Assembly (NCBI RefSeq): GCF_031656215.1
Contig: NZ_CP134228.1
Coordinates: 3,553,001-3,617,000 of the forward strand
DNA: 64,000 nucleotides
Direction of reading: 5' to 3'
From: Mesorhizobium koreense
GTDB taxonomy: Bacteria; Pseudomonadota; Alphaproteobacteria; Rhizobiales; Rhizobiaceae
Below the pieces are notes generated by a model, which saw only the letters and a list, made by a program, of their open reading frames with translations, had not been told where the DNA came from and did no database searches. Below are positions 1 through 64,000 of the stretch, one piece after another. The translations under genes and the position numbers were made by a program. Each line of letters begins with the position of its first letter. The stretch's first letter is position 1.

Positions 1-536
1 CCAAGCTGAAGCATGGCGAGCAAGTGCGTATCTTCCGCACGATATCCGGACTGGAGAATGCCGAATTCGCGCGGCTCGGCGGCCTGCACCGCAATACCTA
101 CATCAATTCCCCCGCCCTGCTCGACGGCACGCTGCAACTGAAGTCGCGACCCGGCCTGCGCTTCGCCGGACAGATCACAGGCTGTGAGGGGTACGTCGAA
201 TCCGCTGCGATCGGGCTGATCGCGGGCCGTTTCGCCGCCGCAGAACGGCTCGGCCGGCCGGTGAATGTGCCACCACCGACAACCGCGTTCGGCGCACTTC
301 TCGGCCACATCACCGGTGGCCACATCCTTTCCGACGACGAGCCCGGAAAGCGCTCCTTCCAGCCGATGAATGTCAATTTCGGCCTGTTCCCGCACCTGGA
401 GGCGCCACGCATCGAGGGCAAGCGGCTGCGCGGCAAGGAAAAGACAACCGCCAAAAAGCGCGCGATCACCGCGCGCGCGCTCACCGATTGCCGGGCATGG
501 CTCGGCCTGCCTCTCGCGGTAGAGGCCGCCGAGTAG
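1..536 (+). CDS. trmFO: TrmFO, folate/FAD-dependent tRNA (uracil-54-C5)-methyltransferase, 3' part
   Basis: Partial gene, cut by the left edge: the frame is open from base 3 and about 177 C-terminal residues are visible. TrmFO uses methylenetetrahydrofolate and FAD to make ribothymidine at position 54 of tRNA. The visible part carries family signatures such as [11 protein letters not shown] and [14 protein letters not shown] followed by a Gly/Ala-rich helix, and the segment [10 protein letters not shown] near the C-terminus. An internal GTG at 24 is not the real start, because the reading frame continues upstream with typical TrmFO sequence ([11 protein letters not shown]). It converges on the minus-strand DUF4153 gene with no gap, so its terminator must lie in or beyond that gene. 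Confidence 0.93.
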
Positions 537-2306
537 CTACTTCCACTCGGCGCTATGCAGGAAAAGCGTGCCCGTCAGCGTGCGCAGGTTCAGTTCCGGC
601 TTGAGGTCGCCATAGGCCGTTTCGGGCAGCATCATGATGGTGCGCCTGCCATCCGACAGTTTTAGCGGATGGGCTGCTTCATCACGCGAATCCACGAATT
701 CGCGAAGCGCCGCGTCGTCGAATTTGAATATGGCCGCTTCGGAACCAATGGTCACCAATACCTCGCCTCCCTGCATCGCAAAGGTGAGCGTCGCACCGTC
801 CGGCAGCTTCACCGGCGTCGGGGCGGACGGCTTGCCGAGGATGCGCAGGTTCGGGATGACGAGATCGAAGCCCTCGATCGGCATCGCTACCGGTTGATTG
901 AAGGACTTGGAGAAATAGCGGTCGTTCAGGCCACGGCGCCAACTCCGGTCCAACCCGTAAGCGTCCGCAACTTCGTTGTAGAGCGTGTCCCCGGTCTTGG
1001 ACTTGCCGTTCGCATCGACCTTCGCGATGCTTTCCGGCGCGACACGACCGACCGCATCGTGGCGCTGGAGGAAGCTGAGCGCTGCGAGCGCCTGCCGGTT
1101 GCGGCCCTCATCGACCGGCTTTATCCGCACGGCTTCCCGAAAGCGCGCTTCCTGGCTACGGACGGAGGTCAGCACCTCGCCTTGCGGGCCGAAGCTGGCA
1201 AGAAAAAGCGCGATGGTCGGCAGGCCGGCGAGGATGCGGATATCGCTCCGCATCGACCTCGGAATTTGCAGGAGAAGCGTGACGGCAACTGTCACGCCGA
1301 AAAGTCCCAGTAGATAGCGCTCAGGCGTCAACCCGTAATCCCCTACCCTCAGCCACAGCGCATAGAAGAGCAGCACAAGCGGCACCGGCAGCACGAAGGG
1401 CCACAGCCTGAGGAACAGGCGTGTCGGCGCCCGTGCCGCGCTGAGGAACGGATGGATGACGATCAGCGCCGCGAAGATCGAGAGGCCGAAAGCAAGCACC
1501 AGCCAGCCGATCTGGCCGCGCGGCACGTCGCCGGTCAGCACGATCTTCAGTGCATAGGCATGCAACACCAGCGCGTAGATCAGGATCAGCGGTGCGGCGA
1601 CGTAATCGCCGAGCGCCTTCATGCCGAGCGCCATGAATTTTTTGGCATCCGCGCCCGGCTCATCATCGAGGTTGGCAGGAATCCGACCGAGGCCGAACAG
1701 AGGCGCTGCCAGCAGGCCGGTTACCGCCCAGACATGCTCATAGGCGTTGTGCGGCACGTCGATGCCGAACAGGTAGGTGAGGCTGGCGAGGATCGCCGAA
1801 ATGCCGCCCGCGAACAGGAACAGCGCCAGAAGCGAAACCAGCGCCGCGAAGGCGAAGCGCACCATGAAAAGCCAGAAGGCGCCGGCACTGCGACCGCCGA
1901 GCGCCGGCGCGACCAGCATCAATCCGCAAAGAGCGGCCGCGTAGGACCAATGCTCGACGCCCGAAAGATGATCCCACCAGCTTATGGCGAAAGCAGCAAG
2001 CCCGGCCAGGAGTGCCGCGCCGTGGCGAAGCAGTGATGGCGTACTGCGCGCTTCAAGGATGATGCAGGCCGCAAGCGATGCGGAAGCGGCCGCGAAGAGC
2101 GGCAGCATCAGATCATCGTCGCCACCCCAGAAGCCCCTTATATCGGTGATGAGCAGGTTAGCGTTGACGGCAAGCAGGAAAAGTGTGGCGGCGGTGACCG
2201 GAAAGCGCAGCACCGCATCGCGCGCGCCCTCCACCATTTCGACTGCAACGGCCCGCCAGCCGACAAGGCGGGAATCGTCGGAAGCAGCGGACGAAGTCTC
2301 GTTCAT
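537..2306 (-). CDS. DUF4153 family integral membrane protein
   Basis: A 589-residue membrane protein matching the DUF4153 family, whose function is unknown. Roughly the first 390 residues are hydrophobic with about ten membrane segments; the rest is a soluble C-terminal domain of about 200 residues with a run of short beta-like stretches. I place the start at the ATG ending at 2306, which has GAGG about ten bases upstream. An in-frame TTG 30 bases earlier has no comparable site. It is separated from the next minus-strand gene by about 80 bp and its stop abuts the convergent trmFO stop. Family membership is from the length, the layout and the FGPQGEV/SVRSQ-type junction; I cannot assign a substrate or reaction. 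Confidence 0.8.
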   Translation of the reverse strand: MNETSSAASDDSRLVGWRAVAVEMVEGARDAVLRFPVTAATLFLLAVNANLLITDIRGFWGGDDDLMLPLFAAASASLAACIILEARSTPSLLRHGAALLAGLAAFAISWWDHLSGVEHWSYAAALCGLMLVAPALGGRSAGAFWLFMVRFAFAALVSLLALFLFAGGISAILASLTYLFGIDVPHNAYEHVWAVTGLLAAPLFGLGRIPANLDDEPGADAKKFMALGMKALGDYVAAPLILIYALVLHAYALKIVLTGDVPRGQIGWLVLAFGLSIFAALIVIHPFLSAARAPTRLFLRLWPFVLPVPLVLLFYALWLRVGDYGLTPERYLLGLFGVTVAVTLLLQIPRSMRSDIRILAGLPTIALFLASFGPQGEVLTSVRSQEARFREAVRIKPVDEGRNRQALAALSFLQRHDAVGRVAPESIAKVDANGKSKTGDTLYNEVADAYGLDRSWRRGLNDRYFSKSFNQPVAMPIEGFDLVIPNLRILGKPSAPTPVKLPDGATLTFAMQGGEVLVTIGSEAAIFKFDDAALREFVDSRDEAAHPLKLSDGRRTIMMLPETAYGDLKPELNLRTLTGTLFLHSAEWK

Positions 2307-2386
2307 CTGCCCATATCCTCGAATCGGCGCCCCCAATCCGGTGCCCGAACGACACTTATGCGTTCAAGCAGCCCGAGTGAACCCTG

Positions 2387-3226
2387 CTACCGCCAACCGA
2401 AGAAAGCTCGCCGTGCCATGATCAGATGGCGCCTTAGAGGCGAGATGCCGTGAATATGCCTGAACGGATCGGCGGATGTCGTTGATAGAAGGGAGAGATA
2501 AGCATTCGCCATGGCGGCCGGCAGATAGGCAGGACGTAGCGCAACCGGCATATCGCGCGCGCCTTCCTCGAATTGTGCAAGATGCTCACGGGCGAGTGCA
2601 ACCATCGCGGCAACGGCTCTTTTTCCCGCCGCTCCACCTTTCTCAGCAACGAACTCCTCCGGCGAAGTACCGGCCGCCGACAGAACATCGCGCGGAACAT
2701 AGCATTGGCCGCGTGCTAGGTGGATCGGCAATGAGCGGAGAAGCCCGGCAATCGCCTGCGCGCAACCGGCATGACCGGCAAGATCGGCCGTTGCCAGGGC
2801 GGCATCCCGGTCGAGCACCAGCCCGGCAAGCTGGATGAGCGCCGAGGCGGTCTCGCCGCAATAGCCCTCCAGATCGGTGCGCGAAGGCATCGGGTCATCG
2901 TAGAGATCGAAAAGCCGCGCTTCGATCATGTTGTCGAACGCGGCGGGCGGCAATTCGTATTCGCGGGTCGTCGCGATCAGCGCCTCGGCGACCGGATTGC
3001 AGACCGCCGGCGCTTCGCCGAGGATCGTGTCGCGCCACCATTGCAACCTTATCTCGCCGGGCATCGGCTCGTGGATCAGGTCGCGGACCCGCGCGATCTC
3101 GATGTTGAAGGCATACAGCGCGAAGAGCCCCGGCCGTTTTGCTTCAGGCGCGAAGAGAACGGAAAGATAGCGGTCGCGGTCCCCTTCCCGGACGATCCTG
3201 ACGGTCTCTTCCGCAATTCCCGCCAT
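2387..3226 (-). CDS. Squalene/phytoene-synthase-like protein (NDUFAF6-like, probably non-enzymatic)
   Basis: A 279-residue trans-isoprenyl-synthase fold protein. The family signature GYCGETASA is present at residues 121-129. The aspartate-rich metal-binding motifs of true head-to-head synthases are missing: where a DxxxD helix is expected (about 158-167) the sequence reads AIAGLLRSLP, and the first motif is reduced to ARVRDLIHE. This fits the COG1562 branch that includes the mitochondrial complex I assembly factor NDUFAF6 better than a carotenoid or hopanoid enzyme. It follows the Mth938-domain gene by 11 bp, in the secDF operon. Mth938 proteins are relatives of NDUFAF3, another complex I assembly factor, so a shared role in respiratory-complex biogenesis is plausible but inferred. 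Automated annotation would probably call it phytoene synthase. Confidence 0.85.
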   Translation of the reverse strand: MAGIAEETVRIVREGDRDRYLSVLFAPEAKRPGLFALYAFNIEIARVRDLIHEPMPGEIRLQWWRDTILGEAPAVCNPVAEALIATTREYELPPAAFDNMIEARLFDLYDDPMPSRTDLEGYCGETASALIQLAGLVLDRDAALATADLAGHAGCAQAIAGLLRSLPIHLARGQCYVPRDVLSAAGTSPEEFVAEKGGAAGKRAVAAMVALAREHLAQFEEGARDMPVALRPAYLPAAMANAYLSLLSTTSADPFRHIHGISPLRRHLIMARRAFFGWR

Positions 3227-3237
3227 CTCGTATGCGG

Positions 3238-3624
3238 TCAGCCCACCGCAATAAAGGCCGCGGCGACCGCCCGATCCTCGGCAAGCAGCACATTATAGGT
3301 GCGCACCGCGGCGCCGGTGCCCATCGGATCGGCGGATATGCCATTCGCGCGCAACACGGCGCGTATTTCGGCCGGCAGCGGCTTCAAATCCACACCCGTG
3401 CCGACGAGCAGAATTTCGATTTCTCCCGCCTCGGCGACGACCGCCTCGAAATCGTCAGGCACAAGCCTTGCCGGATCCACCGGCTTCCATCCGTGGATGC
3501 CGGAAGGCAGGCAGAGTATCGAGCCGCGATGCGACATATCGGCAAAGCGGAAGCCGCCATTGCCATAAGCTTCTATCGGAGCGCGGCCCGGGAAATGCGC
3601 ATCGTGAATCTCGATGCCACTCAT
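3238..3624 (-). CDS. Mth938-domain protein (NDUFAF3-like)
   Basis: A 128-residue cytosolic protein of the Mth938/DUF498 family, homologous to mitochondrial NDUFAF3. The conserved core is visible: a Gly/Phe-rich N-terminal segment (YGNGGFRFADMSHRGS), then EILLVGTGVDLKPLP and the helix that carries ISADPMGTGAAVRTYNVL. The ATG at 3624-3622 overlaps the SecDF stop as ATGA, a strong sign of translational coupling. The longer open frame upstream is only a shadow of secDF. The biochemical function in bacteria is not established; the link with SecDF suggests membrane-protein or respiratory-complex assembly. Confidence 0.9.
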   Translation of the reverse strand: MSGIEIHDAHFPGRAPIEAYGNGGFRFADMSHRGSILCLPSGIHGWKPVDPARLVPDDFEAVVAEAGEIEILLVGTGVDLKPLPAEIRAVLRANGISADPMGTGAAVRTYNVLLAEDRAVAAAFIAVG

Positions 3625-6188
3625 TTTGAGGGAAGCTGTTGCGCTCCCCCTTTGGCGGGAGCCTCCGCCACCTCGTCGGGCACCGCTGTCCAGGTCGGCC
3701 GCAGATGGAAGACGATCAGGATCGGCGCCGCGATGAAGATCGAGGAGAAGGTGCCGATGAAGACGCCGAAAAGCATCGATGCGACGAAGGAGCGGATGAC
3801 CTCGCCGCCGAACAGGTAAAGGGCAAGCAAGGCAAGGAAGGTCGTGACCGACGTCATCGTCGTGCGCGCCAGCATCTCGTTGTCTGAGAGGTCGAGCAAT
3901 TGCCCGAGCGGCATCTTCTTGAAGCGTCGCAGATTTTCCCGAACCCGGTCGTAGATGACGACCGTATCGTTCAGCGAATAACCGACGATGGTCAGGATCG
4001 CGGCAACCGTCGACAGGTCGAATTCGAGTTGCGTGACGACAAGGAATCCGAGCGTCAAGGTGATATCGTTGATCGTCGCGATGATCGCGCCAATGGCGAA
4101 TTGCCACTCGAAGCGGACCCAAACATAGACGAGGATCGCACCCAACGCCGCCAGAATGCCGAGGACGGCGCCCTTGGCCAATTCGCTGGAGACGGTCGGC
4201 CCCACCAGTTCGGTGCGCCTTATCGTATAGTTTGAAGACAGTGCCTGCTGCGCCTTCTGGACAGTCACGCTGCCAGCGGCATCGTTGGGGTCCGCGCCGA
4301 TACGGATCAGCGCGTCGCTCTTGTCGCCGAATCCCTGGACCTGGATCTCCTTGATGCCGGCTTCTATCAGTTTCTGCCTTATATCGCCGACATCGGCCTG
4401 CCCGGCCTTGGCCCGCACCTCCACGATCGTACCGCCGGTGAAGTCGATGCCGAAATTCAGCCCTTTGGTGAACAATAGCCCGACGGATGCCACGCACAGG
4501 CAAAGCGACAGTACGAAGACCTGCAGGCGCACTTTCATGAACGGGATGCGCGTCACCTCCGGCACCAGCCGGAAATAGCCCTTCGGCAATTGTTTCGGAC
4601 GGGAGCGGCGGTACCAGGCGGCGACCACCCAGCGCGTGAAGGTAAAGGCGGTGAACAGCGTCGTCAGGATACCGATGGCGAGCGTGACCGCGAAGCCGCG
4701 CACCGGACCCGACCCCAGGAAGAACAGGACTACCGCCGCGATAAGCGTGGTGATGTTGGAATCCACGATCGTCGCCAATGCGCGCCCAAACCCGAGGTCG
4801 AGGGTCTGGATCATCGATCGGCCGTTTCGCTGTTCCTCGCGCATACGCTCGTAGATCAGCACGTTTGAATCCACTGCCATACCGACCGTGAGCACGATGC
4901 CGGCGATGCCTGGAAGCGTAAGCGTGGCGCCCAGAAGCGACAGCGCCGCCACGATCATGGCCAGGTTCACCAGGAGCGCGAAATTGGCGATCCAGCCGAG
5001 GAGCCCGTAGGCGCCGATCATGAAAACGACGACAAGGATCGACCCAATCACGGCCGACATCTTGCCGGCATTGATGGAATCCTGGCCAAGACCTGGGCCG
5101 ACCGTCCGCTCCTCGACAATGGTCAGATTGGCCGGCAGCGCGCCCGCACGCAGCAGGACAGCGAGATCGTTGGCGCTCTGCACGGTGAAATTACCGGAAA
5201 TCTGACCCGTACCGCCGAGGATCGGCTCGCGGATCACCGGCGCCGATATCACCTTGTTGTCGAGGATGATCGCAAAGAGCTTGCCGACATTCTGTTGGCT
5301 GGCAATACCGAAACGGGTCGCGCCCTTATTGTCGAAACGGAAGGAGACGATCGGCTCGCCGGTGCGCTGGTCGAAGCCGGATTGCGCGTCGACCAGATCC
5401 TCGCCCGACACGATGACCCGGTTCTCGATCAGGTACGGCACCGGCGGATTGTCGGTCGAATACATGATCGTATCGCTGGCCGGGGCTCGCCCCGACTTGA
5501 CGGCATCCTCGACCGAATTCGACTGGTCGACCATCTGGAAGGTGAGCTTGGCGGTCTTGCCGAGGATTTCCTTCAGCCGCTGCGGGTCCTGGAGGCCCGG
5601 CACCTGGACAAGGATACGATCGGTGCCTTGGCGCTGGATGATCGGCTCGGTAGTGCCCAGTTCGTTGACGCGGCGGCTGACCACCTCGATCGACTTGGTC
5701 AGCGCCGAAGAGACGCGGTAGTTGATGCCTTCGTCGGTCAGCGTGAAGCGAAGCAGCCCCGGTTCGGGCTCCTCAAGCGTCGTCTCTGTCAGCGAGCCGC
5801 CGCCGAAGAGACCGGACTGGACCGGATTGGTGAGATCCACCAGCGCCTTCTTGGCCGCATCGACCTGCGATTTGTCGCGGATGCGCACCTGCACCGTCTT
5901 GCCCGAGCCGCTAAGGCCGGTATAGCCGACACGAGCATCGCGCAACTTGCTTCTGATCTCGTCGCGTATCGCCGCCACCCGCTCGTCGACCAGGCTCTTG
6001 CGATCGAGTTGGAGAAGAATGTGCGAACCGCCCTGGAGGTCCAGGCCGAGCGTCATCTGCGTCTTCGGCAGCCAGTCGGGAAGCTTCTCCAGCGTCGCCT
6101 TGGGAAAAAGGTTCGGCGCCGCAAAAATCACGCTGGCCAGGACGGAAAGCCAGATCAGAACCGTCTTCCAGCGTGAGAAATAAAGCAT
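3621..6188 (-). CDS. secDF: SecDF, fused protein-export membrane subunits SecD and SecF
   Basis: An 855-residue fusion of SecD and SecF, the proton-driven RND-type subunits that assist SecYEG translocation from the periplasmic side. The SecD half starts with a membrane segment (about residues 8-25) and the signature GLDLQGGSHILLQLD at 48-62. A large periplasmic domain follows, then a bundle of membrane segments containing the GxAVDSNVLIYERMREE region. The SecF half begins after residue 540 with its own first membrane segment and the signature GIDFTGGTIVEVRA, and ends with a second bundle containing YSLNDTVVIYDRVREN. The fusion is common in alphaproteobacteria. yajC lies 51 bp upstream, and the stop overlaps the next gene by four bases. 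Confidence 0.97.
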   Translation of the reverse strand: MLYFSRWKTVLIWLSVLASVIFAAPNLFPKATLEKLPDWLPKTQMTLGLDLQGGSHILLQLDRKSLVDERVAAIRDEIRSKLRDARVGYTGLSGSGKTVQVRIRDKSQVDAAKKALVDLTNPVQSGLFGGGSLTETTLEEPEPGLLRFTLTDEGINYRVSSALTKSIEVVSRRVNELGTTEPIIQRQGTDRILVQVPGLQDPQRLKEILGKTAKLTFQMVDQSNSVEDAVKSGRAPASDTIMYSTDNPPVPYLIENRVIVSGEDLVDAQSGFDQRTGEPIVSFRFDNKGATRFGIASQQNVGKLFAIILDNKVISAPVIREPILGGTGQISGNFTVQSANDLAVLLRAGALPANLTIVEERTVGPGLGQDSINAGKMSAVIGSILVVVFMIGAYGLLGWIANFALLVNLAMIVAALSLLGATLTLPGIAGIVLTVGMAVDSNVLIYERMREEQRNGRSMIQTLDLGFGRALATIVDSNITTLIAAVVLFFLGSGPVRGFAVTLAIGILTTLFTAFTFTRWVVAAWYRRSRPKQLPKGYFRLVPEVTRIPFMKVRLQVFVLSLCLCVASVGLLFTKGLNFGIDFTGGTIVEVRAKAGQADVGDIRQKLIEAGIKEIQVQGFGDKSDALIRIGADPNDAAGSVTVQKAQQALSSNYTIRRTELVGPTVSSELAKGAVLGILAALGAILVYVWVRFEWQFAIGAIIATINDITLTLGFLVVTQLEFDLSTVAAILTIVGYSLNDTVVIYDRVRENLRRFKKMPLGQLLDLSDNEMLARTTMTSVTTFLALLALYLFGGEVIRSFVASMLFGVFIGTFSSIFIAAPILIVFHLRPTWTAVPDEVAEAPAKGGAQQLPSK

Positions 6189-6239
6189 TGCGTTTTGTTA
6201 TCCGTCGAGGAATTCCGGGCAATACCGCCCCGAAAATGG

Positions 6240-6581
6240 TTATTTCTTGGCGTTCTGATTGGCCACCGGCTCACCGCGCACGCGCACTTCCGCAATAGTC
6301 GAACGCACCGCGGTGACCTTGGTGCCGCCGCCGAGATCGATTTCGACCTCGTTGTCGTCGGTCACCTTCGTCACCTTGCCGACGAGGCCGCCGCCGGTGA
6401 CCACCGTATCGCCGCGCCTCAGCGCCGAAAGCATCTCGTTGCGCTTCTTCAACTGCTGGCGCTGCGGGCGAATGATCAGGAAATACATGATCACGAAGAT
6501 CAGGATGAAAGGCAGGACGCTGATCAGCATGTCCGGGGTGCCGCCCGTGGCCGTCTGTGCGTATGCGGGTGTCACGAACAT
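6240..6581 (-). CDS. yajC: YajC, Sec translocase accessory subunit
   Basis: A 113-residue single-pass membrane protein of the SecDF-YajC complex. It has a short N-terminal segment, a membrane helix at about residues 18-36 (LISVLPFILIFVIMYFLIIR), then the conserved RPQRQQLKKR basic stretch and a soluble beta domain with GDTVVTGGGLVGKVTKV. It is the first gene of the minus-strand yajC-secDF-Mth938-synthase-like run. The promoter must lie in the roughly 155 bp between it and the divergent DUF815 gene. Confidence 0.96.
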   Translation of the reverse strand: MFVTPAYAQTATGGTPDMLISVLPFILIFVIMYFLIIRPQRQQLKKRNEMLSALRRGDTVVTGGGLVGKVTKVTDDNEVEIDLGGGTKVTAVRSTIAEVRVRGEPVANQNAKK

Positions 6582-6737
6582 CCAAATCTCCTGAAAATGG
6601 CCGAAGCCGGAAAGTGGCCCGAATATAAGTATTGCGGAGCGTTTGCAACCACGCCTTTGCCGCAGCCACCCGCTTTTCCCTGCGAAAGACGCGTGTTACA
6701 GGCTCAGCGCCATCTTACCAGAACATGCGAACGAAAA

Positions 6738-7616
6738 ATGCCGGACACGACCGCCGATTTGCTTGCCGAAAAGATCGATCTTCTCATAAGGGCCGTAGAG
6801 CGCCTGGCGCCGCCGGCCGTGCCTCGGACGGACCTTTCGGCGGCCGACTGCTTTGTATGGGAGGCCGATCCCGGTTACCTGGAACCGGTCGAGAAGGTCA
6901 ACAGGGTGGATATCGATCTCATCCGCGGCGTGGACCGGGTCCGCGATATCCTCTTCGACAATACGGAGCGGTTCACGGCCGGGCTGCCGGCGAACAACGC
7001 GCTTCTGTGGGGTGCGCGCGGCATGGGCAAGTCGTCGCTGGTCAAGGCCGTTCATGCCTCGATCAACGAGGCGCGCAAATCGGGCGAGCCGCCGCTCAAG
7101 CTCATCGAGATCCACCGCGAGGACATCGACACGCTGCCGGCGCTGCTGGCTATCCTCAAGAAGGCGCCCTTCCGCTTTATCCTGTTTTGCGATGATCTTT
7201 CCTTCGATCATGACGACACATCCTACAAATCGCTGAAGGCAGCGCTCGAAGGCGGTGTGGAAGGCAGGCCGACCAACGTCATCTTCTACGCGACATCGAA
7301 CCGGCGGCACCTCTTGCCGCGCGACATGATCGACAATGAGCGCTCCACCGCGATCAACCCCTCGGAGGCCGTCGAGGAGAAGGTCTCCCTGTCCGACCGC
7401 TTCGGCCTGTGGCTCGGCTTCCACAAATGCTCGCAGGACGAATATCTCGAGATGATCCGGGGCTATGTCGAGCACCACAAGCTTGCGATCGACCCGGAGG
7501 AGCTGCGTGCCTCGGCGCTCGAATGGGCGACGACGCGCGGCAGCCGGTCGGGGCGCGTCGCCTGGCAGTTCGTGCAGGACCTCGCCGGACGGCTCGGCCA
7601 GAAGCTGGACGGTTGA
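6738..7616 (+). CDS. DUF815 family AAA+ ATPase
   Basis: A 292-residue P-loop ATPase of the DUF815 family (COG2607), of unknown cellular role. Walker A is GARGMGKSS at about 92-100, Walker B is FILFCDDLSF at about 147-156, and a sensor-1-like ATSNRRHLLP follows. The C-terminal part has the helical lid typical of AAA+ proteins. I start at the ATG at 6738; an open frame continues upstream through the yajC promoter region but has no homology. It is divergent from yajC and converges on the NlpD-like gene, with hairpins between their stops. Confidence 0.9.
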   Translation: MPDTTADLLAEKIDLLIRAVERLAPPAVPRTDLSAADCFVWEADPGYLEPVEKVNRVDIDLIRGVDRVRDILFDNTERFTAGLPANNALLWGARGMGKSSLVKAVHASINEARKSGEPPLKLIEIHREDIDTLPALLAILKKAPFRFILFCDDLSFDHDDTSYKSLKAALEGGVEGRPTNVIFYATSNRRHLLPRDMIDNERSTAINPSEAVEEKVSLSDRFGLWLGFHKCSQDEYLEMIRGYVEHHKLAIDPEELRASALEWATTRGSRSGRVAWQFVQDLAGRLGQKLDG

Positions 7617-7628
7617 CGAACGAAAAGA

Positions 7629-7686
7629 CCCGCCCTCTTCGAGGACGGGCATAGGCTTCGGGCCGGCCGGAGGTCTGACCGGCCCG
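7629..7686. terminator. Two hairpins between convergent genes
   Basis: Hairpin 1 (7629-7649) is a 9-bp stem with one mismatch around TTC. Hairpin 2 (7659-7686) is a perfect 8-bp stem, CGGGCCGG pairing with CCGGCCCG, with a 12-base loop. Both lie between the stops of the DUF815 gene and the NlpD-like gene, so they could stop transcription from either side. Neither is followed by a clear T-run, so intrinsic termination is not certain. Confidence 0.4.
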
Positions 7687-7702
7687 ATAATGCTCTTCCT
7701 GG

Positions 7703-9241
7703 CTATTCGAGATATTTGCGCGGATCGACGGGGGCCGAATTCTTGCGGACCTCGAAATGCAGCCTCGGCGAGTCGGCCTTGCCGCTCATGCCCGACAGTG
7801 CGATCTCCTGGCCGCGCCGGACCTTGTCGCCGCGTGAGACTTCCAGGCTCTTGGCGTGGCCGTAGACGGTCACCAGCCCGTCTTCGTGGCGGACGAGGAC
7901 CGTGTTGCCAAATTCCTTGAGACCGTTGCCGGCATAGATGACGACGCCGTTCTCCGCCGCCTTCACCGGCGTGCCCTCCGGAACCGCGATGTCGATGCCG
8001 TCGCCGTCCGAGCCGCCACCGCTGCCGAAGGCGGAGATCACGCGGCCGCGCACCGGCCAGCGCATCTTGCCGATCCCCGTCGCATCGGGCGCGGCAGCCT
8101 TGTCGTCCTGTTCGACCGCGGCGATCTGCTTGTCCGCCTTACGAGGCGGCGTATAGCCAGCCGGCTTCGCCTCTTCGGACGCGGCCGCGCTCGCTTTCTG
8201 CGCCGGCGGCGTCGTGCCGGTCTTCACCGGATCGACCTTCGCCGGTTCGGCCTGCGCCACCTTCGCGCCGCCGTCGGCCGAGGGAATGGTCAGGGTCTGC
8301 CCAACCCGCAACGTCGAACTGCTCAGCCGGTTTGCTTCCTTGATATCGGCCACGCCGACACCGGTCTTTTTCGAGATCGCGTAAAGCGAATCGCCCGACT
8401 GGACCGTGTATTTGCCGGCCTGGATATGCGCCGATGCCACGGTCCTGACGGTGTTCGTCGAAGTCTGGGATGAACTCGCCGTGCCGCGATCTTCCTTGAC
8501 GCGCGGCTGCTGCGGCAGAACGGCGACCCTCTCCGGCACGCGCGAGGATTTCGGCGTATCCTGAACCGGCCGCGCATCGGCGACGCGGCCCGCGCCGCCC
8601 TGATGATAGGTGGGGATAATGATCTTCTGGCCGGACTGCAGCGCCCTTGCGGAATCCATGCCGTTCGCGGCCATGATCTCCTTTGCCGGGACTCCGAAGC
8701 GTCGCGACAAGCTGTAGACCGTATCGCCCGCATTCGCGGTGATCTCGGTACCCCCTGCCCGCGACCAGCTTCCGGCGCCGCTGCCGTGCTTCCGAACCGG
8801 AGCCGCATCGTCGCGCCGGTTTTCTTCGATCGCTCGTGGCATGGTCCGCGAGGCGGGAGGCTCGTAACTCGCGACCTGGCGCGAGCCGATCCCGCCGTTC
8901 GGAGCCGGACGGACAGGCTCGGACGAAGCGACCGGCGGCAGGCTCGATCCGGTAACAGGCGAGAGGTTCGAGCCGGACACGGTACCCATGCCCGAATGAC
9001 CGGGAACGGTACCGGTCGGCATGGGATCGACGCTCCTGCTCGAGGCCATCGTATCGCCGGGGAAAGGCTGGTTGGCCGGCGGCCGAACGACAGTGTCGCC
9101 ACGGTAGGTCGAGCCGGTGAAGAGGGAGTCGGAGAAGCGCGCAGTGTCGGAACTGCAGCCCGACGCCAAGCCGCCAATGAGAACAACAGCGGCGCTCAGC
9201 GCCAACCTGCGTTCGATGGTACCCAGAACCCGATAACGCAT
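7703..9241 (-). CDS. NlpD-like lipoprotein: two LysM repeats plus degenerate LytM (M23) domain
   Basis: A 512-residue envelope lipoprotein. The N-terminus has a hydrophobic stretch ending in a lipobox-like ASGC. Two LysM peptidoglycan-binding repeats follow (GDTVYSLSRRFGVPAKEI and SGDSLYAISKKTGVGVADI), and the C-terminus is an M23/LytM domain (GDGIDIAVPEGTPVKAA to the end). Metal ligands of active M23 peptidases are missing: the residue before GIDI is not His, and the HxH motif reads PRLHFE. As in E. coli NlpD, this points to an amidase activator in cell division rather than a hydrolase. It lies beside surE-pcm, as nlpD does in many proteobacteria. The ATG ending at 9241 is preferred over an upstream TTG at 9259. 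The middle is Pro/Ala/Lys-rich and low in complexity. Confidence 0.9.
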   Translation of the reverse strand: MRYRVLGTIERRLALSAAVVLIGGLASGCSSDTARFSDSLFTGSTYRGDTVVRPPANQPFPGDTMASSRSVDPMPTGTVPGHSGMGTVSGSNLSPVTGSSLPPVASSEPVRPAPNGGIGSRQVASYEPPASRTMPRAIEENRRDDAAPVRKHGSGAGSWSRAGGTEITANAGDTVYSLSRRFGVPAKEIMAANGMDSARALQSGQKIIIPTYHQGGAGRVADARPVQDTPKSSRVPERVAVLPQQPRVKEDRGTASSSQTSTNTVRTVASAHIQAGKYTVQSGDSLYAISKKTGVGVADIKEANRLSSSTLRVGQTLTIPSADGGAKVAQAEPAKVDPVKTGTTPPAQKASAAASEEAKPAGYTPPRKADKQIAAVEQDDKAAAPDATGIGKMRWPVRGRVISAFGSGGGSDGDGIDIAVPEGTPVKAAENGVVIYAGNGLKEFGNTVLVRHEDGLVTVYGHAKSLEVSRGDKVRRGQEIALSGMSGKADSPRLHFEVRKNSAPVDPRKYLE

Positions 9242-9358
9242 CGCTTTACCCGCACACAAGACAACTGCATGGAATTAAAGCGCGTTAATGTTACCGGTCG
9301 GTTAAACGGTTAAAGAAAGAGGCAAATTCTCCTAAAATCCGCCAAATAGCCGTCGCAA

Positions 9359-10012
9359 TCAAAGCGCTGCAGCCATGCCCGGCGTAATCGGCTGCAGCCT
9401 GACCCTGCCGATATCCTCACGCTCGAAACGGCTGCCGACCTTGGCGAGGCGCATCAATTCCTGCTCGCCGTCGCCGGGGCCGACCGGCGCGATCATCACG
9501 CCTCCGGTCGAAAGCATCTCCACGAAACTGCGCGGATAGCTGTCGAACGCCGCCCACACCACGATGCGGTCGAACGGGCCTTCGGACACAAGCGGCTTGG
9601 AACCGTCGGCGTGACGCACGACGACATTTCCTATGCCGAGCGTTTCCAGCCGCTGGCGCGCAAGCTCGCCAAGCGTCTTGTAACGCTCGACACTCAGCAC
9701 CCGCCCCGAAAGCCGGCCGAGCAGGGCCGCGGTGAAGCCAGAACCGGTGCCGATCTCCAGCACACGCTGACCGGGCGCGAGATCAAGCGCCGCCATGACC
9801 GCCGCCTGCAAGTCGATACCCTCGATCGCCTCGCCGCACTCGATCGGAAGCATGCCTTCAGACCAGAGCGCGTCATGCCATTGGCCCGGCACGAAATTGT
9901 GCCGCGGCGTCGCTTCGATCGCCGCGAACAGTTCCTTGGAGCCGATGCCGCGCTGGCGCATCCTCAGAAGGAAGGCGGCGAAGGCCTCGCGGTCGTCGTG
10001 GACGGCGTTCAT
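9359..10012 (-). CDS. pcm: Protein-L-isoaspartate O-methyltransferase (first copy)
   Basis: A 217-residue SAM-dependent methyltransferase that starts repair of isoaspartyl residues in damaged proteins. The SAM-binding motif I is [18 protein letters not shown] at about 84-101, and the family acceptor-site segment PRHNFVP is at 36-42. The ATG at 10012-10010 overlaps the surE stop as ATGA, so the two are translationally coupled. The long open frame upstream in this phase is a shadow of surE. A second, diverged copy lies at 48799-49467. Confidence 0.95.
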
Positions 10013-10767
10013 GCGATCAGCCGCTCCAGTTCGGCCTTGGCGTCGCGGTCGGTGAGGTCGAGCTTGAGCGGCGTGACGGAGATGAGATTGTCCTTCAGCG
10101 CCGCAAGGTCGCTTCCGGGACGGTTCTCGGCCGGTTCGCGCCCGAAACGGAGCCAATAGTAAGGAAAGCCGCGGCCGTCCTTGCGCTCGTCGATCCAAAG
10201 GCCATGCACGAGCTTGCCCTGGTCGGTGACGGTGATGCCCTCGACCTCGTCCGGCCGGCAGCGCGGGAAATTGACGTTGAGAAAAGTGCCGCGCGCGAGG
10301 TCCGCCTCGATGAGCTTCGACAGAAGCTCCGGCGCATGCGCCTCCACGGTTTCCCACGGCACGACGCGGCCCTCTTCCAGCACATTGTAGGCCTGGCTGA
10401 GTGCGATCGAGCGCAGGCCGATCATGCAGCCTTCCATGGCGCCGGCCACGGTGCCGGAATAGGTCACGTCGTCGGCGGTGTTGGCGCCGGAATTGACGCC
10501 CGACAGCACGAGATCCGGCGGCTCGGGCATGATCTTCCGTACCCCCATGATGACGCAGTCCGTCGGCGTGCCGCGCAGCGCGTAATGCCGGTCGTCTATG
10601 CGGCGCATCCTGAGCGGCTCGGAAAGCGACAGCGAATGGGCGAAGCCGGACTGGTCGGTTTCGGGCGCAACGACCCATACATCGTCGGAAAGCTGTCGCG
10701 CGATGCGCTCCAGCACCTTCAGGCCCTCGGCGTGAATGCCGTCATCATTGGTCAGGAGGATACGCAT
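10009..10767 (-). CDS. surE: SurE, 5'/3'-nucleotidase
   Basis: A 252-residue metal-dependent nucleoside-monophosphate phosphatase of the SurE family. The N-terminal metal site [16 protein letters not shown], with its paired aspartates at 8-9, and the [20 protein letters not shown] segment are diagnostic. It sits in the serS-surE-pcm run: 21 bp after serS and overlapping pcm by four bases. The surE-pcm pairing is widely conserved and linked to stationary-phase repair. Confidence 0.97.
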
Positions 10768-10788
10768 GGGACTTTCTGGATAAGGAAC

Positions 10789-12078
10789 TTAATCGATCTT
10801 TTCGGCGCCGCCCATATAGGGGCGAAGAACTTGCGGAATTGTGATGCTGCCATCGGCGTTCTGGTAGTTCTCCATCACCGCGATCAGCGCGCGGCCGACA
10901 GCGACGCCCGAGCCGTTCAGCGTATGGACGAAACGCGTGCCCTTCCCTTCCGAGGGGCGATAGCGGGCCTCCATGCGCCGTGCCTGGAAATCGCCGCAGA
11001 CCGAGCAGGACGAAATCTCGCGATAGGTATTCTGACCGGGCAACCACACCTCGATGTCGTAGGTCTTCCTGGCGCCAAAGCCCATATCGCCGGTGCAAAG
11101 CACGACCGTGCGGAACGGCAGTTCCAGCCGCTTCAGCACCGCCTCCGCGCATTCGGTCATGCGCTCATGCTCGTGTAGCGAGGAATCGGCGTCCGTGATC
11201 GAGACCATCTCGACCTTGTCGAACTGGTGCTGGCGCAGCATGCCACGCGTATCTTTACCGGCCGATCCCGCCTCCGAGCGGAAACACGGCGTCAGCGCCG
11301 TGAAGCGCAGCGGCAGCTTGTCCTGCTCGAGGATCTGTTCGCGGACGAGGTTGGTCAGCGGGACTTCGGCGGTGGGGATGAGCCAGCGCCCCTCGGTGGT
11401 GCGGAACAAATCCTCACCGAATTTCGGCAACTGCCCCGTTCCGAACATGGTCTCGTCGCGCACCAGAAGCGGCGGCTGCACTTCAGTATAGCCGTGCTCA
11501 TTGGTGTGCAGGTCGAGCATGAATTGGCCGAGCGCGCGTTCGAGCCGGGCGAGCTTGCCTTTCAGGACGGTGAAGCGCGCGCCCGACAGTTTTGCCGCCG
11601 TCTCGAAATCCATCATGCCGAGGGCTTCGCCGAGTTCGAAATGCTCCTTCGGTTGGAAATTCATGCGCGGCTTCTCGCCGACGACACGCAGTTCGACGTT
11701 GTCGTGCTCGTCCTTGCCGACCGGCACGTCGGGCAGCGGCAGGTTGGGGACGCCGGCAAGCGTGTCCGCGAGCGCCTGGTCGAGCTCGCGCTCCCTACCC
11801 TCGCCCCCCTGGATCACCGCCTTTATCTCGGCGACCTCGGCCTTCAATTCTTCCGCGCGCGCCATGTCCTTGTCGCGCATCGCGTTGCCGATTTCCTTCG
11901 ACAGATAGTTGCGGCGCTCCTGCATCTCCTGCAGCGAGATGAGGTGCGCGCGGCGGGCCTCGTCCTTGGCGACGAGGTCATCGACCTGCCGCTTCGCCTC
12001 GTCCGGCGAAAAGCCGCGCTTGGCGAGCCCTGCGGCCATTTCTTCCGCGTTTTCCCGAATCCATCTTATGTCATGCAT
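10789..12078 (-). CDS. serS: Seryl-tRNA synthetase
   Basis: A 429-residue class II aminoacyl-tRNA synthetase that charges tRNA-Ser and tRNA-Sec. The N-terminal coiled-coil arm (about residues 25-105) that contacts the tRNA long variable arm is present. Motif 2 includes [20 protein letters not shown] and motif 3 includes [19 protein letters not shown] near the C-terminus. It is the first gene of the serS-surE-pcm run. In the related genomes I recall, tatABC lies just upstream of serS; here the repeat-rich gap at 12.1-13.3 kb takes that place. Confidence 0.98.
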
Positions 12079-12291
12079 TGTCGGATCGATCCTTGACGAA
12101 GGCGGTCAGGGGGTAAACCGCATCCCTTGCCGATGCAAGATGCCGGATGCCCTTTCGCTCGCGCCCGTACCGTCGCTTCGCGGCTGGTCCGCCAAGGGGG
12201 GCGGCATGGGCTGCGACGCCCGGTCGCGCGTTGTTGGGTGTGCGCGTTTGCCTGAAACTCATTGTTATCGTGAACATCCTTTCCAGTCCTG

Positions 12292-12471
12292 TGCCCCTTC
12301 GCACCCCCCTCTGTCCTGCCGGACATCTCCCCTTCAAGGGGGGAGATCAGACAACCGGAATGCCTGCTCTCTTTCTGCAACTTCGGAGATTTGGCGAAGG
12401 CCGCAATGACAGCCGATCTCCCCCCTTGAAGGGGAGATGTCCGGCAGGACAGAGAGGGGTGCGAAGGGGCA
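12292..12471. repeat. Long inverted repeat element with 57-bp arms (MITE-like)
   Basis: The left arm (12292-12348) and right arm (12415-12471) are reverse complements over 57 bases with a single mismatch, separated by a 66-bp spacer. Each arm also contains a small internal palindrome (CTCCCCTTCAAGGGGGGAG). The arms carry the string TGTCCTGCCGGACATCTCCCC, which I recall as a frequent intergenic motif in mesorhizobia. No transposase is encoded. It could be a non-autonomous mobile element or a very strong transcription-blocking hairpin. Confidence 0.85.
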
Positions 12472-12902
12472 GTGTACTATCCGGCTTTCTCATCGCACAC
12501 GCTTCATCCTCGCCACGCCCAGTTTCCACCGTCTGGCCATTGTTCGATCGGGAAGCGGGCGCGGGGCCTTGCCTCTCAATCAAATGTACTGGCGCAGCAC
12601 AGCCGCGCCCGCCGGCGTTCTTGCCTCATCCTTGGGCGGCATTCCCGCCGCCGGCCGGATCGAGGCCCGGGCCTGGGGGTTCATCACCCAGCGGCGTTAC
12701 CGTAACGCCACCGGCCCGGCACCGCCGCCCCCCACGCTCATCCGGTTCATGACCCGTGTTCCCATGAAGGCGGTGACGGCAATTATGGGGGAGTCTCGAA
12801 GGGCGTGGAGAAAGATGAGCGAGAAAAATCTCGGAATGCCGGAAAGCAACGGGATGGAAAAGTGGCGTCCGCCAATCTATCCACGTTTCGGTGGCCTCTC
12901 CA

Positions 12903-13101
12903 CCTTCGTCATCCTCGGGCAAGTGGAGCGAAGCGGAATGCGACCGAGGATCCATGCCGGGGAAAAGACAGCAACGCGGCAGAGGCGCAGAACAAAGCGC
13001 GTGCCGCTAACCGCCGGCTATGCCCGCGATGCTCCGGCATGGATTCTTGGCTCGCACCCTTCGCTTCGCTCGGGCTTGGCCAAGGATGACGAAGTGGAAG
13101 G
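12903..13101. repeat. Imperfect inverted repeat element
   Basis: The left arm (about 12903-12960) runs from CCTTCGTCATCCTCGGGCAAG to GAGGATCCATGCCGG. The right arm (about 13034-13101) is its degenerate reverse complement, from CCGGCATGGATTCTTGG to CCAAGGATGACGAAGTGG. The arms differ by several substitutions and small gaps. This looks like an older dispersed intergenic repeat. No open frame with coding character spans it. Confidence 0.6.
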
Positions 13102-13269
13102 AGGCCACCGCGCTGCCGCTCCGTTACGGAACGGGTCCCGGGATGACGGTGCGATGATGTCGCGCCACCCATCGAGAAATTATCACGTCTGCTCTGTACA
13201 GGCTTATCCTCCCTGTCGCAAAATAGCGGCATCGGGCATACGACCGAAGGCCAACCGGGGATAACCGAC

Positions 13270-14079
13270 ATGAAATCAATTCTGGTTCCTGTTGAAGACC
13301 ACGACCGGATGGAAGCCATCCTGTCGACCGCGGCCCTGTTCGCGCGGCTTTTTAGTAGCCACGTCACCGGCTTCGCCTTGTCGCCGGCGACGACGCCCTT
13401 TCTCGCCGCCGATGTCGTCGGCGCCTCCATCCTCTACGAGCCGCTGACCGAGCAGACGGAACAGAGCGCGGCCGCCTCGCGCAATCTGTTCGAGAAGTTC
13501 ATGACCGAACACAAGATCGCCTGGGACTGGCGCGACAGCGTCGCGCCGGGCGACCACATGGTCGGCTATCTCGGGCGCGTCTTCGACATCACCGTGGCCG
13601 GCCGGCCAGAACAGCGCGTTTCGGGCCCACGCCTGCTCACCATGGATGCGGCGCTCTTCGACAGCGGCCGCCCGGTTCTGATCGCGCCACCAGTCGCGCC
13701 CGCGTCGATCGGCTCCAACGTGGTGATCGCCTGGAACCGCAGTACGGAGACGGCGCGCTGCGTGGCGCTCGCGCTCCCCGTTCTGGAGGCCGCGCGCAAT
13801 ATCACGGTGCTCACGGTGGAAGGGTCGGGCGTGCCCGGTCCGGACGGGCAGGAACTGGCCGATTATCTCGGCGCGCGCGGCATCAAGGCGCGCGCCGTCA
13901 CCATCACGCCCGGCAAGCGGACGGCGGGCGAAACGATCCTGGAAGAAGCAGCCGCGCTCGAATGCGACCTGCTCGTCAAGGGCGCCTTCACGCAGAGCCG
14001 GCTGCGCCAGATCATCTTCGGCGGCGCCACGCGCCATATATTGGAGAACGCCGAAATCCCGGTGTTCATGGCGCACTAA
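13270..14079 (+). CDS. Universal stress protein, UspA family, tandem domain
   Basis: A 269-residue cytosolic protein with two Usp-like halves. It starts with MKSILVPVEDHDRMEAIL, the typical first strand and helix. The C-terminal half (from about residue 150) retains the nucleotide-loop pattern FGGATRHILENAEIPVFMAH. The first half lacks a clear ATP-binding loop. A GGGGA sequence precedes the ATG by eight bases. Downstream, a PanE-like reductase starts after 39 bp on the same strand and may be co-transcribed. The signal it responds to is unknown. Confidence 0.88.
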   Translation: MKSILVPVEDHDRMEAILSTAALFARLFSSHVTGFALSPATTPFLAADVVGASILYEPLTEQTEQSAAASRNLFEKFMTEHKIAWDWRDSVAPGDHMVGYLGRVFDITVAGRPEQRVSGPRLLTMDAALFDSGRPVLIAPPVAPASIGSNVVIAWNRSTETARCVALALPVLEAARNITVLTVEGSGVPGPDGQELADYLGARGIKARAVTITPGKRTAGETILEEAAALECDLLVKGAFTQSRLRQIIFGGATRHILENAEIPVFMAH

Positions 14080-14118
14080 AGCGGTCGTCGCGCCGCCGAT
14101 ACCACGCAGGAGACCAAT

Positions 14119-15045
14119 ATGCGCATGCTCGTCGTCGGGGCCGGTTCGACCGGCGGCTATTTCGGCGGCCGCCTTATCGAGGCCGGACGCGACGTGACCT
14201 TTCTGGTGCGAGCCGCGCGAAAGGCACGTCTACAGGCCGACGGGCTCGACATCGTCAGCCCCTTCGGCAACGCATCACTGAAGCCGAAGCTTATCACCGC
14301 CACCGAGATCGACGGTCCGTACGACGTGGTGCTCCTGACCGTGAAAGCCTACTCGCTCGACGCGGCGATGAAGGATTTCGCCGCCGCTGTCGGCAAGGGC
14401 ACCATGATCATGCCCTTCCTGAACGGCATGCGGCACATGGACGTGCTGGCGGAGCGCTTCGGAGCCGGCACGCTTGTCGGCTGCACCTGTCATATATTCG
14501 CTTCCATCGACGAGAAGGGCCGCATCGTCCAGCACAACCGGTTGCAGGAGATTACCTATGGCGAACTCGACGGCTCGGTCACGCCGAGGATCGAGGCGCT
14601 CGACGCCTTCATGAAGACAGGCGCTTTCGGCACGCGCCTGTCGCGCCACATCAGGCGGCGGATGTGGGAGAAATGGATCCTGCTCGCCACGCTCGGCAGC
14701 TCAAACGCGCTGGCGCGAGGTTCGATCGGCGAAATCGAGGCGGCGCCCGGCGGCACCCACCTCGCGCTGCGGCTTCTCGGCGAGGCCGTATCGGTCACGC
14801 GCGCCGCCGGCGTCGAACCGAGCGAAGCCTTCCTCGACACCGCAAGGACCACGCTGACCGCGAAGGGCTCGCCCTTGACCTCCTCCATGTATCGCGACCT
14901 TCAGGCCGGGAACGCGGTAGAGGCGGAGCAGATCGTCGGCGATCTTCTGGCGCGCGGCAGGAAGGCTGGACTCGACCTGCCGCTGCTAGGCGCCGCCTTC
15001 ACCAATCTGATGGTCTACCAGAACCGGATTTCGGCCACGCGTTGA
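14119..15045 (+). CDS. 2-dehydropantoate 2-reductase family (ApbA/PanE-like)
   Basis: A 308-residue NADPH-dependent reductase of the ketopantoate reductase family. The Rossmann loop GAGSTGGYFGG is at residues 7-17. The catalytic lysine helix appears as RRMWEKWILLATLGSSNALA, and the C-terminal substrate motif as SSMYRDLQAGNAVEAEQI. All the main family residues seem present, so activity on a 2-oxo acid is likely. Bacteria often carry several paralogues, and the pantothenate-pathway copy cannot be distinguished here, so no symbol is given. It lies 39 bp after the universal stress gene. Confidence 0.88.
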   Translation: MRMLVVGAGSTGGYFGGRLIEAGRDVTFLVRAARKARLQADGLDIVSPFGNASLKPKLITATEIDGPYDVVLLTVKAYSLDAAMKDFAAAVGKGTMIMPFLNGMRHMDVLAERFGAGTLVGCTCHIFASIDEKGRIVQHNRLQEITYGELDGSVTPRIEALDAFMKTGAFGTRLSRHIRRRMWEKWILLATLGSSNALARGSIGEIEAAPGGTHLALRLLGEAVSVTRAAGVEPSEAFLDTARTTLTAKGSPLTSSMYRDLQAGNAVEAEQIVGDLLARGRKAGLDLPLLGAAFTNLMVYQNRISATR

Positions 15046-15200
15046 AGGCATATAGCTGGTCCGAAAAGACCGGCCGTCGCCTTTACATCGCCCCTCCCGA
15101 CCCTACGTTGAGGCGAGAGCGGCCCGCCGCGCCGCTCGTTTCGCCGGCGTAGGGCGATGCCCGCGCCACGATCTTCAAGCACAAGGACAGGGATCCGGAC

Positions 15201-15635
15201 ATGACCGAGATAAAGAACGGGGATGTCGTGCGCATCCACTACACTGGAAGATTGACCGACGGCACCGAGTTCGACAGTTCGGCAGGGCGCGAGCCGCTGG
15301 AATTCAAGTTCGGCGCCGGCCAGATCATCCCCGGCATCGAGCATAACGTCTCCAACATGGAAGTCGGCGAGAAGCAGACGGTAACGGTGCCTGCGGAAGA
15401 AGCCTATGGCCCGCATGACGACGCGCGCGTGCAGGCAATCCCGCGCACCGCCATTCCCGAAGATGTGGCGGTCGATGTCGGCACGAGGCTCCAGGCGAAC
15501 ACGCCGGACGGCCAGCCGGTCAACCTGACCGTCGTCGATCTCGACGATAGTTCGGTGACGGTGGACGCCAACCATCCCCTCGCCGGCCGCGATCTCGTCT
15601 TCGACATCGAACTTGTCGAGGTGATTGCCGCCTGA
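15201..15635 (+). CDS. FKBP-type peptidyl-prolyl cis-trans isomerase, SlyD-like
   Basis: A 144-residue cytosolic isomerase. The FKBP core is clear: VRIHYTGRLTDGTEFDSS, then FKFGAGQIIPGIEHNVSNME. The insert-in-flap domain typical of SlyD begins at the conserved EEAYGPHDDARVQAIPR, giving chaperone activity in addition to prolyl isomerisation. The C-terminus lacks the His/Cys-rich metal tail of E. coli SlyD. It lies on the same strand as the PanE-like gene, about 155 bp downstream. Confidence 0.92.
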   Translation: MTEIKNGDVVRIHYTGRLTDGTEFDSSAGREPLEFKFGAGQIIPGIEHNVSNMEVGEKQTVTVPAEEAYGPHDDARVQAIPRTAIPEDVAVDVGTRLQANTPDGQPVNLTVVDLDDSSVTVDANHPLAGRDLVFDIELVEVIAA

Positions 15636-15702
15636 CGCAACGGCACGATCAGTGGGTCGCGCAGAAGGTTGAAAATTCCGTCAGGCCGGCCCCACGGAAT
15701 TT

Positions 15703-15996
15703 TCACCCGAAGATGTGCTCGCCCTGTTCGTCGACAAGCTGCTGTCCCTTGCGCAGCGCGATGTCGGCCGCGTCGTCGATCGATGCAAAACGGTCGGCGC
15801 GGATGAATTTGTGTTCCCTCACGACGCCGTCGATCTCCTTGATGACGAGGCCGCAGCACTGGTACTGGCCCTCGGCCTTGAAGGGCGTGGCGCGGATGGT
15901 GAAGCCCTTGTGCTCGATTTCCTTGCCGGCGACCGGTTGCGCTTCCCCGCCGGTGTCCGTCGAGCCGCCGCCGAAAAGCTTCTTCAGAAATGACAT
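15703..15996 (-). CDS. HlyU family protein
   Basis: A 97-residue protein of the HlyU family (PF10115), named after a Vibrio haemolysin regulator but of unclear role in alphaproteobacteria. It has the characteristic MSFLKKLFGGG start, the GFTIRATPFKAEGQYQCCG strand region and the C-terminal helix ending GEHIFG. The start at 15996 gives the family-like N-terminus; the open frame extends 19 codons upstream without resemblance. Confidence 0.85.
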   Translation of the reverse strand: MSFLKKLFGGGSTDTGGEAQPVAGKEIEHKGFTIRATPFKAEGQYQCCGLVIKEIDGVVREHKFIRADRFASIDDAADIALRKGQQLVDEQGEHIFG

Positions 15997-16097
15997 GACC
16001 CTCGTTCCCTTCGGCTGGACTGAACTTCGCAAGCGAAGCGGCTTTCGTGACACTGAAGATCAGTATAGACGCCGCCGACGGGCGATGCCATCGCCCG

Positions 16098-16517
16098 TCA
16101 ATGGATATGGAGCACGACCTGCCGGCGATGCGGCTGTGTGCGGTGTTCGAAGAGATAAATGCCCTGCCAGGTGCCGAGCGCCAACCGCCCGTCCATGATC
16201 GGTATCGAGAGCGATACGGCCGTCAGCGCCGCCTTGATATGCGCCGGCATGTCGTCCGGGCCTTCGGCGCGGTGGACGAGATAAGCCATCGCCGGATCGT
16301 CGGCCGGCGGCACCAGCCGGCGGAAGAACGCCTGCAGGTCGCGCTGGACATCCGGGTCGGCGTTCTCCTGAACCAGGAGCGAGCAGGAAGTGTGCCGAAC
16401 GAAGACCGTCAGCAATCCGGTTCCGGCGGCGCTTTCCGCCACAAACCGTTCGGCACGATCCGTGAACTCGTAGAGCCCTTGTCCGGAGGTCGGGATTTCA
16501 AGGATCCTCTGGGGCAT
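16098..16517 (-). CDS. YjbQ/UPF0047 family protein
   Basis: A 139-residue protein of the UPF0047 family, some members of which show secondary thiamine-phosphate-synthase activity in vitro. Conserved segments are HTSCSLLVQENADPDVQRDL, a His/Asp stretch ending DDMPAHIKAAL, and GTWQGIYLFEHR near the C-terminus. These carry the residues that line the trimeric active site. It is divergent from the antiporter gene. Confidence 0.92.
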   Translation of the reverse strand: MPQRILEIPTSGQGLYEFTDRAERFVAESAAGTGLLTVFVRHTSCSLLVQENADPDVQRDLQAFFRRLVPPADDPAMAYLVHRAEGPDDMPAHIKAALTAVSLSIPIMDGRLALGTWQGIYLFEHRTQPHRRQVVLHIH

Positions 16518-16680
16518 GGAAAACGTTGCTTCCGATCATTATCCTGCCCGCCATGATGATGCGACCTATGCTCCGGTTCAACCACCGTGCCCGGAAACGC
16601 GCGATAGTGCACACCAGTCCGCGCAACGGAACAGCCCTCCGTGCGTTTCGCGTGTGTATTCTTCGACCGGGCGGGATCAC

Positions 16681-19038
16681 ATGAATCCAGGCACTCATGC
16701 GCGGCAACGCTTCAATCTCCTTCTTGCCTTCTGCCTGATGCTCGTCGCGGCGGCGATGCCCGCGCTCGCCGCCGGATCGGCCGGGCCGGCCGGCATGGGC
16801 GGTTCCGGCGAAGGTATTTTCGTCGCAGAGATCGTACTTCTGCTCGTCGTCGGGCGCGGTCTCGGCGAATTGCTGGAACGCATCGGCCAGCCGGCGGTCA
16901 TGGGCCAGTTGATCGGCGGCATCCTGCTCGGCCCCTCGCTGTTCGGCTGGCTGTGGCCATCCGCCCAGCACATGATCTTCCCTTCCGATCCCGAGCAGAA
17001 AAGCATGATCGAGGCGGTCTCGCAGCTCGGCATCCTGCTTCTCCTGCTGCTTACCGGCATGGAAACCGATCTCAGGCTGGTGCGCCGCGTTGGCGCCGCC
17101 TGTTTCTCGATCTCCGCGGCCGGCATCGCGGTTCCGTTCGTGTGCGGCTTCGCGCTGGCGCAATTCCTGCCGGAATCGCTGCTTCCGGAACCGTCCGAAC
17201 GCATCGTCGCCGGTCTTTTCCTCGGCACGGCGCTTTCCATCTCCTCGGTGAAGATCGTGGCCATCATCATCCGCGAGATGGGCTTCATGCGCCGCGATCT
17301 CGGTCAGATCATTGTCTCCTCCGCGATCATCGAGGACACGGTGGGCTGGCTCATCATGGCCGTGACCTTCGGCATCGCCACCAATGGCAGCCTGCAGTTG
17401 ATGCCGCTGGCGCTGACCGTCATCGAGGTCGCCGCCTTCATGATCTTCAGCTTTACCATAGGCCGCCGTATCGTCTTCGAGCTCATCCGCTGGACGAACG
17501 ACACGTTCCGCAGCGAATTCGCCGTCATCACGGTCATTCTCATCATCATGGGGCTGATGGCGCTCACTACCAACCTAATCGGCGTGCATACCGTGCTCGG
17601 AGCCTTCGTCGCGGGCATTCTCGTCGGGGAATCCCCGATCCTCTCCGACCATATCGAAGCGCAGTTGCGCGGCATCATCACCGCGCTCTTCATGCCTGTC
17701 TTCTTCGGCATGGCCGGTCTCGAGGCCGATCTTACCGTTCTGGCCGATCCGACGCTTGCGCTCCTGACGGTCGGCCTCGTGCTGATCGCCAGCGTCGGAA
17801 AGTTCGGCGGTGCTTTCATCGGCGGCGAACTCGCCGGTATGCATCGCAAGGAGGCCACCGCCGTCGGCTGCGCCATGAATGCGCGCGGCTCGACCGAGGT
17901 CATCGTCGCCTCGATCGGCCTGTCCATGAACATCCTCTCGCACAACCTCTTCACCATGATCGTGACCATGGCAGTGCTGACGACGCTCGCCATGCCGCCG
18001 ATGCTGCGCTGGGCGCTGAGGCGCCTGCCCATGGGCGAAAAGGAAAAGGAACGCGTCGACCGCGAGGCGCTCGACGAACGCGGCTTCGTCTCGCGACTGG
18101 AGCGCCTGCTTCTGGCGGTCGACGACAGCGCCAACGGCCGGTTCACCGCCTATCTGGGCGGGCTGATCGGAGGGTCGAGCGGTATGCCGACGACGGTGCT
18201 GAGACTGGAAAAGGACAGCGAAGAGGAGACTAGATCGAAAGCCGAGGAAAAGCACCTCGCCGCGTTGAAGAAGGGTGCGCGAGCCAGCGCCAGCGCCGTG
18301 GAAAAAGCCGAACAGACCTCTGTCGATAAGGTACGGCTTACCGCGCGCACCGCCTCGGGCGAGCCCGGGAAGAGCGTCGCGGAAGAGGCTAGGAAGGGCT
18401 ACGACCTGCTTCTTGTCGGGATCGGCCGCTCGCTGACGCAAAAAGGCGCGTTCACGCGCAAGGTGAACGACGTCACGCGCGGCTTCGACGGTCCGCTCTG
18501 CGTAGTCGTCAAGGGCGGCGACAGGGAGAAAGCACCCGTTCTGGCCCCCGGCGCCACCATTCTGGTGCCGGTCAACGGCACCGAAACGGCACGCCGCGCC
18601 GCCGATGTGGCGCTCGCGATCGCCCGCCCGCAGCGGGCCCGCGTCAGGGCGCTTTACGTGTCGCCGCGGGCTCGCGGAGCCGGCAGCCGCGCTTCCCTCT
18701 CCCACCGGCGCGAAGAAGCCGCGCTGAAGGACATCGCCGATCTCGCGGAGCGCTACGGCGTGGCCATCGAAACGGCGATGCGCGCCCAGGGCGCGCCGGC
18801 CGACGCCATCAACCGCGAGGCGGCGAAAGGCGCAGCGCTGGTGATCATGGGCGTATCGCAGCGCTCAGGCGACGATCTGTTTTTCGGTGAAACCGCGGGC
18901 GCGGTCCTTGCCGCATGCACCGCGCCTGTCGTGCTCGTGGCGGGCGAGCGCATTCGCCGCGACGAGGCCGCACGCGAAGCCGAACGGTCAGGCAAATCGG
19001 AAAGCGCCACGGCGGCGAAAGAGACGGCAGAACAATAA
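16681..19038 (+). CDS. Cation:proton antiporter (CPA2/KefB-like) fused to universal stress domains
   Basis: A 785-residue protein combining an N-terminal Na+/H+ exchanger domain with cytoplasmic stress domains. After a signal-like first segment, about twelve membrane segments run to roughly residue 440, including GQLIGGILLGPSLFGWLW and the charged-helix region FVAGILVGESPILSDH. A degenerate Usp domain follows (LLLAVDDSANGRF), then a second Usp domain near the C-terminus with an intact nucleotide loop (GVSQRSGDDLFFGETAGAVL). Such fusions probably gate transport by ATP or stress signals; this is inference. I use the ATG at 16681; the open frame extends upstream past the yjbQ start without domain content. 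Confidence 0.9.
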   Translation: MNPGTHARQRFNLLLAFCLMLVAAAMPALAAGSAGPAGMGGSGEGIFVAEIVLLLVVGRGLGELLERIGQPAVMGQLIGGILLGPSLFGWLWPSAQHMIFPSDPEQKSMIEAVSQLGILLLLLLTGMETDLRLVRRVGAACFSISAAGIAVPFVCGFALAQFLPESLLPEPSERIVAGLFLGTALSISSVKIVAIIIREMGFMRRDLGQIIVSSAIIEDTVGWLIMAVTFGIATNGSLQLMPLALTVIEVAAFMIFSFTIGRRIVFELIRWTNDTFRSEFAVITVILIIMGLMALTTNLIGVHTVLGAFVAGILVGESPILSDHIEAQLRGIITALFMPVFFGMAGLEADLTVLADPTLALLTVGLVLIASVGKFGGAFIGGELAGMHRKEATAVGCAMNARGSTEVIVASIGLSMNILSHNLFTMIVTMAVLTTLAMPPMLRWALRRLPMGEKEKERVDREALDERGFVSRLERLLLAVDDSANGRFTAYLGGLIGGSSGMPTTVLRLEKDSEEETRSKAEEKHLAALKKGARASASAVEKAEQTSVDKVRLTARTASGEPGKSVAEEARKGYDLLLVGIGRSLTQKGAFTRKVNDVTRGFDGPLCVVVKGGDREKAPVLAPGATILVPVNGTETARRAADVALAIARPQRARVRALYVSPRARGAGSRASLSHRREEAALKDIADLAERYGVAIETAMRAQGAPADAINREAAKGAALVIMGVSQRSGDDLFFGETAGAVLAACTAPVVLVAGERIRRDEAAREAERSGKSESATAAKETAEQ

Positions 19039-19255
19039 ACCACGCTCTGAAAAAGCTGCTGGCACCGGTCGTGACCAGGCGTGACCGCATACCGAAGCCA
19101 CCACGGCGCGCCCACCCATGCGGATTCCCTGCCCGCCTTTCCGGCGAATGCGAAGTGAAACATGAGGCGCTCGCCGTGCAAACGCCAGAATCACGGCCAG
19201 ATCAATGGAATCGGGCGACGCGTTGAATCAGGTGTTCAACGCGTCGCTGCCGCGC

Positions 19256-19549
19256 TTACCCGAGCGAGGCGATGACCTCACGATATGCACTCTCGGGGAA
19301 TGCCTTCAGCGTGCGCGAGCGGACATTCCCGGCCATGCCGATCTGCAACGCGAAACGCGCCGCCACGGCGTCGTCAGGCGCCTCGCACACCGCCACCATG
19401 TCGTAATCTCCCATGGTCAGGTAGAACTCCTTGAAGGCGCCACCCATCTCGGCGAGTTGCTTCTTGGCTGTATCCAGTCGCTGCGGCGAGTCGCGCACGT
19501 TTTTGATGCCAAGGTCGGTCCAGTTCAGAAGCATGATGTATGTGGTCAT
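19256..19549 (-). CDS. GYD domain-containing protein
   Basis: A 97-residue ferredoxin-like-fold protein of the GYD family, named for a conserved Gly-Tyr-Asp that appears here as MGDYDMVAV. The N-terminal strand MTTYIMLLNWTDLGI and the central helix FKEFYLTMGDYD are typical. The function is unknown. It stands alone between the antiporter and rpoD, and no operon partner is visible. Confidence 0.88.
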   Translation of the reverse strand: MTTYIMLLNWTDLGIKNVRDSPQRLDTAKKQLAEMGGAFKEFYLTMGDYDMVAVCEAPDDAVAARFALQIGMAGNVRSRTLKAFPESAYREVIASLG

Positions 19550-19736
19550 GCGTCACCTCCCTCCGGCGCCGTGACGCGGAAGGAACCGCTTTGTGCGGCG
19601 CCGGGCAATAGCCCCTCTCTCAGTATGAACCTCGCGAGGCCCGAATTCCACGGCGGATCTGGAAGCGCGAGTCAGCCTATAGGCGTAGCTCGCTCTGCGC
19701 CTTGTTCAGCATCGGTAGCGGACAATCGGCATGCAC

Positions 19737-19764
19737 AAGAAAAATCCGGCCGAAGCCGGACTTT
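19737..19764 (-). terminator. Intrinsic terminator of rpoD
   Basis: On the minus strand, 24 bp after the rpoD stop, a hairpin AAGTCCGGC-TTCG-GCCGGATTT (one G-T pair, UUCG-type loop) runs into a T-rich tract. This is a typical Rho-independent terminator for the rpoD transcript. Confidence 0.85.
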
Positions 19765-19787
19765 CATTGGTGCGATGCCTATATGCC

Positions 19788-21818
19788 TCAGCTGTCCAGG
19801 AAGCTCCTGAGCTTCCTCGAACGGCTCGGGTGCTTGAGCTTCCTCAGCGCCTTGGCTTCGATCTGGCGGATGCGCTCGCGCGTCACCGAGAATTGCTGGC
19901 CGACTTCCTCCAGCGTGTGGTCGGTGTTCATACCGATACCGAAGCGCATCCGGAGCACACGCTCCTCGCGCGGCGTAAGCGAGGCCAGCACCCGCGTCGT
20001 CGTCTCGCGCAGATTGGCCTGGATGGCGGCGTCGATCGGCAGCACCGCGCCCTTGTCCTCGATGAAATCGCCGAGATGCGAATCTTCCTCGTCGCCGACC
20101 GGCGTTTCGAGACTGATCGGCTCCTTGGCGATCTTCAGCACCTTGCGCACCTTTTCCAGCGGCATGGCGAGCTTTTCGGCGAGTTCCTCCGGCGTCGGCT
20201 CGCGGCCGATCTCGTGGAGCATCTGGCGCGAGGTGCGGACGATCTTGTTGATCGTCTCGATCATATGAACCGGGATGCGGATGGTGCGCGCCTGGTCGGC
20301 GATCGAGCGGGTGATCGCCTGCCGGATCCACCACGTCGCGTAGGTGGAGAACTTGTAGCCGCGGCGATATTCGAATTTGTCCACGGCCTTCATGAGGCCG
20401 ATATTGCCTTCCTGAATGAGATCAAGGAATTGCAGGCCGCGGTTCGTGTATTTCTTGGCGATGGAAATGACGAGACGCAAATTGGCCTCGACCATCTCCT
20501 TCTTGGCGATCGCCGCCTCGCGCTCGCCCTTCTGCACCTGGTTGACGATCTTGCGGAACTCCGCGATCGAGATGCCGGTTTCGGTGGCGAGGTTCTGGAT
20601 CTCGGAGCGGATGTCGCGGATCTTCTCCTTTTCACCCTTGGTGAATTCCTTCCAGCCGCGAGCGGACAGGTTGGAGACCGATTTCATCCAGTTGGGATCG
20701 AGTTCCGAGCCCTGATAGACTTCGAGGAAATTGTCGCGGCGCACGCCGTAGCTTTCGGCCAGCCGCAGGAGCTTGCCTTCGTTCTGCACGAGGCGCTTGT
20801 TGATGTCGTAAAGCTGCTCGACCAGCGCCTCGATGCGGGCATTGTTGAGCGACAGCGACTTCACCGCCTTGATAAGTTGGTCCTTCAACTCCTTGTAGCG
20901 GCGCTCCTGGCTTGGCGACAGCGTTCCGGCGGCGGCGAGACGGTTCTCGACCTGCTGGTCCTGCAGTTTGCGCAGCCGTTTGTAGGTGTCGGCGATGACG
21001 TCCAGCGTCTCCATGACCTGCGGGCGCAGTTCCGCTTCCATGGCGGCCAGCGACAGATTGGCCTCGTCCTCTTCCTCGTCGTCTTCCTCGGTGCGGGTTT
21101 CGCCGCCGACATTGGTGATGTCGTCGTCGTCCCGGCTCATCGGGCGACGGCCGTTGCGCGTCTCCTCTTCCTGCGGCTTGCCGTTGGCCTCGTCCGGGCG
21201 CACGACGACCGGCGCCTGCTTGGCCTCCGGGCCGGCATAGGTCGCCTCGAGATCGATGATCTCGCGCAGCAGGATCTTCGCCTCGTTCAATTCGTCGCGC
21301 CAGATGATGATGGCCTGGAAGGTCAGTGGGCTTTCGCAAAGGCCCGCGATCATGGTCTCGCGACCGGCCTCGATGCGCTTGGCGATGGCGATCTCGCCCT
21401 CGCGTGAAAGAAGTTCGACCGAGCCCATCTCGCGCAGATACATCCGGACCGGATCGTCCGTGCGGTCGGTGGGCTCTTTCTTCGCCGGGGTGGCGGCGAC
21501 CGCGGTGCCGTTCTGCTCGGCGATCTCCTTGGCGTCTTCCTCGCTTTCGGAGGCGTCGGCCTCAGGCTCTTCGGCGGCCTCGTCGTCCTCGACGACATTG
21601 ATGCCCATGTCGGAGAGCATCGCCATCGTGTCCTCGATCTGCTCGGACGTGACCTCTTCGGAAGGCAGCACGGAATTCAGTTCGTCCATCGTGACATAGC
21701 CGCGCTTCTTGGCAGCCTTGATCATCTTCTTGACTGCATCGTCGGAAAGGTCGAGCAGGGGGCCATCGGTTGCCGCCTCGCGTTCGGTTTCGACCTCTTC
21801 CTTTTCCTTTGTTGCCAT
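19788..21818 (-). CDS. rpoD: Primary sigma factor RpoD (sigma-70)
   Basis: A 676-residue housekeeping sigma factor. Region 1.1 is at the N-terminus, followed by an acidic low-complexity insert (residues about 80-110) and a large non-conserved region with another acidic stretch. Region 2 has the promoter-melting core [20 protein letters not shown]. Regions 3 and 4 follow, with the helix-turn-helix [20 protein letters not shown] and the C-terminal [16 protein letters not shown]. The start at 21818 has GGAG nine bases upstream. The frame stays open for 20 more codons, but those lack conservation. It follows dnaG on the same strand after about 460 bp, a common arrangement. Confidence 0.98.
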
Positions 21819-22050
21819 GCTTTGTATCTCCAAGGGCCGTTCGGCCTGTGCGCCCGTCTCACCCATGGTAGGGCGCAAAGTGTTTTTTTACCGTTTCAGC
21901 GCTTCGGCGCCGCCGGTTCAGGAACCGATTGATCCGGATAGATAGGGCGGGTCCCCTTCCCGTCCAAAGCAGCCATCCTTTCGGGCATATCGCCCGCTGT
22001 TGCCCAAGCGCTCCTCAATTGGATAATGAAGCGCACCGAACCGAATCGTC

Positions 22051-22079
22051 CTGATTCCGTCATTAAGGCGGAAGGTCAA
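22051..22079 (-). promoter_or_regulatory. Candidate sigma-70 promoter for rpoD
   Basis: On the minus strand a TTGACC hexamer (22079-22074) is followed, after 17 bases, by AATCAG (22056-22051). The -35 box is good and the -10 box is weak. It lies about 230 bp upstream of the rpoD start. Confidence 0.25.
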
Positions 22080-22091
22080 GCGGCTCTGACA

Positions 22092-22116
22092 TGATTCGCT
22101 TAAAAAAAGCGAATCA
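22092..22116. repeat. Perfect 10-bp inverted repeat with A/T loop
   Basis: TGATTCGCTT (22092-22101) and AAGCGAATCA (22107-22116) are exact reverse complements around five A residues. It lies between dnaG and rpoD. It may end dnaG transcription (the minus strand has a seven-T run inside the hairpin) or be an operator. Confidence 0.6.
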
Positions 22117-22276
22117 ATTGAGCCCCGAAACGCGTTTCGAAGCCATCCATGAGCCAAACCACCGCAAATCCGCCCTGAAGCGGCATTTTGGGCTTATATG
22201 GCGTGCCTTTTGCCGGCTGCAAGATGCGCAAGCGCGACGAAACGCGCCGTTTCGATAAAGTACGGCATGGCGAATG

Positions 22277-24187
22277 TCAGTTCCGCGCCTTGCGCCCGCT
22301 CGCCCGGCCGGTGTTCTCGTCACCTGCCTGCGGCGGGTGGCGTCCAGCGGTTTCGGCCGTCTGCGCGCGCATCAGTCGCTCGGCAGTCTCCTCGTCGCCC
22401 TCCTCGATCAGCCGCAGCCAGAGTTCCTGCATATTCTCGACATTGCCGTTGCGGAGGCCGAATTCATTGTGCAGGTCGAGGATGTTGAGGAAGGCGTCGC
22501 GTACATCGAGAATATCGGCGTCGGGCTTCACCTGCCAGTCGCCGAGCGCCACCAGTTCATACTCGATGCGCCCGAAATAATCGCCGAGATCACTGGCGAG
22601 GATATGTGCCCTCAATTCCGCCTTGTCCGCCTCTGTCGCTTCGCCCAGAAAGTGCAGAACGGCCGCGCGCAGCCGCTGCTCCTCCGGCCCGCTGAGCGCC
22701 AGACGCTCGAACACATCGTGGAACTCGTCGAGCAACTCGGGATGGTTGGCGGCCAGCGCCACGATCAGTCGCTCGCGCTTCAGCGGCGCGTCGGCCGGCC
22801 GGGACTGCCGCCAGCGCGCCAGCCCCGGCGTTTCGTGCACCGTTTCGCGGCGAAAACCCTTGCGCTCGCCACCTCCTTGCCTCCACTTGCCGCGCCTGTC
22901 GGCGGGCGCGAAGAACTCGTAGGCCCGCTCGCGCATGGCCTGGTTGTAATGACGGCGAACCGCCTCGTCGCGGATGCGGCCGGTCAGGTCGCGCAGGCGC
23001 TTTTCCAGTTCCGCGCGCCGCTCAGGCGTGTCGAACACGCCGCCCTGCGTTTCGCGCGTCCACAAAAGATCGGCGAGCGGCAGCGCCTCCTCCAGCACCT
23101 TGCGGAAGGCTTCCGGCCCCGAGGCACGCACCAGGTCGTCGGGATCCTGCCCTTCCGGCAGGAGCGCGAAGCGCGCCGTGCGGCCGGGCTGGATAGCGGG
23201 AAGGATCAGGTCCGCCGCCCGCCAGGCCGCCCTCAAGCCCGCCTGGTCCCCGTCGAAGCAGAGCACCGGCTCGCCCGTCATGCGCCACAGGAGCTCCACC
23301 TGGTTCTCGGTGAGCGCCGTGCCGAGCGGCGCTACCGCGTTGCCGAAGCCGGCCTGCGACAGCGCGATGACGTCCATGTAGCCCTCGACGGCGATGACCG
23401 TGCCGTCCCTGCCCTGCGCCTTCCGCGCGCGGGCGAAATTGTAGAGCACGTTGCCCTTGTGGAAGAGTTCCGTATCGGGCGAGTTCATGTATTTGGCCGG
23501 CTGGTCCGGCGAAAGCGCACGGCCGCCGAAAGCGATGATGCGCCCCTTGGAATTGGGGATCGGGAACATCACCCGGTCGCGGAACCAGTCATAGGAGACG
23601 GGGATGTCCGGCCCGTGACGGACAAGGCCACAGGCTTCGATCTGTTCCTTCGCCACCCCCTTCCCGGCCAGGAACTCCTTCAGCGCGTTGCGGCTTTCCG
23701 GTGCGTAGCCAAGACGGAATTCCCGCTGCGTGGCCAGTGTCAAGCCGCGCTCGCGCAGATAGGCTCGCGCCCGCGCGCCTTCCGCCGCCTGCAGCTTCTC
23801 CTCGAAGAATTTCGTCGCCAATTCCATCACATCATAAAGGCTGGCGCGCTGTTCCTCGCGCTTTTCCGCCTCCGGGTCGCGCGCCGGCATCGGCACGCCG
23901 GCCATTTCGGCGATGCGCTCGACGGCTTCCGGGAAGCTCATCCCGTCAAGCTCGGTGAGAAAGCGGAAATGGTCCCCGGACACGCCGCAACCGAAGCAGT
24001 GGTAACGGCCCTTCCTGTCCTCGCAATGGAAACTCGGCGTCTTCTCGCCGTGGAACGGGCAGCAGGCCCACCAGTCGCCCTTGGAGGCATTGGTCTTCTT
24101 CCGTTCCCAGGCGACGCGCTGCCCGATCACGGCCGAAATCGGCACGCGGTCGCGTATCTCGTCGAGGAAGGAATCAGGAAAGCGCAT
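22277..24187 (-). CDS. dnaG: DNA primase
   Basis: A 636-residue primase that makes RNA primers at the replication fork. The N-terminal CHC2 zinc site is visible (CPFH at 43-46 and CFGC at 64-67). The central Toprim domain has VEGYMDVIAL and a downstream acidic metal-binding motif around CFDGDQAGLRAAW. The C-terminal region (from about 440) would bind DnaB helicase. It forms the conserved dnaG-rpoD pair on the minus strand. Confidence 0.98.
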   Translation of the reverse strand: MRFPDSFLDEIRDRVPISAVIGQRVAWERKKTNASKGDWWACCPFHGEKTPSFHCEDRKGRYHCFGCGVSGDHFRFLTELDGMSFPEAVERIAEMAGVPMPARDPEAEKREEQRASLYDVMELATKFFEEKLQAAEGARARAYLRERGLTLATQREFRLGYAPESRNALKEFLAGKGVAKEQIEACGLVRHGPDIPVSYDWFRDRVMFPIPNSKGRIIAFGGRALSPDQPAKYMNSPDTELFHKGNVLYNFARARKAQGRDGTVIAVEGYMDVIALSQAGFGNAVAPLGTALTENQVELLWRMTGEPVLCFDGDQAGLRAAWRAADLILPAIQPGRTARFALLPEGQDPDDLVRASGPEAFRKVLEEALPLADLLWTRETQGGVFDTPERRAELEKRLRDLTGRIRDEAVRRHYNQAMRERAYEFFAPADRRGKWRQGGGERKGFRRETVHETPGLARWRQSRPADAPLKRERLIVALAANHPELLDEFHDVFERLALSGPEEQRLRAAVLHFLGEATEADKAELRAHILASDLGDYFGRIEYELVALGDWQVKPDADILDVRDAFLNILDLHNEFGLRNGNVENMQELWLRLIEEGDEETAERLMRAQTAETAGRHPPQAGDENTGRASGRKARN

Positions 24188-24398
24188 TGCCGAAAGATAG
24201 CTCCTTTGGTTTCATATAGACGGCAGTATGCCGCCTCGCGACCAGGGAATCGCATCATACCCGCTCTTCACAGCGCTGAGTGCAAGCCGCCCGGTTGAAT
24301 CGACAACGAAATTGATCATCCGATAAGGATTTCTGGCTTGTCGCTCAACGCAGACACGTGTTGTCTGAAGGCTTTTCGAAATCCGGCCGAATCTTTTC

Positions 24399-25601
24399 AT
24401 GTCGCTTCCCTTAGTCGCCCTCTTCATCGCAGCCTTCGCCTTCGGCACGACCGAATTCGTCATCGCCGGCGTACTGCCGGAGGTCGCCGATGGACTGAAC
24501 GTCAGCGTGCCGGCCGCCGGCTATCTTGTCTCCGCCTACGCGCTCGGCATCGCCATCGGCGGGCCGCTTCTCACCATCGCCACCGCCCGCGTGTCGCGCC
24601 GCATGCTGATCGTCGCGCTCACCGTCGCCTTCGTCGTCGGACAGGCGGCTTGCGCACTGGCCCCGGACTTCGGCTCCATGCTGGCCTTCCGCTTCGCCAC
24701 CGCGATCGCGCATGGCTGCTTCTTCGGGGTCGCAATGGTGGTCGCCGTCAGCCTCGTGCCGCCAGCAGGGCGCGGCCGGGCAGTGGCGATCGTGCTTGCC
24801 GGCCTCACCATATCCAACATCGTGGGCGTTCCGATCGGCACGGCGATCGGCAATGTCTGGGGCTGGCGCGCAACCTTCTGGGCAATGTTCGCGCTTGGCA
24901 TCGTGGCGATTGCGGCGGCGGTTACCCTCCTGCCGCGCTCCGCCGGTGCTTCTTCCCGGCCGGCCGGCCTTGGAACGGAGGTGCGCGTGCTCGCCCGCCA
25001 GCAGGTATGGACCTCGCTCATCATCATGCTGATGCTGATGATGGCCCAGTTCATTCCCTTCACCTATATCGCGCCGATGCTTCGCAACGTTACGCATCTC
25101 GGCGAGGATGCCGTGCCGTGGATGCTGCTCCTGATCGGCCTGGGTTCGACGCTGGGCGTATTCGCCGGCGGCAGGCTAGCCGACCGCAACATGATGCGCG
25201 GGCTTGTCACAACCCTGCTCGTTCAGGCGCTGGTGCTGCTTGTGGTCCATCTGGTCAGCCCCTATGCGCTGCCGATGGCAATTGCGCTTACCATTTGGGG
25301 AGCGCTCAACTTCTCGATCGGCACGGCGGTGCAGACGCGCATCCTCGCCTGGACGGCCGACGCGCCGAACCTCGCCTCCTCGCTCATCCCCTCCGGCTTC
25401 AATGTCGGTATCGCGCTCGCCGCATCGATCGGAGCGATGCTGCTCGACGGTGGCTACGGCTACCGCAGCCTGCCGCTCGTCGGTGTCGCGGCGATGATCG
25501 TCGGCGCGGGCATTGCCCTTCTCTCCTCCGTCGCCGAACGCCGCGCCGGCAGGATGCCGCCGATGGCAGGCGGAAGGGCCGAGGCTTCGAGCCGATGCTG
25601 A
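24399..25601 (+). CDS. MFS transporter, DHA1-type efflux family
   Basis: A 400-residue major facilitator superfamily protein with twelve predicted membrane segments. The first segment carries the DHA1-like signature FAFGTTEFVIAGVLPEVA. A motif-A-like loop (ATARVSRRMLIV) lies between segments 2 and 3, and motif C-like Gly/Pro-rich helix 5 reads SNIVGVPIGTAIGNVWGWR. The pattern resembles AraJ/PbuE-type exporters of drugs, sugars or purines. The substrate cannot be assigned. No regulator gene is adjacent. Confidence 0.88.
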   Translation: MSLPLVALFIAAFAFGTTEFVIAGVLPEVADGLNVSVPAAGYLVSAYALGIAIGGPLLTIATARVSRRMLIVALTVAFVVGQAACALAPDFGSMLAFRFATAIAHGCFFGVAMVVAVSLVPPAGRGRAVAIVLAGLTISNIVGVPIGTAIGNVWGWRATFWAMFALGIVAIAAAVTLLPRSAGASSRPAGLGTEVRVLARQQVWTSLIIMLMLMMAQFIPFTYIAPMLRNVTHLGEDAVPWMLLLIGLGSTLGVFAGGRLADRNMMRGLVTTLLVQALVLLVVHLVSPYALPMAIALTIWGALNFSIGTAVQTRILAWTADAPNLASSLIPSGFNVGIALAASIGAMLLDGGYGYRSLPLVGVAAMIVGAGIALLSSVAERRAGRMPPMAGGRAEASSRC

Positions 25602-25649
25602 TCAGGTGTCCTTCGAGAAAGGTCGGCACCGCAGGCGTATATTCGAACG

Positions 25650-26381
25650 CTAGCCGTCCAGTGTGTCGGCGAGGAATTCCAGCAGCCGCCTCCAGTGCCG
25701 CTCGGCTCCCTTTTCATCGTAGGCCCGATGGTCCGGCACGCACCAGCCGTGCTGCATCCCGGCATAATTCTCGATGATGTGATCGACCCCATCCGTCCTC
25801 AGCGCCTCGGCAAGACGGGCGGACTGCGCCGGCGGGAAGCTGTTGTCCACTTCGGCGGAACCGACATAGACCCTCGCCTTGATGGATGCGGCCCGGTTGG
25901 CGGGACTATCCGGCGCGTCGGAAGCGAGATTGCCGCCATGGAAGCTCGCCGCCGCAACGATGCGGTCCGGCCAGGCGCCGGCGGCGTTCAACGCACGCGC
26001 GCCACCCATGCAATAGCCGACGGCGCCGATAGGCCCGGTCGCCCCATTCTCGTGCAAGGCGTCGAGGAAGGCGCCACTGTCGCACATGGTCATTTCCTGC
26101 GTCGTCTCGGCTAGCATCTTCCTGATCTGCGGCCCGGTCACCTCATTGGCGAAAGCGGTCTTCGCATCGAAGGGGCCGTAGGCGCCGAAGCGATAGAAAA
26201 GATCCGGCACCAGCACGGCGTAGCCCTGTCCGGCCAGGCGCTCGGCCATCGTATAGAGGGAAGCGCGTGGGCCGAACGCATCCATGTAGAAGATAACGCC
26301 CGCCCTGGCTGTCGGCGATGCCGGCGGCACAAACGCCGCCTTCGCCGTTCCGTCCTTTGTCCTGATCTCGATATCACGCAT
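25650..26381 (-). CDS. Dienelactone hydrolase family protein
   Basis: A 243-residue alpha/beta hydrolase. The nucleophile elbow is GYCMGGARAL, with Cys in the nucleophile position as in dienelactone hydrolases, and the catalytic His lies in GMQHGWCVP near the C-terminus. An early segment, FYMDAFGPRASLY, matches the family. The real substrate may be a lactone or other ester; the family is broad. The ATG at 26381 has AAGGGTGG upstream, and a GTG 12 bases earlier is a possible alternative. No aromatic degradation genes are nearby. Confidence 0.85.
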   Translation of the reverse strand: MRDIEIRTKDGTAKAAFVPPASPTARAGVIFYMDAFGPRASLYTMAERLAGQGYAVLVPDLFYRFGAYGPFDAKTAFANEVTGPQIRKMLAETTQEMTMCDSGAFLDALHENGATGPIGAVGYCMGGARALNAAGAWPDRIVAAASFHGGNLASDAPDSPANRAASIKARVYVGSAEVDNSFPPAQSARLAEALRTDGVDHIIENYAGMQHGWCVPDHRAYDEKGAERHWRRLLEFLADTLDG

Positions 26382-26465
26382 TGCCTTGACCACCCTTCAT
26401 TCAACGTTCATTGAACTTGGCGCGGGCGATTTCAGCATGCAAGATGGCGACGAAACAAAAATGCG

Positions 26466-27185
26466 TTAGCAGACGAATTTGGCCATGTGGAAGGCCTGTA
26501 CCTCCGCGGGGTAGCGATAGGCCGTGCCGACCGGGCAGGCGTTCCGTGCCCGGCAGCCTTTTTCGAGGCAGGCCACGCCCTCGGGCGAATGCAGATGGCC
26601 AATGCAACGATCGAAGGCGAAGCCATCGACGGTGAATGCGCCGACCGGACAGGTCGAAAGACAGGGCCTGGAAATGCAATCGTCGCAGGGATGCATGCCG
26701 GCCTCGCGGTGCTGAATCCCGATCGCCTTGTCGAAAAGGAGCGCGCCACGATAGGCGTGCCACAATCCGTATTCGGGATGCATCAGGATGCCGAGCGGCG
26801 AGGTTTTCAGACCCTCGGCACGCATCGCCCATTGCTGGAACGGCAGAAACGGCCGATCCGACGGCGACACCGGCCTCGCTCCGAATTGCTGCGCCACCGC
26901 ACCGATGATCTCCGAGGACCATGTGTCGAGCGGGTTCGCGAGGTCGGCCGGCTGCCTTTTCCGCCACGCCTCGAAATGCGGCCATGGCGCCGCTCCGCCC
27001 TGCCCCACGAGAAGCACGGCTTTCGCGGGAGCGCCCGTAGGCCCGGGCGGCGTATCTTCACCGGCGTCGAAATTGATGCCACCGCGCAGGATGAGGCCGC
27101 TAGGCGACAGGGCAGCGGAGATCTCGGTAACATTGATCGATCGCCTCCCGTCGCCTTGGGGTCCGATCGGTAGTCCAATCGTCAC
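26466..27185 (-). CDS. 4Fe-4S ferredoxin-type protein
   Basis: A cytosolic iron-sulfur protein of about 220-239 residues. A conserved N-terminal domain (about 150 residues) with LDTWSSEIIGAVAQQFGARP and FLPFQQWAMRAEGL precedes two cysteine clusters: CDDCISRPCLSTCPVGAF, and a second one ending CRARNACPVG. These would bind two 4Fe-4S clusters. The reaction is unknown. The start is a problem: the only in-frame start codon is GTG at 27185-27183, overlapping the stop of the XRE gene as GTGA. A better ATG with GGGAGG upstream lies at 27133, but in a different frame (see finding). Confidence 0.82.
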   Translation of the reverse strand: MTIGLPIGPQGDGRRSINVTEISAALSPSGLILRGGINFDAGEDTPPGPTGAPAKAVLLVGQGGAAPWPHFEAWRKRQPADLANPLDTWSSEIIGAVAQQFGARPVSPSDRPFLPFQQWAMRAEGLKTSPLGILMHPEYGLWHAYRGALLFDKAIGIQHREAGMHPCDDCISRPCLSTCPVGAFTVDGFAFDRCIGHLHSPEGVACLEKGCRARNACPVGTAYRYPAEVQAFHMAKFVC

Positions 27186-27463
27186 GCCGCGTCCGCGATT
27201 TGCAATCGCACGGTCAAGCCCGCCGCGCTGGCGAGATTGATCAGCGCATCCAGGCTGAAGTTTGTGATCCGACCTCGCAGGAGATCGTTGAGGCGAGGCT
27301 GCGTAATGCCAAGTCTCCGTGCCGCCTCGGCCTGCGTAACGTTCCAGCCGCGCACCTGCCGTTCGATAGCGATCAGCAGGTTGGATCGCATGGACATGTT
27401 TGCCGCATCCGACGGAGTGTCCTCCAGCGCATCCCATACGTTCTCAAAACTTTGCCTGTCCAT
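27182..27463 (-). CDS. XRE-type antitoxin of a RelE/HigB-like module
   Basis: A 93-residue helix-turn-helix protein. The HTH is TQAEAARRLGITQPRLNDLL at about residues 43-62, followed by a conserved ITNFSLDALINLASAAGL, the pattern of HigA-type antitoxins (the XRE/COG5606 group). It follows the toxin gene by only 8 bp (toxin first), as in higBA loci. Such antitoxins bind the toxin and repress their own promoter. Its stop overlaps the GTG candidate start of the 4Fe-4S gene. Confidence 0.9.
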   Translation of the reverse strand: MDRQSFENVWDALEDTPSDAANMSMRSNLLIAIERQVRGWNVTQAEAARRLGITQPRLNDLLRGRITNFSLDALINLASAAGLTVRLQIADAA

Positions 27464-27471
27464 GAAGCCTC

Positions 27472-27783
27472 TCAGATTTGCTTCAAGCGCGAAATTGCCA
27501 TGTCCAGATCGTGCTTTGCCGTTCGCTGTGTCTTCTTCTGGAACGCGTGCAGGACGTAGAGCGCGTCGCCCCGGTTCGCTACATAGAAAACCCGGAACGC
27601 CCCCGCCTCATCCCGAATGCGAATTTCTCGTACACCGGGTCCGACCGAACTCATCGGTTTCCAGTCGCTCGGATCGAACCCAAGTTGGATCTTATGCAAC
27701 TGGACCCCGGCTTCCTTCCGCGCGACTTCCGGGAATCGCCGAATTTCAGCAAGCGAATCTCCAAGAAATTCCACACGCTTCAT
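27472..27783 (-). CDS. RelE/HigB-like toxin (phage-derived Gp49-like family)
   Basis: A 103-residue toxin of the Gp49-like/RelE superfamily, expected to cleave mRNA at the ribosome. The core reads VREIRIRDEAGAFRVFYVAN, then ALYVLHAFQKKTQRTAKHDL, with the conserved basic residues of the superfamily. It is the first gene of the module, 8 bp before the antitoxin. The upstream 140 bp to the mttB stop is free of genes and must hold the promoter. Confidence 0.9.
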   Translation of the reverse strand: MKRVEFLGDSLAEIRRFPEVARKEAGVQLHKIQLGFDPSDWKPMSSVGPGVREIRIRDEAGAFRVFYVANRGDALYVLHAFQKKTQRTAKHDLDMAISRLKQI

Positions 27784-27926
27784 CAGCCGTTACTTATATC
27801 AATTCTTGTATAATCAGGCAACCCGGCTGACACAGACATCCCTCACTCCGGCTCGCGAAAGGCGCTGCGCCAGACTTCCTTATGAATGATGTCGGCCACT
27901 TTAGCCCGGCCTGACACGGGCTCCTT

Positions 27927-29504
27927 TCAAGTGAAGGCGTCGGGCATCGACCCCTTCTTCTCGGCGATGAAGTCTTTCAGCCCCTCCTCGATGCCCGGGT
28001 CGAGGAACGGCGCCTCGTAGCTGTCCAGCCAGCGCCGGCAAAGCTCGTTGGCGCGCTGGTCGGCGCGCTTCTCGCCCTCCGCCAGCCATTGCTCGTAGGA
28101 ATTGTTGTCTGCGATGGTCGAGCGGTAGAAGGCCGTCTGGAAATTCGCCTGCGTATGCGCGCAGCCGAGATAGTGGCTGCCCGGTCCGACCTCGCGGATG
28201 GCGTCCATGGCCTGGCCGTTCTCGGACAGGTCGACGCCCTCGGCGAACCTCTGTTGCATGCCGAGCTGGTCGGCATCCATGATGAATTTCTCGTAGCCCG
28301 AGACCAGACCGCCCTCCAGCCAGCCTGCGGCGTGCAGCACGAAATTGGCACCGCACAGCAACGTCGAATTCAGCGTGTTGGCGCTCTCATAGGCGGCCTG
28401 CGCGTCGGCGATCTTGGAGCCACAAAGCGAGCCGCCGGTGCGGAACGGCAGCTTCAGCCGCCGCGCAAGCTGCGCCGCACCATAGGAGACGAGCGACGGC
28501 TCGGGCGTGCCGAAGGTAGGCGCCCCCGATTGCATGGAGATCGACGAGGCGAAGGTGCCGAACAGGACCGGCGCGCCCGGCCGGATCAATTGCGTGAACG
28601 AGGCGCCGGCCAGCACCTCGGCCAGGATCTGCGTCAGCGTGCCGGCCACCGTTACCGGGCTCATGGCACCGGCGAGGATGAAGGGCGTGATGATCGTCGC
28701 CTGGTTGTTGCGGGCGTAGACCTTGGCAGCGCCGAGCATCGTCTCGTCGAAGACCATCGGCGAGTTGGCATTGATCAGGTTGATGATGACGGTGTTCTCA
28801 TCGACGAACTTTTCGCCGAAGAGTATCTTCGCCATCGCGACCGTGTCCTCGGCACGCTCCGGCGCCGTGACCGAGCCCATGAACGGCTTGTCGGAATAGC
28901 GCATATGCGCAAACACCATGTCGAGATGGCGCTTGTTGACAGGGATGTCGACCGGCTCGCAGACGGTGCCGCCGGAATGGTGCATGGACGGCGCCAGATA
29001 GGAGAGCTTCACGAAATTGCGGAAATCCTCGATCGTCGCATAGCGGCGGTTGCCGTCGAGGTCGCGCACGAAGGGTGGGCCGTAGACCGGCGCGAAGACG
29101 GTCGCCTTGCCGCCGATCTGGACCGAGCGTTCGGGATTGCGCGCATGCTGCGTGAAGGTCTCGGGCGCGGTCGTCAGCAACGAGCGGCAGAGACCTTTGG
29201 GGAAATGCACACGCTCGCCGCGAACGTCCGCGCCCGCATCCTTCCAGAGCTTCAGCGCCTCCTCGTCATCGCGGAAGATGATGCCGACTTCTTCCAGAAC
29301 CGTGTCGGCGTTCTTCTCGATAAGGGCGAGGCCTTCTTCGTCGAGAACCTCGTAGACCTTGATCTTGCGGTTGATATAGGGCTGCTGGACGCCCGGGCCG
29401 CCTCCCGAACGGGCCGCGCGCCTTGCCGCCGCGCCGCCTCCCCTGTCGGCGCGCGCGCGCCTTCCACCGGCTGCTTCGTGTTCGCTTGCCAGGTTCTCGT
29501 CCAT
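27927..29504 (-). CDS. MttB superfamily corrinoid-dependent methyltransferase (non-pyrrolysine)
   Basis: A 525-residue TIM-barrel methyltransferase of the trimethylamine methyltransferase (MttB) superfamily. It has no in-frame amber codon, so it lacks pyrrolysine. Characterised non-pyrrolysine members demethylate glycine betaine, proline betaine, carnitine or similar quaternary amines and pass the methyl group to a corrinoid protein. Recognisable segments include HSGGTVCEPVDIPVNKRH and SGAPTFGTPEPSLVSYGAAQ. The first 35 residues are a Gly/Arg/Ala-rich low-complexity extension. The cognate corrinoid protein is divergently encoded 282 bp away. The exact substrate is not predictable. Confidence 0.92.
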   Translation of the reverse strand: MDENLASEHEAAGGRRARADRGGGAAARRAARSGGGPGVQQPYINRKIKVYEVLDEEGLALIEKNADTVLEEVGIIFRDDEEALKLWKDAGADVRGERVHFPKGLCRSLLTTAPETFTQHARNPERSVQIGGKATVFAPVYGPPFVRDLDGNRRYATIEDFRNFVKLSYLAPSMHHSGGTVCEPVDIPVNKRHLDMVFAHMRYSDKPFMGSVTAPERAEDTVAMAKILFGEKFVDENTVIINLINANSPMVFDETMLGAAKVYARNNQATIITPFILAGAMSPVTVAGTLTQILAEVLAGASFTQLIRPGAPVLFGTFASSISMQSGAPTFGTPEPSLVSYGAAQLARRLKLPFRTGGSLCGSKIADAQAAYESANTLNSTLLCGANFVLHAAGWLEGGLVSGYEKFIMDADQLGMQQRFAEGVDLSENGQAMDAIREVGPGSHYLGCAHTQANFQTAFYRSTIADNNSYEQWLAEGEKRADQRANELCRRWLDSYEAPFLDPGIEEGLKDFIAEKKGSMPDAFT

Positions 29505-29786
29505 GAACCCATTCCTCGATCAGATGTTGTGCAATCGGCGGCTCTCGGCTTGTGCCGGCCGCTCCTGCCGGGATCGTAGCGATGCACCTTGCCGGAAACG
29601 TTCAGCAAGCGCCAGCGTCTGTCGCAAAAGCGCCAAAGAAACGCGGCCGGAAAACTACTTTAATTTCAGTCGCTTTATTTTTGCATGGCGTCGCAAATCG
29701 GCTATATGCCGGGGTGAAGAGAAGAATATGAATGGCCCGCATGTCCGGGGGCCTGCCAGGCGGGCCGCGATCGAAGGAGCAGTCCC

Positions 29787-30485
<699 letters not shown>

Positions 30486-30522
30486 CGGGCTCGGATCTGG
30501 CTGCGGCCGATACAGGGCATCG

Positions 30523-30660
30523 TCAGTTGACGGCATCCTCCACGGCGTTGGCGCTGCTCTTGACGTCCTTGCCGACGCCACGGATCGTATTGGCGCAACC
30601 GGCCGCGAATGCGGCCAGCGCCACGATGATGATGAGCCGCGACACAATCGAATTCTTCAT
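30523..30660 (-). CDS. Entericidin A/B family small lipoprotein
   Basis: A 45-residue lipoprotein of the entericidin family. A signal segment (IVSRLIIIVALAAFAAGC) ends in a lipobox cysteine. The mature part is about 25 residues, ANTIRGVGKDVKSSANAVED, matching the conserved family core. In E. coli, EcnA/EcnB act as an antidote/toxin pair linked to stationary-phase lysis, but many alphaproteobacteria carry solitary copies of unknown role. It lies on the strand opposite to, and between, the corrinoid protein and DUF1638 genes. GGAGG precedes the ATG. The longer frame upstream in this phase is a shadow. Confidence 0.88.
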   Translation of the reverse strand: MKNSIVSRLIIIVALAAFAAGCANTIRGVGKDVKSSANAVEDAVN

Positions 30661-30714
30661 GCTTGTCCTCCGGATATGCCGCGGTTTCGGCGGCAGAATG
30701 CTATATAGGCGATC

Positions 30715-31326
30715 ATGAAACGCCCTGATGCCGAAAAGGTTCTCGTGATCGCCTGCGGAATGATCGCCCGCGAGGTGCTTGCGGTCAAGGAACGCCTGGG
30801 GCTCGACCATCTGGAACTCACCTGCCTCCCTGCCGAGTTCCACTACTACCCGGATCGCATCGCGCCGGCGATGGATGCGGCCATCGAGAAGGCGCGGGCG
30901 GAAGGCTACAAGCATATCTTCGCCGGCTATGCCGATTGCGGCACAGGCGGCATGCTCGACAAGGTGCTTGAAAAACACGGCGTAGAGCGGATGCCCGGCC
31001 CGCACTGCTTCGCCTTCTATCAGGGCATGGACGCCTTCGCGAAGATCGGCGAAGACGACATGATGTCCTTCTATATGACGGATTTCCTGTGCCGCCAGTT
31101 CGAGGCATTCTTCATCAAGCCGCTCGGCCTCGACAAGCATCCCGAGCTCGCCAGGGACTTTTTCGGCAATTACGAAAAGGTGATCTACCTCGCCCAGACC
31201 GACGACCCGGAACTGGAGAAGGTGGCGATCGACGCCGCCAGGATGCTGGGGCTTGGATACGAGAAGCGGCGCACGGGCTATGGGGACCTCGAGCCGGGCC
31301 TTGCGCGCGCCGCCGCGCAAAGTTGA
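30715..31326 (+). CDS. DUF1638 family protein
   Basis: A 203-residue protein of the DUF1638 family, a frequent neighbour of MttB-family methyltransferases and their corrinoid proteins. Visible signatures are VLVIACGMIAREVLAVKE at the N-terminus, then FAGYADCGTGGMLDKVLE and MPGPHCFAFYQGMDAF. The conserved cysteines (CGM, DCG, HCF) suggest metal or corrinoid handling; that is inference. The function is unknown, and the location in the methyl-transfer cluster supports a role in corrinoid assembly or repair. Confidence 0.88.
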   Translation: MKRPDAEKVLVIACGMIAREVLAVKERLGLDHLELTCLPAEFHYYPDRIAPAMDAAIEKARAEGYKHIFAGYADCGTGGMLDKVLEKHGVERMPGPHCFAFYQGMDAFAKIGEDDMMSFYMTDFLCRQFEAFFIKPLGLDKHPELARDFFGNYEKVIYLAQTDDPELEKVAIDAARMLGLGYEKRRTGYGDLEPGLARAAAQS

Positions 31327-31457
31327 AGGCCACCGACGACAGAACGGTTGCTTGCGCCACAATCAATCTTTAACAGCCATCTCGAATGATGGGCGAACGG
31401 GCGAAGGTCGGTCCGGCGAGGCACGGCCCACGAGGCGTGACATTGAGACAGGAAATG

Positions 31458-32096
31458 ATGGAGTCCGACCAGGCGCCCGCGGCCGGCACGTACGGCCCTC
31501 GCGCACCGCGTCGGATGTCGGTCGTCTTCGAGGAACTGTCACACGACGCATCCGAACCGATCACCATCTGGCGTGTGCGGGATGCGCTTGGCGACCGTAG
31601 CCTTGCCGCGTTGCTGGCTTTCTTCGCCGCCATCAACCTTTTGCCGTTGCCGCCTGGCACGACGGTCGTCCTCGGACCGCCACTCATCATCATCGCAGTG
31701 CAGATGGTGCTCGGCCATGCCAGGGTATGGCTGCCACGCTCCATCCTCGACCGTTCGATCCCGGCGGACAAATTCCGCAGGATGACGGCAAAGGCGATGC
31801 CACGGCTTCTTTGGCTGGAAAGGCTGATCCAGCCTCGCTACTGGCCATTCCGCAACGAGCGGTCCGCCGATCGCGTGATCGGCGCGGTGGCGCTCGTCTT
31901 CGCCATCGCGGTGACGCTGCCGATCCCCCTCGGCAACTGGCTGCCGGCCTTTTCCATCTTCCTGCTGTCGCTGGCGCTATCGGAACGCGACGGACTTTGC
32001 CTGTTCGCCGGCCTCATCGTCGGCGTGATCGCCTTCCTGGTCATCGCGCTCGTCGCCGGCGCCGCGCATGCCATGTACGGCACCATTTTCGGGTAG
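31458..32096 (+). CDS. ExoD family exopolysaccharide synthesis protein
   Basis: A 212-residue inner-membrane protein of the ExoD family, first linked to exopolysaccharide production and alkaline tolerance in Sinorhizobium. Three or four membrane segments are visible, with the conserved LLAFFAAINLLPLPPGTTVV and LPIPLGNWLPAFSIFLLSLA. The ATG at 31458 has AGGA at the right distance. An earlier in-frame ATG at 31386 would add a basic, low-complexity leader. It converges on the glucan synthase gene, which may be functionally related (surface polysaccharide), but the pairing is not a known operon. Confidence 0.9.
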   Translation: MESDQAPAAGTYGPRAPRRMSVVFEELSHDASEPITIWRVRDALGDRSLAALLAFFAAINLLPLPPGTTVVLGPPLIIIAVQMVLGHARVWLPRSILDRSIPADKFRRMTAKAMPRLLWLERLIQPRYWPFRNERSADRVIGAVALVFAIAVTLPIPLGNWLPAFSIFLLSLALSERDGLCLFAGLIVGVIAFLVIALVAGAAHAMYGTIFG

Positions 32097-32108
32097 ATCC
32101 TTCAGAAA

Positions 32109-35100
32109 TCACTCTGCGGCGTTGGCGCGCTGCCCCTTCTTCGCGCGCGCGGCGGTTGCGCGCCGGCCCGTCACCGTGACCTCAACATCGAACTCGCCCT
32201 TGTCGGCGATCGCGAAGGAATTACCCCCGCTCTTTTCGCCATTGATTTCCACCGTGGCCGTGCCGCCGCGGGTCACCCGAATGCGATAAACCGCCTTTCC
32301 AGGGCGAAGCACGGCGGAGAAACCTTCCCAATCGGCGGGCAGCGCCGGCGCCACGACCAGCCGGTCCGCTTCCTTGCGGATGCCGAGAATACCCTCGACC
32401 GCCGCGCGGTAAAGCCAGCCGGCGGAGCCAGTATACCAGGTCCAGCCGCCACGACCGCCCTTGTCATCACTGCCGTAGATGTCGGCGGCGACCACGTAAG
32501 GCTCGACGCGGTAGCGCACGGCGGACGCCTCCTCAAGGGAATGTTCGACGGGATTGAGCTTGCGGAAGGCGTGCCACGCCTCATCCGCGCGGCCGAGTTC
32601 GGCGAGCGCGATGACGAACCAGGTCGCCGCATGCGTATACTGCCCGCCGTTTTCGCGAACGCCGGGCGGATAGCTCTTGATGTAGCCCGGCTCCTTCGAG
32701 GTCTTGTCGAAAGCCGGGGTGAACAGCCGAACGATGTCGAATTCGTCGTCGACCAGTAGCCTTGTCGCCGAATCCATCGCCTGCGCGGCATGCTTCGGAT
32801 CCCCCCGGCCGGAGAGGACGCTCCATGACTGGGCGATGGAATCGATCCGGCACTCGTCGGAGAGGTGCGAGCCAAGCGGCGTGCCGTCGTCGTAGGAGCC
32901 GCGCCGGTACCATTCGCCGTCCCATGCCGACCCATCGAGCGTCTTTGCCAGCTTCTCCGAATGCGCCGCCCAGCGGCTTGCACGCTTGTCGTCCTTCTTT
33001 TCACGGGCAACCGGGATGAAGTCGTCGAGTGTCTTCAGGAGGAACCAGCCGAGCCACACGCTCTCGCCCTTGCCGCCCTCGCCGACGCGGTTCATGCCGT
33101 CATTCCAGTCGCCGCCGAGGATCAGCGGCAAGCCGGTTGCTCCGGTGCGTTTGATGGCCAGATCGAGTCCGCGCGCGGCATGCTCGTAGATGGACGCCTT
33201 CTCCTCCGAGACGGTGGGCGTAAAGAAGGAGTCATGTTCGCCTTCCTTCAGCGCCTCGCCAGTGATGAAGGGAACTTTTCTGTCCAGGATGGAGCGGTCG
33301 CCGGTCACCTTCATGTAGTGCGCGGCGCCATAGGCCAGCCATACCGCGTCGTCGGAGATCGTCGTACGCACGCCCGCACCCGTGCGCGGCAGCCACCAGT
33401 GTTGGAAATCGCCTCCCGGGAACTGCCGCCCCGCCGCGTTCTCGATCTGGGCGGCGGCAAGCGAGGGATCATGCGTCAGCATCGCCAGCGTATCCTGGAG
33501 CTGGTCGCGGAATCCATAAGCGCCGCTCGCCTGATAGAACGCGGTGCGCGCGCGGATGCGGCAGGCAAGCGCCTGATAGGGCAGCCAGCGGTTGACCATG
33601 AGGTCAAGCGCCTTGTCCGGCGTATCGACCTGCACCGTGTCGAGGAAGCCGTCCCACGCCTTCTTCGCTTCTTGAAGCCGCTCGTCGAAATCGCGATCGG
33701 CATGGCGCTTCACCAGTTCGGCGGCTTCCTCCGGCGAACCGGCGTCGCCCATCAGCCAGAGAAGCGTCGCTTCCTCGCCGGGCGCGATCTCGACATCGTA
33801 GGCCATGGCCGCGCATGGATCGCCACCCGCCTCGACCGTACCGGACAAGACGGAGCCGGAAAGCACGGCCTGCGGCAGGACGGAACTCCCCTTGCGGCCC
33901 AGGAATTCGAGGCGGTCGGCCGATACTGAATCCGCCGGCCTGTCGGCGGCCATGAAGGCCGTGCGCTCGGCAAAGTCCAGGCTGTAGGCGTTGCGCGCCA
34001 TCAGAATACCCGCTGCCGCGTCGCGCGAGGGGATGATCGACGGCCCCGTTTTCGAGTGGTTGGTGCCCAGCACCCATTCGGCATAGGTGTAGATGCGCAG
34101 TTTCGCCGGCTCGAAACCGCCATTCCGGATGACGAGCCGCGAAATCTTGACCGGATCCTTCGGGTCGACAAGCTGCGTCACTTCCATGGCGAGCTTGTCC
34201 CGTATCGTGTGGAAGGCGCTGAAGCCACGGCCGTGACGGACTTCGTATGTCGCCGCGGGGTCACGAGCCACGGCTGCGAAGGGCGAGAACGCCTTGCCGT
34301 TCGCGAAATCGTGGATATAGATCGCCTCGCCCGGGCGGTTGCTCACCGGATCGTTCGACCATGGCGTGAGCTGGAAGTCGCGGCTGTTTCGGCTCCAGGT
34401 GAAGGACGCGCCCTCGGCGGAAGTATGGAAGCCGAAGCCCTCATTGGCGACGACGTTGATCCAGGGATGCGGCGTCGCGCGCGTGCCGGTGAGCCGTACG
34501 ACATAGTCGCCGCTTTCCCCGTCGAAGCCGCCGAAGCCGTTCCAGAATTGCAGGCCATCGCCCGAGGGTGGTTCGGCGGCAACCGGAAGGATGTCGGGTT
34601 CCGCCGAGCGCTTCTGCTCGACCAGTTCCGGCAGCGCGATCTCGCCGGAGGGCGGCGTGATCCCCTTCGCCTGCATCTCGATCGCTTCTGCGCGCTCGAT
34701 CTGGTCGAAAATGGTGCCGTTGCGGGTGTGGACGACGACGCGGGCGACCGTCACCACCGTGCGGTATGACTTCTTGTCGATGAGGTCGCGGCGGATCGCG
34801 AAAATATGCTCGCGCGGACCGTGCTCGCGTCCCCTCACCCGACTGTTCTCACACAGCGCCTCGATCGCGTGCTGTAAGTCCTGCACGTAGGTGGAGGCCT
34901 GCTCGTTCACCACCACGAGGTCGATCACCAGCCCCCGCGCACGCAGATATTCCTGCATCCTGAGTGCGTTGGCGACGATCTCCAAATCGGCCTGATCGCC
35001 GATCCGGATCGCAAAGATCGGAAAATCGCCGGATATGCCGAGCGGCCACAGCGCCGCCTGTGTGGAGAGGCCGGACGCGATTGCCTCGGCCGGCCTGCGC

Positions 35101-38100
35101 ATCCACTTGTCCGGATAGATCAGATAGCGCGCCAGCTTCTGGACGTTTGCCGCCTCTGCGAGCGTCAATCCCACATGGTGCGTCTGCACCTGCGAGCGCG
35201 TCCAGGAAAGCATGGCCTGTCGGGCGAAGCTGTCGGAATGGTCGATCCGGCTCATCGTGCCCTCGACCTCTTCCCGGTGGGCGCCGACAACGGTCCAGAA
35301 AGTCAAGACCACCTTCTTGTTGGGCGCAACGCGCACCCGCCGCCTGAGCGCGATGATCGGGTCAAGCACGAAACCCTGGCCGCCAGCCAGCCGGGCATCA
35401 GGATCGAAAGCGGCGGCATCCGAAAGCGTCCGGCCACGACCGATGAAGTTGCGGCGGTCCGTCTCTGCCTCACCCTCGCGCTGCGACCCGGAACTATCGG
35501 TGACGAAATGGGCGAGCGCGATGTCGGCTTCGTTCTTGTCGCGCTTGCGGCGCGTCGCGAAGATCGCGCCGTTCTGCCTGCCGATTTCGGTCTCGACGAA
35601 CATCTTGGAGAAGGCTGGATGGGCGTTGTCGGTGGCTTCAGGCGCCAGCACCAGCTCGGCATAGGAGGTCACCTCGACGATGCGCTCGCTGGCGCCGTCG
35701 TTCGAGATGGTGATGCGGCGGCCCTCGCCATTGCCCTCGGACACGACGATGCATTCGACCTCGGAGCGCAACGTGCCGACCGTCTTCACGAAGGAGGTCT
35801 TGTCGTCGGACATCAGCGTATAGGTGGTCTCGCCGGCAACCTGCTTCGGCTCCGCGGTGGCCGACCACCATTCGCTCGTCTCGACATCCCTCAGGAAAAG
35901 ATAGGTGCCCAGCCTGTCCTCGACCGGGTCGGCTTGCCAGCGGGTGACGGCGAGATCGCCATAGCGGCTGTAACCGGAGCCCGCCGCCGTCACCATGACC
36001 GAATAACGGCCGTTGGAGACGAGGTTCGTCGCCGGTATCGCCTCCAGCGGATTGAGCACCAGCCGTGTATCCGGCAGCTCCGCCGGCGTATCGCCCTTGG
36101 CGCGCTCCGCCGCTTCGGTCTTGAGTGTCGCCGTCGGGATGTTGCGGGGCGCCTTTTCCTGAAGCAGAAGCTCGGCCGATTCGATCACCGGATCGCTGTG
36201 GAAGCGGTCGCGCATGCGCCCCTCGAAGACGACGTTGGCGACCGCCGCGATCGACATGCCGGAATGGTGGGCGAAATAATTGTAGACGACCGCGTGGTCG
36301 GTGCCTTCCGGCACGCGTTGCGGGGTGAAATCGACGGCGTCGTGATAACCGTAGCGCCCGAGCGCGCCGAGTCCGTTCAGCCGCTTGAGGTTCTGCACCG
36401 CCTCACGCGGCATGAACTGGCTGGCGAGCAGCGTCGCATAGGGCGCGACCACCGTATTGAGCGCCAGCCCGCGCTTCAGGCCGAGCCCCGGCACACCGAA
36501 ATTGGTGTACTGGTAGTTCATGTCGCGGTCGCGGGCGTTGAAGGCCGCTTCGGAAATGCCCCACGGGATCCGTTTCTCGTGGCCGTACTGCATCTGCCGC
36601 TTGATGATGAGATGGTGGGTCTGGTTGAGAAGGCCGCCCTGCGGCTCCTTCATCACCAGCGGCGGCATCAGATACTCGAACATCGAGCCCGACCACGACA
36701 TCAACGCGCCGCGGAAACCGATCTCCACGATCGGCCGTCCGAGATGGAACCAGTGATCGGTCGGGATATCGCCCTTGGCGATGGCAAAGAGGCTGGCAAG
36801 CCGCGCTTCCGAGGCAAGCAGGTCGTAGCAAGCCTCATCGAGCTGGTGATCGGCCATACGGTAGCCGATCGAGAGCAGCTTCCGGTCCTCGCGCAGGAGG
36901 AAGGAGAAATCCATGCCGAAGGCAATTGCGCGGCAACGCTTGGCCAACGCTTTCAGCCTCGCACGGAAATCCTCGATCCTAGCCTCGTCGGTATGGGCGT
37001 CATCGACATGGGCATCGCAAGCGGCGGCAAGCTTGTCCGCCCAAAGCGACAGGTCGGCGCTTGCGGCGGATTCCGTCTCCTGGTTGACGGCGGCGGCAAG
37101 CTTGCGGATTTCGGCGGCCATCACCGCCAGGTTGATCGTGCGGACGGCGGCCATCTCCGGCTCGCGCTTGATCGCCTCGACCGCACGGCGCATGCCTCCA
37201 ATGCGGTCGCGCAGCCGCTGCCTGAGCGGACGGAGCGGCCGGCGGTCGTCCGGCAGCATGTCGAGCGCTTCGTCGAGGACAGTGACGACGTCGATCAGCC
37301 CGTCGAAATCGCCTTCCATATAGGCGGCGGGCGCCGTCGCCCATTCGTCGCAGGCCGCCGCGATGGCCACGAGGTGGCCGGCGAAATTACCGTTATCGAC
37401 GGCGGAAATATAGCGCGGGTGAAGCGGTTGCAGCGTTTGCGTGTCATACCAGTTGAAGATATGGCCACGGAACGTATCGAGCTTGTCGATCGTATCGAGC
37501 GTGTGTTCGATCCGGCCGATCGCCTCGCCCATGCCGATCCAGCCGAAGTCGCGGGCCGCAACGGTCGAGAGCAGGTAGACGCTGATATTGGTCGGCGAGG
37601 TCCTGTGCGCGACGATCGGGTGCGGCGTTTCCTGGAAATTGTCCGGCGGCAGCCAGTGGTCGCCTTCCGTCACGAAAGTCTCGAAGAAAAGCCATGTACG
37701 CCGCGCCGCCACCCTGAGCGCCTGCCGGTCCTCCGGAGCGACGACAAGCCGATCCTCGGTCTCGGCCGAGCGGCTGACCAGCCACGCGAATGCCGGCGAA
37801 ACGAACCAGAAAATGGAGAAGATCAGGGCGACCAGCATGCCGCTGGAGCCCGCCACGAAGGGAATGGCGAAGCCGATCACCGCGATGACGAGCGCGCCGC
37901 CCATCTGGCGATAGTAGGAGGGTAGATCGTTGTCGCCGCGCTGTGCCTGAAGCGCGGTGCGCCACTCCAGAAGATGCTCATGACTGACGAAAAGCCGGTA
38001 GAGCGTGCGGATGATGGCGTCGCCCATCAGCCAGGCCGAGTGCGCGATCAGCACCATCCTGAGCGCCACCTGCGCCGTGCCGAATGCAACGTCATGGCCG

Positions 38101-40721
38101 AATGTATGGAAATGGCCGCGCAAGGTGACGTTGGCGCGTTCCGGCAGGATGCCGGCGACGATGTCGAAGGTCGGGGCGACGAAGAGGATCAGGATCAGGA
38201 AGAGCTGCCACTGCGCGGCAAGCGCGAAAGGCAGGAGCGTCCATGCCGCGATCGAGGAAGCGACCCAGAAGATGGGCGTCAGCGTGCGGCGCAGATTGTC
38301 GATCATCTTCCAGCGTGAGACCGCCGGCACGCGGCTCGCCGAGCCGAAGATGAAGGGCAGAAGCTGCCAATCTCCCCTTGCCCACCGGTGATGGCGCGAA
38401 GCGTCGACTGAATAGCGTGTCGGATAATCCTCGACGACCTCCACGTCGCTGACGAGAGCCGCGCGGGCGAGCGAGCCTTCGAGCAGATCGTGGCTGAGGA
38501 CGGAATTCTCAGCTATGCGCCCGGCAAGTGCCGCCTCCATGGCGTCGACATGGTATAGGCCTTTGCCGGTGAACGTGCCCTCGCCATAGATGTCCTGGTA
38601 GACGTCCGACACCGCAAACACATAGGGATCCATGCCCCGGTTCGCCGAAAACACCCGCTGGAAGAAGGACGCCTCGTCGCCCGTCGTCAGCGACGCCGTG
38701 ACGCGCGGCTGCAGGATGCCGTAGCCGGAGCACACGATGCCGCGCGCGGCATCGAAGACAGGCCTGTTCAGCGGATGCGCCAGCTTGCCTGCGAGCCGCT
38801 TGACCACGTCGCGCGTCGTGCGCGTATCGACGTCGAGCGTCATGACATAGACGACGCCTTCCGGCAGCGGCGCATCCGGCGTGAAGAAGGTCGTGTCGGC
38901 ATCACCGCGCAAAAGCAGGTTCAGTTCGTGCAGCTTGCCGCGCTTGCGCTCCCAGCCCATCCAGCAATGCTCGCCCTCATTGTAGAGCCGGCGGCGATGC
39001 AGGAGGTGGAAGCGCGGTACGCCTTCCTTGGGGTGGCGCGCATTGAGTTCGGCGATCTTCCTGGCAGCATGGGCGAGGATCTCGAGGTCCGCCTCGCTCT
39101 GCTCCATCTGGCTGTCCGGCCAGTCGGAGAGCACGGCAAAATAGATCTCGCCGCGGACATTGGCGAGATAGTGCACTTCGAGATTGCGGACGATCTCCTC
39201 CACGTCCTCGCGCGAGCCGATGAGGGACGGGATGACAACGAGCGTCTTGGCGTCCGCGGGCAGCCCATCCTTGAAATCATAGCCGATCAGCGTGGCCGGC
39301 TTGAGGAACAGCAGCGCAATCGTATTGAACAGGCCGACCGCACCGTCCGCCGCCGGGATCGCGAGGATGACGAGCAAAAAGGTGAGCGAGGCGTCCGAAA
39401 GGCCAGCATCGGCCAGCGCGATCGCCGCCAGCCACAGGAAGAAAGCGGTCAGTACGACGACCGGCACCGCAAGCCCGAGCCATCCAGCCTTCCGGTAGAG
39501 GCGCAGGAAAAACTGGCCGAATCGCGGCCGATAACCGATGGCCTTCTCCAGTTCCGGCCGTCGCGACCCGGTGAGGAAGAAGCCGATATCGAGCGGCGTG
39601 CTTTCCCCCGATGAGCCGTCGGCCGGATCGGTGCCGGCGGAAGCGGCAAGCTCGATCGCCTTCTTGGCCACCACGTATTCGGTCTGGTCGGAGCGGCGGG
39701 CCAGTTTCTCGATGGTGTTGCGATACTGGTCGCGCGACTGGAAATCGAGATCGGAGAAATTGGTGTTGTCGCGAAGCAGCGAGTCGATCTGGCTGACGCC
39801 TTCGAACCAGGTCGTCCAGTCGGTGTCGTTGACCATCCTGAGGCCGCGGACGATGTTGCCCATCGTCACGTTGCCGCTGGAGAGCGTCTGGTGTTCGGCG
39901 ACGATCGATTCCTCGGCGTCGGTGCCGGATTTTTCCAGCTCCGCCTCGAGCCAGCTCAGCGCCCGCCCGGAATTCTGCGAGCCGTCGCGCAGCCTGTAGA
40001 GAAGCTGGGTGGCGAAGGTGGTATCGCGCGCATGACGCGTATAGGCGGCGAGAAACCGTTCGCGCGCCGCCTCGTCATCCGTGGCAAGGACGCGGTCGGC
40101 CACCTCGTTCGCCATCTGGCGCAACTCGCGCGAGCGGTTCACGCGCAGGGCCAGACGGCGAAGATTCTCCGTAAGCACGAAGCGCAACAGCGTCGGCAGC
40201 GCCCATAATTCGCCGATCCTGAGCGGTTCGACGGACTGGAAGCCCTGCACCATGGCGCGCAAGCTTTGAAGCATCACGGTGCTGTCGGTATGCGACACGT
40301 AGAGCCACGTGATGGCGAGCACACGCGGTATGCGGCGCCCGCCCGGCGTCTTCACCGTCGGCAATTGCCGATAGAAGCGCGGCGGCAGGTTGCGCTTGAC
40401 CTGATAGATCGCCTCTTCGATCAGATAGTGATTATCGAGAAGCCATTGGGCGGCGGGCGTTACGGTCTCGCCGGCGCTCTGCGCCGCATCGGTGACACGG
40501 TACACTTTGAGGATCGTGTCCGCGATGGCATCGAGGCGCTCATGAAAATTGAGCCCGTCAAGCGCAGGATCGATGACCGGGCCGCCGCCGGCAAGCCGCG
40601 TGCCCAGGTCCCTAAGCGCTTCCTCGTGGAGATAGGTGGAGCGGATCGGCAAATCCGCATCCGCCGGCATCGGATGGAGGGTATCGGGCAGCGGGGCCGT
40701 CTTGTTCTCTACGTTCATCAA
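32109..40721 (-). CDS. Cyclic beta-1,2-glucan synthase (ChvB/NdvB)
   Basis: A 2870-residue inner-membrane enzyme that primes, elongates and cyclises beta-1,2-glucan from UDP-glucose. These osmoregulated periplasmic glucans are needed for host interaction in rhizobia, Agrobacterium and Brucella. The glycosyltransferase part lies in the first 1000 residues between membrane segments, with [11 protein letters not shown] (metal site) and HRWARGDWQ (QxxRW-like). A glycoamylase-like region and carbohydrate-phosphorylase (GH94-like) modules follow; [12 protein letters not shown] near residue 2540 is the GH94 catalytic-Asp region that controls ring size. The length matches the family. No exporter (chvA/ndvA) is adjacent. 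The 916-codon antisense frame inside is a shadow. Confidence 0.97.
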
Positions 40722-41082
40722 ACAGGCATATCCGATCAGCCGGGATGCCCCGGCGGCTTGCCGTAGAACCTATGGCATAAGCCATCAATGTCGAACCACA
40801 ATCTTTTTCAAACGGAGGCAATCCGCACGCGCCCCCACGGCCGAGGCGCGCCCAGTTGCATCCCGTCACATTAAGCCAAGATAAAGGCCGCCCGACGCAT
40901 CGAACGCAAATCCCCGACGGATCCGGCTCCAACCGAACCCCCTCACGGGCCATGAAGGACATGAAGCGGGCATCGCCGTCAAGCCCCGGCTACCGCGTCG
41001 GCTCGCCATGGTCTATGACAGTGGGGGTCGGAGGCAGGCGGGCGCGTCCCCGGAGCTTCCAGACCAGATCTCGGGGGCAATC
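40722..41082. other. Intergenic region, glucan synthase/marC divergent promoters
   Basis: 361 bp between the divergent glucan synthase and MarC genes. No coding sequence is supported: the open frames here are short and unlike their neighbours. Both promoters should lie here, but I see no convincing -35/-10 pair. Confidence 0.4.
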
Positions 41083-41712
41083 GTGCCGAGCTACGACAGC
41101 CTGTTCAATGCTTTCGTCACCATCCTGGTGACCATCGACCCGCCCGGCCTGGCACCGCTCTTCCTTGCCCTCACCGCTGGAATGGATCGGGCGCAGCGCG
41201 GGCAGGTGGCGCTACGGGCAAGCATTATCGGCTTCGTGGTGCTCGTGCTTTTCGCTGTCGCCGGGACAGCGATCCTCGACATGTTCGGCATCACGCTTCC
41301 TGCCTTCCGCATCGCCGGCGGCCTGCTCCTCTTCTACATCTCGTTCGAGATGATCTTCGAGCAGCGACAGGACCGGAAAGAGAAAAGCGCAGAGGTGGCC
41401 ATCACGAAGGACCTGATCCACAACATCGCCGCCTTTCCCCTCGCCATACCGCTGATCGCCGGCCCCGGCGCCATATCGGCGACAGTACTGCTTTCCGGCG
41501 GGTTCCGTGGCGTCACCGCGCAGTTTGCGCTCGCGGCGATCATTCTCCTTTGCCTGTTCATCGCCTGGCTGGTCTTCATCCTTGCCGAGCGGATCGACCG
41601 CTTCCTTGGACAGACCGGACGCTCCATCCTGACCCGCCTTCTCGGCGTCATCCTGGCGGCGCTTGCCGTGCAATTCGTGGCCGACGGCGTAAAGGCCCTG
41701 ATCGCCGCCTAG
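41083..41712 (+). CDS. MarC family integral membrane protein
   Basis: A 209-residue membrane protein of the MarC family with six predicted membrane segments. Signatures are FVTILVTIDPPGLAPLFLAL near the N-terminus and FPLAIPLIAGPGAISATVLL in the middle. The function is unknown: MarC was once linked to multidrug resistance in E. coli, but this was not upheld. The GTG at 41083 has GGGGG six bases upstream and gives the family-typical start; the longer frame upstream is unlikely. The CDF transporter follows 74 bp later on the same strand. Confidence 0.92.
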   Translation: MPSYDSLFNAFVTILVTIDPPGLAPLFLALTAGMDRAQRGQVALRASIIGFVVLVLFAVAGTAILDMFGITLPAFRIAGGLLLFYISFEMIFEQRQDRKEKSAEVAITKDLIHNIAAFPLAIPLIAGPGAISATVLLSGGFRGVTAQFALAAIILLCLFIAWLVFILAERIDRFLGQTGRSILTRLLGVILAALAVQFVADGVKALIAA

Positions 41713-41786
41713 CGATTACCGGCCTGTCGCATTTCCGTATCCGATCCATATAGTACGGCTCGACCGCAACTCTGGAGAACGGCCGG

Positions 41787-42767
41787 ATGGCAACCACGCG
41801 CCACGATGCAAGCGGTAGCCGCTTCACGGTAATTGCCGCCATCGGCGCAAACGGCGCGATCGCAGTGGTCAAGTTCATCGCGGCTTTCTTCACCGGCTCG
41901 TCGTCCATGCTCTCGGAAGGCGTCCACTCGCTCGTCGACACGGCGAACGAGGCTTTGCTTCTCCTCGGCATCAACCGTTCCCGCCGCTTGCCGGACAAGC
42001 GCCATCCGTTCGGTTACGGCGTCGAACTCTATTTCTGGTCCTTCGTCGTGGCGATGCTGATCTTCGCGCTTGGCTCCGGAGTCTCGATCTATGAGGGCAT
42101 CCTGGCGTTCGGAGCGGGGCACGAGGTGGAGTCACCCATCGTGGCCTTTGTCGTGCTCGCCGCCGCCTTCGTCTTCGAAGGCATTTCCTGGACGGTCGCC
42201 TATCGCGAGTTCAACGCAACGCGCGGCGGACGCAGCTTTTTCCAGCATTTCCGGGCGCACAAGGATCCCGCCGTTTTCATCGTCCTGATGGAAGACAGCG
42301 CCGCCTGCGTCGGCGTCCTGATCGCCGCGGCAAGCCTCGCGCTCAGCCTGTGGACCGGCGACACGCGCTACGATGCGGCAGGCTCGATTGCCATCGGGAT
42401 CGTACTCGGCGTGACCGCCTATGTACTGGCCTACGAAACGAAGGACCTTTTGATAGGCGAGGCCGCGAATCCCGAGCTTTCGGCGGGGATTCGCCGGATG
42501 CTACAGGATCACCCGGACGTCGAAGCTGTTAACGAGCTGAGGACCGTGCATCTCGGTCCGCACGAAATCCTCGCCGTCGTCAGCCTCGATTTCGGGAGCG
42601 GCATTCCGTCGGAACAGGTCGAAGCGACGGTGAGCAATCTGGAACGGCAAATCCGGACGCGCTTCCCCGACGTACGGCGCGTCTATATCGAGGCGCAGGA
42701 CCACAAGGATCATCTCGCGCTTGCCGAGCAAGCGGTGATGGTCGAGTCGGCGCCGGGCGAAGCTTAG
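41787..42767 (+). CDS. Cation diffusion facilitator (ZnT9-like subgroup)
   Basis: A 326-residue CDF transporter that would move Zn2+, Mn2+ or a similar metal out of the cytoplasm against protons. Six membrane segments are present. The TM2 metal site is HSLVD, inside SMLSEGVHSLVDTANEALLL. The TM5 site reads EDSAACVGVL rather than the classical D/HxxxD, which resembles the SLC30A9 branch. The C-terminal cytoplasmic domain (about 215-320) has VNELRTVHLGPHEILAVV. The metal specificity cannot be read from this. It follows marC on the same strand. Confidence 0.9.
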   Translation: MATTRHDASGSRFTVIAAIGANGAIAVVKFIAAFFTGSSSMLSEGVHSLVDTANEALLLLGINRSRRLPDKRHPFGYGVELYFWSFVVAMLIFALGSGVSIYEGILAFGAGHEVESPIVAFVVLAAAFVFEGISWTVAYREFNATRGGRSFFQHFRAHKDPAVFIVLMEDSAACVGVLIAAASLALSLWTGDTRYDAAGSIAIGIVLGVTAYVLAYETKDLLIGEAANPELSAGIRRMLQDHPDVEAVNELRTVHLGPHEILAVVSLDFGSGIPSEQVEATVSNLERQIRTRFPDVRRVYIEAQDHKDHLALAEQAVMVESAPGEA

Positions 42768-42803
42768 GGCAGTATACTCCTTAGCCCACCAAGCTACGCC
42801 GGA

Positions 42804-45701
42804 TTACTCTCCCGATACCCGCGACAGGGCTGTTTCCAACCGCTCAGCCGTGGCGCGGTATTCTTCCAGCTTCTCCCGTTCGGCCGCGACGATCTCTTCA
42901 GGCGCGTTGGCGACGAATTTCTCGTTCGACAGCTTCTTCCCGATCCGCGCGATCTCGCCGGATGCCTTGGCGATCTCCTTGCGTAACCTCGCCGCCTCGG
43001 CGGCAAGGTCGATCAGATCGCCGAGCGGCAGGCAGGCGGTGGCCTCGCCGATGACGAGTTGCGCCGATGCCTTCAACGCCGCGTCGGCGAATGAAATGCC
43101 GGAAATGCGCGCTAGCCGGCCGATCGCCGCCTCATGGCGGGAGAGCCTTTCGCGGGTCGCCTCCCCTGCCCCGACCATGACCAGCGGCGCCATGGCCGAA
43201 GGCGGCACGTTCATCTCGGCGCGCACGGAGCGGATGCCGGAGATGAGCTCAACCAGCCAGTTCATTTCGTCGGCGGCCGCCTTGTCCTCGAATTCGGGCG
43301 CGGGCCATGCGGCGTGGCAGAGAAGCGACCGCCGCTCGCCATTGCCGGTCTCCGCCCAAAGCTCCTCCGTCATGAAGGGCATGAAGGGGTGGAGGAGCTT
43401 GTAGATCTCGTCCAGCGCGAAAGCCGCGACCGCCTGGCTTTCTGCCTTGGCAGCCTCGTCGTCGCCCATGAAGACAGGCTTCAGAAGCTCCAGATACCAG
43501 TCGCAGAATGTGTTCCAGACGAAGCGATAGGCCGCACTCGCCGCGTCATTGAAGCGGTAGGAAGTGATGGCGTCGGTGATCTGGCGCGCGGTATCCGAAA
43601 GCTCGGTCAGTATCCAGCGATTGAGTGTGAGTTTCGCCTCGTGCAGCACGAAATCGTCGTTGCGCGCAACGCCGTTCATCCCGGCGAAACGGGTCGCGTT
43701 CCAGAGCTTAGTGCCGAAATTGCGGTAGCCGGCGACGCGCGCCGGGTCGAGCTTCACGTCGCGCCCCTGCGCAGCCATGATGGCGAGCGTGAAGCGCAGC
43801 GCATCGGCGCCATACTCGTCGATCAGGACGAGCGGGTCGATGACGTTGCCCTTCGACTTCGACATCTTGGCGCCGTTCTTGTCGCGGACCAGCGCATGGA
43901 CATAGACGGTGTGGAACGGCTCCTCGTCCGTGAAATGGAGCCCCATCATCATCATGCGGGCGACCCAGAAGAAGATGATGTCGAAGCCGGTGACGAGCAC
44001 CGAGGTCGGATAATAGGTCTTCAATTCCGGCGTCTTGTCCGGCCAGCCGAGCGTCGAGAAAGGCCAGAGCGCCGAGGAGAACCAGGTGTCCAGCACATCC
44101 TCGTCGCGGGTCAGGATCTCTCCCGGCGCAAAGTTTTCAAGCCTATCCTGCACCCAGGCCTTCCATGGCCCTTCAAGGGCAAGATAGTGCTCGACGGCAA
44201 CGTCGAGCACTTCTTCCTCGGACTTGGCCACGAAGATATGCCCGTCCGGCCCATACCAGGCCGGAATCTGGTGGCCCCACCAGAGCTGGCGCGAGATGCA
44301 CCAGGGCTGGATGTTCTCCATCCAGTCGAAATAGGTCTTTTCCCAGCTCTTCGGCACGAAATTCGTGCGGCCTTCGCGAACCGAGGCGATCGCCGGCTTG
44401 GCAAGCGTCTCGGCGTCGGCAAACCACTGGTCGGTCAGCATCGGCTCGATCACCACGCCAGAGCGATCGCCGAAGGGCTGCATGATCTTCTTCGCTTCGA
44501 CATAGGGGATGGCGTTGCCATCGGAGTCCTTGACCGTGACCGCCAGGCCTTCGGCGTTGATGGCATCGACGATGCGCCTGCGTGCTTCATAGCGGTCGAG
44601 GCCGCGATATTCGTCAGGCACGAGGTTGATGGCATCGACGTCCGCCTCACCCGGCAATTCGCCGGTACGGACGATCTCGGCTGCGCGAGCGGCGCATTCG
44701 GCATAGGGCTCGCCGTCGTCGCGCATCGTCGCCGTACCGTTCATGAGACGGTAGAGCGGAATCCCGTTGCGGCGGGCGACCTGGTAGTCGTTGAAATCAT
44801 GCGCGCCGGTGATCTTGACCGCGCCAGAGCCGAAATCCGGATCGGGATATTCGTCGGTGATGATCGGGATGAGCCGGCGGTGCTCCTTCGGCCCAACCGG
44901 AATCTCGCACAGCTTGCCGACGATCGGTCGGTAGCGCTCGTCCGAGGGGTGGACCGCGACCGCGCCGTCGCCGAGCATGGTTTCGGGGCGGGTCGTCGCG
45001 ATGGAGATATAGTCGCGTTCTTCCTGGAAGGTGACGTTGCCGTCGGCATCCTTCTCGACATAGGTATAGGTCTCGCCGCCGGCCAGCGGATATTTGAAAT
45101 GCCACATATGGCCGTCGACTTCGCGGTTCTCCACTTCGAGGTCGGAGATGGCGGTCTCGAACTTCGGATCCCAGTTGACCAGCCGCTTGCCGCGATAGAT
45201 CAGGCCTTCGCGATAGAGCGTGACGAAGACCTCGATGACGGCCTTCGAAAGCCCCTCGTCCATGGTGAAGCGTTCCCTGCCCCAATCGCAGGACGCGCCG
45301 AGCCGCTTCAACTGGTTGACGATCTGGCCGCCGGACTCGGCCTTCCATTCCCAGACTTTTTCGATGAAGGCTTCGCGGCCAAGTTCGCGCCGATGGATTT
45401 GCTGTTCCATCAGACGGCGCTCGACCACCATCTGGGTGGCGATGCCGGCATGGTCCATGCCCGGCTGCCACAGCACGTTTTTGCCGCGCATACGCTCGAA
45501 GCGGACCATGATGTCCTGGAGTGTATTATTGAGCGCGTGACCCATGTGGAGCGAGCCGGTGACATTCGGCGGCGGAATGACGATCGTAAAGGGCTCAGCG
45601 CCCTCTTCCGCGCCCGCGCCGGCACGGAACGCGTCGGCCTCTTCCCAGCGGGCGGCGATCTTCGGCTCCACGCCGGCCGCGTCGTAATTCTTCTCAAGCA
45701 T
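42804..45701 (-). CDS. valS: Valyl-tRNA synthetase
   Basis: A 965-residue class I synthetase that charges tRNA-Val and edits threonine. HIGH appears in PPPNVTGSLHMGHALN, and KMSKSKGN marks the second catalytic motif. The CP1 editing domain lies between them. The C-terminal coiled coil (about 900-960) contacts the tRNA. The ATG at 45701 gives the typical MLEKNYDAAGVEPK start. The frame extends 29 codons further upstream without homology. The 960-codon antisense frame inside is a shadow. It converges on the CDF gene, 36 bp apart. Confidence 0.98.
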   Translation of the reverse strand: MLEKNYDAAGVEPKIAARWEEADAFRAGAGAEEGAEPFTIVIPPPNVTGSLHMGHALNNTLQDIMVRFERMRGKNVLWQPGMDHAGIATQMVVERRLMEQQIHRRELGREAFIEKVWEWKAESGGQIVNQLKRLGASCDWGRERFTMDEGLSKAVIEVFVTLYREGLIYRGKRLVNWDPKFETAISDLEVENREVDGHMWHFKYPLAGGETYTYVEKDADGNVTFQEERDYISIATTRPETMLGDGAVAVHPSDERYRPIVGKLCEIPVGPKEHRRLIPIITDEYPDPDFGSGAVKITGAHDFNDYQVARRNGIPLYRLMNGTATMRDDGEPYAECAARAAEIVRTGELPGEADVDAINLVPDEYRGLDRYEARRRIVDAINAEGLAVTVKDSDGNAIPYVEAKKIMQPFGDRSGVVIEPMLTDQWFADAETLAKPAIASVREGRTNFVPKSWEKTYFDWMENIQPWCISRQLWWGHQIPAWYGPDGHIFVAKSEEEVLDVAVEHYLALEGPWKAWVQDRLENFAPGEILTRDEDVLDTWFSSALWPFSTLGWPDKTPELKTYYPTSVLVTGFDIIFFWVARMMMMGLHFTDEEPFHTVYVHALVRDKNGAKMSKSKGNVIDPLVLIDEYGADALRFTLAIMAAQGRDVKLDPARVAGYRNFGTKLWNATRFAGMNGVARNDDFVLHEAKLTLNRWILTELSDTARQITDAITSYRFNDAASAAYRFVWNTFCDWYLELLKPVFMGDDEAAKAESQAVAAFALDEIYKLLHPFMPFMTEELWAETGNGERRSLLCHAAWPAPEFEDKAAADEMNWLVELISGIRSVRAEMNVPPSAMAPLVMVGAGEATRERLSRHEAAIGRLARISGISFADAALKASAQLVIGEATACLPLGDLIDLAAEAARLRKEIAKASGEIARIGKKLSNEKFVANAPEEIVAAEREKLEEYRATAERLETALSRVSGE

Positions 45702-45810
45702 CGGGAAAGTTCCAGATTTTCCGGACTGTTCAAGGCCGGGTGTAAACCGGATGCACCGCCGCAAGTCAACTGCGGCGGGTCCGCCCACTCAATCCGGATG
45801 CGCCGAGCCG

Positions 45811-46188
45811 CTAGGGGAAGCGCCTTTTGGCCGCCGCCATGGCAAGCACCTTGCCGGAGCCGTCGAGCGCCTCGACCGTCATGCGGTAGATATGCGGCGA
45901 AGGCGGGCACGGACCGCGGTAGCGAAAGGCGCCATAGGGAAGCTTGCCGTTGCCCGTATAGACGACGGTACCGCCGCCATGCGGATAGTCAGGCGCATCG
46001 AGATCGGTCATGTTGAAGCGCAGCTTTTTCGTCCCGGTGGGTGCGGCCGAAACCGTCATCGGCGGGGATTTAGGGTCGAAGCATTTTTTCGTCGGCCCCC
46101 AGGCCAAACTCAAGCCCATGGCCGAAGCGGTGATCGGCAATCCGATCGCCGCGATCAATGCGCACGCCGTGAAAACAAGTTTCTTCAT
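45811..46188 (-). CDS. Secreted PEBP/YbhB-like protein
   Basis: A 125-residue exported protein. A signal peptide (MKKLVFTACALIAAIG to TASA) is followed by a mature domain of about 100 residues resembling the phosphatidylethanolamine-binding (YbhB/YbcL) fold: FDPKSPPMTVSAAPTGTKKL, then NMTDLDAPDYPHGGG and RGPCPPSPHIYRMTVEALD. The DxDAP and GPCPP-H patterns are typical of PEBP, but the domain is shorter than usual (about 150). The ligand is unknown. It lies between valS and popZ. Confidence 0.75.
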   Translation of the reverse strand: MKKLVFTACALIAAIGLPITASAMGLSLAWGPTKKCFDPKSPPMTVSAAPTGTKKLRFNMTDLDAPDYPHGGGTVVYTGNGKLPYGAFRYRGPCPPSPHIYRMTVEALDGSGKVLAMAAAKRRFP

Positions 46189-46231
46189 CGGCCTTCCCCG
46201 CAAAGCCAGATAGGGCGCGTATCGTCCTTGT

Positions 46232-46927
46232 CTAACCGCGCGCGACCCGCTCAATCTCCTCGCGCACCAGCCGTTCGACCAGAACGGGAAGGTTGTTGTC
46301 CAGCCAGTCCTGCAGCATGGGCCGCATCATCTCCTCGGCGATTTCCTCGAAGCTACGGCGGCGGTTGGCCGAAAACGCCTCGTTGAGTTCCCCGAAGGCC
46401 GCCGCGACCTGCCGCCCGGCCTGTTCCGAAATAATGGCGGGCTTTACCTCCGGCGTCTTCTCTTCCTTCCGCCCGAAGGTCTTCAGCGACCCGAGCTCCT
46501 CGCTCAACTCAGCGATCATTTCTTCCTGATCGAGGCCGCCCTCGTCCGCAGCCTCCGCCAGCGCTTCCTCGATTGCGGATATTTCCGCCTTCGGAAAAGC
46601 CGGTTCGACGGCTTCGGATTTTACCTCCCCGGCAAAAGAGGGCGATGCCGAGCGGACCTCTGCCTGGATGTCGGCAAGGGAAACCGGCGACACCGATCTG
46701 GCCTTCTCGGCCTCACGCGCCTCGGCGCTCGCGCGAAGGTCGGCCCGGAAGCTTTCCACCTCGATCACGCTTCCCGGTCGGGCAGGCACCGGCTCTTCCG
46801 CCGTTGCCGCCACGGTTTCGTCCGTCTGCTGCCGCTGGGTGTCGCTGTCCTCGATGATCCTGCGGATGGATGCGAGAATCTCTTCCATCGAAGGTTCGCG
46901 CTGTGCGTTGTTGTTCGCTTGAGCCAT
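46232..46927 (-). CDS. popZ: PopZ-like polar organizing protein (DUF2497)
   Basis: A 231-residue acidic protein of the PopZ/DUF2497 family, the pole-organising hub that anchors chromosome origins in alphaproteobacteria. It has the diagnostic N-terminal helix EPSMEEILASIRRIIED and the C-terminal self-assembly region MLQDWLDNNLPVLVERLV, joined by a Glu/Ala/Pro-rich disordered linker. The ATG at 46927 gives the family start MAQANNNAQ. The neighbours tolC and valS match the order I recall in Hyphomicrobiales. Confidence 0.9.
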   Translation of the reverse strand: MAQANNNAQREPSMEEILASIRRIIEDSDTQRQQTDETVAATAEEPVPARPGSVIEVESFRADLRASAEAREAEKARSVSPVSLADIQAEVRSASPSFAGEVKSEAVEPAFPKAEISAIEEALAEAADEGGLDQEEMIAELSEELGSLKTFGRKEEKTPEVKPAIISEQAGRQVAAAFGELNEAFSANRRRSFEEIAEEMMRPMLQDWLDNNLPVLVERLVREEIERVARG

Positions 46928-47240
46928 CGTCACCTTAGCCGCCCCTTGTGACCGTTTCCCACGATGCCGGGCCACGGATCGCGGCCCCGAATCACCGGCA
47001 ACAGCGTAACCGACCGACGCGCGCGTGAGAATCCCCTGCCGCCGGCCGGGCCGTCTTTGTCACAGAGAATAGCTTCTGTGGGGAGTTCCGGGATTGAAGA
47101 CCGGAGAGATTGAAATCGGTCAGACTGTAGCGAAAACGGTGTCTGGCGAGCACCGAAGCGGAGCGTATTTCAGGTATGTGTGCACCGGAGCGCAGCCCAA
47201 CGCCATCTGCAGCTAGGCCTGACGGACTTCAATCGGTCTC
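46928..47240. other. popZ-tolC intergenic region with structured repeat
   Basis: 313 bp with no supported gene. Bases 47104-47123 and 47219-47242 form an imperfect inverted repeat (18 of 20 positions with a 4-base gap), the latter overlapping the tolC 3' end. Between them are two copies of a GCACCGRAGCG-type string (47150-47161 and 47182-47192). It could be the tolC terminator plus an intergenic repeat or small RNA. See finding. Confidence 0.45.
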
Positions 47241-48629
47241 TCAACGCCCGTCCGGCGTGCGCAGGCCGTACCACTTGTCCTTGACGGCGTTGTAGTGCTC
47301 CTCAGGCTGGTACTCGGCGACCTGCAGCCCGAGCCGGCCGGCCGAAAGCCTGCCGGTTGCCGACAGAATGGCGTAACTCGCCACCACCAGATCACGCTCG
47401 GCATTCACCTGGTTGATCTGCGCGTCGATGAGATCCGCCTGGGAGTTCAGGACGTCCAGCGTTGTCCGCTGGCCGACATTGCGCTCCTCGATAACACCGT
47501 CGAGCGCGAGTTGAGCCGCCTTTACCGCTTCGGCATTGGCGCGGGACGATTCCTTCGCGGCCTGATATTGCGCCCACGCTGCGGCGACGGCAGCGCGAAC
47601 CTGGTCGCGGCTGACATCGACCTGGATACGCGCCTGCCCGAGCGATTCCTTCGCCTGGCGGACCTCGGCCGACGCCCGGCCTCCCTGATAAATCGGTACG
47701 GTCAGCGACAACCCGATGCTGGCGGAGTTATTCCAGCCGTTCGGGCTGATCGTGCTGTCAGGAGAACGATGGGTGTAGTCGCGGTTCAGCCCGGCCTGCG
47801 CGGCGATGCTCGGCAGGAGCGTGCCTTCCGCGGACTTCACGGAGAATTCGGACGCATCGACCAGCGCCTCGGTGGCGCGAATGGCCGGATGCTCGGTGGC
47901 GGCGACAGCGAACGCCGCCGGAAGACTCGACGGAAGCAGCTTCGTGACCGGCCCGGCCGGCTGCAGTTTGCCCGGCTCGTCGCCGACGATCTGATGATAA
48001 ATGGCAGCGCTCGACAGGACCTGCGCGCGCGCGGCGCTCAACTGCGCGATGGCGAGCGCCTGGCTCGCCTGCGCCTGGGCGACGTCGGTGCGCGTGCCCT
48101 CGCCGACATCCAGTCTGGATTTCGCCGCTCGTACCTGCTCGTTCAGGAAGGCGAGGTTGCGCTCCCGGAATTTCGCGATCTGGCGGTTCAGGATCACGTC
48201 CATATAGGCGCTGGCGGCATTGAAAAGGGTCGTCTCTTCCGTATTGCGCAAATTCTCGCGCTGCGCCCGCACCTGCGCCTTGGCGGCGCGGACGTTGTTC
48301 AGCGTCTGGAACCCGTCAAAAAGCGTCTGCTGGATGGTGACGCCGAAGCCCCCCGTCGTCAGGCGGGTGCCGGCCTGCACGCCGACGCCGCTCTGGGAGG
48401 CGTAATTGATATCGCTCGAGCCCGCGATGACGGGACGCCAGCCGGACTTGGCGATCGCCACGCCCTCATCCGTGACGCGAACGCCGGCCCTGCCCGAATT
48501 GAGCGTCGAGTTATATTGATAGGCCTTCGTCAGCGCGCCGAAGATCGTTTCGGCCGACGCGGCCGAAATCCCGGTTCCGCTGACCGAAAGAAGAATGGCG
48601 GCGGCTATACTGTAGCGAGCAAGCGACAC
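47241..48629 (-). CDS. TolC family outer membrane efflux protein
   Basis: A 462-residue outer membrane factor of the TolC/OEP family that forms the exit duct for type I secretion or multidrug efflux. A signal peptide ends near SAASAE. Two internally homologous halves of long alpha-helical hairpins follow, with VQAGTRLTTGGFGVTIQQTL and LSLTVPIYQGGRASAEVRQA as the strand-turn signatures. The partner inner-membrane pump and adaptor are not in the window. The order pcm2-tolC-popZ-valS matches many Hyphomicrobiales as far as I recall. Confidence 0.94.
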   Translation of the reverse strand: MSLARYSIAAAILLSVSGTGISAASAETIFGALTKAYQYNSTLNSGRAGVRVTDEGVAIAKSGWRPVIAGSSDINYASQSGVGVQAGTRLTTGGFGVTIQQTLFDGFQTLNNVRAAKAQVRAQRENLRNTEETTLFNAASAYMDVILNRQIAKFRERNLAFLNEQVRAAKSRLDVGEGTRTDVAQAQASQALAIAQLSAARAQVLSSAAIYHQIVGDEPGKLQPAGPVTKLLPSSLPAAFAVAATEHPAIRATEALVDASEFSVKSAEGTLLPSIAAQAGLNRDYTHRSPDSTISPNGWNNSASIGLSLTVPIYQGGRASAEVRQAKESLGQARIQVDVSRDQVRAAVAAAWAQYQAAKESSRANAEAVKAAQLALDGVIEERNVGQRTTLDVLNSQADLIDAQINQVNAERDLVVASYAILSATGRLSAGRLGLQVAEYQPEEHYNAVKDKWYGLRTPDGR

Positions 48630-48798
48630 AACCTACCTCATGTCCGTTTGGCACGAATGCCGCACTGAAGTCCCGCCCGATCAAATTCCGATTGGAAAAT
48701 AACGGGACTTGATTAAAATTTCGAAAGCTGTGCGTCCCCGATATTCCGCCGGATACGCTTCGGCTACTCGATACGCTACCCCTTCAACTCCCCAACCA

Positions 48799-49467
48799 TC
48801 AAAACTCGAACGCCGGCGCGCGCCGGAATCCAGGAAGCGGCCGGATCGCCGCATTGAAGGCGCGGCGGCACGAAACCACACCGCCCTCCTTCACGCAAAT
48901 GCGCGCAATGCCGGCATTGCCCTCGCCGATGACGGCAACCAACCGCCCGCCCTCGTCCAACTGTCCGAAAAGCGCCTCTGGAACCTCGTCCACAGCGCCG
49001 CCGACCACAATTACGTCATAAGGAGCATTTTGTGGATAACCACCCTCAAGTGCGCCCTCGAAGACCGCCACATTGCCGAATCCGAGTTTGGCGAGCGTAA
49101 CACGCGCAGACTCGGCGAGACCAGCCTCGCATTCGAGCCCGTCGACCGAGCCGGCGAGTTGGGAAAGCACGGCGGATGAGTATCCGGTGCCGCAGCCGAC
49201 ATCGAGCACACGATCCGCGGGGCCGATGACGGCAAGCTGCACCAGTTTGGCGAACGGCGCCGGCTCCATCAGGTAGCGCGGGTGGCCGGAGGCTGTCGGG
49301 ATGTCGATATCCTCGTCCAGATAGGCCAGCGGACGGCGTATGGCGGGAAGGAATGCCTCGCGCGGGATAGAGCCCATGGCCGAGAGGATGCGCGCATCGG
49401 TTATGCCGGTGGTGCGCAATTGGCCGTCCACCATCTTGACCCGCAGATGCGCATATTCGGCTGTCAT
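48799..49467 (-). CDS. Protein-L-isoaspartate methyltransferase-like protein (second copy)
   Basis: A 222-residue SAM-dependent methyltransferase of the isoaspartate methyltransferase family. Motif I is VLDVGCGTGYSSAVLSQLAG at about 87-106, and the segment IPREAFLPA replaces the substrate-side motif of the first copy. It is diverged from the pcm at 9359-10012, and this group may act on another substrate. It is the gene next to tolC, about 170 bp away. A TATAAT box lies 43 bp before its ATG. Confidence 0.88.
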   Translation of the reverse strand: MTAEYAHLRVKMVDGQLRTTGITDARILSAMGSIPREAFLPAIRRPLAYLDEDIDIPTASGHPRYLMEPAPFAKLVQLAVIGPADRVLDVGCGTGYSSAVLSQLAGSVDGLECEAGLAESARVTLAKLGFGNVAVFEGALEGGYPQNAPYDVIVVGGAVDEVPEALFGQLDEGGRLVAVIGEGNAGIARICVKEGGVVSCRRAFNAAIRPLPGFRRAPAFEF

Positions 49468-49856
49468 GCTCTTTCGGCTCGTCCCCTGGCGCCTTGCCGC
49501 ACCGCTCTGATTATAGCGGCACGGAGGCATTGTTGGAATAGGAGCGCCGAGAACGCTCCGTAGACCGGCCCGCCCAAATCGCGACGATCATCGCGTGCGG
49601 TGTGACAAAATTAACCCTGGCGGTCAATCAATGACTGACCGAGACGCTTACGGCATTCTTCTTGCTGTTGCAGAAATACCCCATCGTCGAACGCGCGGTT
49701 CGGACAGGCGCGGCGTCCGGCGGCGAAGCGGGAAAGCCGGCACCGTGACCTCCATGATAGCAATTCGGAAGGGATACGGGCCCGGAACGGGCCTCCGGCA
49801 CTTGACGCCCAATACCTCTCCCAATATTGAGGCTCGACGCCGGTATCTCGCCGCGC
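49468..49856. other. Intergenic region between pcm2 and tRNA-Cys
   Basis: 389 bp with no supported gene. Minus-strand open frames across the tRNA (49628-50137 and 49648-50130) include the antisense translation of the tRNA and are not real genes. The region should hold the promoters of the pcm-like gene (candidate at 49510-49538) and of tRNA-Cys. Confidence 0.45.
49510..49538 (-). promoter_or_regulatory. Candidate promoter of the pcm-like gene
   Basis: A perfect TATAAT on the minus strand (49515-49510) lies 43 bp upstream of the ATG, with TTCCAA as a weak -35 box 17 bases before it. Confidence 0.35.
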
Positions 49857-49930
49857 GGCCTCGTGGCGGAGTGGTTACGCAGAGGACTGCAAATCCTTGC
49901 ACCCCGGTTCGATTCCGGGCGAGGCCTCCA
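49857..49930 (+). tRNA. tRNA-Cys (GCA)
   Basis: A full cloverleaf can be drawn. The 7-bp acceptor stem GGCCTCG pairs with CGAGGCC, the anticodon is GCA in GACTGCAAATC, and the T-arm is CCCGGTTCGATTCCGGG. The discriminator base is T, typical of tRNA-Cys, and CCA is encoded. tRNA genes are common integration sites; no second copy of its 3' end was seen in the rest of the window. Confidence 0.97.
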
Positions 49931-50083
49931 GACTTTCTTTCTAATGGAATCAGTGAGATAGGAAAGAAAGTATCCTGCCGAATGGCGAAATTCACGTTGC
50001 GTCGTATCGCAGCCGGCTTCCCTTGATTTCCAAGGGTTTCCACAGGGCGACGGTAACTCCGTGCGACATGAGATGCGACAAGA

Positions 50084-50125
50084 AAGCCCGCCCCAGCGGA
50101 CCGGGACGGGCTTAGCGGGTTTTTC
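50084..50125 (+). terminator. Intrinsic terminator downstream of tRNA-Cys
   Basis: The hairpin arms AAGCCCGCCCC (from 50084) and CGGGACGGGCTT (to 50113) pair with one G-T position, followed by AGCGGGTTTTTC. This is a good Rho-independent terminator about 150 bases past the tRNA. Confidence 0.5.
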
Positions 50126-50268
50126 AACAACGGCCACCGGGTTGGATTAGCTCGCAGTTGCAGTTGCGGCAGTGATCTGATTGCTCACCGCTGCACCGCG
50201 GCGGGCCGTCGTTACAGACGCTTACCTCCAAATGGCGATTGGACCATCCGTTCAGGTACCTTTTACGG

Positions 50269-50514
50269 ATGCGCGAAGAGATCGATTCTAGCGGCACACA
50301 GGGGAGAAAGATCGTGGAAAGCGACTTTACCGCCGCACAGGTTCACCTGAGGAGCGCGCGTCTCTGCCTCCAAGGCAGAGACAAGGTCAGCGAGGAGGCG
50401 ACTGAAGCACTGGACTTGTTGATCGTTGCTGTAACCACGGCCGAAATCGTGCGCGATCAGAGGAACGTCGTTTGGTTCCCAGATGTCGCAACGCGGCATC
50501 CGCAACCAAGCTGA
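50269..50514 (+). CDS. Small hypothetical protein (81 residues)
   Basis: An 81-residue soluble protein with no recognised domain. Two predicted helices dominate: DFTAAQVHLRSARLCLQG and SEEATEALDLLIVAVTTAEI. The tail (VWFPDVATRHPQPS) is likely disordered. I use the ATG at 50269; an in-frame TTG at 50239 is an alternative. No convincing ribosome-binding site is seen. The helix pattern is protein-like, but reality as a gene is uncertain. Confidence 0.4.
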   Translation: MREEIDSSGTQGRKIVESDFTAAQVHLRSARLCLQGRDKVSEEATEALDLLIVAVTTAEIVRDQRNVVWFPDVATRHPQPS

Positions 50515-50587
50515 AAACCGCTCGAGCCGAAGGGCTACCGCGACGTTTGCAACGTGCCGACGCCATAACGATTTCCCGATTATTCGC

Positions 50588-50698
50588 CTAGACGACGACG
50601 GCGACTACCGCCAATCCGGCCAGCAGAACCGCCAGCACGATCCACCCGCCGATGGCCGAATGCCAATCGTCGGAACGATGTTCTCTCAACATGGTCAT
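50588..50698 (-). CDS. Very small single-pass membrane protein (36 residues)
   Basis: A 36-residue frame too short for usual gene calling. An N-terminal polar part (MTMLREHRSDDWHSA) is followed by a membrane helix IGGWIVLAVLLAGLAVVAVV to the stop. GGAG lies three bases before the first ATG and nine before the in-frame ATG at 50692, so the second may be used (34 residues). Small tail-anchored proteins of this type are frequent in rhizobia. The function is unknown. Confidence 0.5.
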   Translation of the reverse strand: MTMLREHRSDDWHSAIGGWIVLAVLLAGLAVVAVVV

Positions 50699-51103
50699 TG
50701 TCTCCGTGTTGACGGCCTAAACCTGTGCAACACGGCAGGCAATCGGAACGCGTTGTACCAGTCGTAAACAAGAAAATGCCTCGACCGGTCATCCGATCTA
50801 GGCCCTCACCCGGGTGCCGATCCAGGTCAGCCCTTCGCCTTGAAGTTCCTGGCTGCCCTCTCGACTTTGGGGCTACCCTAGCCGTGTTTTTTTATCAGGT
50901 CCTCGCTTGCTTCGGCGATACGTCTGCGGCTTCCGTCAGGCGCATTGCGTTCTTTTCGGCCGTCCATTGGGTTTCTTCGATTTGTCGTTCATCGGTGTCG
51001 CTGTAACGCACGGAATCTTCTCCATGAGAAACAGTACATCTCTTGCCCGACCCGACGCCCTCAACTATGCCCTCACGATCTCCAGCTACGCTGTCACACA
51101 ATA
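50699..51103. other. Region upstream of the ClC gene containing a decayed gene
   Basis: 405 bp without an intact gene. The plus-strand open frames are short and lack good start sites. The minus-strand part 50827-51020 looks like a decayed small gene, listed separately. The promoter of the first ClC gene should lie near 51000-51100, but no clear boxes are visible. Confidence 0.4.
50827..51020 (-). pseudogene. Decayed small gene with frameshifts
   Basis: On the minus strand, three frames in succession look like parts of one short soluble protein. The first reads IEETQWTAEKNAMRLTEAAD and VSPKQA in one frame, the second reads EDLIKKHG in the next, and the third reads PKVERAARNFKAKG before a stop at 50829-50827. 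At least two frameshifts and one stop interrupt it. A run of seven T (50887-50893, plus strand) sits at the second break and is a likely slippage point. The pieces resemble an orphan rhizobial protein of about 60 residues, from memory only. Confidence 0.35.
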
Positions 51104-52465
51104 ATGCGCCGCTTCGATTTCATCGAATTTCTTATCATGCTGGCCACTGTTGTGCAGTGGCTCGTCCTGGCAACAATCACAGGCGCGGTCGTGGGAAGTG
51201 GCACGAGCCTGTTTCTGCACGGGCTCTTCTTCATGACGGATCGAACGGCTTCGATCCCCCTATGGTTGCAGATGGTGCTGCTGCCCGCTGGTGGTCTGCT
51301 CAACGGACTGCTGCTCTACTATGGGTATCGGGTCAACACGACGGACTTGAAGGATACGCTCTTCTCGGCAGTGAATACGCAGGCTGGGCGCATGCCGTTC
51401 CGGACCGTCCTCATCAAGCCGGTTGCCGCCATCATCACACTTGCAAGCGGCGGATCGGCGGGCAAGGAAGGGCCGTGCTCGCATATCGGCGCCTCGCTCG
51501 CGGCCGCGATCGGACAGGTACTGCATCTCAACAGCGAGTTGCGCCTGCGCATCGTGGCCTGCGGGGTCAGCGCCGGTTTCGCGAGCGTCTTCGGCACGCC
51601 GATCGCCGGCGCTATCTATGGCGTTGAGGTGCTCGCAATCGGGCGTCTGCGCCACGATTTCCTGTTCCCCGCTATCGTGGCTGGGGTCGCTTCGTTCCAA
51701 GTGAGCAAGTTTTGGAACGTTCCCTACGTCTATTATCATTTTGATACCCTCCCTGAATTTTCCGAGATCATGTTCTTCAAGACAGCGATGCTTGGTGTTG
51801 TCAGCGGGATCGTTGCACTACTCTTCGTGGAAGCGGTGCACCGTGTGGCGCGGCTCTTCGCCTATGTGCAAATCCGCATCCGTGCGTGGCCTCCGCTCAT
51901 GCCCCTGAGCGGCGGTATCCTGCTGTCGCTCATGATCCTGGTCATTCCGACTGATTATCTCGGCCTGAGCCTGCCCCTGATGGATCACGCGCTCGCGGGC
52001 GAGCCCATGCCGTATCTGGGCTTTGTATGGAAAATCCTGCTCGTCGCCGTCACCATCGGCTCCGGCTTCTATGGTGGCATCGTGACGCCGCAATTCGTCA
52101 TCGGCGCGCTGGCCGGGAATGCTTTTGCGCACTTCTTCGGCATCGGCCCGATGCTGGGAGCAGCCATCGGTCTGGTCGGTGTCGTGGCGTCGGCTTCGAA
52201 CACGCCGGTTGCGGCGGTCCTGATGGGAGTGGAACTGTTCGGCGGTTCGATCGGAACCCTGTATATCGCAGGTGCGGCGATCGCCGCCTATCTGGTGATC
52301 GGTCACCGCAGTATCTATCCCGAACAGCGTCTGGCTTACTCCAAATCGTCCTGGATGCGGGTGCGACCGGACATGCCCGTCGATACCGAAAAGGCTCGCC
52401 TTGCCTATGGGCTTTTACGCTGGTGGGAACGGCGTCGTAAAAAGGCGCTCGATCGGGGCGGCTAG
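51104..52465 (+). CDS. ClC-type chloride channel/antiporter (no CBS domain)
   Basis: A 453-residue ClC family protein with 10-12 membrane helices. The gate motif is GGSAGKEGP with Glu122 in the gating position, and the third selectivity motif reads GGIVTP. The usual first motif GSGIP is replaced by AGRMP near residue 94. This subgroup is sometimes called ErcA/EriC-like. It could be a chloride/proton exchanger or a channel for another anion. The ATG at 51104 gives the first helix directly; the longer frame upstream reads into the decayed region. It converges on a second ClC gene. Confidence 0.88.
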   Translation: MRRFDFIEFLIMLATVVQWLVLATITGAVVGSGTSLFLHGLFFMTDRTASIPLWLQMVLLPAGGLLNGLLLYYGYRVNTTDLKDTLFSAVNTQAGRMPFRTVLIKPVAAIITLASGGSAGKEGPCSHIGASLAAAIGQVLHLNSELRLRIVACGVSAGFASVFGTPIAGAIYGVEVLAIGRLRHDFLFPAIVAGVASFQVSKFWNVPYVYYHFDTLPEFSEIMFFKTAMLGVVSGIVALLFVEAVHRVARLFAYVQIRIRAWPPLMPLSGGILLSLMILVIPTDYLGLSLPLMDHALAGEPMPYLGFVWKILLVAVTIGSGFYGGIVTPQFVIGALAGNAFAHFFGIGPMLGAAIGLVGVVASASNTPVAAVLMGVELFGGSIGTLYIAGAAIAAYLVIGHRSIYPEQRLAYSKSSWMRVRPDMPVDTEKARLAYGLLRWWERRRKKALDRGG

Positions 52466-52622
52466 GCGACAATCCGTTCCCGGGCCGGGCGCAAACCGGT
52501 CCGGCTTTCTCCGCTGCCGACTTTTCTGCTCGATCGCGCCGACGGGCTCGACCGAAAGCACCAGAGTTGATCGCCGCCGATCCGGCTAGGATCTGGGATA
52601 GCTCTCAAGCCGGATGATCATG

Positions 52623-54464
52623 CTACGAGGGTGTGCTGAGGTTGCGTACACCATGGAACGCCACGCGACGGTTCTCCGCCTCGTGCCTCCTCGAACGCAC
52701 GTTCAGGACGTCCTTCCAGGCGATATAGCCGACGAGGCGCTGGTCCTCGCGTGAGACCACGGGCACATGGGCAATGTTGGCCTTGGTCATCTGCTCCACC
52801 AGATTTTCGAGATACCAGTCCGGATAAGCGACCGGAGGGGTCCGTTGCTCGGCCAGCAACTCGGCCAGGGTGGCAGTGCGGTGCTTGCCGGCACGCCGCC
52901 ACGCCAGCACGGTCGGCGGGTTGAGGATGCCGAGCACATGGTTTTCGGCATCGACGACGGGAAAGCTCGGATGCTTCGTGGTCGGCTTGGTAAGGAAGCT
53001 GGTGGCGGCGTGGAGCGTCATCGTCGCCGGCACGGTCTCCACCTCCCTGACCATGATGTCCTTTACCTGCGCCAGGGCAAACGGGTCGGCGTGCCATTCG
53101 CGGGTCACGTGATGGCCGCGGCGCGCCACCTTTTCGGTCAGGATGTCGCGACGCATCAGGAGCACCGTCACCGTGTGTGCCGTAAAGCAGCATACGATCA
53201 ACGGCAGGAGCGCGTGAATGTTGCCGGTGACGCCAAGGGCGAAAAAAGTGGCGGTGAGCGGGAGGCGCAGCGTTCCCCCCAGCGTCGCCGACATAGCCAA
53301 AAGCGGCCAGAAGCCCGGGCTTGCCGCCGGAAGCAGGCTGACCGCCGCGGCGGCCATGGCACCGCCGATCATCATCAGCGGCGCCAGCGTGCCGCCGGAC
53401 GTGCCCGAACCGAGCGCCACGCTCCAGACGATCGTCTTGACAACGAGGAGGCTCAATCCCTGCCCGGGATCGACATCGCCGCGCAGCAGGGCCTCGATAT
53501 TGGCGTAGCCGAGGCCCAGCACATTGGGATCGATCAGCCCGCCTATGCCGACGACGACGGCTCCGAGCGCGGGCCACCACATCCAGTGGATCGGCAGGCG
53601 GTGGAAACCGTCTTCCAGCGCATAGACAAGCCGGGTGAGGAAACCCGACAGCAGGCCGGAACATATGCCGACGAGCACCCATGCTCCCGCCTGGAAGAAG
53701 GAAACGGTGACGGTGCCAACGAACGGAAACAGGGGATCGGCAAGCCCGGTATAACTGCGCAATATATCGGCGACGACACAGGCGGTGGCGACAGGCAAAA
53801 GGCTGCGCGGCGTCCATTCGAACAGAAGCAGTTCAAGCGCGAGCATGATCGCCGCGACCGGTGTGCCGAACACGATGGTCATGCCGGCACAGGCACCCGC
53901 AACGAGAAGCGTCTTACGTTCCACGTCGCTCACCGGCAACCATTGGGCGATGAGCGAACCGATCGCGCCACCGGTCATGATGATCGGCCCCTCCGCACCG
54001 AATGGGCCGCCGGTGCCGATGACGATGGACGACGACGTCGGCTTGAGGATCGCCACCTTCAGGTTCAGCCGCGAGCGGCCGAGCAGGATCGCCTCGATCG
54101 CTTCCGGCAGGCCATGGCCACGGATCTGTTCGGTGCCGTAGCGCGCCATCAAGCCTACGATGATCGAGCCGCCGATCGGCACGAATACGGCATACCAACC
54201 AAGCGGCGACTCGCTGAAAGGAACATAGTCGAAGCTGAATTTCCCGAAATAGCAGAGATTTGTGATCAACTCGATCAGCCGGAACATGAGCACGCCGACG
54301 ATCGAGATGCAGACGGCGGCAAGGGCGGCAATACCCATGATGACGAGGACGCGACGGTCGGCTGTAAAGTCCCCAAGGTTGCGAATGAACGTGAGAGGGG
54401 AACCACCTGGCGTAGACAGGTGAGAGGGAAGTTTTTGCACTAGATTATGAGACTCCGAAGACAA
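52623..54464 (-). CDS. ClC-type chloride channel with C-terminal CBS pair
   Basis: A 613-residue ClC protein. Motifs are GHGLP (116-120), GPFGAEGP with gating Glu158, and SGGTLAP as the third selectivity loop. After the membrane part, two CBS domains (about 460-600) follow, with VKDIMVREVETVPATMTL and AHVPVVSREDQRLVGYIAW. CBS pairs usually bind adenosyl ligands and regulate gating. It is convergent with the first ClC gene and divergent from the MarR regulator. Confidence 0.92.
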   Translation of the reverse strand: MSSESHNLVQKLPSHLSTPGGSPLTFIRNLGDFTADRRVLVIMGIAALAAVCISIVGVLMFRLIELITNLCYFGKFSFDYVPFSESPLGWYAVFVPIGGSIIVGLMARYGTEQIRGHGLPEAIEAILLGRSRLNLKVAILKPTSSSIVIGTGGPFGAEGPIIMTGGAIGSLIAQWLPVSDVERKTLLVAGACAGMTIVFGTPVAAIMLALELLLFEWTPRSLLPVATACVVADILRSYTGLADPLFPFVGTVTVSFFQAGAWVLVGICSGLLSGFLTRLVYALEDGFHRLPIHWMWWPALGAVVVGIGGLIDPNVLGLGYANIEALLRGDVDPGQGLSLLVVKTIVWSVALGSGTSGGTLAPLMMIGGAMAAAAVSLLPAASPGFWPLLAMSATLGGTLRLPLTATFFALGVTGNIHALLPLIVCCFTAHTVTVLLMRRDILTEKVARRGHHVTREWHADPFALAQVKDIMVREVETVPATMTLHAATSFLTKPTTKHPSFPVVDAENHVLGILNPPTVLAWRRAGKHRTATLAELLAEQRTPPVAYPDWYLENLVEQMTKANIAHVPVVSREDQRLVGYIAWKDVLNVRSRRHEAENRRVAFHGVRNLSTPS

Positions 54465-54754
54465 TGCGGTCGGCGCGGTCGGCCAGTTGCATCGCCATGC
54501 GACATATCACTGCGAATCCGTGGCGGCAAACAATGGCAAGAGCACCGCGCTGCGTCATCTGGTCGCTGAAATTCACTCTCGGGTTTAATACGTCGCGGCG
54601 CCTATTATCGCCGGGCCGGCGCCCTCCACGGCGCGGTCGAATGAGCCCGGCACGTCAAAATTTCAACGGCCGGAAGAATCAGTATTTGGCAGGCGATAGG
54701 GAGAGGACATCCATTCTCCCAGCCATATCAAAGCAAAAAACCAAAGAGGGAGAC

Positions 54755-55192
54755 ATGGGGAAAGAGATGCGCATAGCCGAGGCCGAGTTGTCGGCATACG
54801 ATTATCGGACACTCGCTGCGTTCCGCTTTGCCCTTCGTGGTTTCCTGTCGTTCAGTGAAACAGCGGCCCGCGCCGTCGGATTGACGCCACGTCAGCATCA
54901 GGCGCTGCTCGGCATCAAGGCGGCGTCCATTGAGAACATGGCGAGCATGTCCCAGCTCGCCACCTTCCTGATCCTGCATCACAACAGCACGGTGGAGTTG
55001 GTCAATCGGCTTGAAGCCGCTGGGTTGGTGGCGCGCAAACAGGACGTCACCGATCGCCGGCGCGTACTGCTTTGCCTAACCGCGAGCGGCGAACGCTGCC
55101 TGGCCGATCTGTCGACAGTCCACCTCAAGGAACTACAACGGATCCGCACGGAACTGGAGAGCCTCCTCGATCGCATGAATGCGAGGCATTGA
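54755..55192 (+). CDS. MarR family transcriptional regulator
   Basis: A 145-residue winged-helix regulator. The recognition region is SMSQLATFLILHHNSTVELV, followed by the wing DVTDRRRVLLCLTASGERCL, the usual DxRxxR pattern of MarR proteins. GAGGGAG precedes the ATG at 54755. A longer open frame upstream has no domain content. It is divergent from the CBS-ClC gene, with 290 bp between, so it may control that gene or itself; this is inferred from position only. Confidence 0.92.
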   Translation: MGKEMRIAEAELSAYDYRTLAAFRFALRGFLSFSETAARAVGLTPRQHQALLGIKAASIENMASMSQLATFLILHHNSTVELVNRLEAAGLVARKQDVTDRRRVLLCLTASGERCLADLSTVHLKELQRIRTELESLLDRMNARH

Positions 55193-55679
55193 CCGGCTCG
55201 CATCGCTTTGGCCGGAGTAATACTCCTGACCGCCATCGCGTAGTTCCATTTTCAGGAAGGACAAGATTAGGCGGGCGCTCCCGAAGGAGCATTGCCTGAA
55301 GCCGCCCGCCCGCAAGCTCGCCCGAAGGTCTGCCGCCGCTGACATCTAAGGCTCGGCAACAGGACTGTCGACAAACGAATTGTATCGGAGCCCGTTACAA
55401 AATGATCCAATGCACCTCCTCAGACAATGTATCGCGCCGGCCACACTCCCGGTAATTCGCTAGGCACCGATTTCAGCCCACTTGCTATTCAATCCGAATA
55501 CGAGCAAGGACTTCATGCGCGCCGCCAATAACGGAAATGCGGGGCCGACGCTGGGGCTAAGGGGTGGCACGCGTCGGCCTTTTGTATTTCTGCGGGTGAT
55601 GACGCGCCTTTCATCCACAGTGTCCAAAATCCGTAGGTCTTCCGCTGCCTGCGCCAACACACCCGGATGACCTTAGCGG
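55193..55679. other. Gap between MarR and His-rich protein genes
   Basis: 487 bp with no supported gene. Open frames on both strands are short and without ribosome-binding sites. I see no repeats or hairpins worth naming. Confidence 0.35.
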
Positions 55680-55985
55680 TCAGTCTCGGCAAACCTGCTC
55701 ACGTTCAACGATCATCCGATGATGGTGCCAGTGCCGGCGAACTTCGGTCCAGCACCGTTGGTGATGCCTGCGCCAACCGTAATGATTGCCGACATACCAG
55801 CCTCGATGAAGGCCATTATCCCTGCGATCCCAATCATCTCGATCTCGGTGACCCCAACCCTCGCGGTCGTGGTATCCGTGGTGATGTCCGCCATTGTCGA
55901 TCGTGACGCCGACGGATTGAGCCATCGCACTCGATGCGGTAATGCCGCCGATAGCAAGAACTGCCGCTAGAAGAAGCGCTTTCAT
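55680..55985 (-). CDS. Secreted His/Arg-rich protein
   Basis: A 101-residue exported protein. The signal peptide (MKALLLAAVLAIGGITASSA-MA) is followed by a mature part dense in His, Asp, Arg and Trp: HHHGYHDREGWGHRDRDD, then HYGWRRHHQR and HWHHHRMIVEREQVCRD. Such proteins are common in rhizobia and may bind metals in the periplasm. GGAGG precedes the ATG. Upstream is a likely general-stress promoter (56015-56041), so induction under stress is likely. No partner genes are adjacent. Confidence 0.75.
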   Translation of the reverse strand: MKALLLAAVLAIGGITASSAMAQSVGVTIDNGGHHHGYHDREGWGHRDRDDWDRRDNGLHRGWYVGNHYGWRRHHQRCWTEVRRHWHHHRMIVEREQVCRD

Positions 55986-56014
55986 GGCAAATCCTCCATT
56001 ACTGGTTCACTGGT

Positions 56015-56041
56015 AAATCGTCCAAGGCGGGGTTTCGTTCC
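56015..56041 (-). promoter_or_regulatory. EcfG (general stress sigma factor)-like promoter
   Basis: On the minus strand, GGAAC (56041-56037) is followed after 16 bases by CGATTT (56020-56015), close to the EcfG/RpoE2 consensus GGAAC-N16/17-CGTT. The -10 element lies about 30 bp before the His-rich protein ATG, as expected. The match is good at -35 and partial at -10. Confidence 0.45.
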
Positions 56042-56284
56042 AGCCACAAACTGTATCGGACTGATACGAGAGGCTACAAAGCGCAACTGGCGGCTAGCCC
56101 CAAGCCAGGTCGCCTGGCTGGAAAGCCGTGCATTTTTGAGGTCCGTTTCAATCCGTAGTCCGGTGGCAATTCTCGTTCGTTCATAAATTCACGGTTAAAA
56201 ACAGTATTTTAACGATCTTGGATAAGTCGCGTTAGCGAAGTTCAACATACGGTTTCCTTCAACAACGTTTGGCAGGGGCTGAAC

Positions 56285-57508
56285 ATGTTGAAGCGCTTCC
56301 TTGCGTGCGAACGCGGCAATTACGCGATGATCACGGCCGTTACCATGATCCCGCTGATGGCGGCGGTTGCCGGAGTTGTCGATTTCACAGGTACAGGAAA
56401 CGATGCGGCAAAGCTGCAGAATGCACTCGATGCAACCGGGCTGGCCATTGGTACCAAATACTATTCCGGCATGACGCAAACTGAACTTCACCAATTGGGG
56501 GAACAGTTCTTTGCGGCCAACATGCTCATCCCGACAACCCAGGACCTGCAGATTACGGACGTCGACACAATGCCGGGCCTCGACGTGTCCGCGAGCAACG
56601 ACGGCGAGGCACGTTTCATTTCCGTGGCGTCAAGCATCCATCATGTGGGGATCGTCGGTGGGCTGAACTGGACCGCTCATCGATCGTCCTATGTAAAGGT
56701 AGCCCCCGGCCAGCAGGCGTGCGTCCTGGCCCTCGACGCAACAGCATCCGATGCGATCAAGATTCAGGGCTCCACCGATGTCTCCATGCCGGGCTGCGTC
56801 ATCGCGTCGAATTCGAAAGCGTCAGATTCCGCCTATCGCGGTGGATCAGCCACCGTAAAGGCGGCATGCCTGGTTTCAAGCGGCGGCACTGTCGGGTTCG
56901 GTAGCGGAACCGACCTCGAGTGCGGAGCCCCGCTCGAGCATCAATATCCATCTTTCGACCCTCTCGAAGACGTCACGCCCCCCGCGTATACGGCATGCCA
57001 GCTGATCCCCGGCGGCAAGTCCGTCACGCTGTCTCCCGGTACCTACTGCAACAAGGACTGGGGCGGAAACATTACGCTCAATCCAGGGGTCTATATTCTT
57101 CGGGGCATCGACATCAAGCTCGGGGGCAATGCCAGCCTTACGGGATCAGGCGTCACGATCTTCCTCATGGAAGGAGCGCAGTTCACCGCCAATGCCAACA
57201 ATGTCGTGAAGCTGTCCCCGCCCGCCAGCGGCGATTATGCCGGTATCACGATCTTTCAGGACCATGGGAACACATCGCCGCTGACCATCAACGGTACATC
57301 CGGCTCCCAAATCAGCGGCTTCATCTATGCACCAGACGCGCCCATCACCTACACGGGCAATTCGGACATGACCGCGTCCGGCGAGTGCCTCAGAGTTGTC
57401 GGCGACACTGTCGAGATGAACGGGAATTCCGCGGTCAAATCAGATTGCTCAGCCGAACTTGGTGGCCGAGAGGCTTATGCCGGACGCGTGGTCACACTGG
57501 TGAAATAG
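56285..57508 (+). CDS. TadG-like Flp-pilus-assembly protein (orphan)
   Basis: A 407-residue protein. The N-terminus is a Tad/TadG-type domain: a short basic leader, ERGNYAMITAVTMIPLMAAV, then a membrane-anchored helix and NDAAKLQNALDATGLAIG. The rest (from about 130) is a secreted region rich in Gly, Ser, Thr and Asn with repeated short beta-strand-like stretches (for example LNPGVYILRGIDIKLGGNAS), suggesting a beta-helix. No other tad genes (ATPase, pilin, secretin) are in the window. TadG proteins are usually involved in Flp pilus assembly; an orphan may be a surface or adhesion protein. Confidence 0.82.
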   Translation: MLKRFLACERGNYAMITAVTMIPLMAAVAGVVDFTGTGNDAAKLQNALDATGLAIGTKYYSGMTQTELHQLGEQFFAANMLIPTTQDLQITDVDTMPGLDVSASNDGEARFISVASSIHHVGIVGGLNWTAHRSSYVKVAPGQQACVLALDATASDAIKIQGSTDVSMPGCVIASNSKASDSAYRGGSATVKAACLVSSGGTVGFGSGTDLECGAPLEHQYPSFDPLEDVTPPAYTACQLIPGGKSVTLSPGTYCNKDWGGNITLNPGVYILRGIDIKLGGNASLTGSGVTIFLMEGAQFTANANNVVKLSPPASGDYAGITIFQDHGNTSPLTINGTSGSQISGFIYAPDAPITYTGNSDMTASGECLRVVGDTVEMNGNSAVKSDCSAELGGREAYAGRVVTLVK

Positions 57509-57833
57509 GATAGGTCCGCATCGGTCCACGGCCTCTGTTCCAGCGAGACTGTGCTTTAAAGTGCTCCGCACGCACGAGGGAATGGCAAAGTGGGCTTTTT
57601 CGATGAGCCTCATGGCAAAGAAGCGTGGCTGGTTCGGCAGCGACCATCGGGACCGCGCAGCCTGAAACACAGAGACGCCACGGCCAGCGAAAAGAGGCGG
57701 CTGGGACTTTTGGCATTTGAGGCATGGACTTTAGCCGGATGCTCAACGCGCATCCGTCCCAATGGCCTTTTATCGCCAAACTACCGGTAAATTCAGATCG
57801 TACGGCGGGATCCGCAACTGAGGAGCTATCCAA
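57509..57833. other. Gap between TadG-like and Gly/Asn-repeat genes
   Basis: 325 bp. Open frames on both strands overlap each other and have no clear starts or domains, so I call no gene. The sequence resembles ordinary intergenic DNA with no obvious repeat. Confidence 0.35.
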
Positions 57834-58274
57834 ATGAAACGCGCCTATCGGCTCATCACATCCTGTTCTCTCATCGCCTTGCTCGCTGGCCCTGCATCCA
57901 TGCTGCTGCCACACTCCATGATAGCTTCAGCCCTTGCGGCGGGAGGAGGCAACGGTGGCGGAAATGGTAACGGCGGTGGAAATGGCAATGGCGGCGGGAA
58001 TGGAGGCGGAAACGGTAATGGCGCCGGCAATGGTGGCGGGAACGGGGCCGGAGTAGGAGCAGGCATGGGTCATGCCGGCCATGGCCTGGCAACCTCCACC
58101 GCGGCAAAGGACAAAAGCATGACGGGGCTCGCCCACGCTATCGCCGTGGTCTCGACGACGCCGGCTTCTCCCCACGCGCTTGAAGCACTAGAGGCGGCTC
58201 TTGCCGCGAAGACAGCCCGGTCGACCTCATCGCAGACAGACGAGGCGCCGTCCCCCACGACCCGCTCCAAATAG
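57834..58274 (+). CDS. Secreted Gly/Asn-repeat protein
   Basis: A 146-residue exported protein. A signal peptide of about 36 residues ends before AGGGNGGG. Residues about 37-75 are a low-complexity block of GGGNGNG-type repeats, with all Gly codons GGN and Asn codons AAY. The C-terminal part (from about 76) is Ala/Ser/Thr-rich with a short helix HALEALEAALAAKTARS. GAGGAG lies nine bases before the ATG. The same kind of repeat forms the end of the FecR-domain protein at 61048-62142. The function is unknown; the low-complexity block could be a cell-wall or matrix linker. Confidence 0.7.
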   Translation: MKRAYRLITSCSLIALLAGPASMLLPHSMIASALAAGGGNGGGNGNGGGNGNGGGNGGGNGNGAGNGGGNGAGVGAGMGHAGHGLATSTAAKDKSMTGLAHAIAVVSTTPASPHALEALEAALAAKTARSTSSQTDEAPSPTTRSK

Positions 58275-58332
58275 AACGGAGACGCCATGGCTCGGCCCGC
58301 CTAGCCAGGAACCGTACAACGACGAAATGTAA

Positions 58333-58569
58333 TCACGTCCGGTTCCAGAGGCGGTCCGGCGCCAATGGCCTGCCCGCCTCGTCGCACCCGATGACGTAGC
58401 CTCTCGCCTCGTCACGCTGGATCAGCGTGTCGTGGCAGCCCTTGCAGCTTGTCTCGACACGTCCCGAGGGAATGCCTGCTTGCAGATGCCGTGCGGGCCG
58501 CACCAGCGAGGTCGCGATAGAGAGCACGGTACCGTTCGGCCTCGGCGTTGCGAGGATGATACTTGCCAC
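58333..58569 (-). CDS. Small hypothetical protein with CxxCH motif
   Basis: A 78-residue candidate with GTG start at 58569 and GGAG six bases upstream. It contains CKGCH, which fits either a c-type haem site or a zinc site. There is no signal peptide, so haem attachment is unlikely. The sequence has high GC at third codon positions like real genes here. An ATG start at 58617 would add residues but has no ribosome-binding site and would overlap the next gene. No homologue is recognised. Confidence 0.45.
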   Translation of the reverse strand: MASIILATPRPNGTVLSIATSLVRPARHLQAGIPSGRVETSCKGCHDTLIQRDEARGYVIGCDEAGRPLAPDRLWNRT

Positions 58570-58615
58570 TCGACGCTCCGTCTGACTACCTTCATCTGGG
58601 AGAAGGAGAGGAGCC

Positions 58616-58855
58616 ATGGCGAAAGCTAAGATTCCGTGCGCGATCTGCAGAAAGCCGGCCAGACTGAAGACGCTAACATATGGCGATTATCAGCATTTCG
58701 ATTGCCCCGAATGCGGTGAGTACCGAGCTTCAGGATCATTCCTGGCAGGGGCGAGAGGTCTTTCGATCACCACGAGACGCCAAGCGCTTCAACGAGCGAC
58801 CATACGTGCCGAATATGGCACCGTGCCGATCGTCACGACCTACGATTTGCCGTAG
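58616..58855 (+). CDS. Small zinc-ribbon-like protein
   Basis: A 79-residue protein with two CxxC pairs (Cys8/Cys11 and Cys30/Cys33) spaced as in a zinc ribbon: PCAICRKPARLK, then FDCPECGEYRASGSF. A strong GGAGAGGAG Shine-Dalgarno sequence lies a few bases before the ATG. The C-terminal half is basic and probably disordered. It could be a small nucleic-acid-binding or regulatory protein. Confidence 0.65.
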   Translation: MAKAKIPCAICRKPARLKTLTYGDYQHFDCPECGEYRASGSFLAGARGLSITTRRQALQRATIRAEYGTVPIVTTYDLP

Positions 58856-59014
58856 CAGACAGCTCTGCGCTCCTGAAAATGGGTCGGGCGGATTACCGGG
58901 CTGGAAGCGTGGAAGCCCGCCTCTCACCGATTGTATCTTGTCGGCAACCGAAACTGATTTGAACCGTGGGGCCATCGCCGCGTTATGGCTCAGGGGCTCA
59001 ACGGAGTTCTGGCA

Positions 59015-59386
59015 ATGCGAGTAGTGCTGTCGTCAACCGCCTTTGCGTTCGCTCTTGCTCTTGTAAGTATTCCCTTAGGTTCAGCGTCCGCTCAGGATAT
59101 GGAACTTCATCTGGGTAACCAGGGTCCCAGGATCATTATGCGCGACGATTGCGATCCACGATACGAGCGCTGTCGTGACCGTGACGATTACCGGCGAGAC
59201 CGTCGCGAAGAGCGCGGAGAATGTTCTCCTGAACGCGCGATCGAGAAAGCACGAAGGATGGGCATCCACCGCGCTCGCATCGAGCGTATGGGACGCCGCA
59301 GCATCGAGGTTCGCGGTCGCTCCGAGGGTGAGCGCGTGAGCGTGACATTCGATCGGTGGGACCCGCGTTGCCGGCGCCTGGACTAG
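59015..59386 (+). CDS. Secreted basic/acidic protein, hypothetical
   Basis: A 123-residue exported protein. The signal peptide (MRVVLSSTAFAFALALVSIP to ASA) is followed by a highly charged mature part: RDDCDPRYERCRDRDDYRRD, then a helix with SPERAIEKARRMGIHRARI and a short strand region. Paired Cys residues could form a disulfide. GGAG precedes the ATG at the right distance. The start at 59015 is preferred over a longer frame upstream because it gives the signal peptide. Confidence 0.7.
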   Translation: MRVVLSSTAFAFALALVSIPLGSASAQDMELHLGNQGPRIIMRDDCDPRYERCRDRDDYRRDRREERGECSPERAIEKARRMGIHRARIERMGRRSIEVRGRSEGERVSVTFDRWDPRCRRLD

Positions 59387-59441
59387 ACGCCCTCCCCTTA
59401 TCGCTAAACCCTCTGATGAGGATGGCGGGCTCGCTCCGCCA

Positions 59442-59720
59442 TCAAGCTCTTCCGTTGCGCCACCGGCCCCAGCTCACCTCCAGCTTCCGACGCCAGCGTC
59501 TCACCGTCGCAAACTCGTAGGACAGAACGAGCAGGCCAAGCGGGATCATCCAGAAGCCCAGGATCGGCAGAAATCCGAAGATACCGAGAATCACTAGCAC
59601 GACGCCGATGGCGATCCGAAGCGCCCGGGAACGAGGCAGGCGGATGGTCCTGCCCAATAGATGGATCGCCCGACCCCCCTCGGGGCTTCGTGTTGCGTGA
59701 CGATCTTTCGCATCGGTCAT
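59442..59720 (-). CDS. PGPGW-like two-helix membrane protein
   Basis: A 92-residue inner-membrane protein resembling the PGPGW family. After a basic N-terminus, two membrane helices appear: ALRIAIGVVLVILGIFGFLP and ILGFWMIPLGLLVLSYEF, followed by VRRWRRKLEVSWGRW. The function is unknown. A longer minus-strand frame at 59404-59751 in another phase is a shadow. Confidence 0.75.
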   Translation of the reverse strand: MTDAKDRHATRSPEGGRAIHLLGRTIRLPRSRALRIAIGVVLVILGIFGFLPILGFWMIPLGLLVLSYEFATVRRWRRKLEVSWGRWRNGRA

Positions 59721-59890
59721 GATCGGCGTGGCGTCCTTGGCTGGGAAACAAGCTCAGGACGCACCATATGGGATACGAAAGCCTTGAAAACCAGCGTTCA
59801 TCGCCTTTCGTTTACTGCGCTGCAAAATTACGCATTGTGCCTTTGCAATGCCCGATCTGGTTTGCTATACGCTGCGCGCCTGCACAGAGT

Positions 59891-59965
59891 TCCCCGGTAG
59901 CTCAGCGGTAGAGCAACCGGCTGTTAACCGGTTGGTCGATGGTTCGAATCCGTCCCGGGGAGCCA
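59891..59965 (+). tRNA. tRNA-Asn (GTT)
   Basis: The acceptor stem TCCCCGG pairs with CCGGGGA. The anticodon loop CTGTTAA gives GTT, the T-arm carries GGTTCGAATCC, the discriminator is G and CCA is encoded. An intrinsic terminator follows about 30 bases later. Confidence 0.97.
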
Positions 59966-59995
59966 ATTTTTCCAAGTACTTAACGAGATTTACGC

Positions 59996-60017
59996 AAACC
60001 GCCTTCGGGCGGTTTTT
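59996..60017 (+). terminator. Intrinsic terminator of tRNA-Asn
   Basis: A hairpin AAACCGCC-TTCG-GGCGGTTT is followed directly by more T residues. This is a textbook Rho-independent terminator, about 30 bases past the tRNA CCA. Confidence 0.9.
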
Positions 60018-60194
60018 CATTTGGGCAACAATCGACATATTTCGTTGCCCCGCTCAATCCTTGCCGCTTTCCGGGTATCCCTTCGGCAATCCTTGGCCCT
60101 GGATGGCAATGCGTCTCACGCGCTCCGGCTTTGCTAACGCGATTGGACGGCGTACGCCGTGCGTCACCATCTAATTTCGAGGAGAATGAAGATC

Positions 60195-60467
60195 ATGGCC
60201 GACGACTGGGAGCACACCAGGGCGCACAGATACTCTACGGAAACTCCGCCAGCAGACTGGCCGACCGGCGTGCAGTCGATAAGCCTCGAAGGTCTCGCTT
60301 TGCTGGGCATAGAACCCGCCACCAATGAGCTCTATTGGGAAGGGCGAAAGCTTGTCACCGAGAAAAAGCTCGCCGGTTACGAGCGGTGGCTGGCGACGTT
60401 GGCGACGGCGGCCACGGTTGTCATGGCGGTTGTGGAAGTCGGCCGGGCCGCTGGTGCCTGGCACTGA
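60195..60467 (+). CDS. Small hypothetical membrane-associated protein (90 residues)
   Basis: A 90-residue protein. A soluble N-terminal half (ADDWEHTRAHRYSTETPPAD, then LEGLALLGIEPATNELYW) is followed by a C-terminal membrane helix WLATLATAATVVMAVVEVG. GGAG lies ten bases before the ATG. An in-frame ATG at 60186 is another possible start. The tail-anchored layout is compatible with a small accessory membrane protein. No family is recognised. Confidence 0.6.
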   Translation: MADDWEHTRAHRYSTETPPADWPTGVQSISLEGLALLGIEPATNELYWEGRKLVTEKKLAGYERWLATLATAATVVMAVVEVGRAAGAWH

Positions 60468-60497
60468 AAACCCATCTTTCGAACGCGTCAGCAGATC

Positions 60498-60695
60498 TCA
60501 GTGCACCGTGCTACACTCCTGGATATCATCGGGCTCGACAGCTTGCGGCTGATCCGCCTTCAAAATTTCCTTTTCTAAGTCCCGAATGTGTTCATCCAGC
60601 ACGGCATTGAAGCGGCGTACCGCACGGCCATCCCCGAGCAGGAACCCCATCGTAAAGCTCGCAGTCAAAGCCGTGAAAATGATTGTGTGTGTCAT
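60498..60695 (-). CDS. Small membrane-anchored hypothetical protein (65 residues)
   Basis: A 65-residue protein with an N-terminal membrane or signal segment (IIFTALTASFTMGFLLG) and a soluble acidic helix (AVLDEHIRDLEKEILKAD) before an acidic tail. GAGGA lies ten bases before the ATG at 60695. The longer open frame upstream in this phase has no domain support. The function is unknown. Confidence 0.5.
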   Translation of the reverse strand: MTHTIIFTALTASFTMGFLLGDGRAVRRFNAVLDEHIRDLEKEILKADQPQAVEPDDIQECSTVH

Positions 60696-61047
60696 TCCTC
60701 TGGTTTCCTCAACGCTACACTGACGCAGCCAAATCCATAAGCGTCCGATCCTTGTTGTGTCCGACCTAAGACGGTACGGACTCGTACCAATCCAGGTCGA
60801 ATCCGCCCCGCCACGACTCGAGCCATGGCAGCGGGTTGGATGCACGAGGTGCAGAGAATTTCTGCCTCTCGAACATGGCCAGGAAGGATTTCCAAAGGAC
60901 GGAAAAAACGATGGCGCGATCGAGAAATCTCATGGCGGACGGAAACGGCCACTGACCGAGCCGTGAACCGAATAGTTCGTTCGACCCGTTGGTTTGACAA
61001 GAGGCGAAGAGGATCAATCTGCTGACAAGGCAACCACCTCGATTGCC
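60696..61047. other. Gap upstream of the FecR-protein stop
   Basis: 352 bp with no gene I can support. A plus-strand frame from 60757 (GTG) to 60966 contains a CTRC pair but has no ribosome-binding site. The promoter of the minus-strand gene at 60695 should lie here. Confidence 0.35.
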
Positions 61048-62142
61048 TCATTTTCCTGAACCGTTGCCGTTTCCTCCGCCATTGCCATTACCGTTTCCGC
61101 CGCCATTACCATTGCCGTTTCCAGCGCCGTTACCGTTCCCGCCGCTTGCGCTTGCGCCGTTGCCGCCGCCATTGCCATTTCCATTGGCTCCCCCGCCGCC
61201 ACCGTGCCCACCTGAACCGGACGATGCTCCGACAGAAGTGCTGCCCACCGAAAAGCCGCCCGCGACCGAAGCTGCGAGACCGTTGATGCCGGCATCGCTG
61301 CGCCCACGTCCTGGATTCCCAAACCCCCGTCCGCTTGGATTTTGACCCGCGTTTCCGACGCCTTTGGTGTTGCCGGGATTGCCTCGCATGTTACCGGGAT
61401 TGCTCGGTGCCGGTGCGACCGGTTGTCCGGGCGCCGGAGGAGCGAAGCTTCGGTCTGTGCGCTCCAGGCCTGGGTCCGGAGTTGAACTGTTGCAGCCGGC
61501 CGAATTGCCTTTGAACGAAGGAAGGATGTCCCTTGATCGGGAGAGAAGGGGAAACAGGTTCCGCCGTTGCTCCGTCAAACCGGCCACACTGCCTCTCCGC
61601 AGAAAACCGCGGCTGTTGAAGGTTACGTACTGGCATGGAGAGCGCACCATCTCGCACTTACCATTTCGCGGGCATACCCTCACCTGACCACGCAGAAGAA
61701 GAACACTTGCCGCGCCGTTACGATAGCTAACATCGAAAGCCGTGCCCCTCACACCGATGGTACCGACCGGCGTATTGATCGAGTAGGCTTGCGAACCGCT
61801 GTGCCCGCTTATGAACCGGAACGCCCCTTTAGCCAGGGCGACAGAAACGCTTTTCGCAGTTGACACGCCCGAGAATACGAACTTGTCGAGTATGATGTTC
61901 GAGTAAGGTCCCACCACGAGCTTGGTGTCATCAGCGAGCCTGATCTGAGCAAGGCCGCTGGCGTTCGCGATGAGTCGATCGTTTCGAAACACCGGAGCCG
62001 ACGTTACGAGCAGCTTGCCGCCACCCTGACCGGCTGACACCACACGCAATCTCGCATCGACCGTCACACCAATCTGCTCGGCCGCACGAAGCGGCTGCGC
62101 AATTGCGACCAAGCAACACAAGACGAATACGCTCCTGCGCAT
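61048..62142 (-). CDS. FecR-domain secreted protein with Gly/Asn-repeat tail
   Basis: A 364-residue exported protein. A signal peptide (MRRSVFVLCCLVAIAQPLRA) is followed by a FecR domain (about 30-165) with LIANASGLAQIRLADDTKLV and SINTPVGTIGVRGTAFDVSY. It lacks the anti-sigma N-terminal cytoplasmic region of classical FecR, so it is not a standard anti-sigma regulator. A Pro/Asn/Gly linker and a C-terminal GGGNGNG-type tail follow, like the secreted protein at 57834. The start at 62142 has AGAGG upstream. A short AT-rich stretch precedes it. It is divergent from the Crp/Fnr gene. The role is unknown; a cell-surface or matrix function is possible. Confidence 0.8.
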   Translation of the reverse strand: MRRSVFVLCCLVAIAQPLRAAEQIGVTVDARLRVVSAGQGGGKLLVTSAPVFRNDRLIANASGLAQIRLADDTKLVVGPYSNIILDKFVFSGVSTAKSVSVALAKGAFRFISGHSGSQAYSINTPVGTIGVRGTAFDVSYRNGAASVLLLRGQVRVCPRNGKCEMVRSPCQYVTFNSRGFLRRGSVAGLTEQRRNLFPLLSRSRDILPSFKGNSAGCNSSTPDPGLERTDRSFAPPAPGQPVAPAPSNPGNMRGNPGNTKGVGNAGQNPSGRGFGNPGRGRSDAGINGLAASVAGGFSVGSTSVGASSGSGGHGGGGGANGNGNGGGNGASASGGNGNGAGNGNGNGGGNGNGNGGGNGNGSGK

Positions 62143-62607
62143 ACCGACGCCTCTTGTGCTTCTGCGCACACTATATAAATATTAGAAGTATATTATGTTA
62201 TCCGCTTGCCAACGATTCTAGAATAATTGCCATTTACACCTATTGACTTAGTGCCTCTCCTCAAAAAGGGGCGAGCGATTCATTCATATTTCCGGGATTC
62301 GGCTGGAAAACACGATGCCTTGAAGGCCTCTTTCGATGCCCTGCATGTCGTTGTGTTCAAGATCGTCGTTGATGTCGTTCGGGGATGTCGGGCACGGGCG
62401 ACTTGGCGGCAGCCATGCGGTGCCAGAAGTGCCGCTACGTTGTCCGCCGAGGCCGCTTATGTGTCATTGACGGGGATGGATAGGGAGCGCGTGAAGGTGC
62501 GCCGACTGGTTAAAATGAAGATAGTCCGGAGGGTGACTTGGGCAGACGGGGAATGATCACGGACTTGTTACCACAAGCGCAAAACTCCCGCATTACCATT
62601 TCGCCCT
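62143..62607. other. Divergent promoter region, FecR-domain and Crp/Fnr genes
   Basis: 465 bp with no supported gene. Bases 62165-62224 are AT-rich compared with the surroundings and include a perfect palindrome ATTCTAGAAT (62215-62224). This likely holds the promoter of the FecR-domain gene. No FNR or CRP box was recognised near the regulator. Confidence 0.45.
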
Positions 62608-63339
62608 ATGCATAACGCTCTTAGAACCAAGCTTGAACGGTTCGTGCAGTTTAGCGCCGAGGAGAAGGCCGCTCTCGATGCGCTTATTGTGAATAAAAGG
62701 CCAGTGCAGCGCCGCTCTTATCTCCTCCGTGAAGGCGACGTATCCAATACCGTTCACGTCATACTAAACGGGTTTCTTTGTCGCTCTCGGGTTTTGTCAT
62801 CCGGGGATCGGCAGATATTTGGATATCTACTTCCCGGCGATGTTGCGGGCCTCAACGTCTTTATCGCACGGCGGATGGACTATGACATCGTCGCCCTCAC
62901 GGATTGCATAGTTGCCGACATGCGGCCGCAAGCCCTTCTCTCTGTCATCGAGGAGCATCACGCGGTCGCAAAGGCATTGTGGTGGCAGTCCCTCGCTGTC
63001 GAAGTGGTGTTGCGTGAGTGGATCGTCAATTTGGCTCTACGCAAGTCCGATGAGCGCCTGGCGCATCTCTTGTGCGAGTTGATGGTTCGACTGGAGCGCG
63101 TCGGATTCGTCGAAAGCAGCACCTATGAGTTGCCGCTCACGCAGCAGGACCTCGGGGATACGCTCGGCCTCACTTCGATCCATGTCAACCGGAGCCTTAG
63201 GGAACTTCGTGAAGCCAACCTGGTGACCGTAAAGGGCGGCAAGGTCTTCGTTCATAACGTCGAGCGCCTGAAGAGGTTCGCTGGCTTCGACGGTGCATAC
63301 CTGAATTTGGGCAGCGACAAGCCGCCGACACCTATGTGA
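62608..63339 (+). CDS. Crp/Fnr family transcriptional regulator
   Basis: A 243-residue regulator. The N-terminal cyclic-nucleotide-binding-like beta-roll reads SYLLREGDVSNTVHVILNGF, then IFGYLLPGDVAGLNVFI. The C-terminal helix-turn-helix is LTQQDLGDTLGLTSIHVNRS. No N-terminal cysteine cluster is present, so it is not a 4Fe-4S oxygen sensor of FNR type. The signal it senses is unknown. It is divergent from the FecR-domain gene and could control it. Confidence 0.92.
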   Translation: MHNALRTKLERFVQFSAEEKAALDALIVNKRPVQRRSYLLREGDVSNTVHVILNGFLCRSRVLSSGDRQIFGYLLPGDVAGLNVFIARRMDYDIVALTDCIVADMRPQALLSVIEEHHAVAKALWWQSLAVEVVLREWIVNLALRKSDERLAHLLCELMVRLERVGFVESSTYELPLTQQDLGDTLGLTSIHVNRSLRELREANLVTVKGGKVFVHNVERLKRFAGFDGAYLNLGSDKPPTPM

Positions 63340-63452
63340 CCCCATCAGTCCGAATGGCCGGTAGGCCAATGGATTCAATCAGTTATCCTGGACTTTTCGC
63401 TAGAAGCCCGATAAAGTGGCCGGGGACATATCGCCCCGGCCGATTGTCCGTT

Positions 63453-64000
63453 CTACGCGCTCTTACGGAGTGTTCTGGCTCCAGTCTGGGGCCTGTCGCT
63501 CAGCGAGCGAAGAAGGCTGCCGCAATTGGTGATCTCCGGATCGATCCCAAGCGCCTCGTAGGTCAGCCACGCCGAAGCCTGGACGGCGGAATAGACGGGC
63601 TTGCCCAGATCCCGCTCGAGCAGGTCCAGAACTTCCAGCGCCCGCAGTTGCGTGCAGGCGACGAACACGGCCGTGGATTCCTTGGTCGCCGCTTCCTTCA
63701 CCTTCGCGTAGATTTCCTCCGGCTGGATCTTGGCGTGGTTGAACATGTCGAGCATGTCGAAGGTCCCTAGCTTTCCGACTTCGACATCATGCTCCCGCAG
63801 GAACTGCTTGAGGCGCTCATTGGTCAGGTCGACATAGGGCGTGACGACGTCGACCCTGCGATGACCGTTGCGCGTGAGGCATTCCGCCATGCCGCCCGCC
63901 GTGGTGACGGTCGGAGCACCGGTGATCTTCGTCAGTTCGTCGCAGATCATCTTGTTCCATGCCGGCCCCTCGAAGAAGCTGCCGGAAGTGCATCCATAGA
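63453..64000 (-). CDS. Maleate isomerase/Asp-Glu racemase-like protein, partial
   Basis: Partial gene cut by the right edge; about 182 C-terminal residues are visible and the frame continues upstream past 64000. The segment YGCTSGSFFEGPAWN just before the ATG at 63950 matches the first catalytic-Cys region of maleate cis-trans isomerases and arylmalonate decarboxylases, and VACTQLRALEVLDLLERDLG matches the second. The ATG at 63950 is therefore internal. The substrate cannot be assigned from this part. Confidence 0.85.
   Translation of the reverse strand, partial: YGCTSGSFFEGPAWNKMICDELTKITGAPTVTTAGGMAECLTRNGHRRVDVVTPYVDLTNERLKQFLREHDVEVGKLGTFDMLDMFNHAKIQPEEIYAKVKEAATKESTAVFVACTQLRALEVLDLLERDLGKPVYSAVQASAWLTYEALGIDPEITNCGSLLRSLSDRPQTGARTLRKSA

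Follow-up and report, generated by a model that had tools for sequence, protein, structure and literature searches.

A dispersed double-palindrome repeat of the RIME/Bru-RS kind between serS and a universal stress protein gene of Mesorhizobium koreense

The window analysed here is a stretch of 64,000 nucleotides of the Mesorhizobium koreense genome. Within it, the divergent genes serS (seryl-tRNA synthetase, minus strand) and usp (universal stress protein, plus strand) are separated by a long inverted repeat at 12292-12471. The sequence-only reading had described 57-bp arms with one mismatch around a 66-bp spacer, and a recount agrees in every number: the arms occupy 12292-12348 and 12415-12471, the mismatch falls at 12308 and the 66-base spacer spans 12349-12414. 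A looser extension carries the arms to 12285-12348 and 12415-12478 at 94% complementarity. An inverted-repeat scan of the window (14-base exact seed, gap of at most 150) lists this structure as its sole match, with a score of 53 compared to a top score of 14 among 20 control windows shuffled in 2-base blocks. Folded as RNA, the two strands reach -145 and -154.9 kcal/mol, with z values of -13.9 and -17.5 against shuffles. Nothing coding-like was found in the inverted repeat, and the sole ORF called at the element (12437-13264) has no Pfam match; this and all other gene calls come from a home-made dicodon caller trained on the window rather than from a published tool. In Rfam, nothing exceeded the gathering score, the only entries being mir-6131 (44.6 bits, cut-off 66) and H19_2 (13.9 bits, cut-off 50). 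The mir-6131 identity was rejected for its score under the cut-off, and it looks like a match made through hairpin shape. Elsewhere in the window, two CGTC-like REP sequences in inverted orientation, CGTCATCCTCGGGC... and ...GGCCAAGGATGACG, can be seen by eye at 12904-13094.

The inverted repeat is composed of smaller parts. A 160-bp core at 12302-12461 is common to copies with unrelated flanks, and 33 copies are in register over it. The outer 10 bases on the left (12292-12301) and right (12462-12471) are complementary to each other and form the least conserved portion of the element across copies. Each arm consists of two small stacked hairpins, A and B. Hairpin A, at 12312-12325 in arm 1 and 12438-12451 in arm 2, has a 5-bp stem with a TGCC loop and reads TGTCC-TGCC-GGACA in the window copy. 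Hairpin B, at 12325-12347 and 12416-12438, reads ATCTCCCC...GGGGAGAT. The arm 2 hairpins were placed from the sequence, hairpin B of arm 1 from the sequence and copy alignments, and hairpin A of arm 1 from the sequence together with compensatory changes across 252 arms that are described below.

With the 180-base element as query, the 5.04-Mb genome was found to contain 33 full-length copies together with a half copy (L034) and some short pieces, so that the dispersed repeat proposed by the sequence-only reading is borne out. The remaining 32 full copies are 73-89% identical to the window copy. An arm pattern search allowing at most two mismatches gave 33 forward and 34 reverse matches in the same genome and none for the reversed control. 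In copies with other flanks the core measures 158-164 bp, with one of 179 bp, and some of the elements compared are short variants with a length of 115-120 bp. A spacer word, CTGCAA/TTGCAG, is more frequent than in shuffles yet present in a minority of copies (31/121), while GANTC sites occur in 14 of 126 elements and are not a feature of the element.

Around the core lies a larger dispersed repeat, at 12151-12622 in the window, defined with rough ends from blast matches of joined flanks and an alignment. By the assignment made here, 13 of the 33 copies, the window copy among them, sit at one point of this outer repeat. One 201-base flank has 38 matches listed in the genome, and the flank of another copy gives outer-repeat matches of more than 400 bp at 92-95% identity. 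These observations raise the question of whether there is an independent element at all, or merely a piece of the outer repeat that spread along with it. The 13 copies at one outer-repeat point would fit such a piece; however, 20 copies have other flanks (with a partial outer-repeat match nearby at L016), which refutes it as a full explanation, and outer repeats lacking a full core also exist (L035, L039, L041, L045 and L055, with differing junction leftovers). There is thus hardly any chance that the outer repeat accounts for the element. L035 retains a shortened core, and therefore the core has been deleted at least there. In L004, L009 and L025 the outer repeat runs the other way round with respect to the spacer, which could be explained by inversion between the arms and also by insertion in either direction.

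The copies are intergenic in 31 of 33 cases: 23 lie between tandem genes, five between divergent and three between convergent genes, one is unresolved and one (L024) is within a called ORF. That ORF has a high coding score and may be an interrupted gene or a wrong call. Outside the outer repeat, 15 of 20 copies are within 58 bp of each called neighbour, including the L029 copy, which overlaps a gene call by 36 bp. Such a setting invites a reading in which the element is transcribed between co-transcribed genes and kept for an RNA role, be it termination, mRNA stabilisation or a double-strand RNase cut. The tandem arrangement of the genes around 14 of those 15 copies, the very stable RNA folds and the compensatory hairpins are all in its favour, and PMC2873474 reports REP elements and transcriptionally active repeats in S. 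meliloti. On the other hand, no terminator-like site was found within the element, and runs of four T occur past the ends of 8/126 elements compared to 10/126 further out; the window copy itself is between divergent genes, spacer orientation does not follow gene direction (6 same and 10 opposite among the 16 copies that lie between tandem genes and away from the outer repeat), and sites in the congener G003 are empty. On balance an RNA role is unlikely to be what maintains the element. For the window copy, nested in the outer repeat, a specific role towards serS or the usp gene is improbable. Intrinsic termination is not supported, since a T run after the stem-loop is wanting, and the earlier remark that it is too long for a normal terminator agrees with its 33 dispersed copies.

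What is conserved among copies was examined in 126 elements comprising 252 arms: 33 elements from the genome of the window (G000), 20 from its congener G001, 26 from G143, nine from G052 and a mixed set of 38 that was hand-picked from listed arm pairs of family genomes. The G001 loci L263 and L264 are fragments and gave no full element for the set. All counts from these sets, including those for agreement between arms, are uncorrected for common descent among the copies. Pair 22-31 of hairpin A is T-A in 147 arms, C-G in 57, G-C in 43, C-A in three and T-G in two, and is hence Watson-Crick in 247 of 252. Pair 24-29 is C-G in 226 arms, T-A in 25 and T-G in one (251/252 Watson-Crick). In a first set of 91 elements, the hairpin A type differs between the two arms in 25; 45 of the 50 arms in these elements are self-complementary, and 21 of the 25 elements have a long stem with at least one break among six positions. 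Since hairpin A changes in a compensatory manner within an arm while the arms of one copy may differ, the small hairpin, judged from these substitutions, is maintained more than the 57-bp stem. The sequence-only reading had suggested selection for structure from the near-identity of the arms; that suggestion holds for the small hairpins inside each arm and not for the 57-bp stem as the seat of the evidence.

The two arms are nonetheless not fully independent of each other. Hairpin A types agree between arms in 7/26 elements of G143 (7.5 expected from shuffles within the set), 6/9 of G052 (4.8), 26/33 of G000 (20.7), 19/20 of G001 (17.1) and 21/38 of the mixed set (13.8), which makes the arms independent in G143, whereas in three of the remaining sets they agree more often than expected by chance. 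The loop of hairpin B agrees between arms in 25/26 elements of G143 (19.6 expected), 26/31 of G000 (18.7), 12/16 of G001 (6.0) and 10/35 of the mixed set (5.1); the 7/7 of G052 (7.0) is uninformative. Since the letter in the loop goes together with an outer one, loop agreement may reflect subfamilies as well as pairing. Agreement above shuffles, seen for hairpin A in G000, G001 and the mixed set and for the hairpin B loop, indicates that the arms are also tied to each other by pairing or by concerted change. A four-way-junction fold, prompted by the covariation, was rejected as the stronger fold: by energy, the long stem wins in 116/116 elements evaluated. On extruded or single-stranded DNA the four-way junction is a possibility.

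Beyond M. koreense, the arm pattern with at most one mismatch is present in 163 of 297 family genomes, which represent 71 of the 109 genera. A reversed control gave one match in each of 9/297 family genomes, so lone arm matches may be due to chance. In a sample of the order, the exact pattern was found in 7/10 family genomes and in 1/239 others, there as a single match. Full pattern copies number 131 in G143 and 112 in G052, and copy number swings strongly within genera, with counts of 0/0 in G124 versus 30/32 in G023, and of 0/0 in G061 versus 39/37 in G148. Plasmids carry the element in 153 records, of which 65 are from Sinorhizobium and 53 from Rhizobium. The named plasmids and loci suggest that the family is Rhizobiaceae as GTDB defines it. 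On two Shinella plasmids (H64 and H65), a match to the short variant lies beneath an annotated glycosyltransferase gene.

Sixteen sites were compared with three congeners, the draft G002 (85% complete) being counted only where it matched; the sequences themselves were read at all sites but L015, L022, L030, L032, L033 and those that are occupied. G001 carries the element at eight of the 16 sites (L014, L015, L018, L020, L022, L023, L026 and L028) and remnants at the L012 and L021 sites. At the L029 and L013 sites it has other palindromic repeats instead (L275 and L287, by eye); it has no element at L031, longer gaps at L032 and L033, and no match for L030. In G003, no full element was found at the 15 sites where both flanks could be located; a half element is present at the L022 site, and traces at the L013 and L023 sites. 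Locus L268, set against the L018 site, has a gap of 7, and core remnants were seen at L035, L269, L271 and L278. At L278, the L021 site of G001, additional repeat sequence, CGTC-like in parts, comes after the remnant. Where the core is missing, differences extend into the adjacent flank, so gain and loss are left unpolarised at the sites compared. Because the copies are 73-89% identical and 8/16 sites are shared with a congener, the recent origin that had been proposed finds no support.

At the serS locus itself, the closest of the named relatives found is the Hyphomicrobiales MAG L059, whose serS is 88% identical to that of the window. Its homology stops at window position 12140, immediately ahead of the repeat block, and it has no comparable block beyond that point; 12140 is likely a rearrangement point. 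The exact arm pattern was absent from all 80 serS loci searched. A unique element conserved here as a terminator had been considered as the outcome that would overturn a mobile element, and both the 33 copies and the missing block in L059 point away from it.

Turning to how the copies spread, the sequence-only reading proposed a non-autonomous mobile element and looked to target-site duplications as a check. Among 113 copies, there was no excess of direct repeats of at least 3 bases, although old duplications may have decayed; some 2-base offsets come out slightly above the 50 controls for each, which is to be expected with 5408 tests. Nor was a palindromic target found: in the 20 copies that lie outside the outer repeat, the two flanks are no more complementary to each other than mismatched pairs. 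A classical MITE, in which a DDE transposon has been reduced by deletion and the arms are its terminal inverted repeats, would account for long inverted ends, dispersal and the lack of coding capacity. It is made very improbable by the missing target duplications, by the independent evolution of each arm as a self-complementary hairpin and by the loci fetched, among which no full-length transposon with such ends was found. Similarly poor prospects attend a strict REPIN, in which a RAYT (Y1 tyrosine transposase) moves a doublet of REP units. While the element matches REPINs in its inverted hairpin doublets, intergenic location, high copy number and lack of target duplication, no Y1 match was found in its own genome or in three congeners. 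Y1 occurs in 5/30 arm-rich compared to 3/30 arm-free family genomes and is absent from G143 with its 131 copies, and none of 13 Y1 loci has an arm. Neither the distribution of Y1 nor its loci thus support a RAYT link. The proposal of a non-autonomous mobile element therefore stands in part: dispersal speaks for it, no target duplication or transposase-bearing version of the element was seen, and mobility is likely.

The unit that moves would be the pair of arms, which nearly always occur together at a fixed spacing; in 326 kb of G143, 52 of the 55 arms have a partner. From the dispersal, the copy-number swings within genera and the plasmid copies, we infer spread by copying. The small hairpins are the best candidate for a recognition feature because self-complementarity is kept separately in each arm. 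The preferred reading, with a probability of about 0.75, is that the element is a protein-less, non-autonomous interspersed repeat of the family, resembling RIME, Bru-RS and REPINs, in which paired two-hairpin units around a spacer are copied in trans. The copying would be carried out by an enzyme that probably recognises the small hairpins as a cruciform or as single-stranded DNA; copies would afterwards be inherited, and lost through palindrome-type deletions.

By its architecture, with RIME1 and Bru-RS compared by description only, the element is a dispersed double-palindrome intergenic repeat of the RIME/Bru-RS kind. The Rhizobium-specific intergenic mosaic elements (RIME) are said to go back to Osteras et al., 1995; RIME1 reportedly has 108 bp with two palindromes and is said to have been described near pckA. 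The Brucella palindromic repeats Bru-RS1 and Bru-RS2 reportedly go back to Halling and Bricker, 1994. Again by description only, RIME and the element share an intergenic, dispersed, rhizobial distribution and a mosaic of large palindromes, and the element also has variants of 115-120 bp; the window copy differs in its 160-bp core. None of 30 pckA loci of family genomes has an arm (another long palindrome is present at one, L193). The literature searched did not contain a 15-base arm string. Bru-RS1 and Bru-RS2 are two related palindromes, 103 and 106 bp in length, that are dispersed between genes (PMC10800456); a family of 118 bp is described in PMC2267715, and Bru-RS1 serves as a target of IS711 (PMC3163539). 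Judged from such descriptions, the element is likewise a related pair of dispersed intergenic palindromes but is longer. With the REPIN/BIME of gammaproteobacteria it shares a design of two small palindromic units that face each other across a spacer, as well as intergenic location and high copy number, whereas it has two hairpins per unit and no association with RAYT genes. The alphaproteobacterial CGTC-tagged REPs, mostly head-to-head dimers and, in PMC3733652, said to be without a dedicated transposase, are short units with stems of 8-9 bp and a CGTC end, a form that the arms, by eye, do not have. Further literature on the RIME, Bru-RS and REPIN/BIME kinds includes PMC2573895, PMC2245857, PMC1273637, PMC2817692, PMC3687685 and PMC10459465.

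A striking palindrome is thereby placed in an abundant repeat class of known general kind, and the class gains a testable anatomy in which the conserved object would be a small self-complementary hairpin in each arm. A bolder and more doubtful proposal, tentatively made, is that the element is a REPIN-type orphan with four hairpins, two to an arm, present in more than 100 copies in some family members without a Y1 transposase, that might be copied by an unrecognised enzyme reading the small hairpins, with different repeat families succeeding each other in the same intergenic gaps, as at two G001 sites. Genera in which copy number swings strongly and RAYT genes are lacking offer a natural place to seek the mobiliser of alphaproteobacterial palindromic repeats. 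One further arrangement was observed at L034, where two arms stand tail-to-tail at about 1510-1620 of the locus, one of them with a different self-complementary hairpin A.
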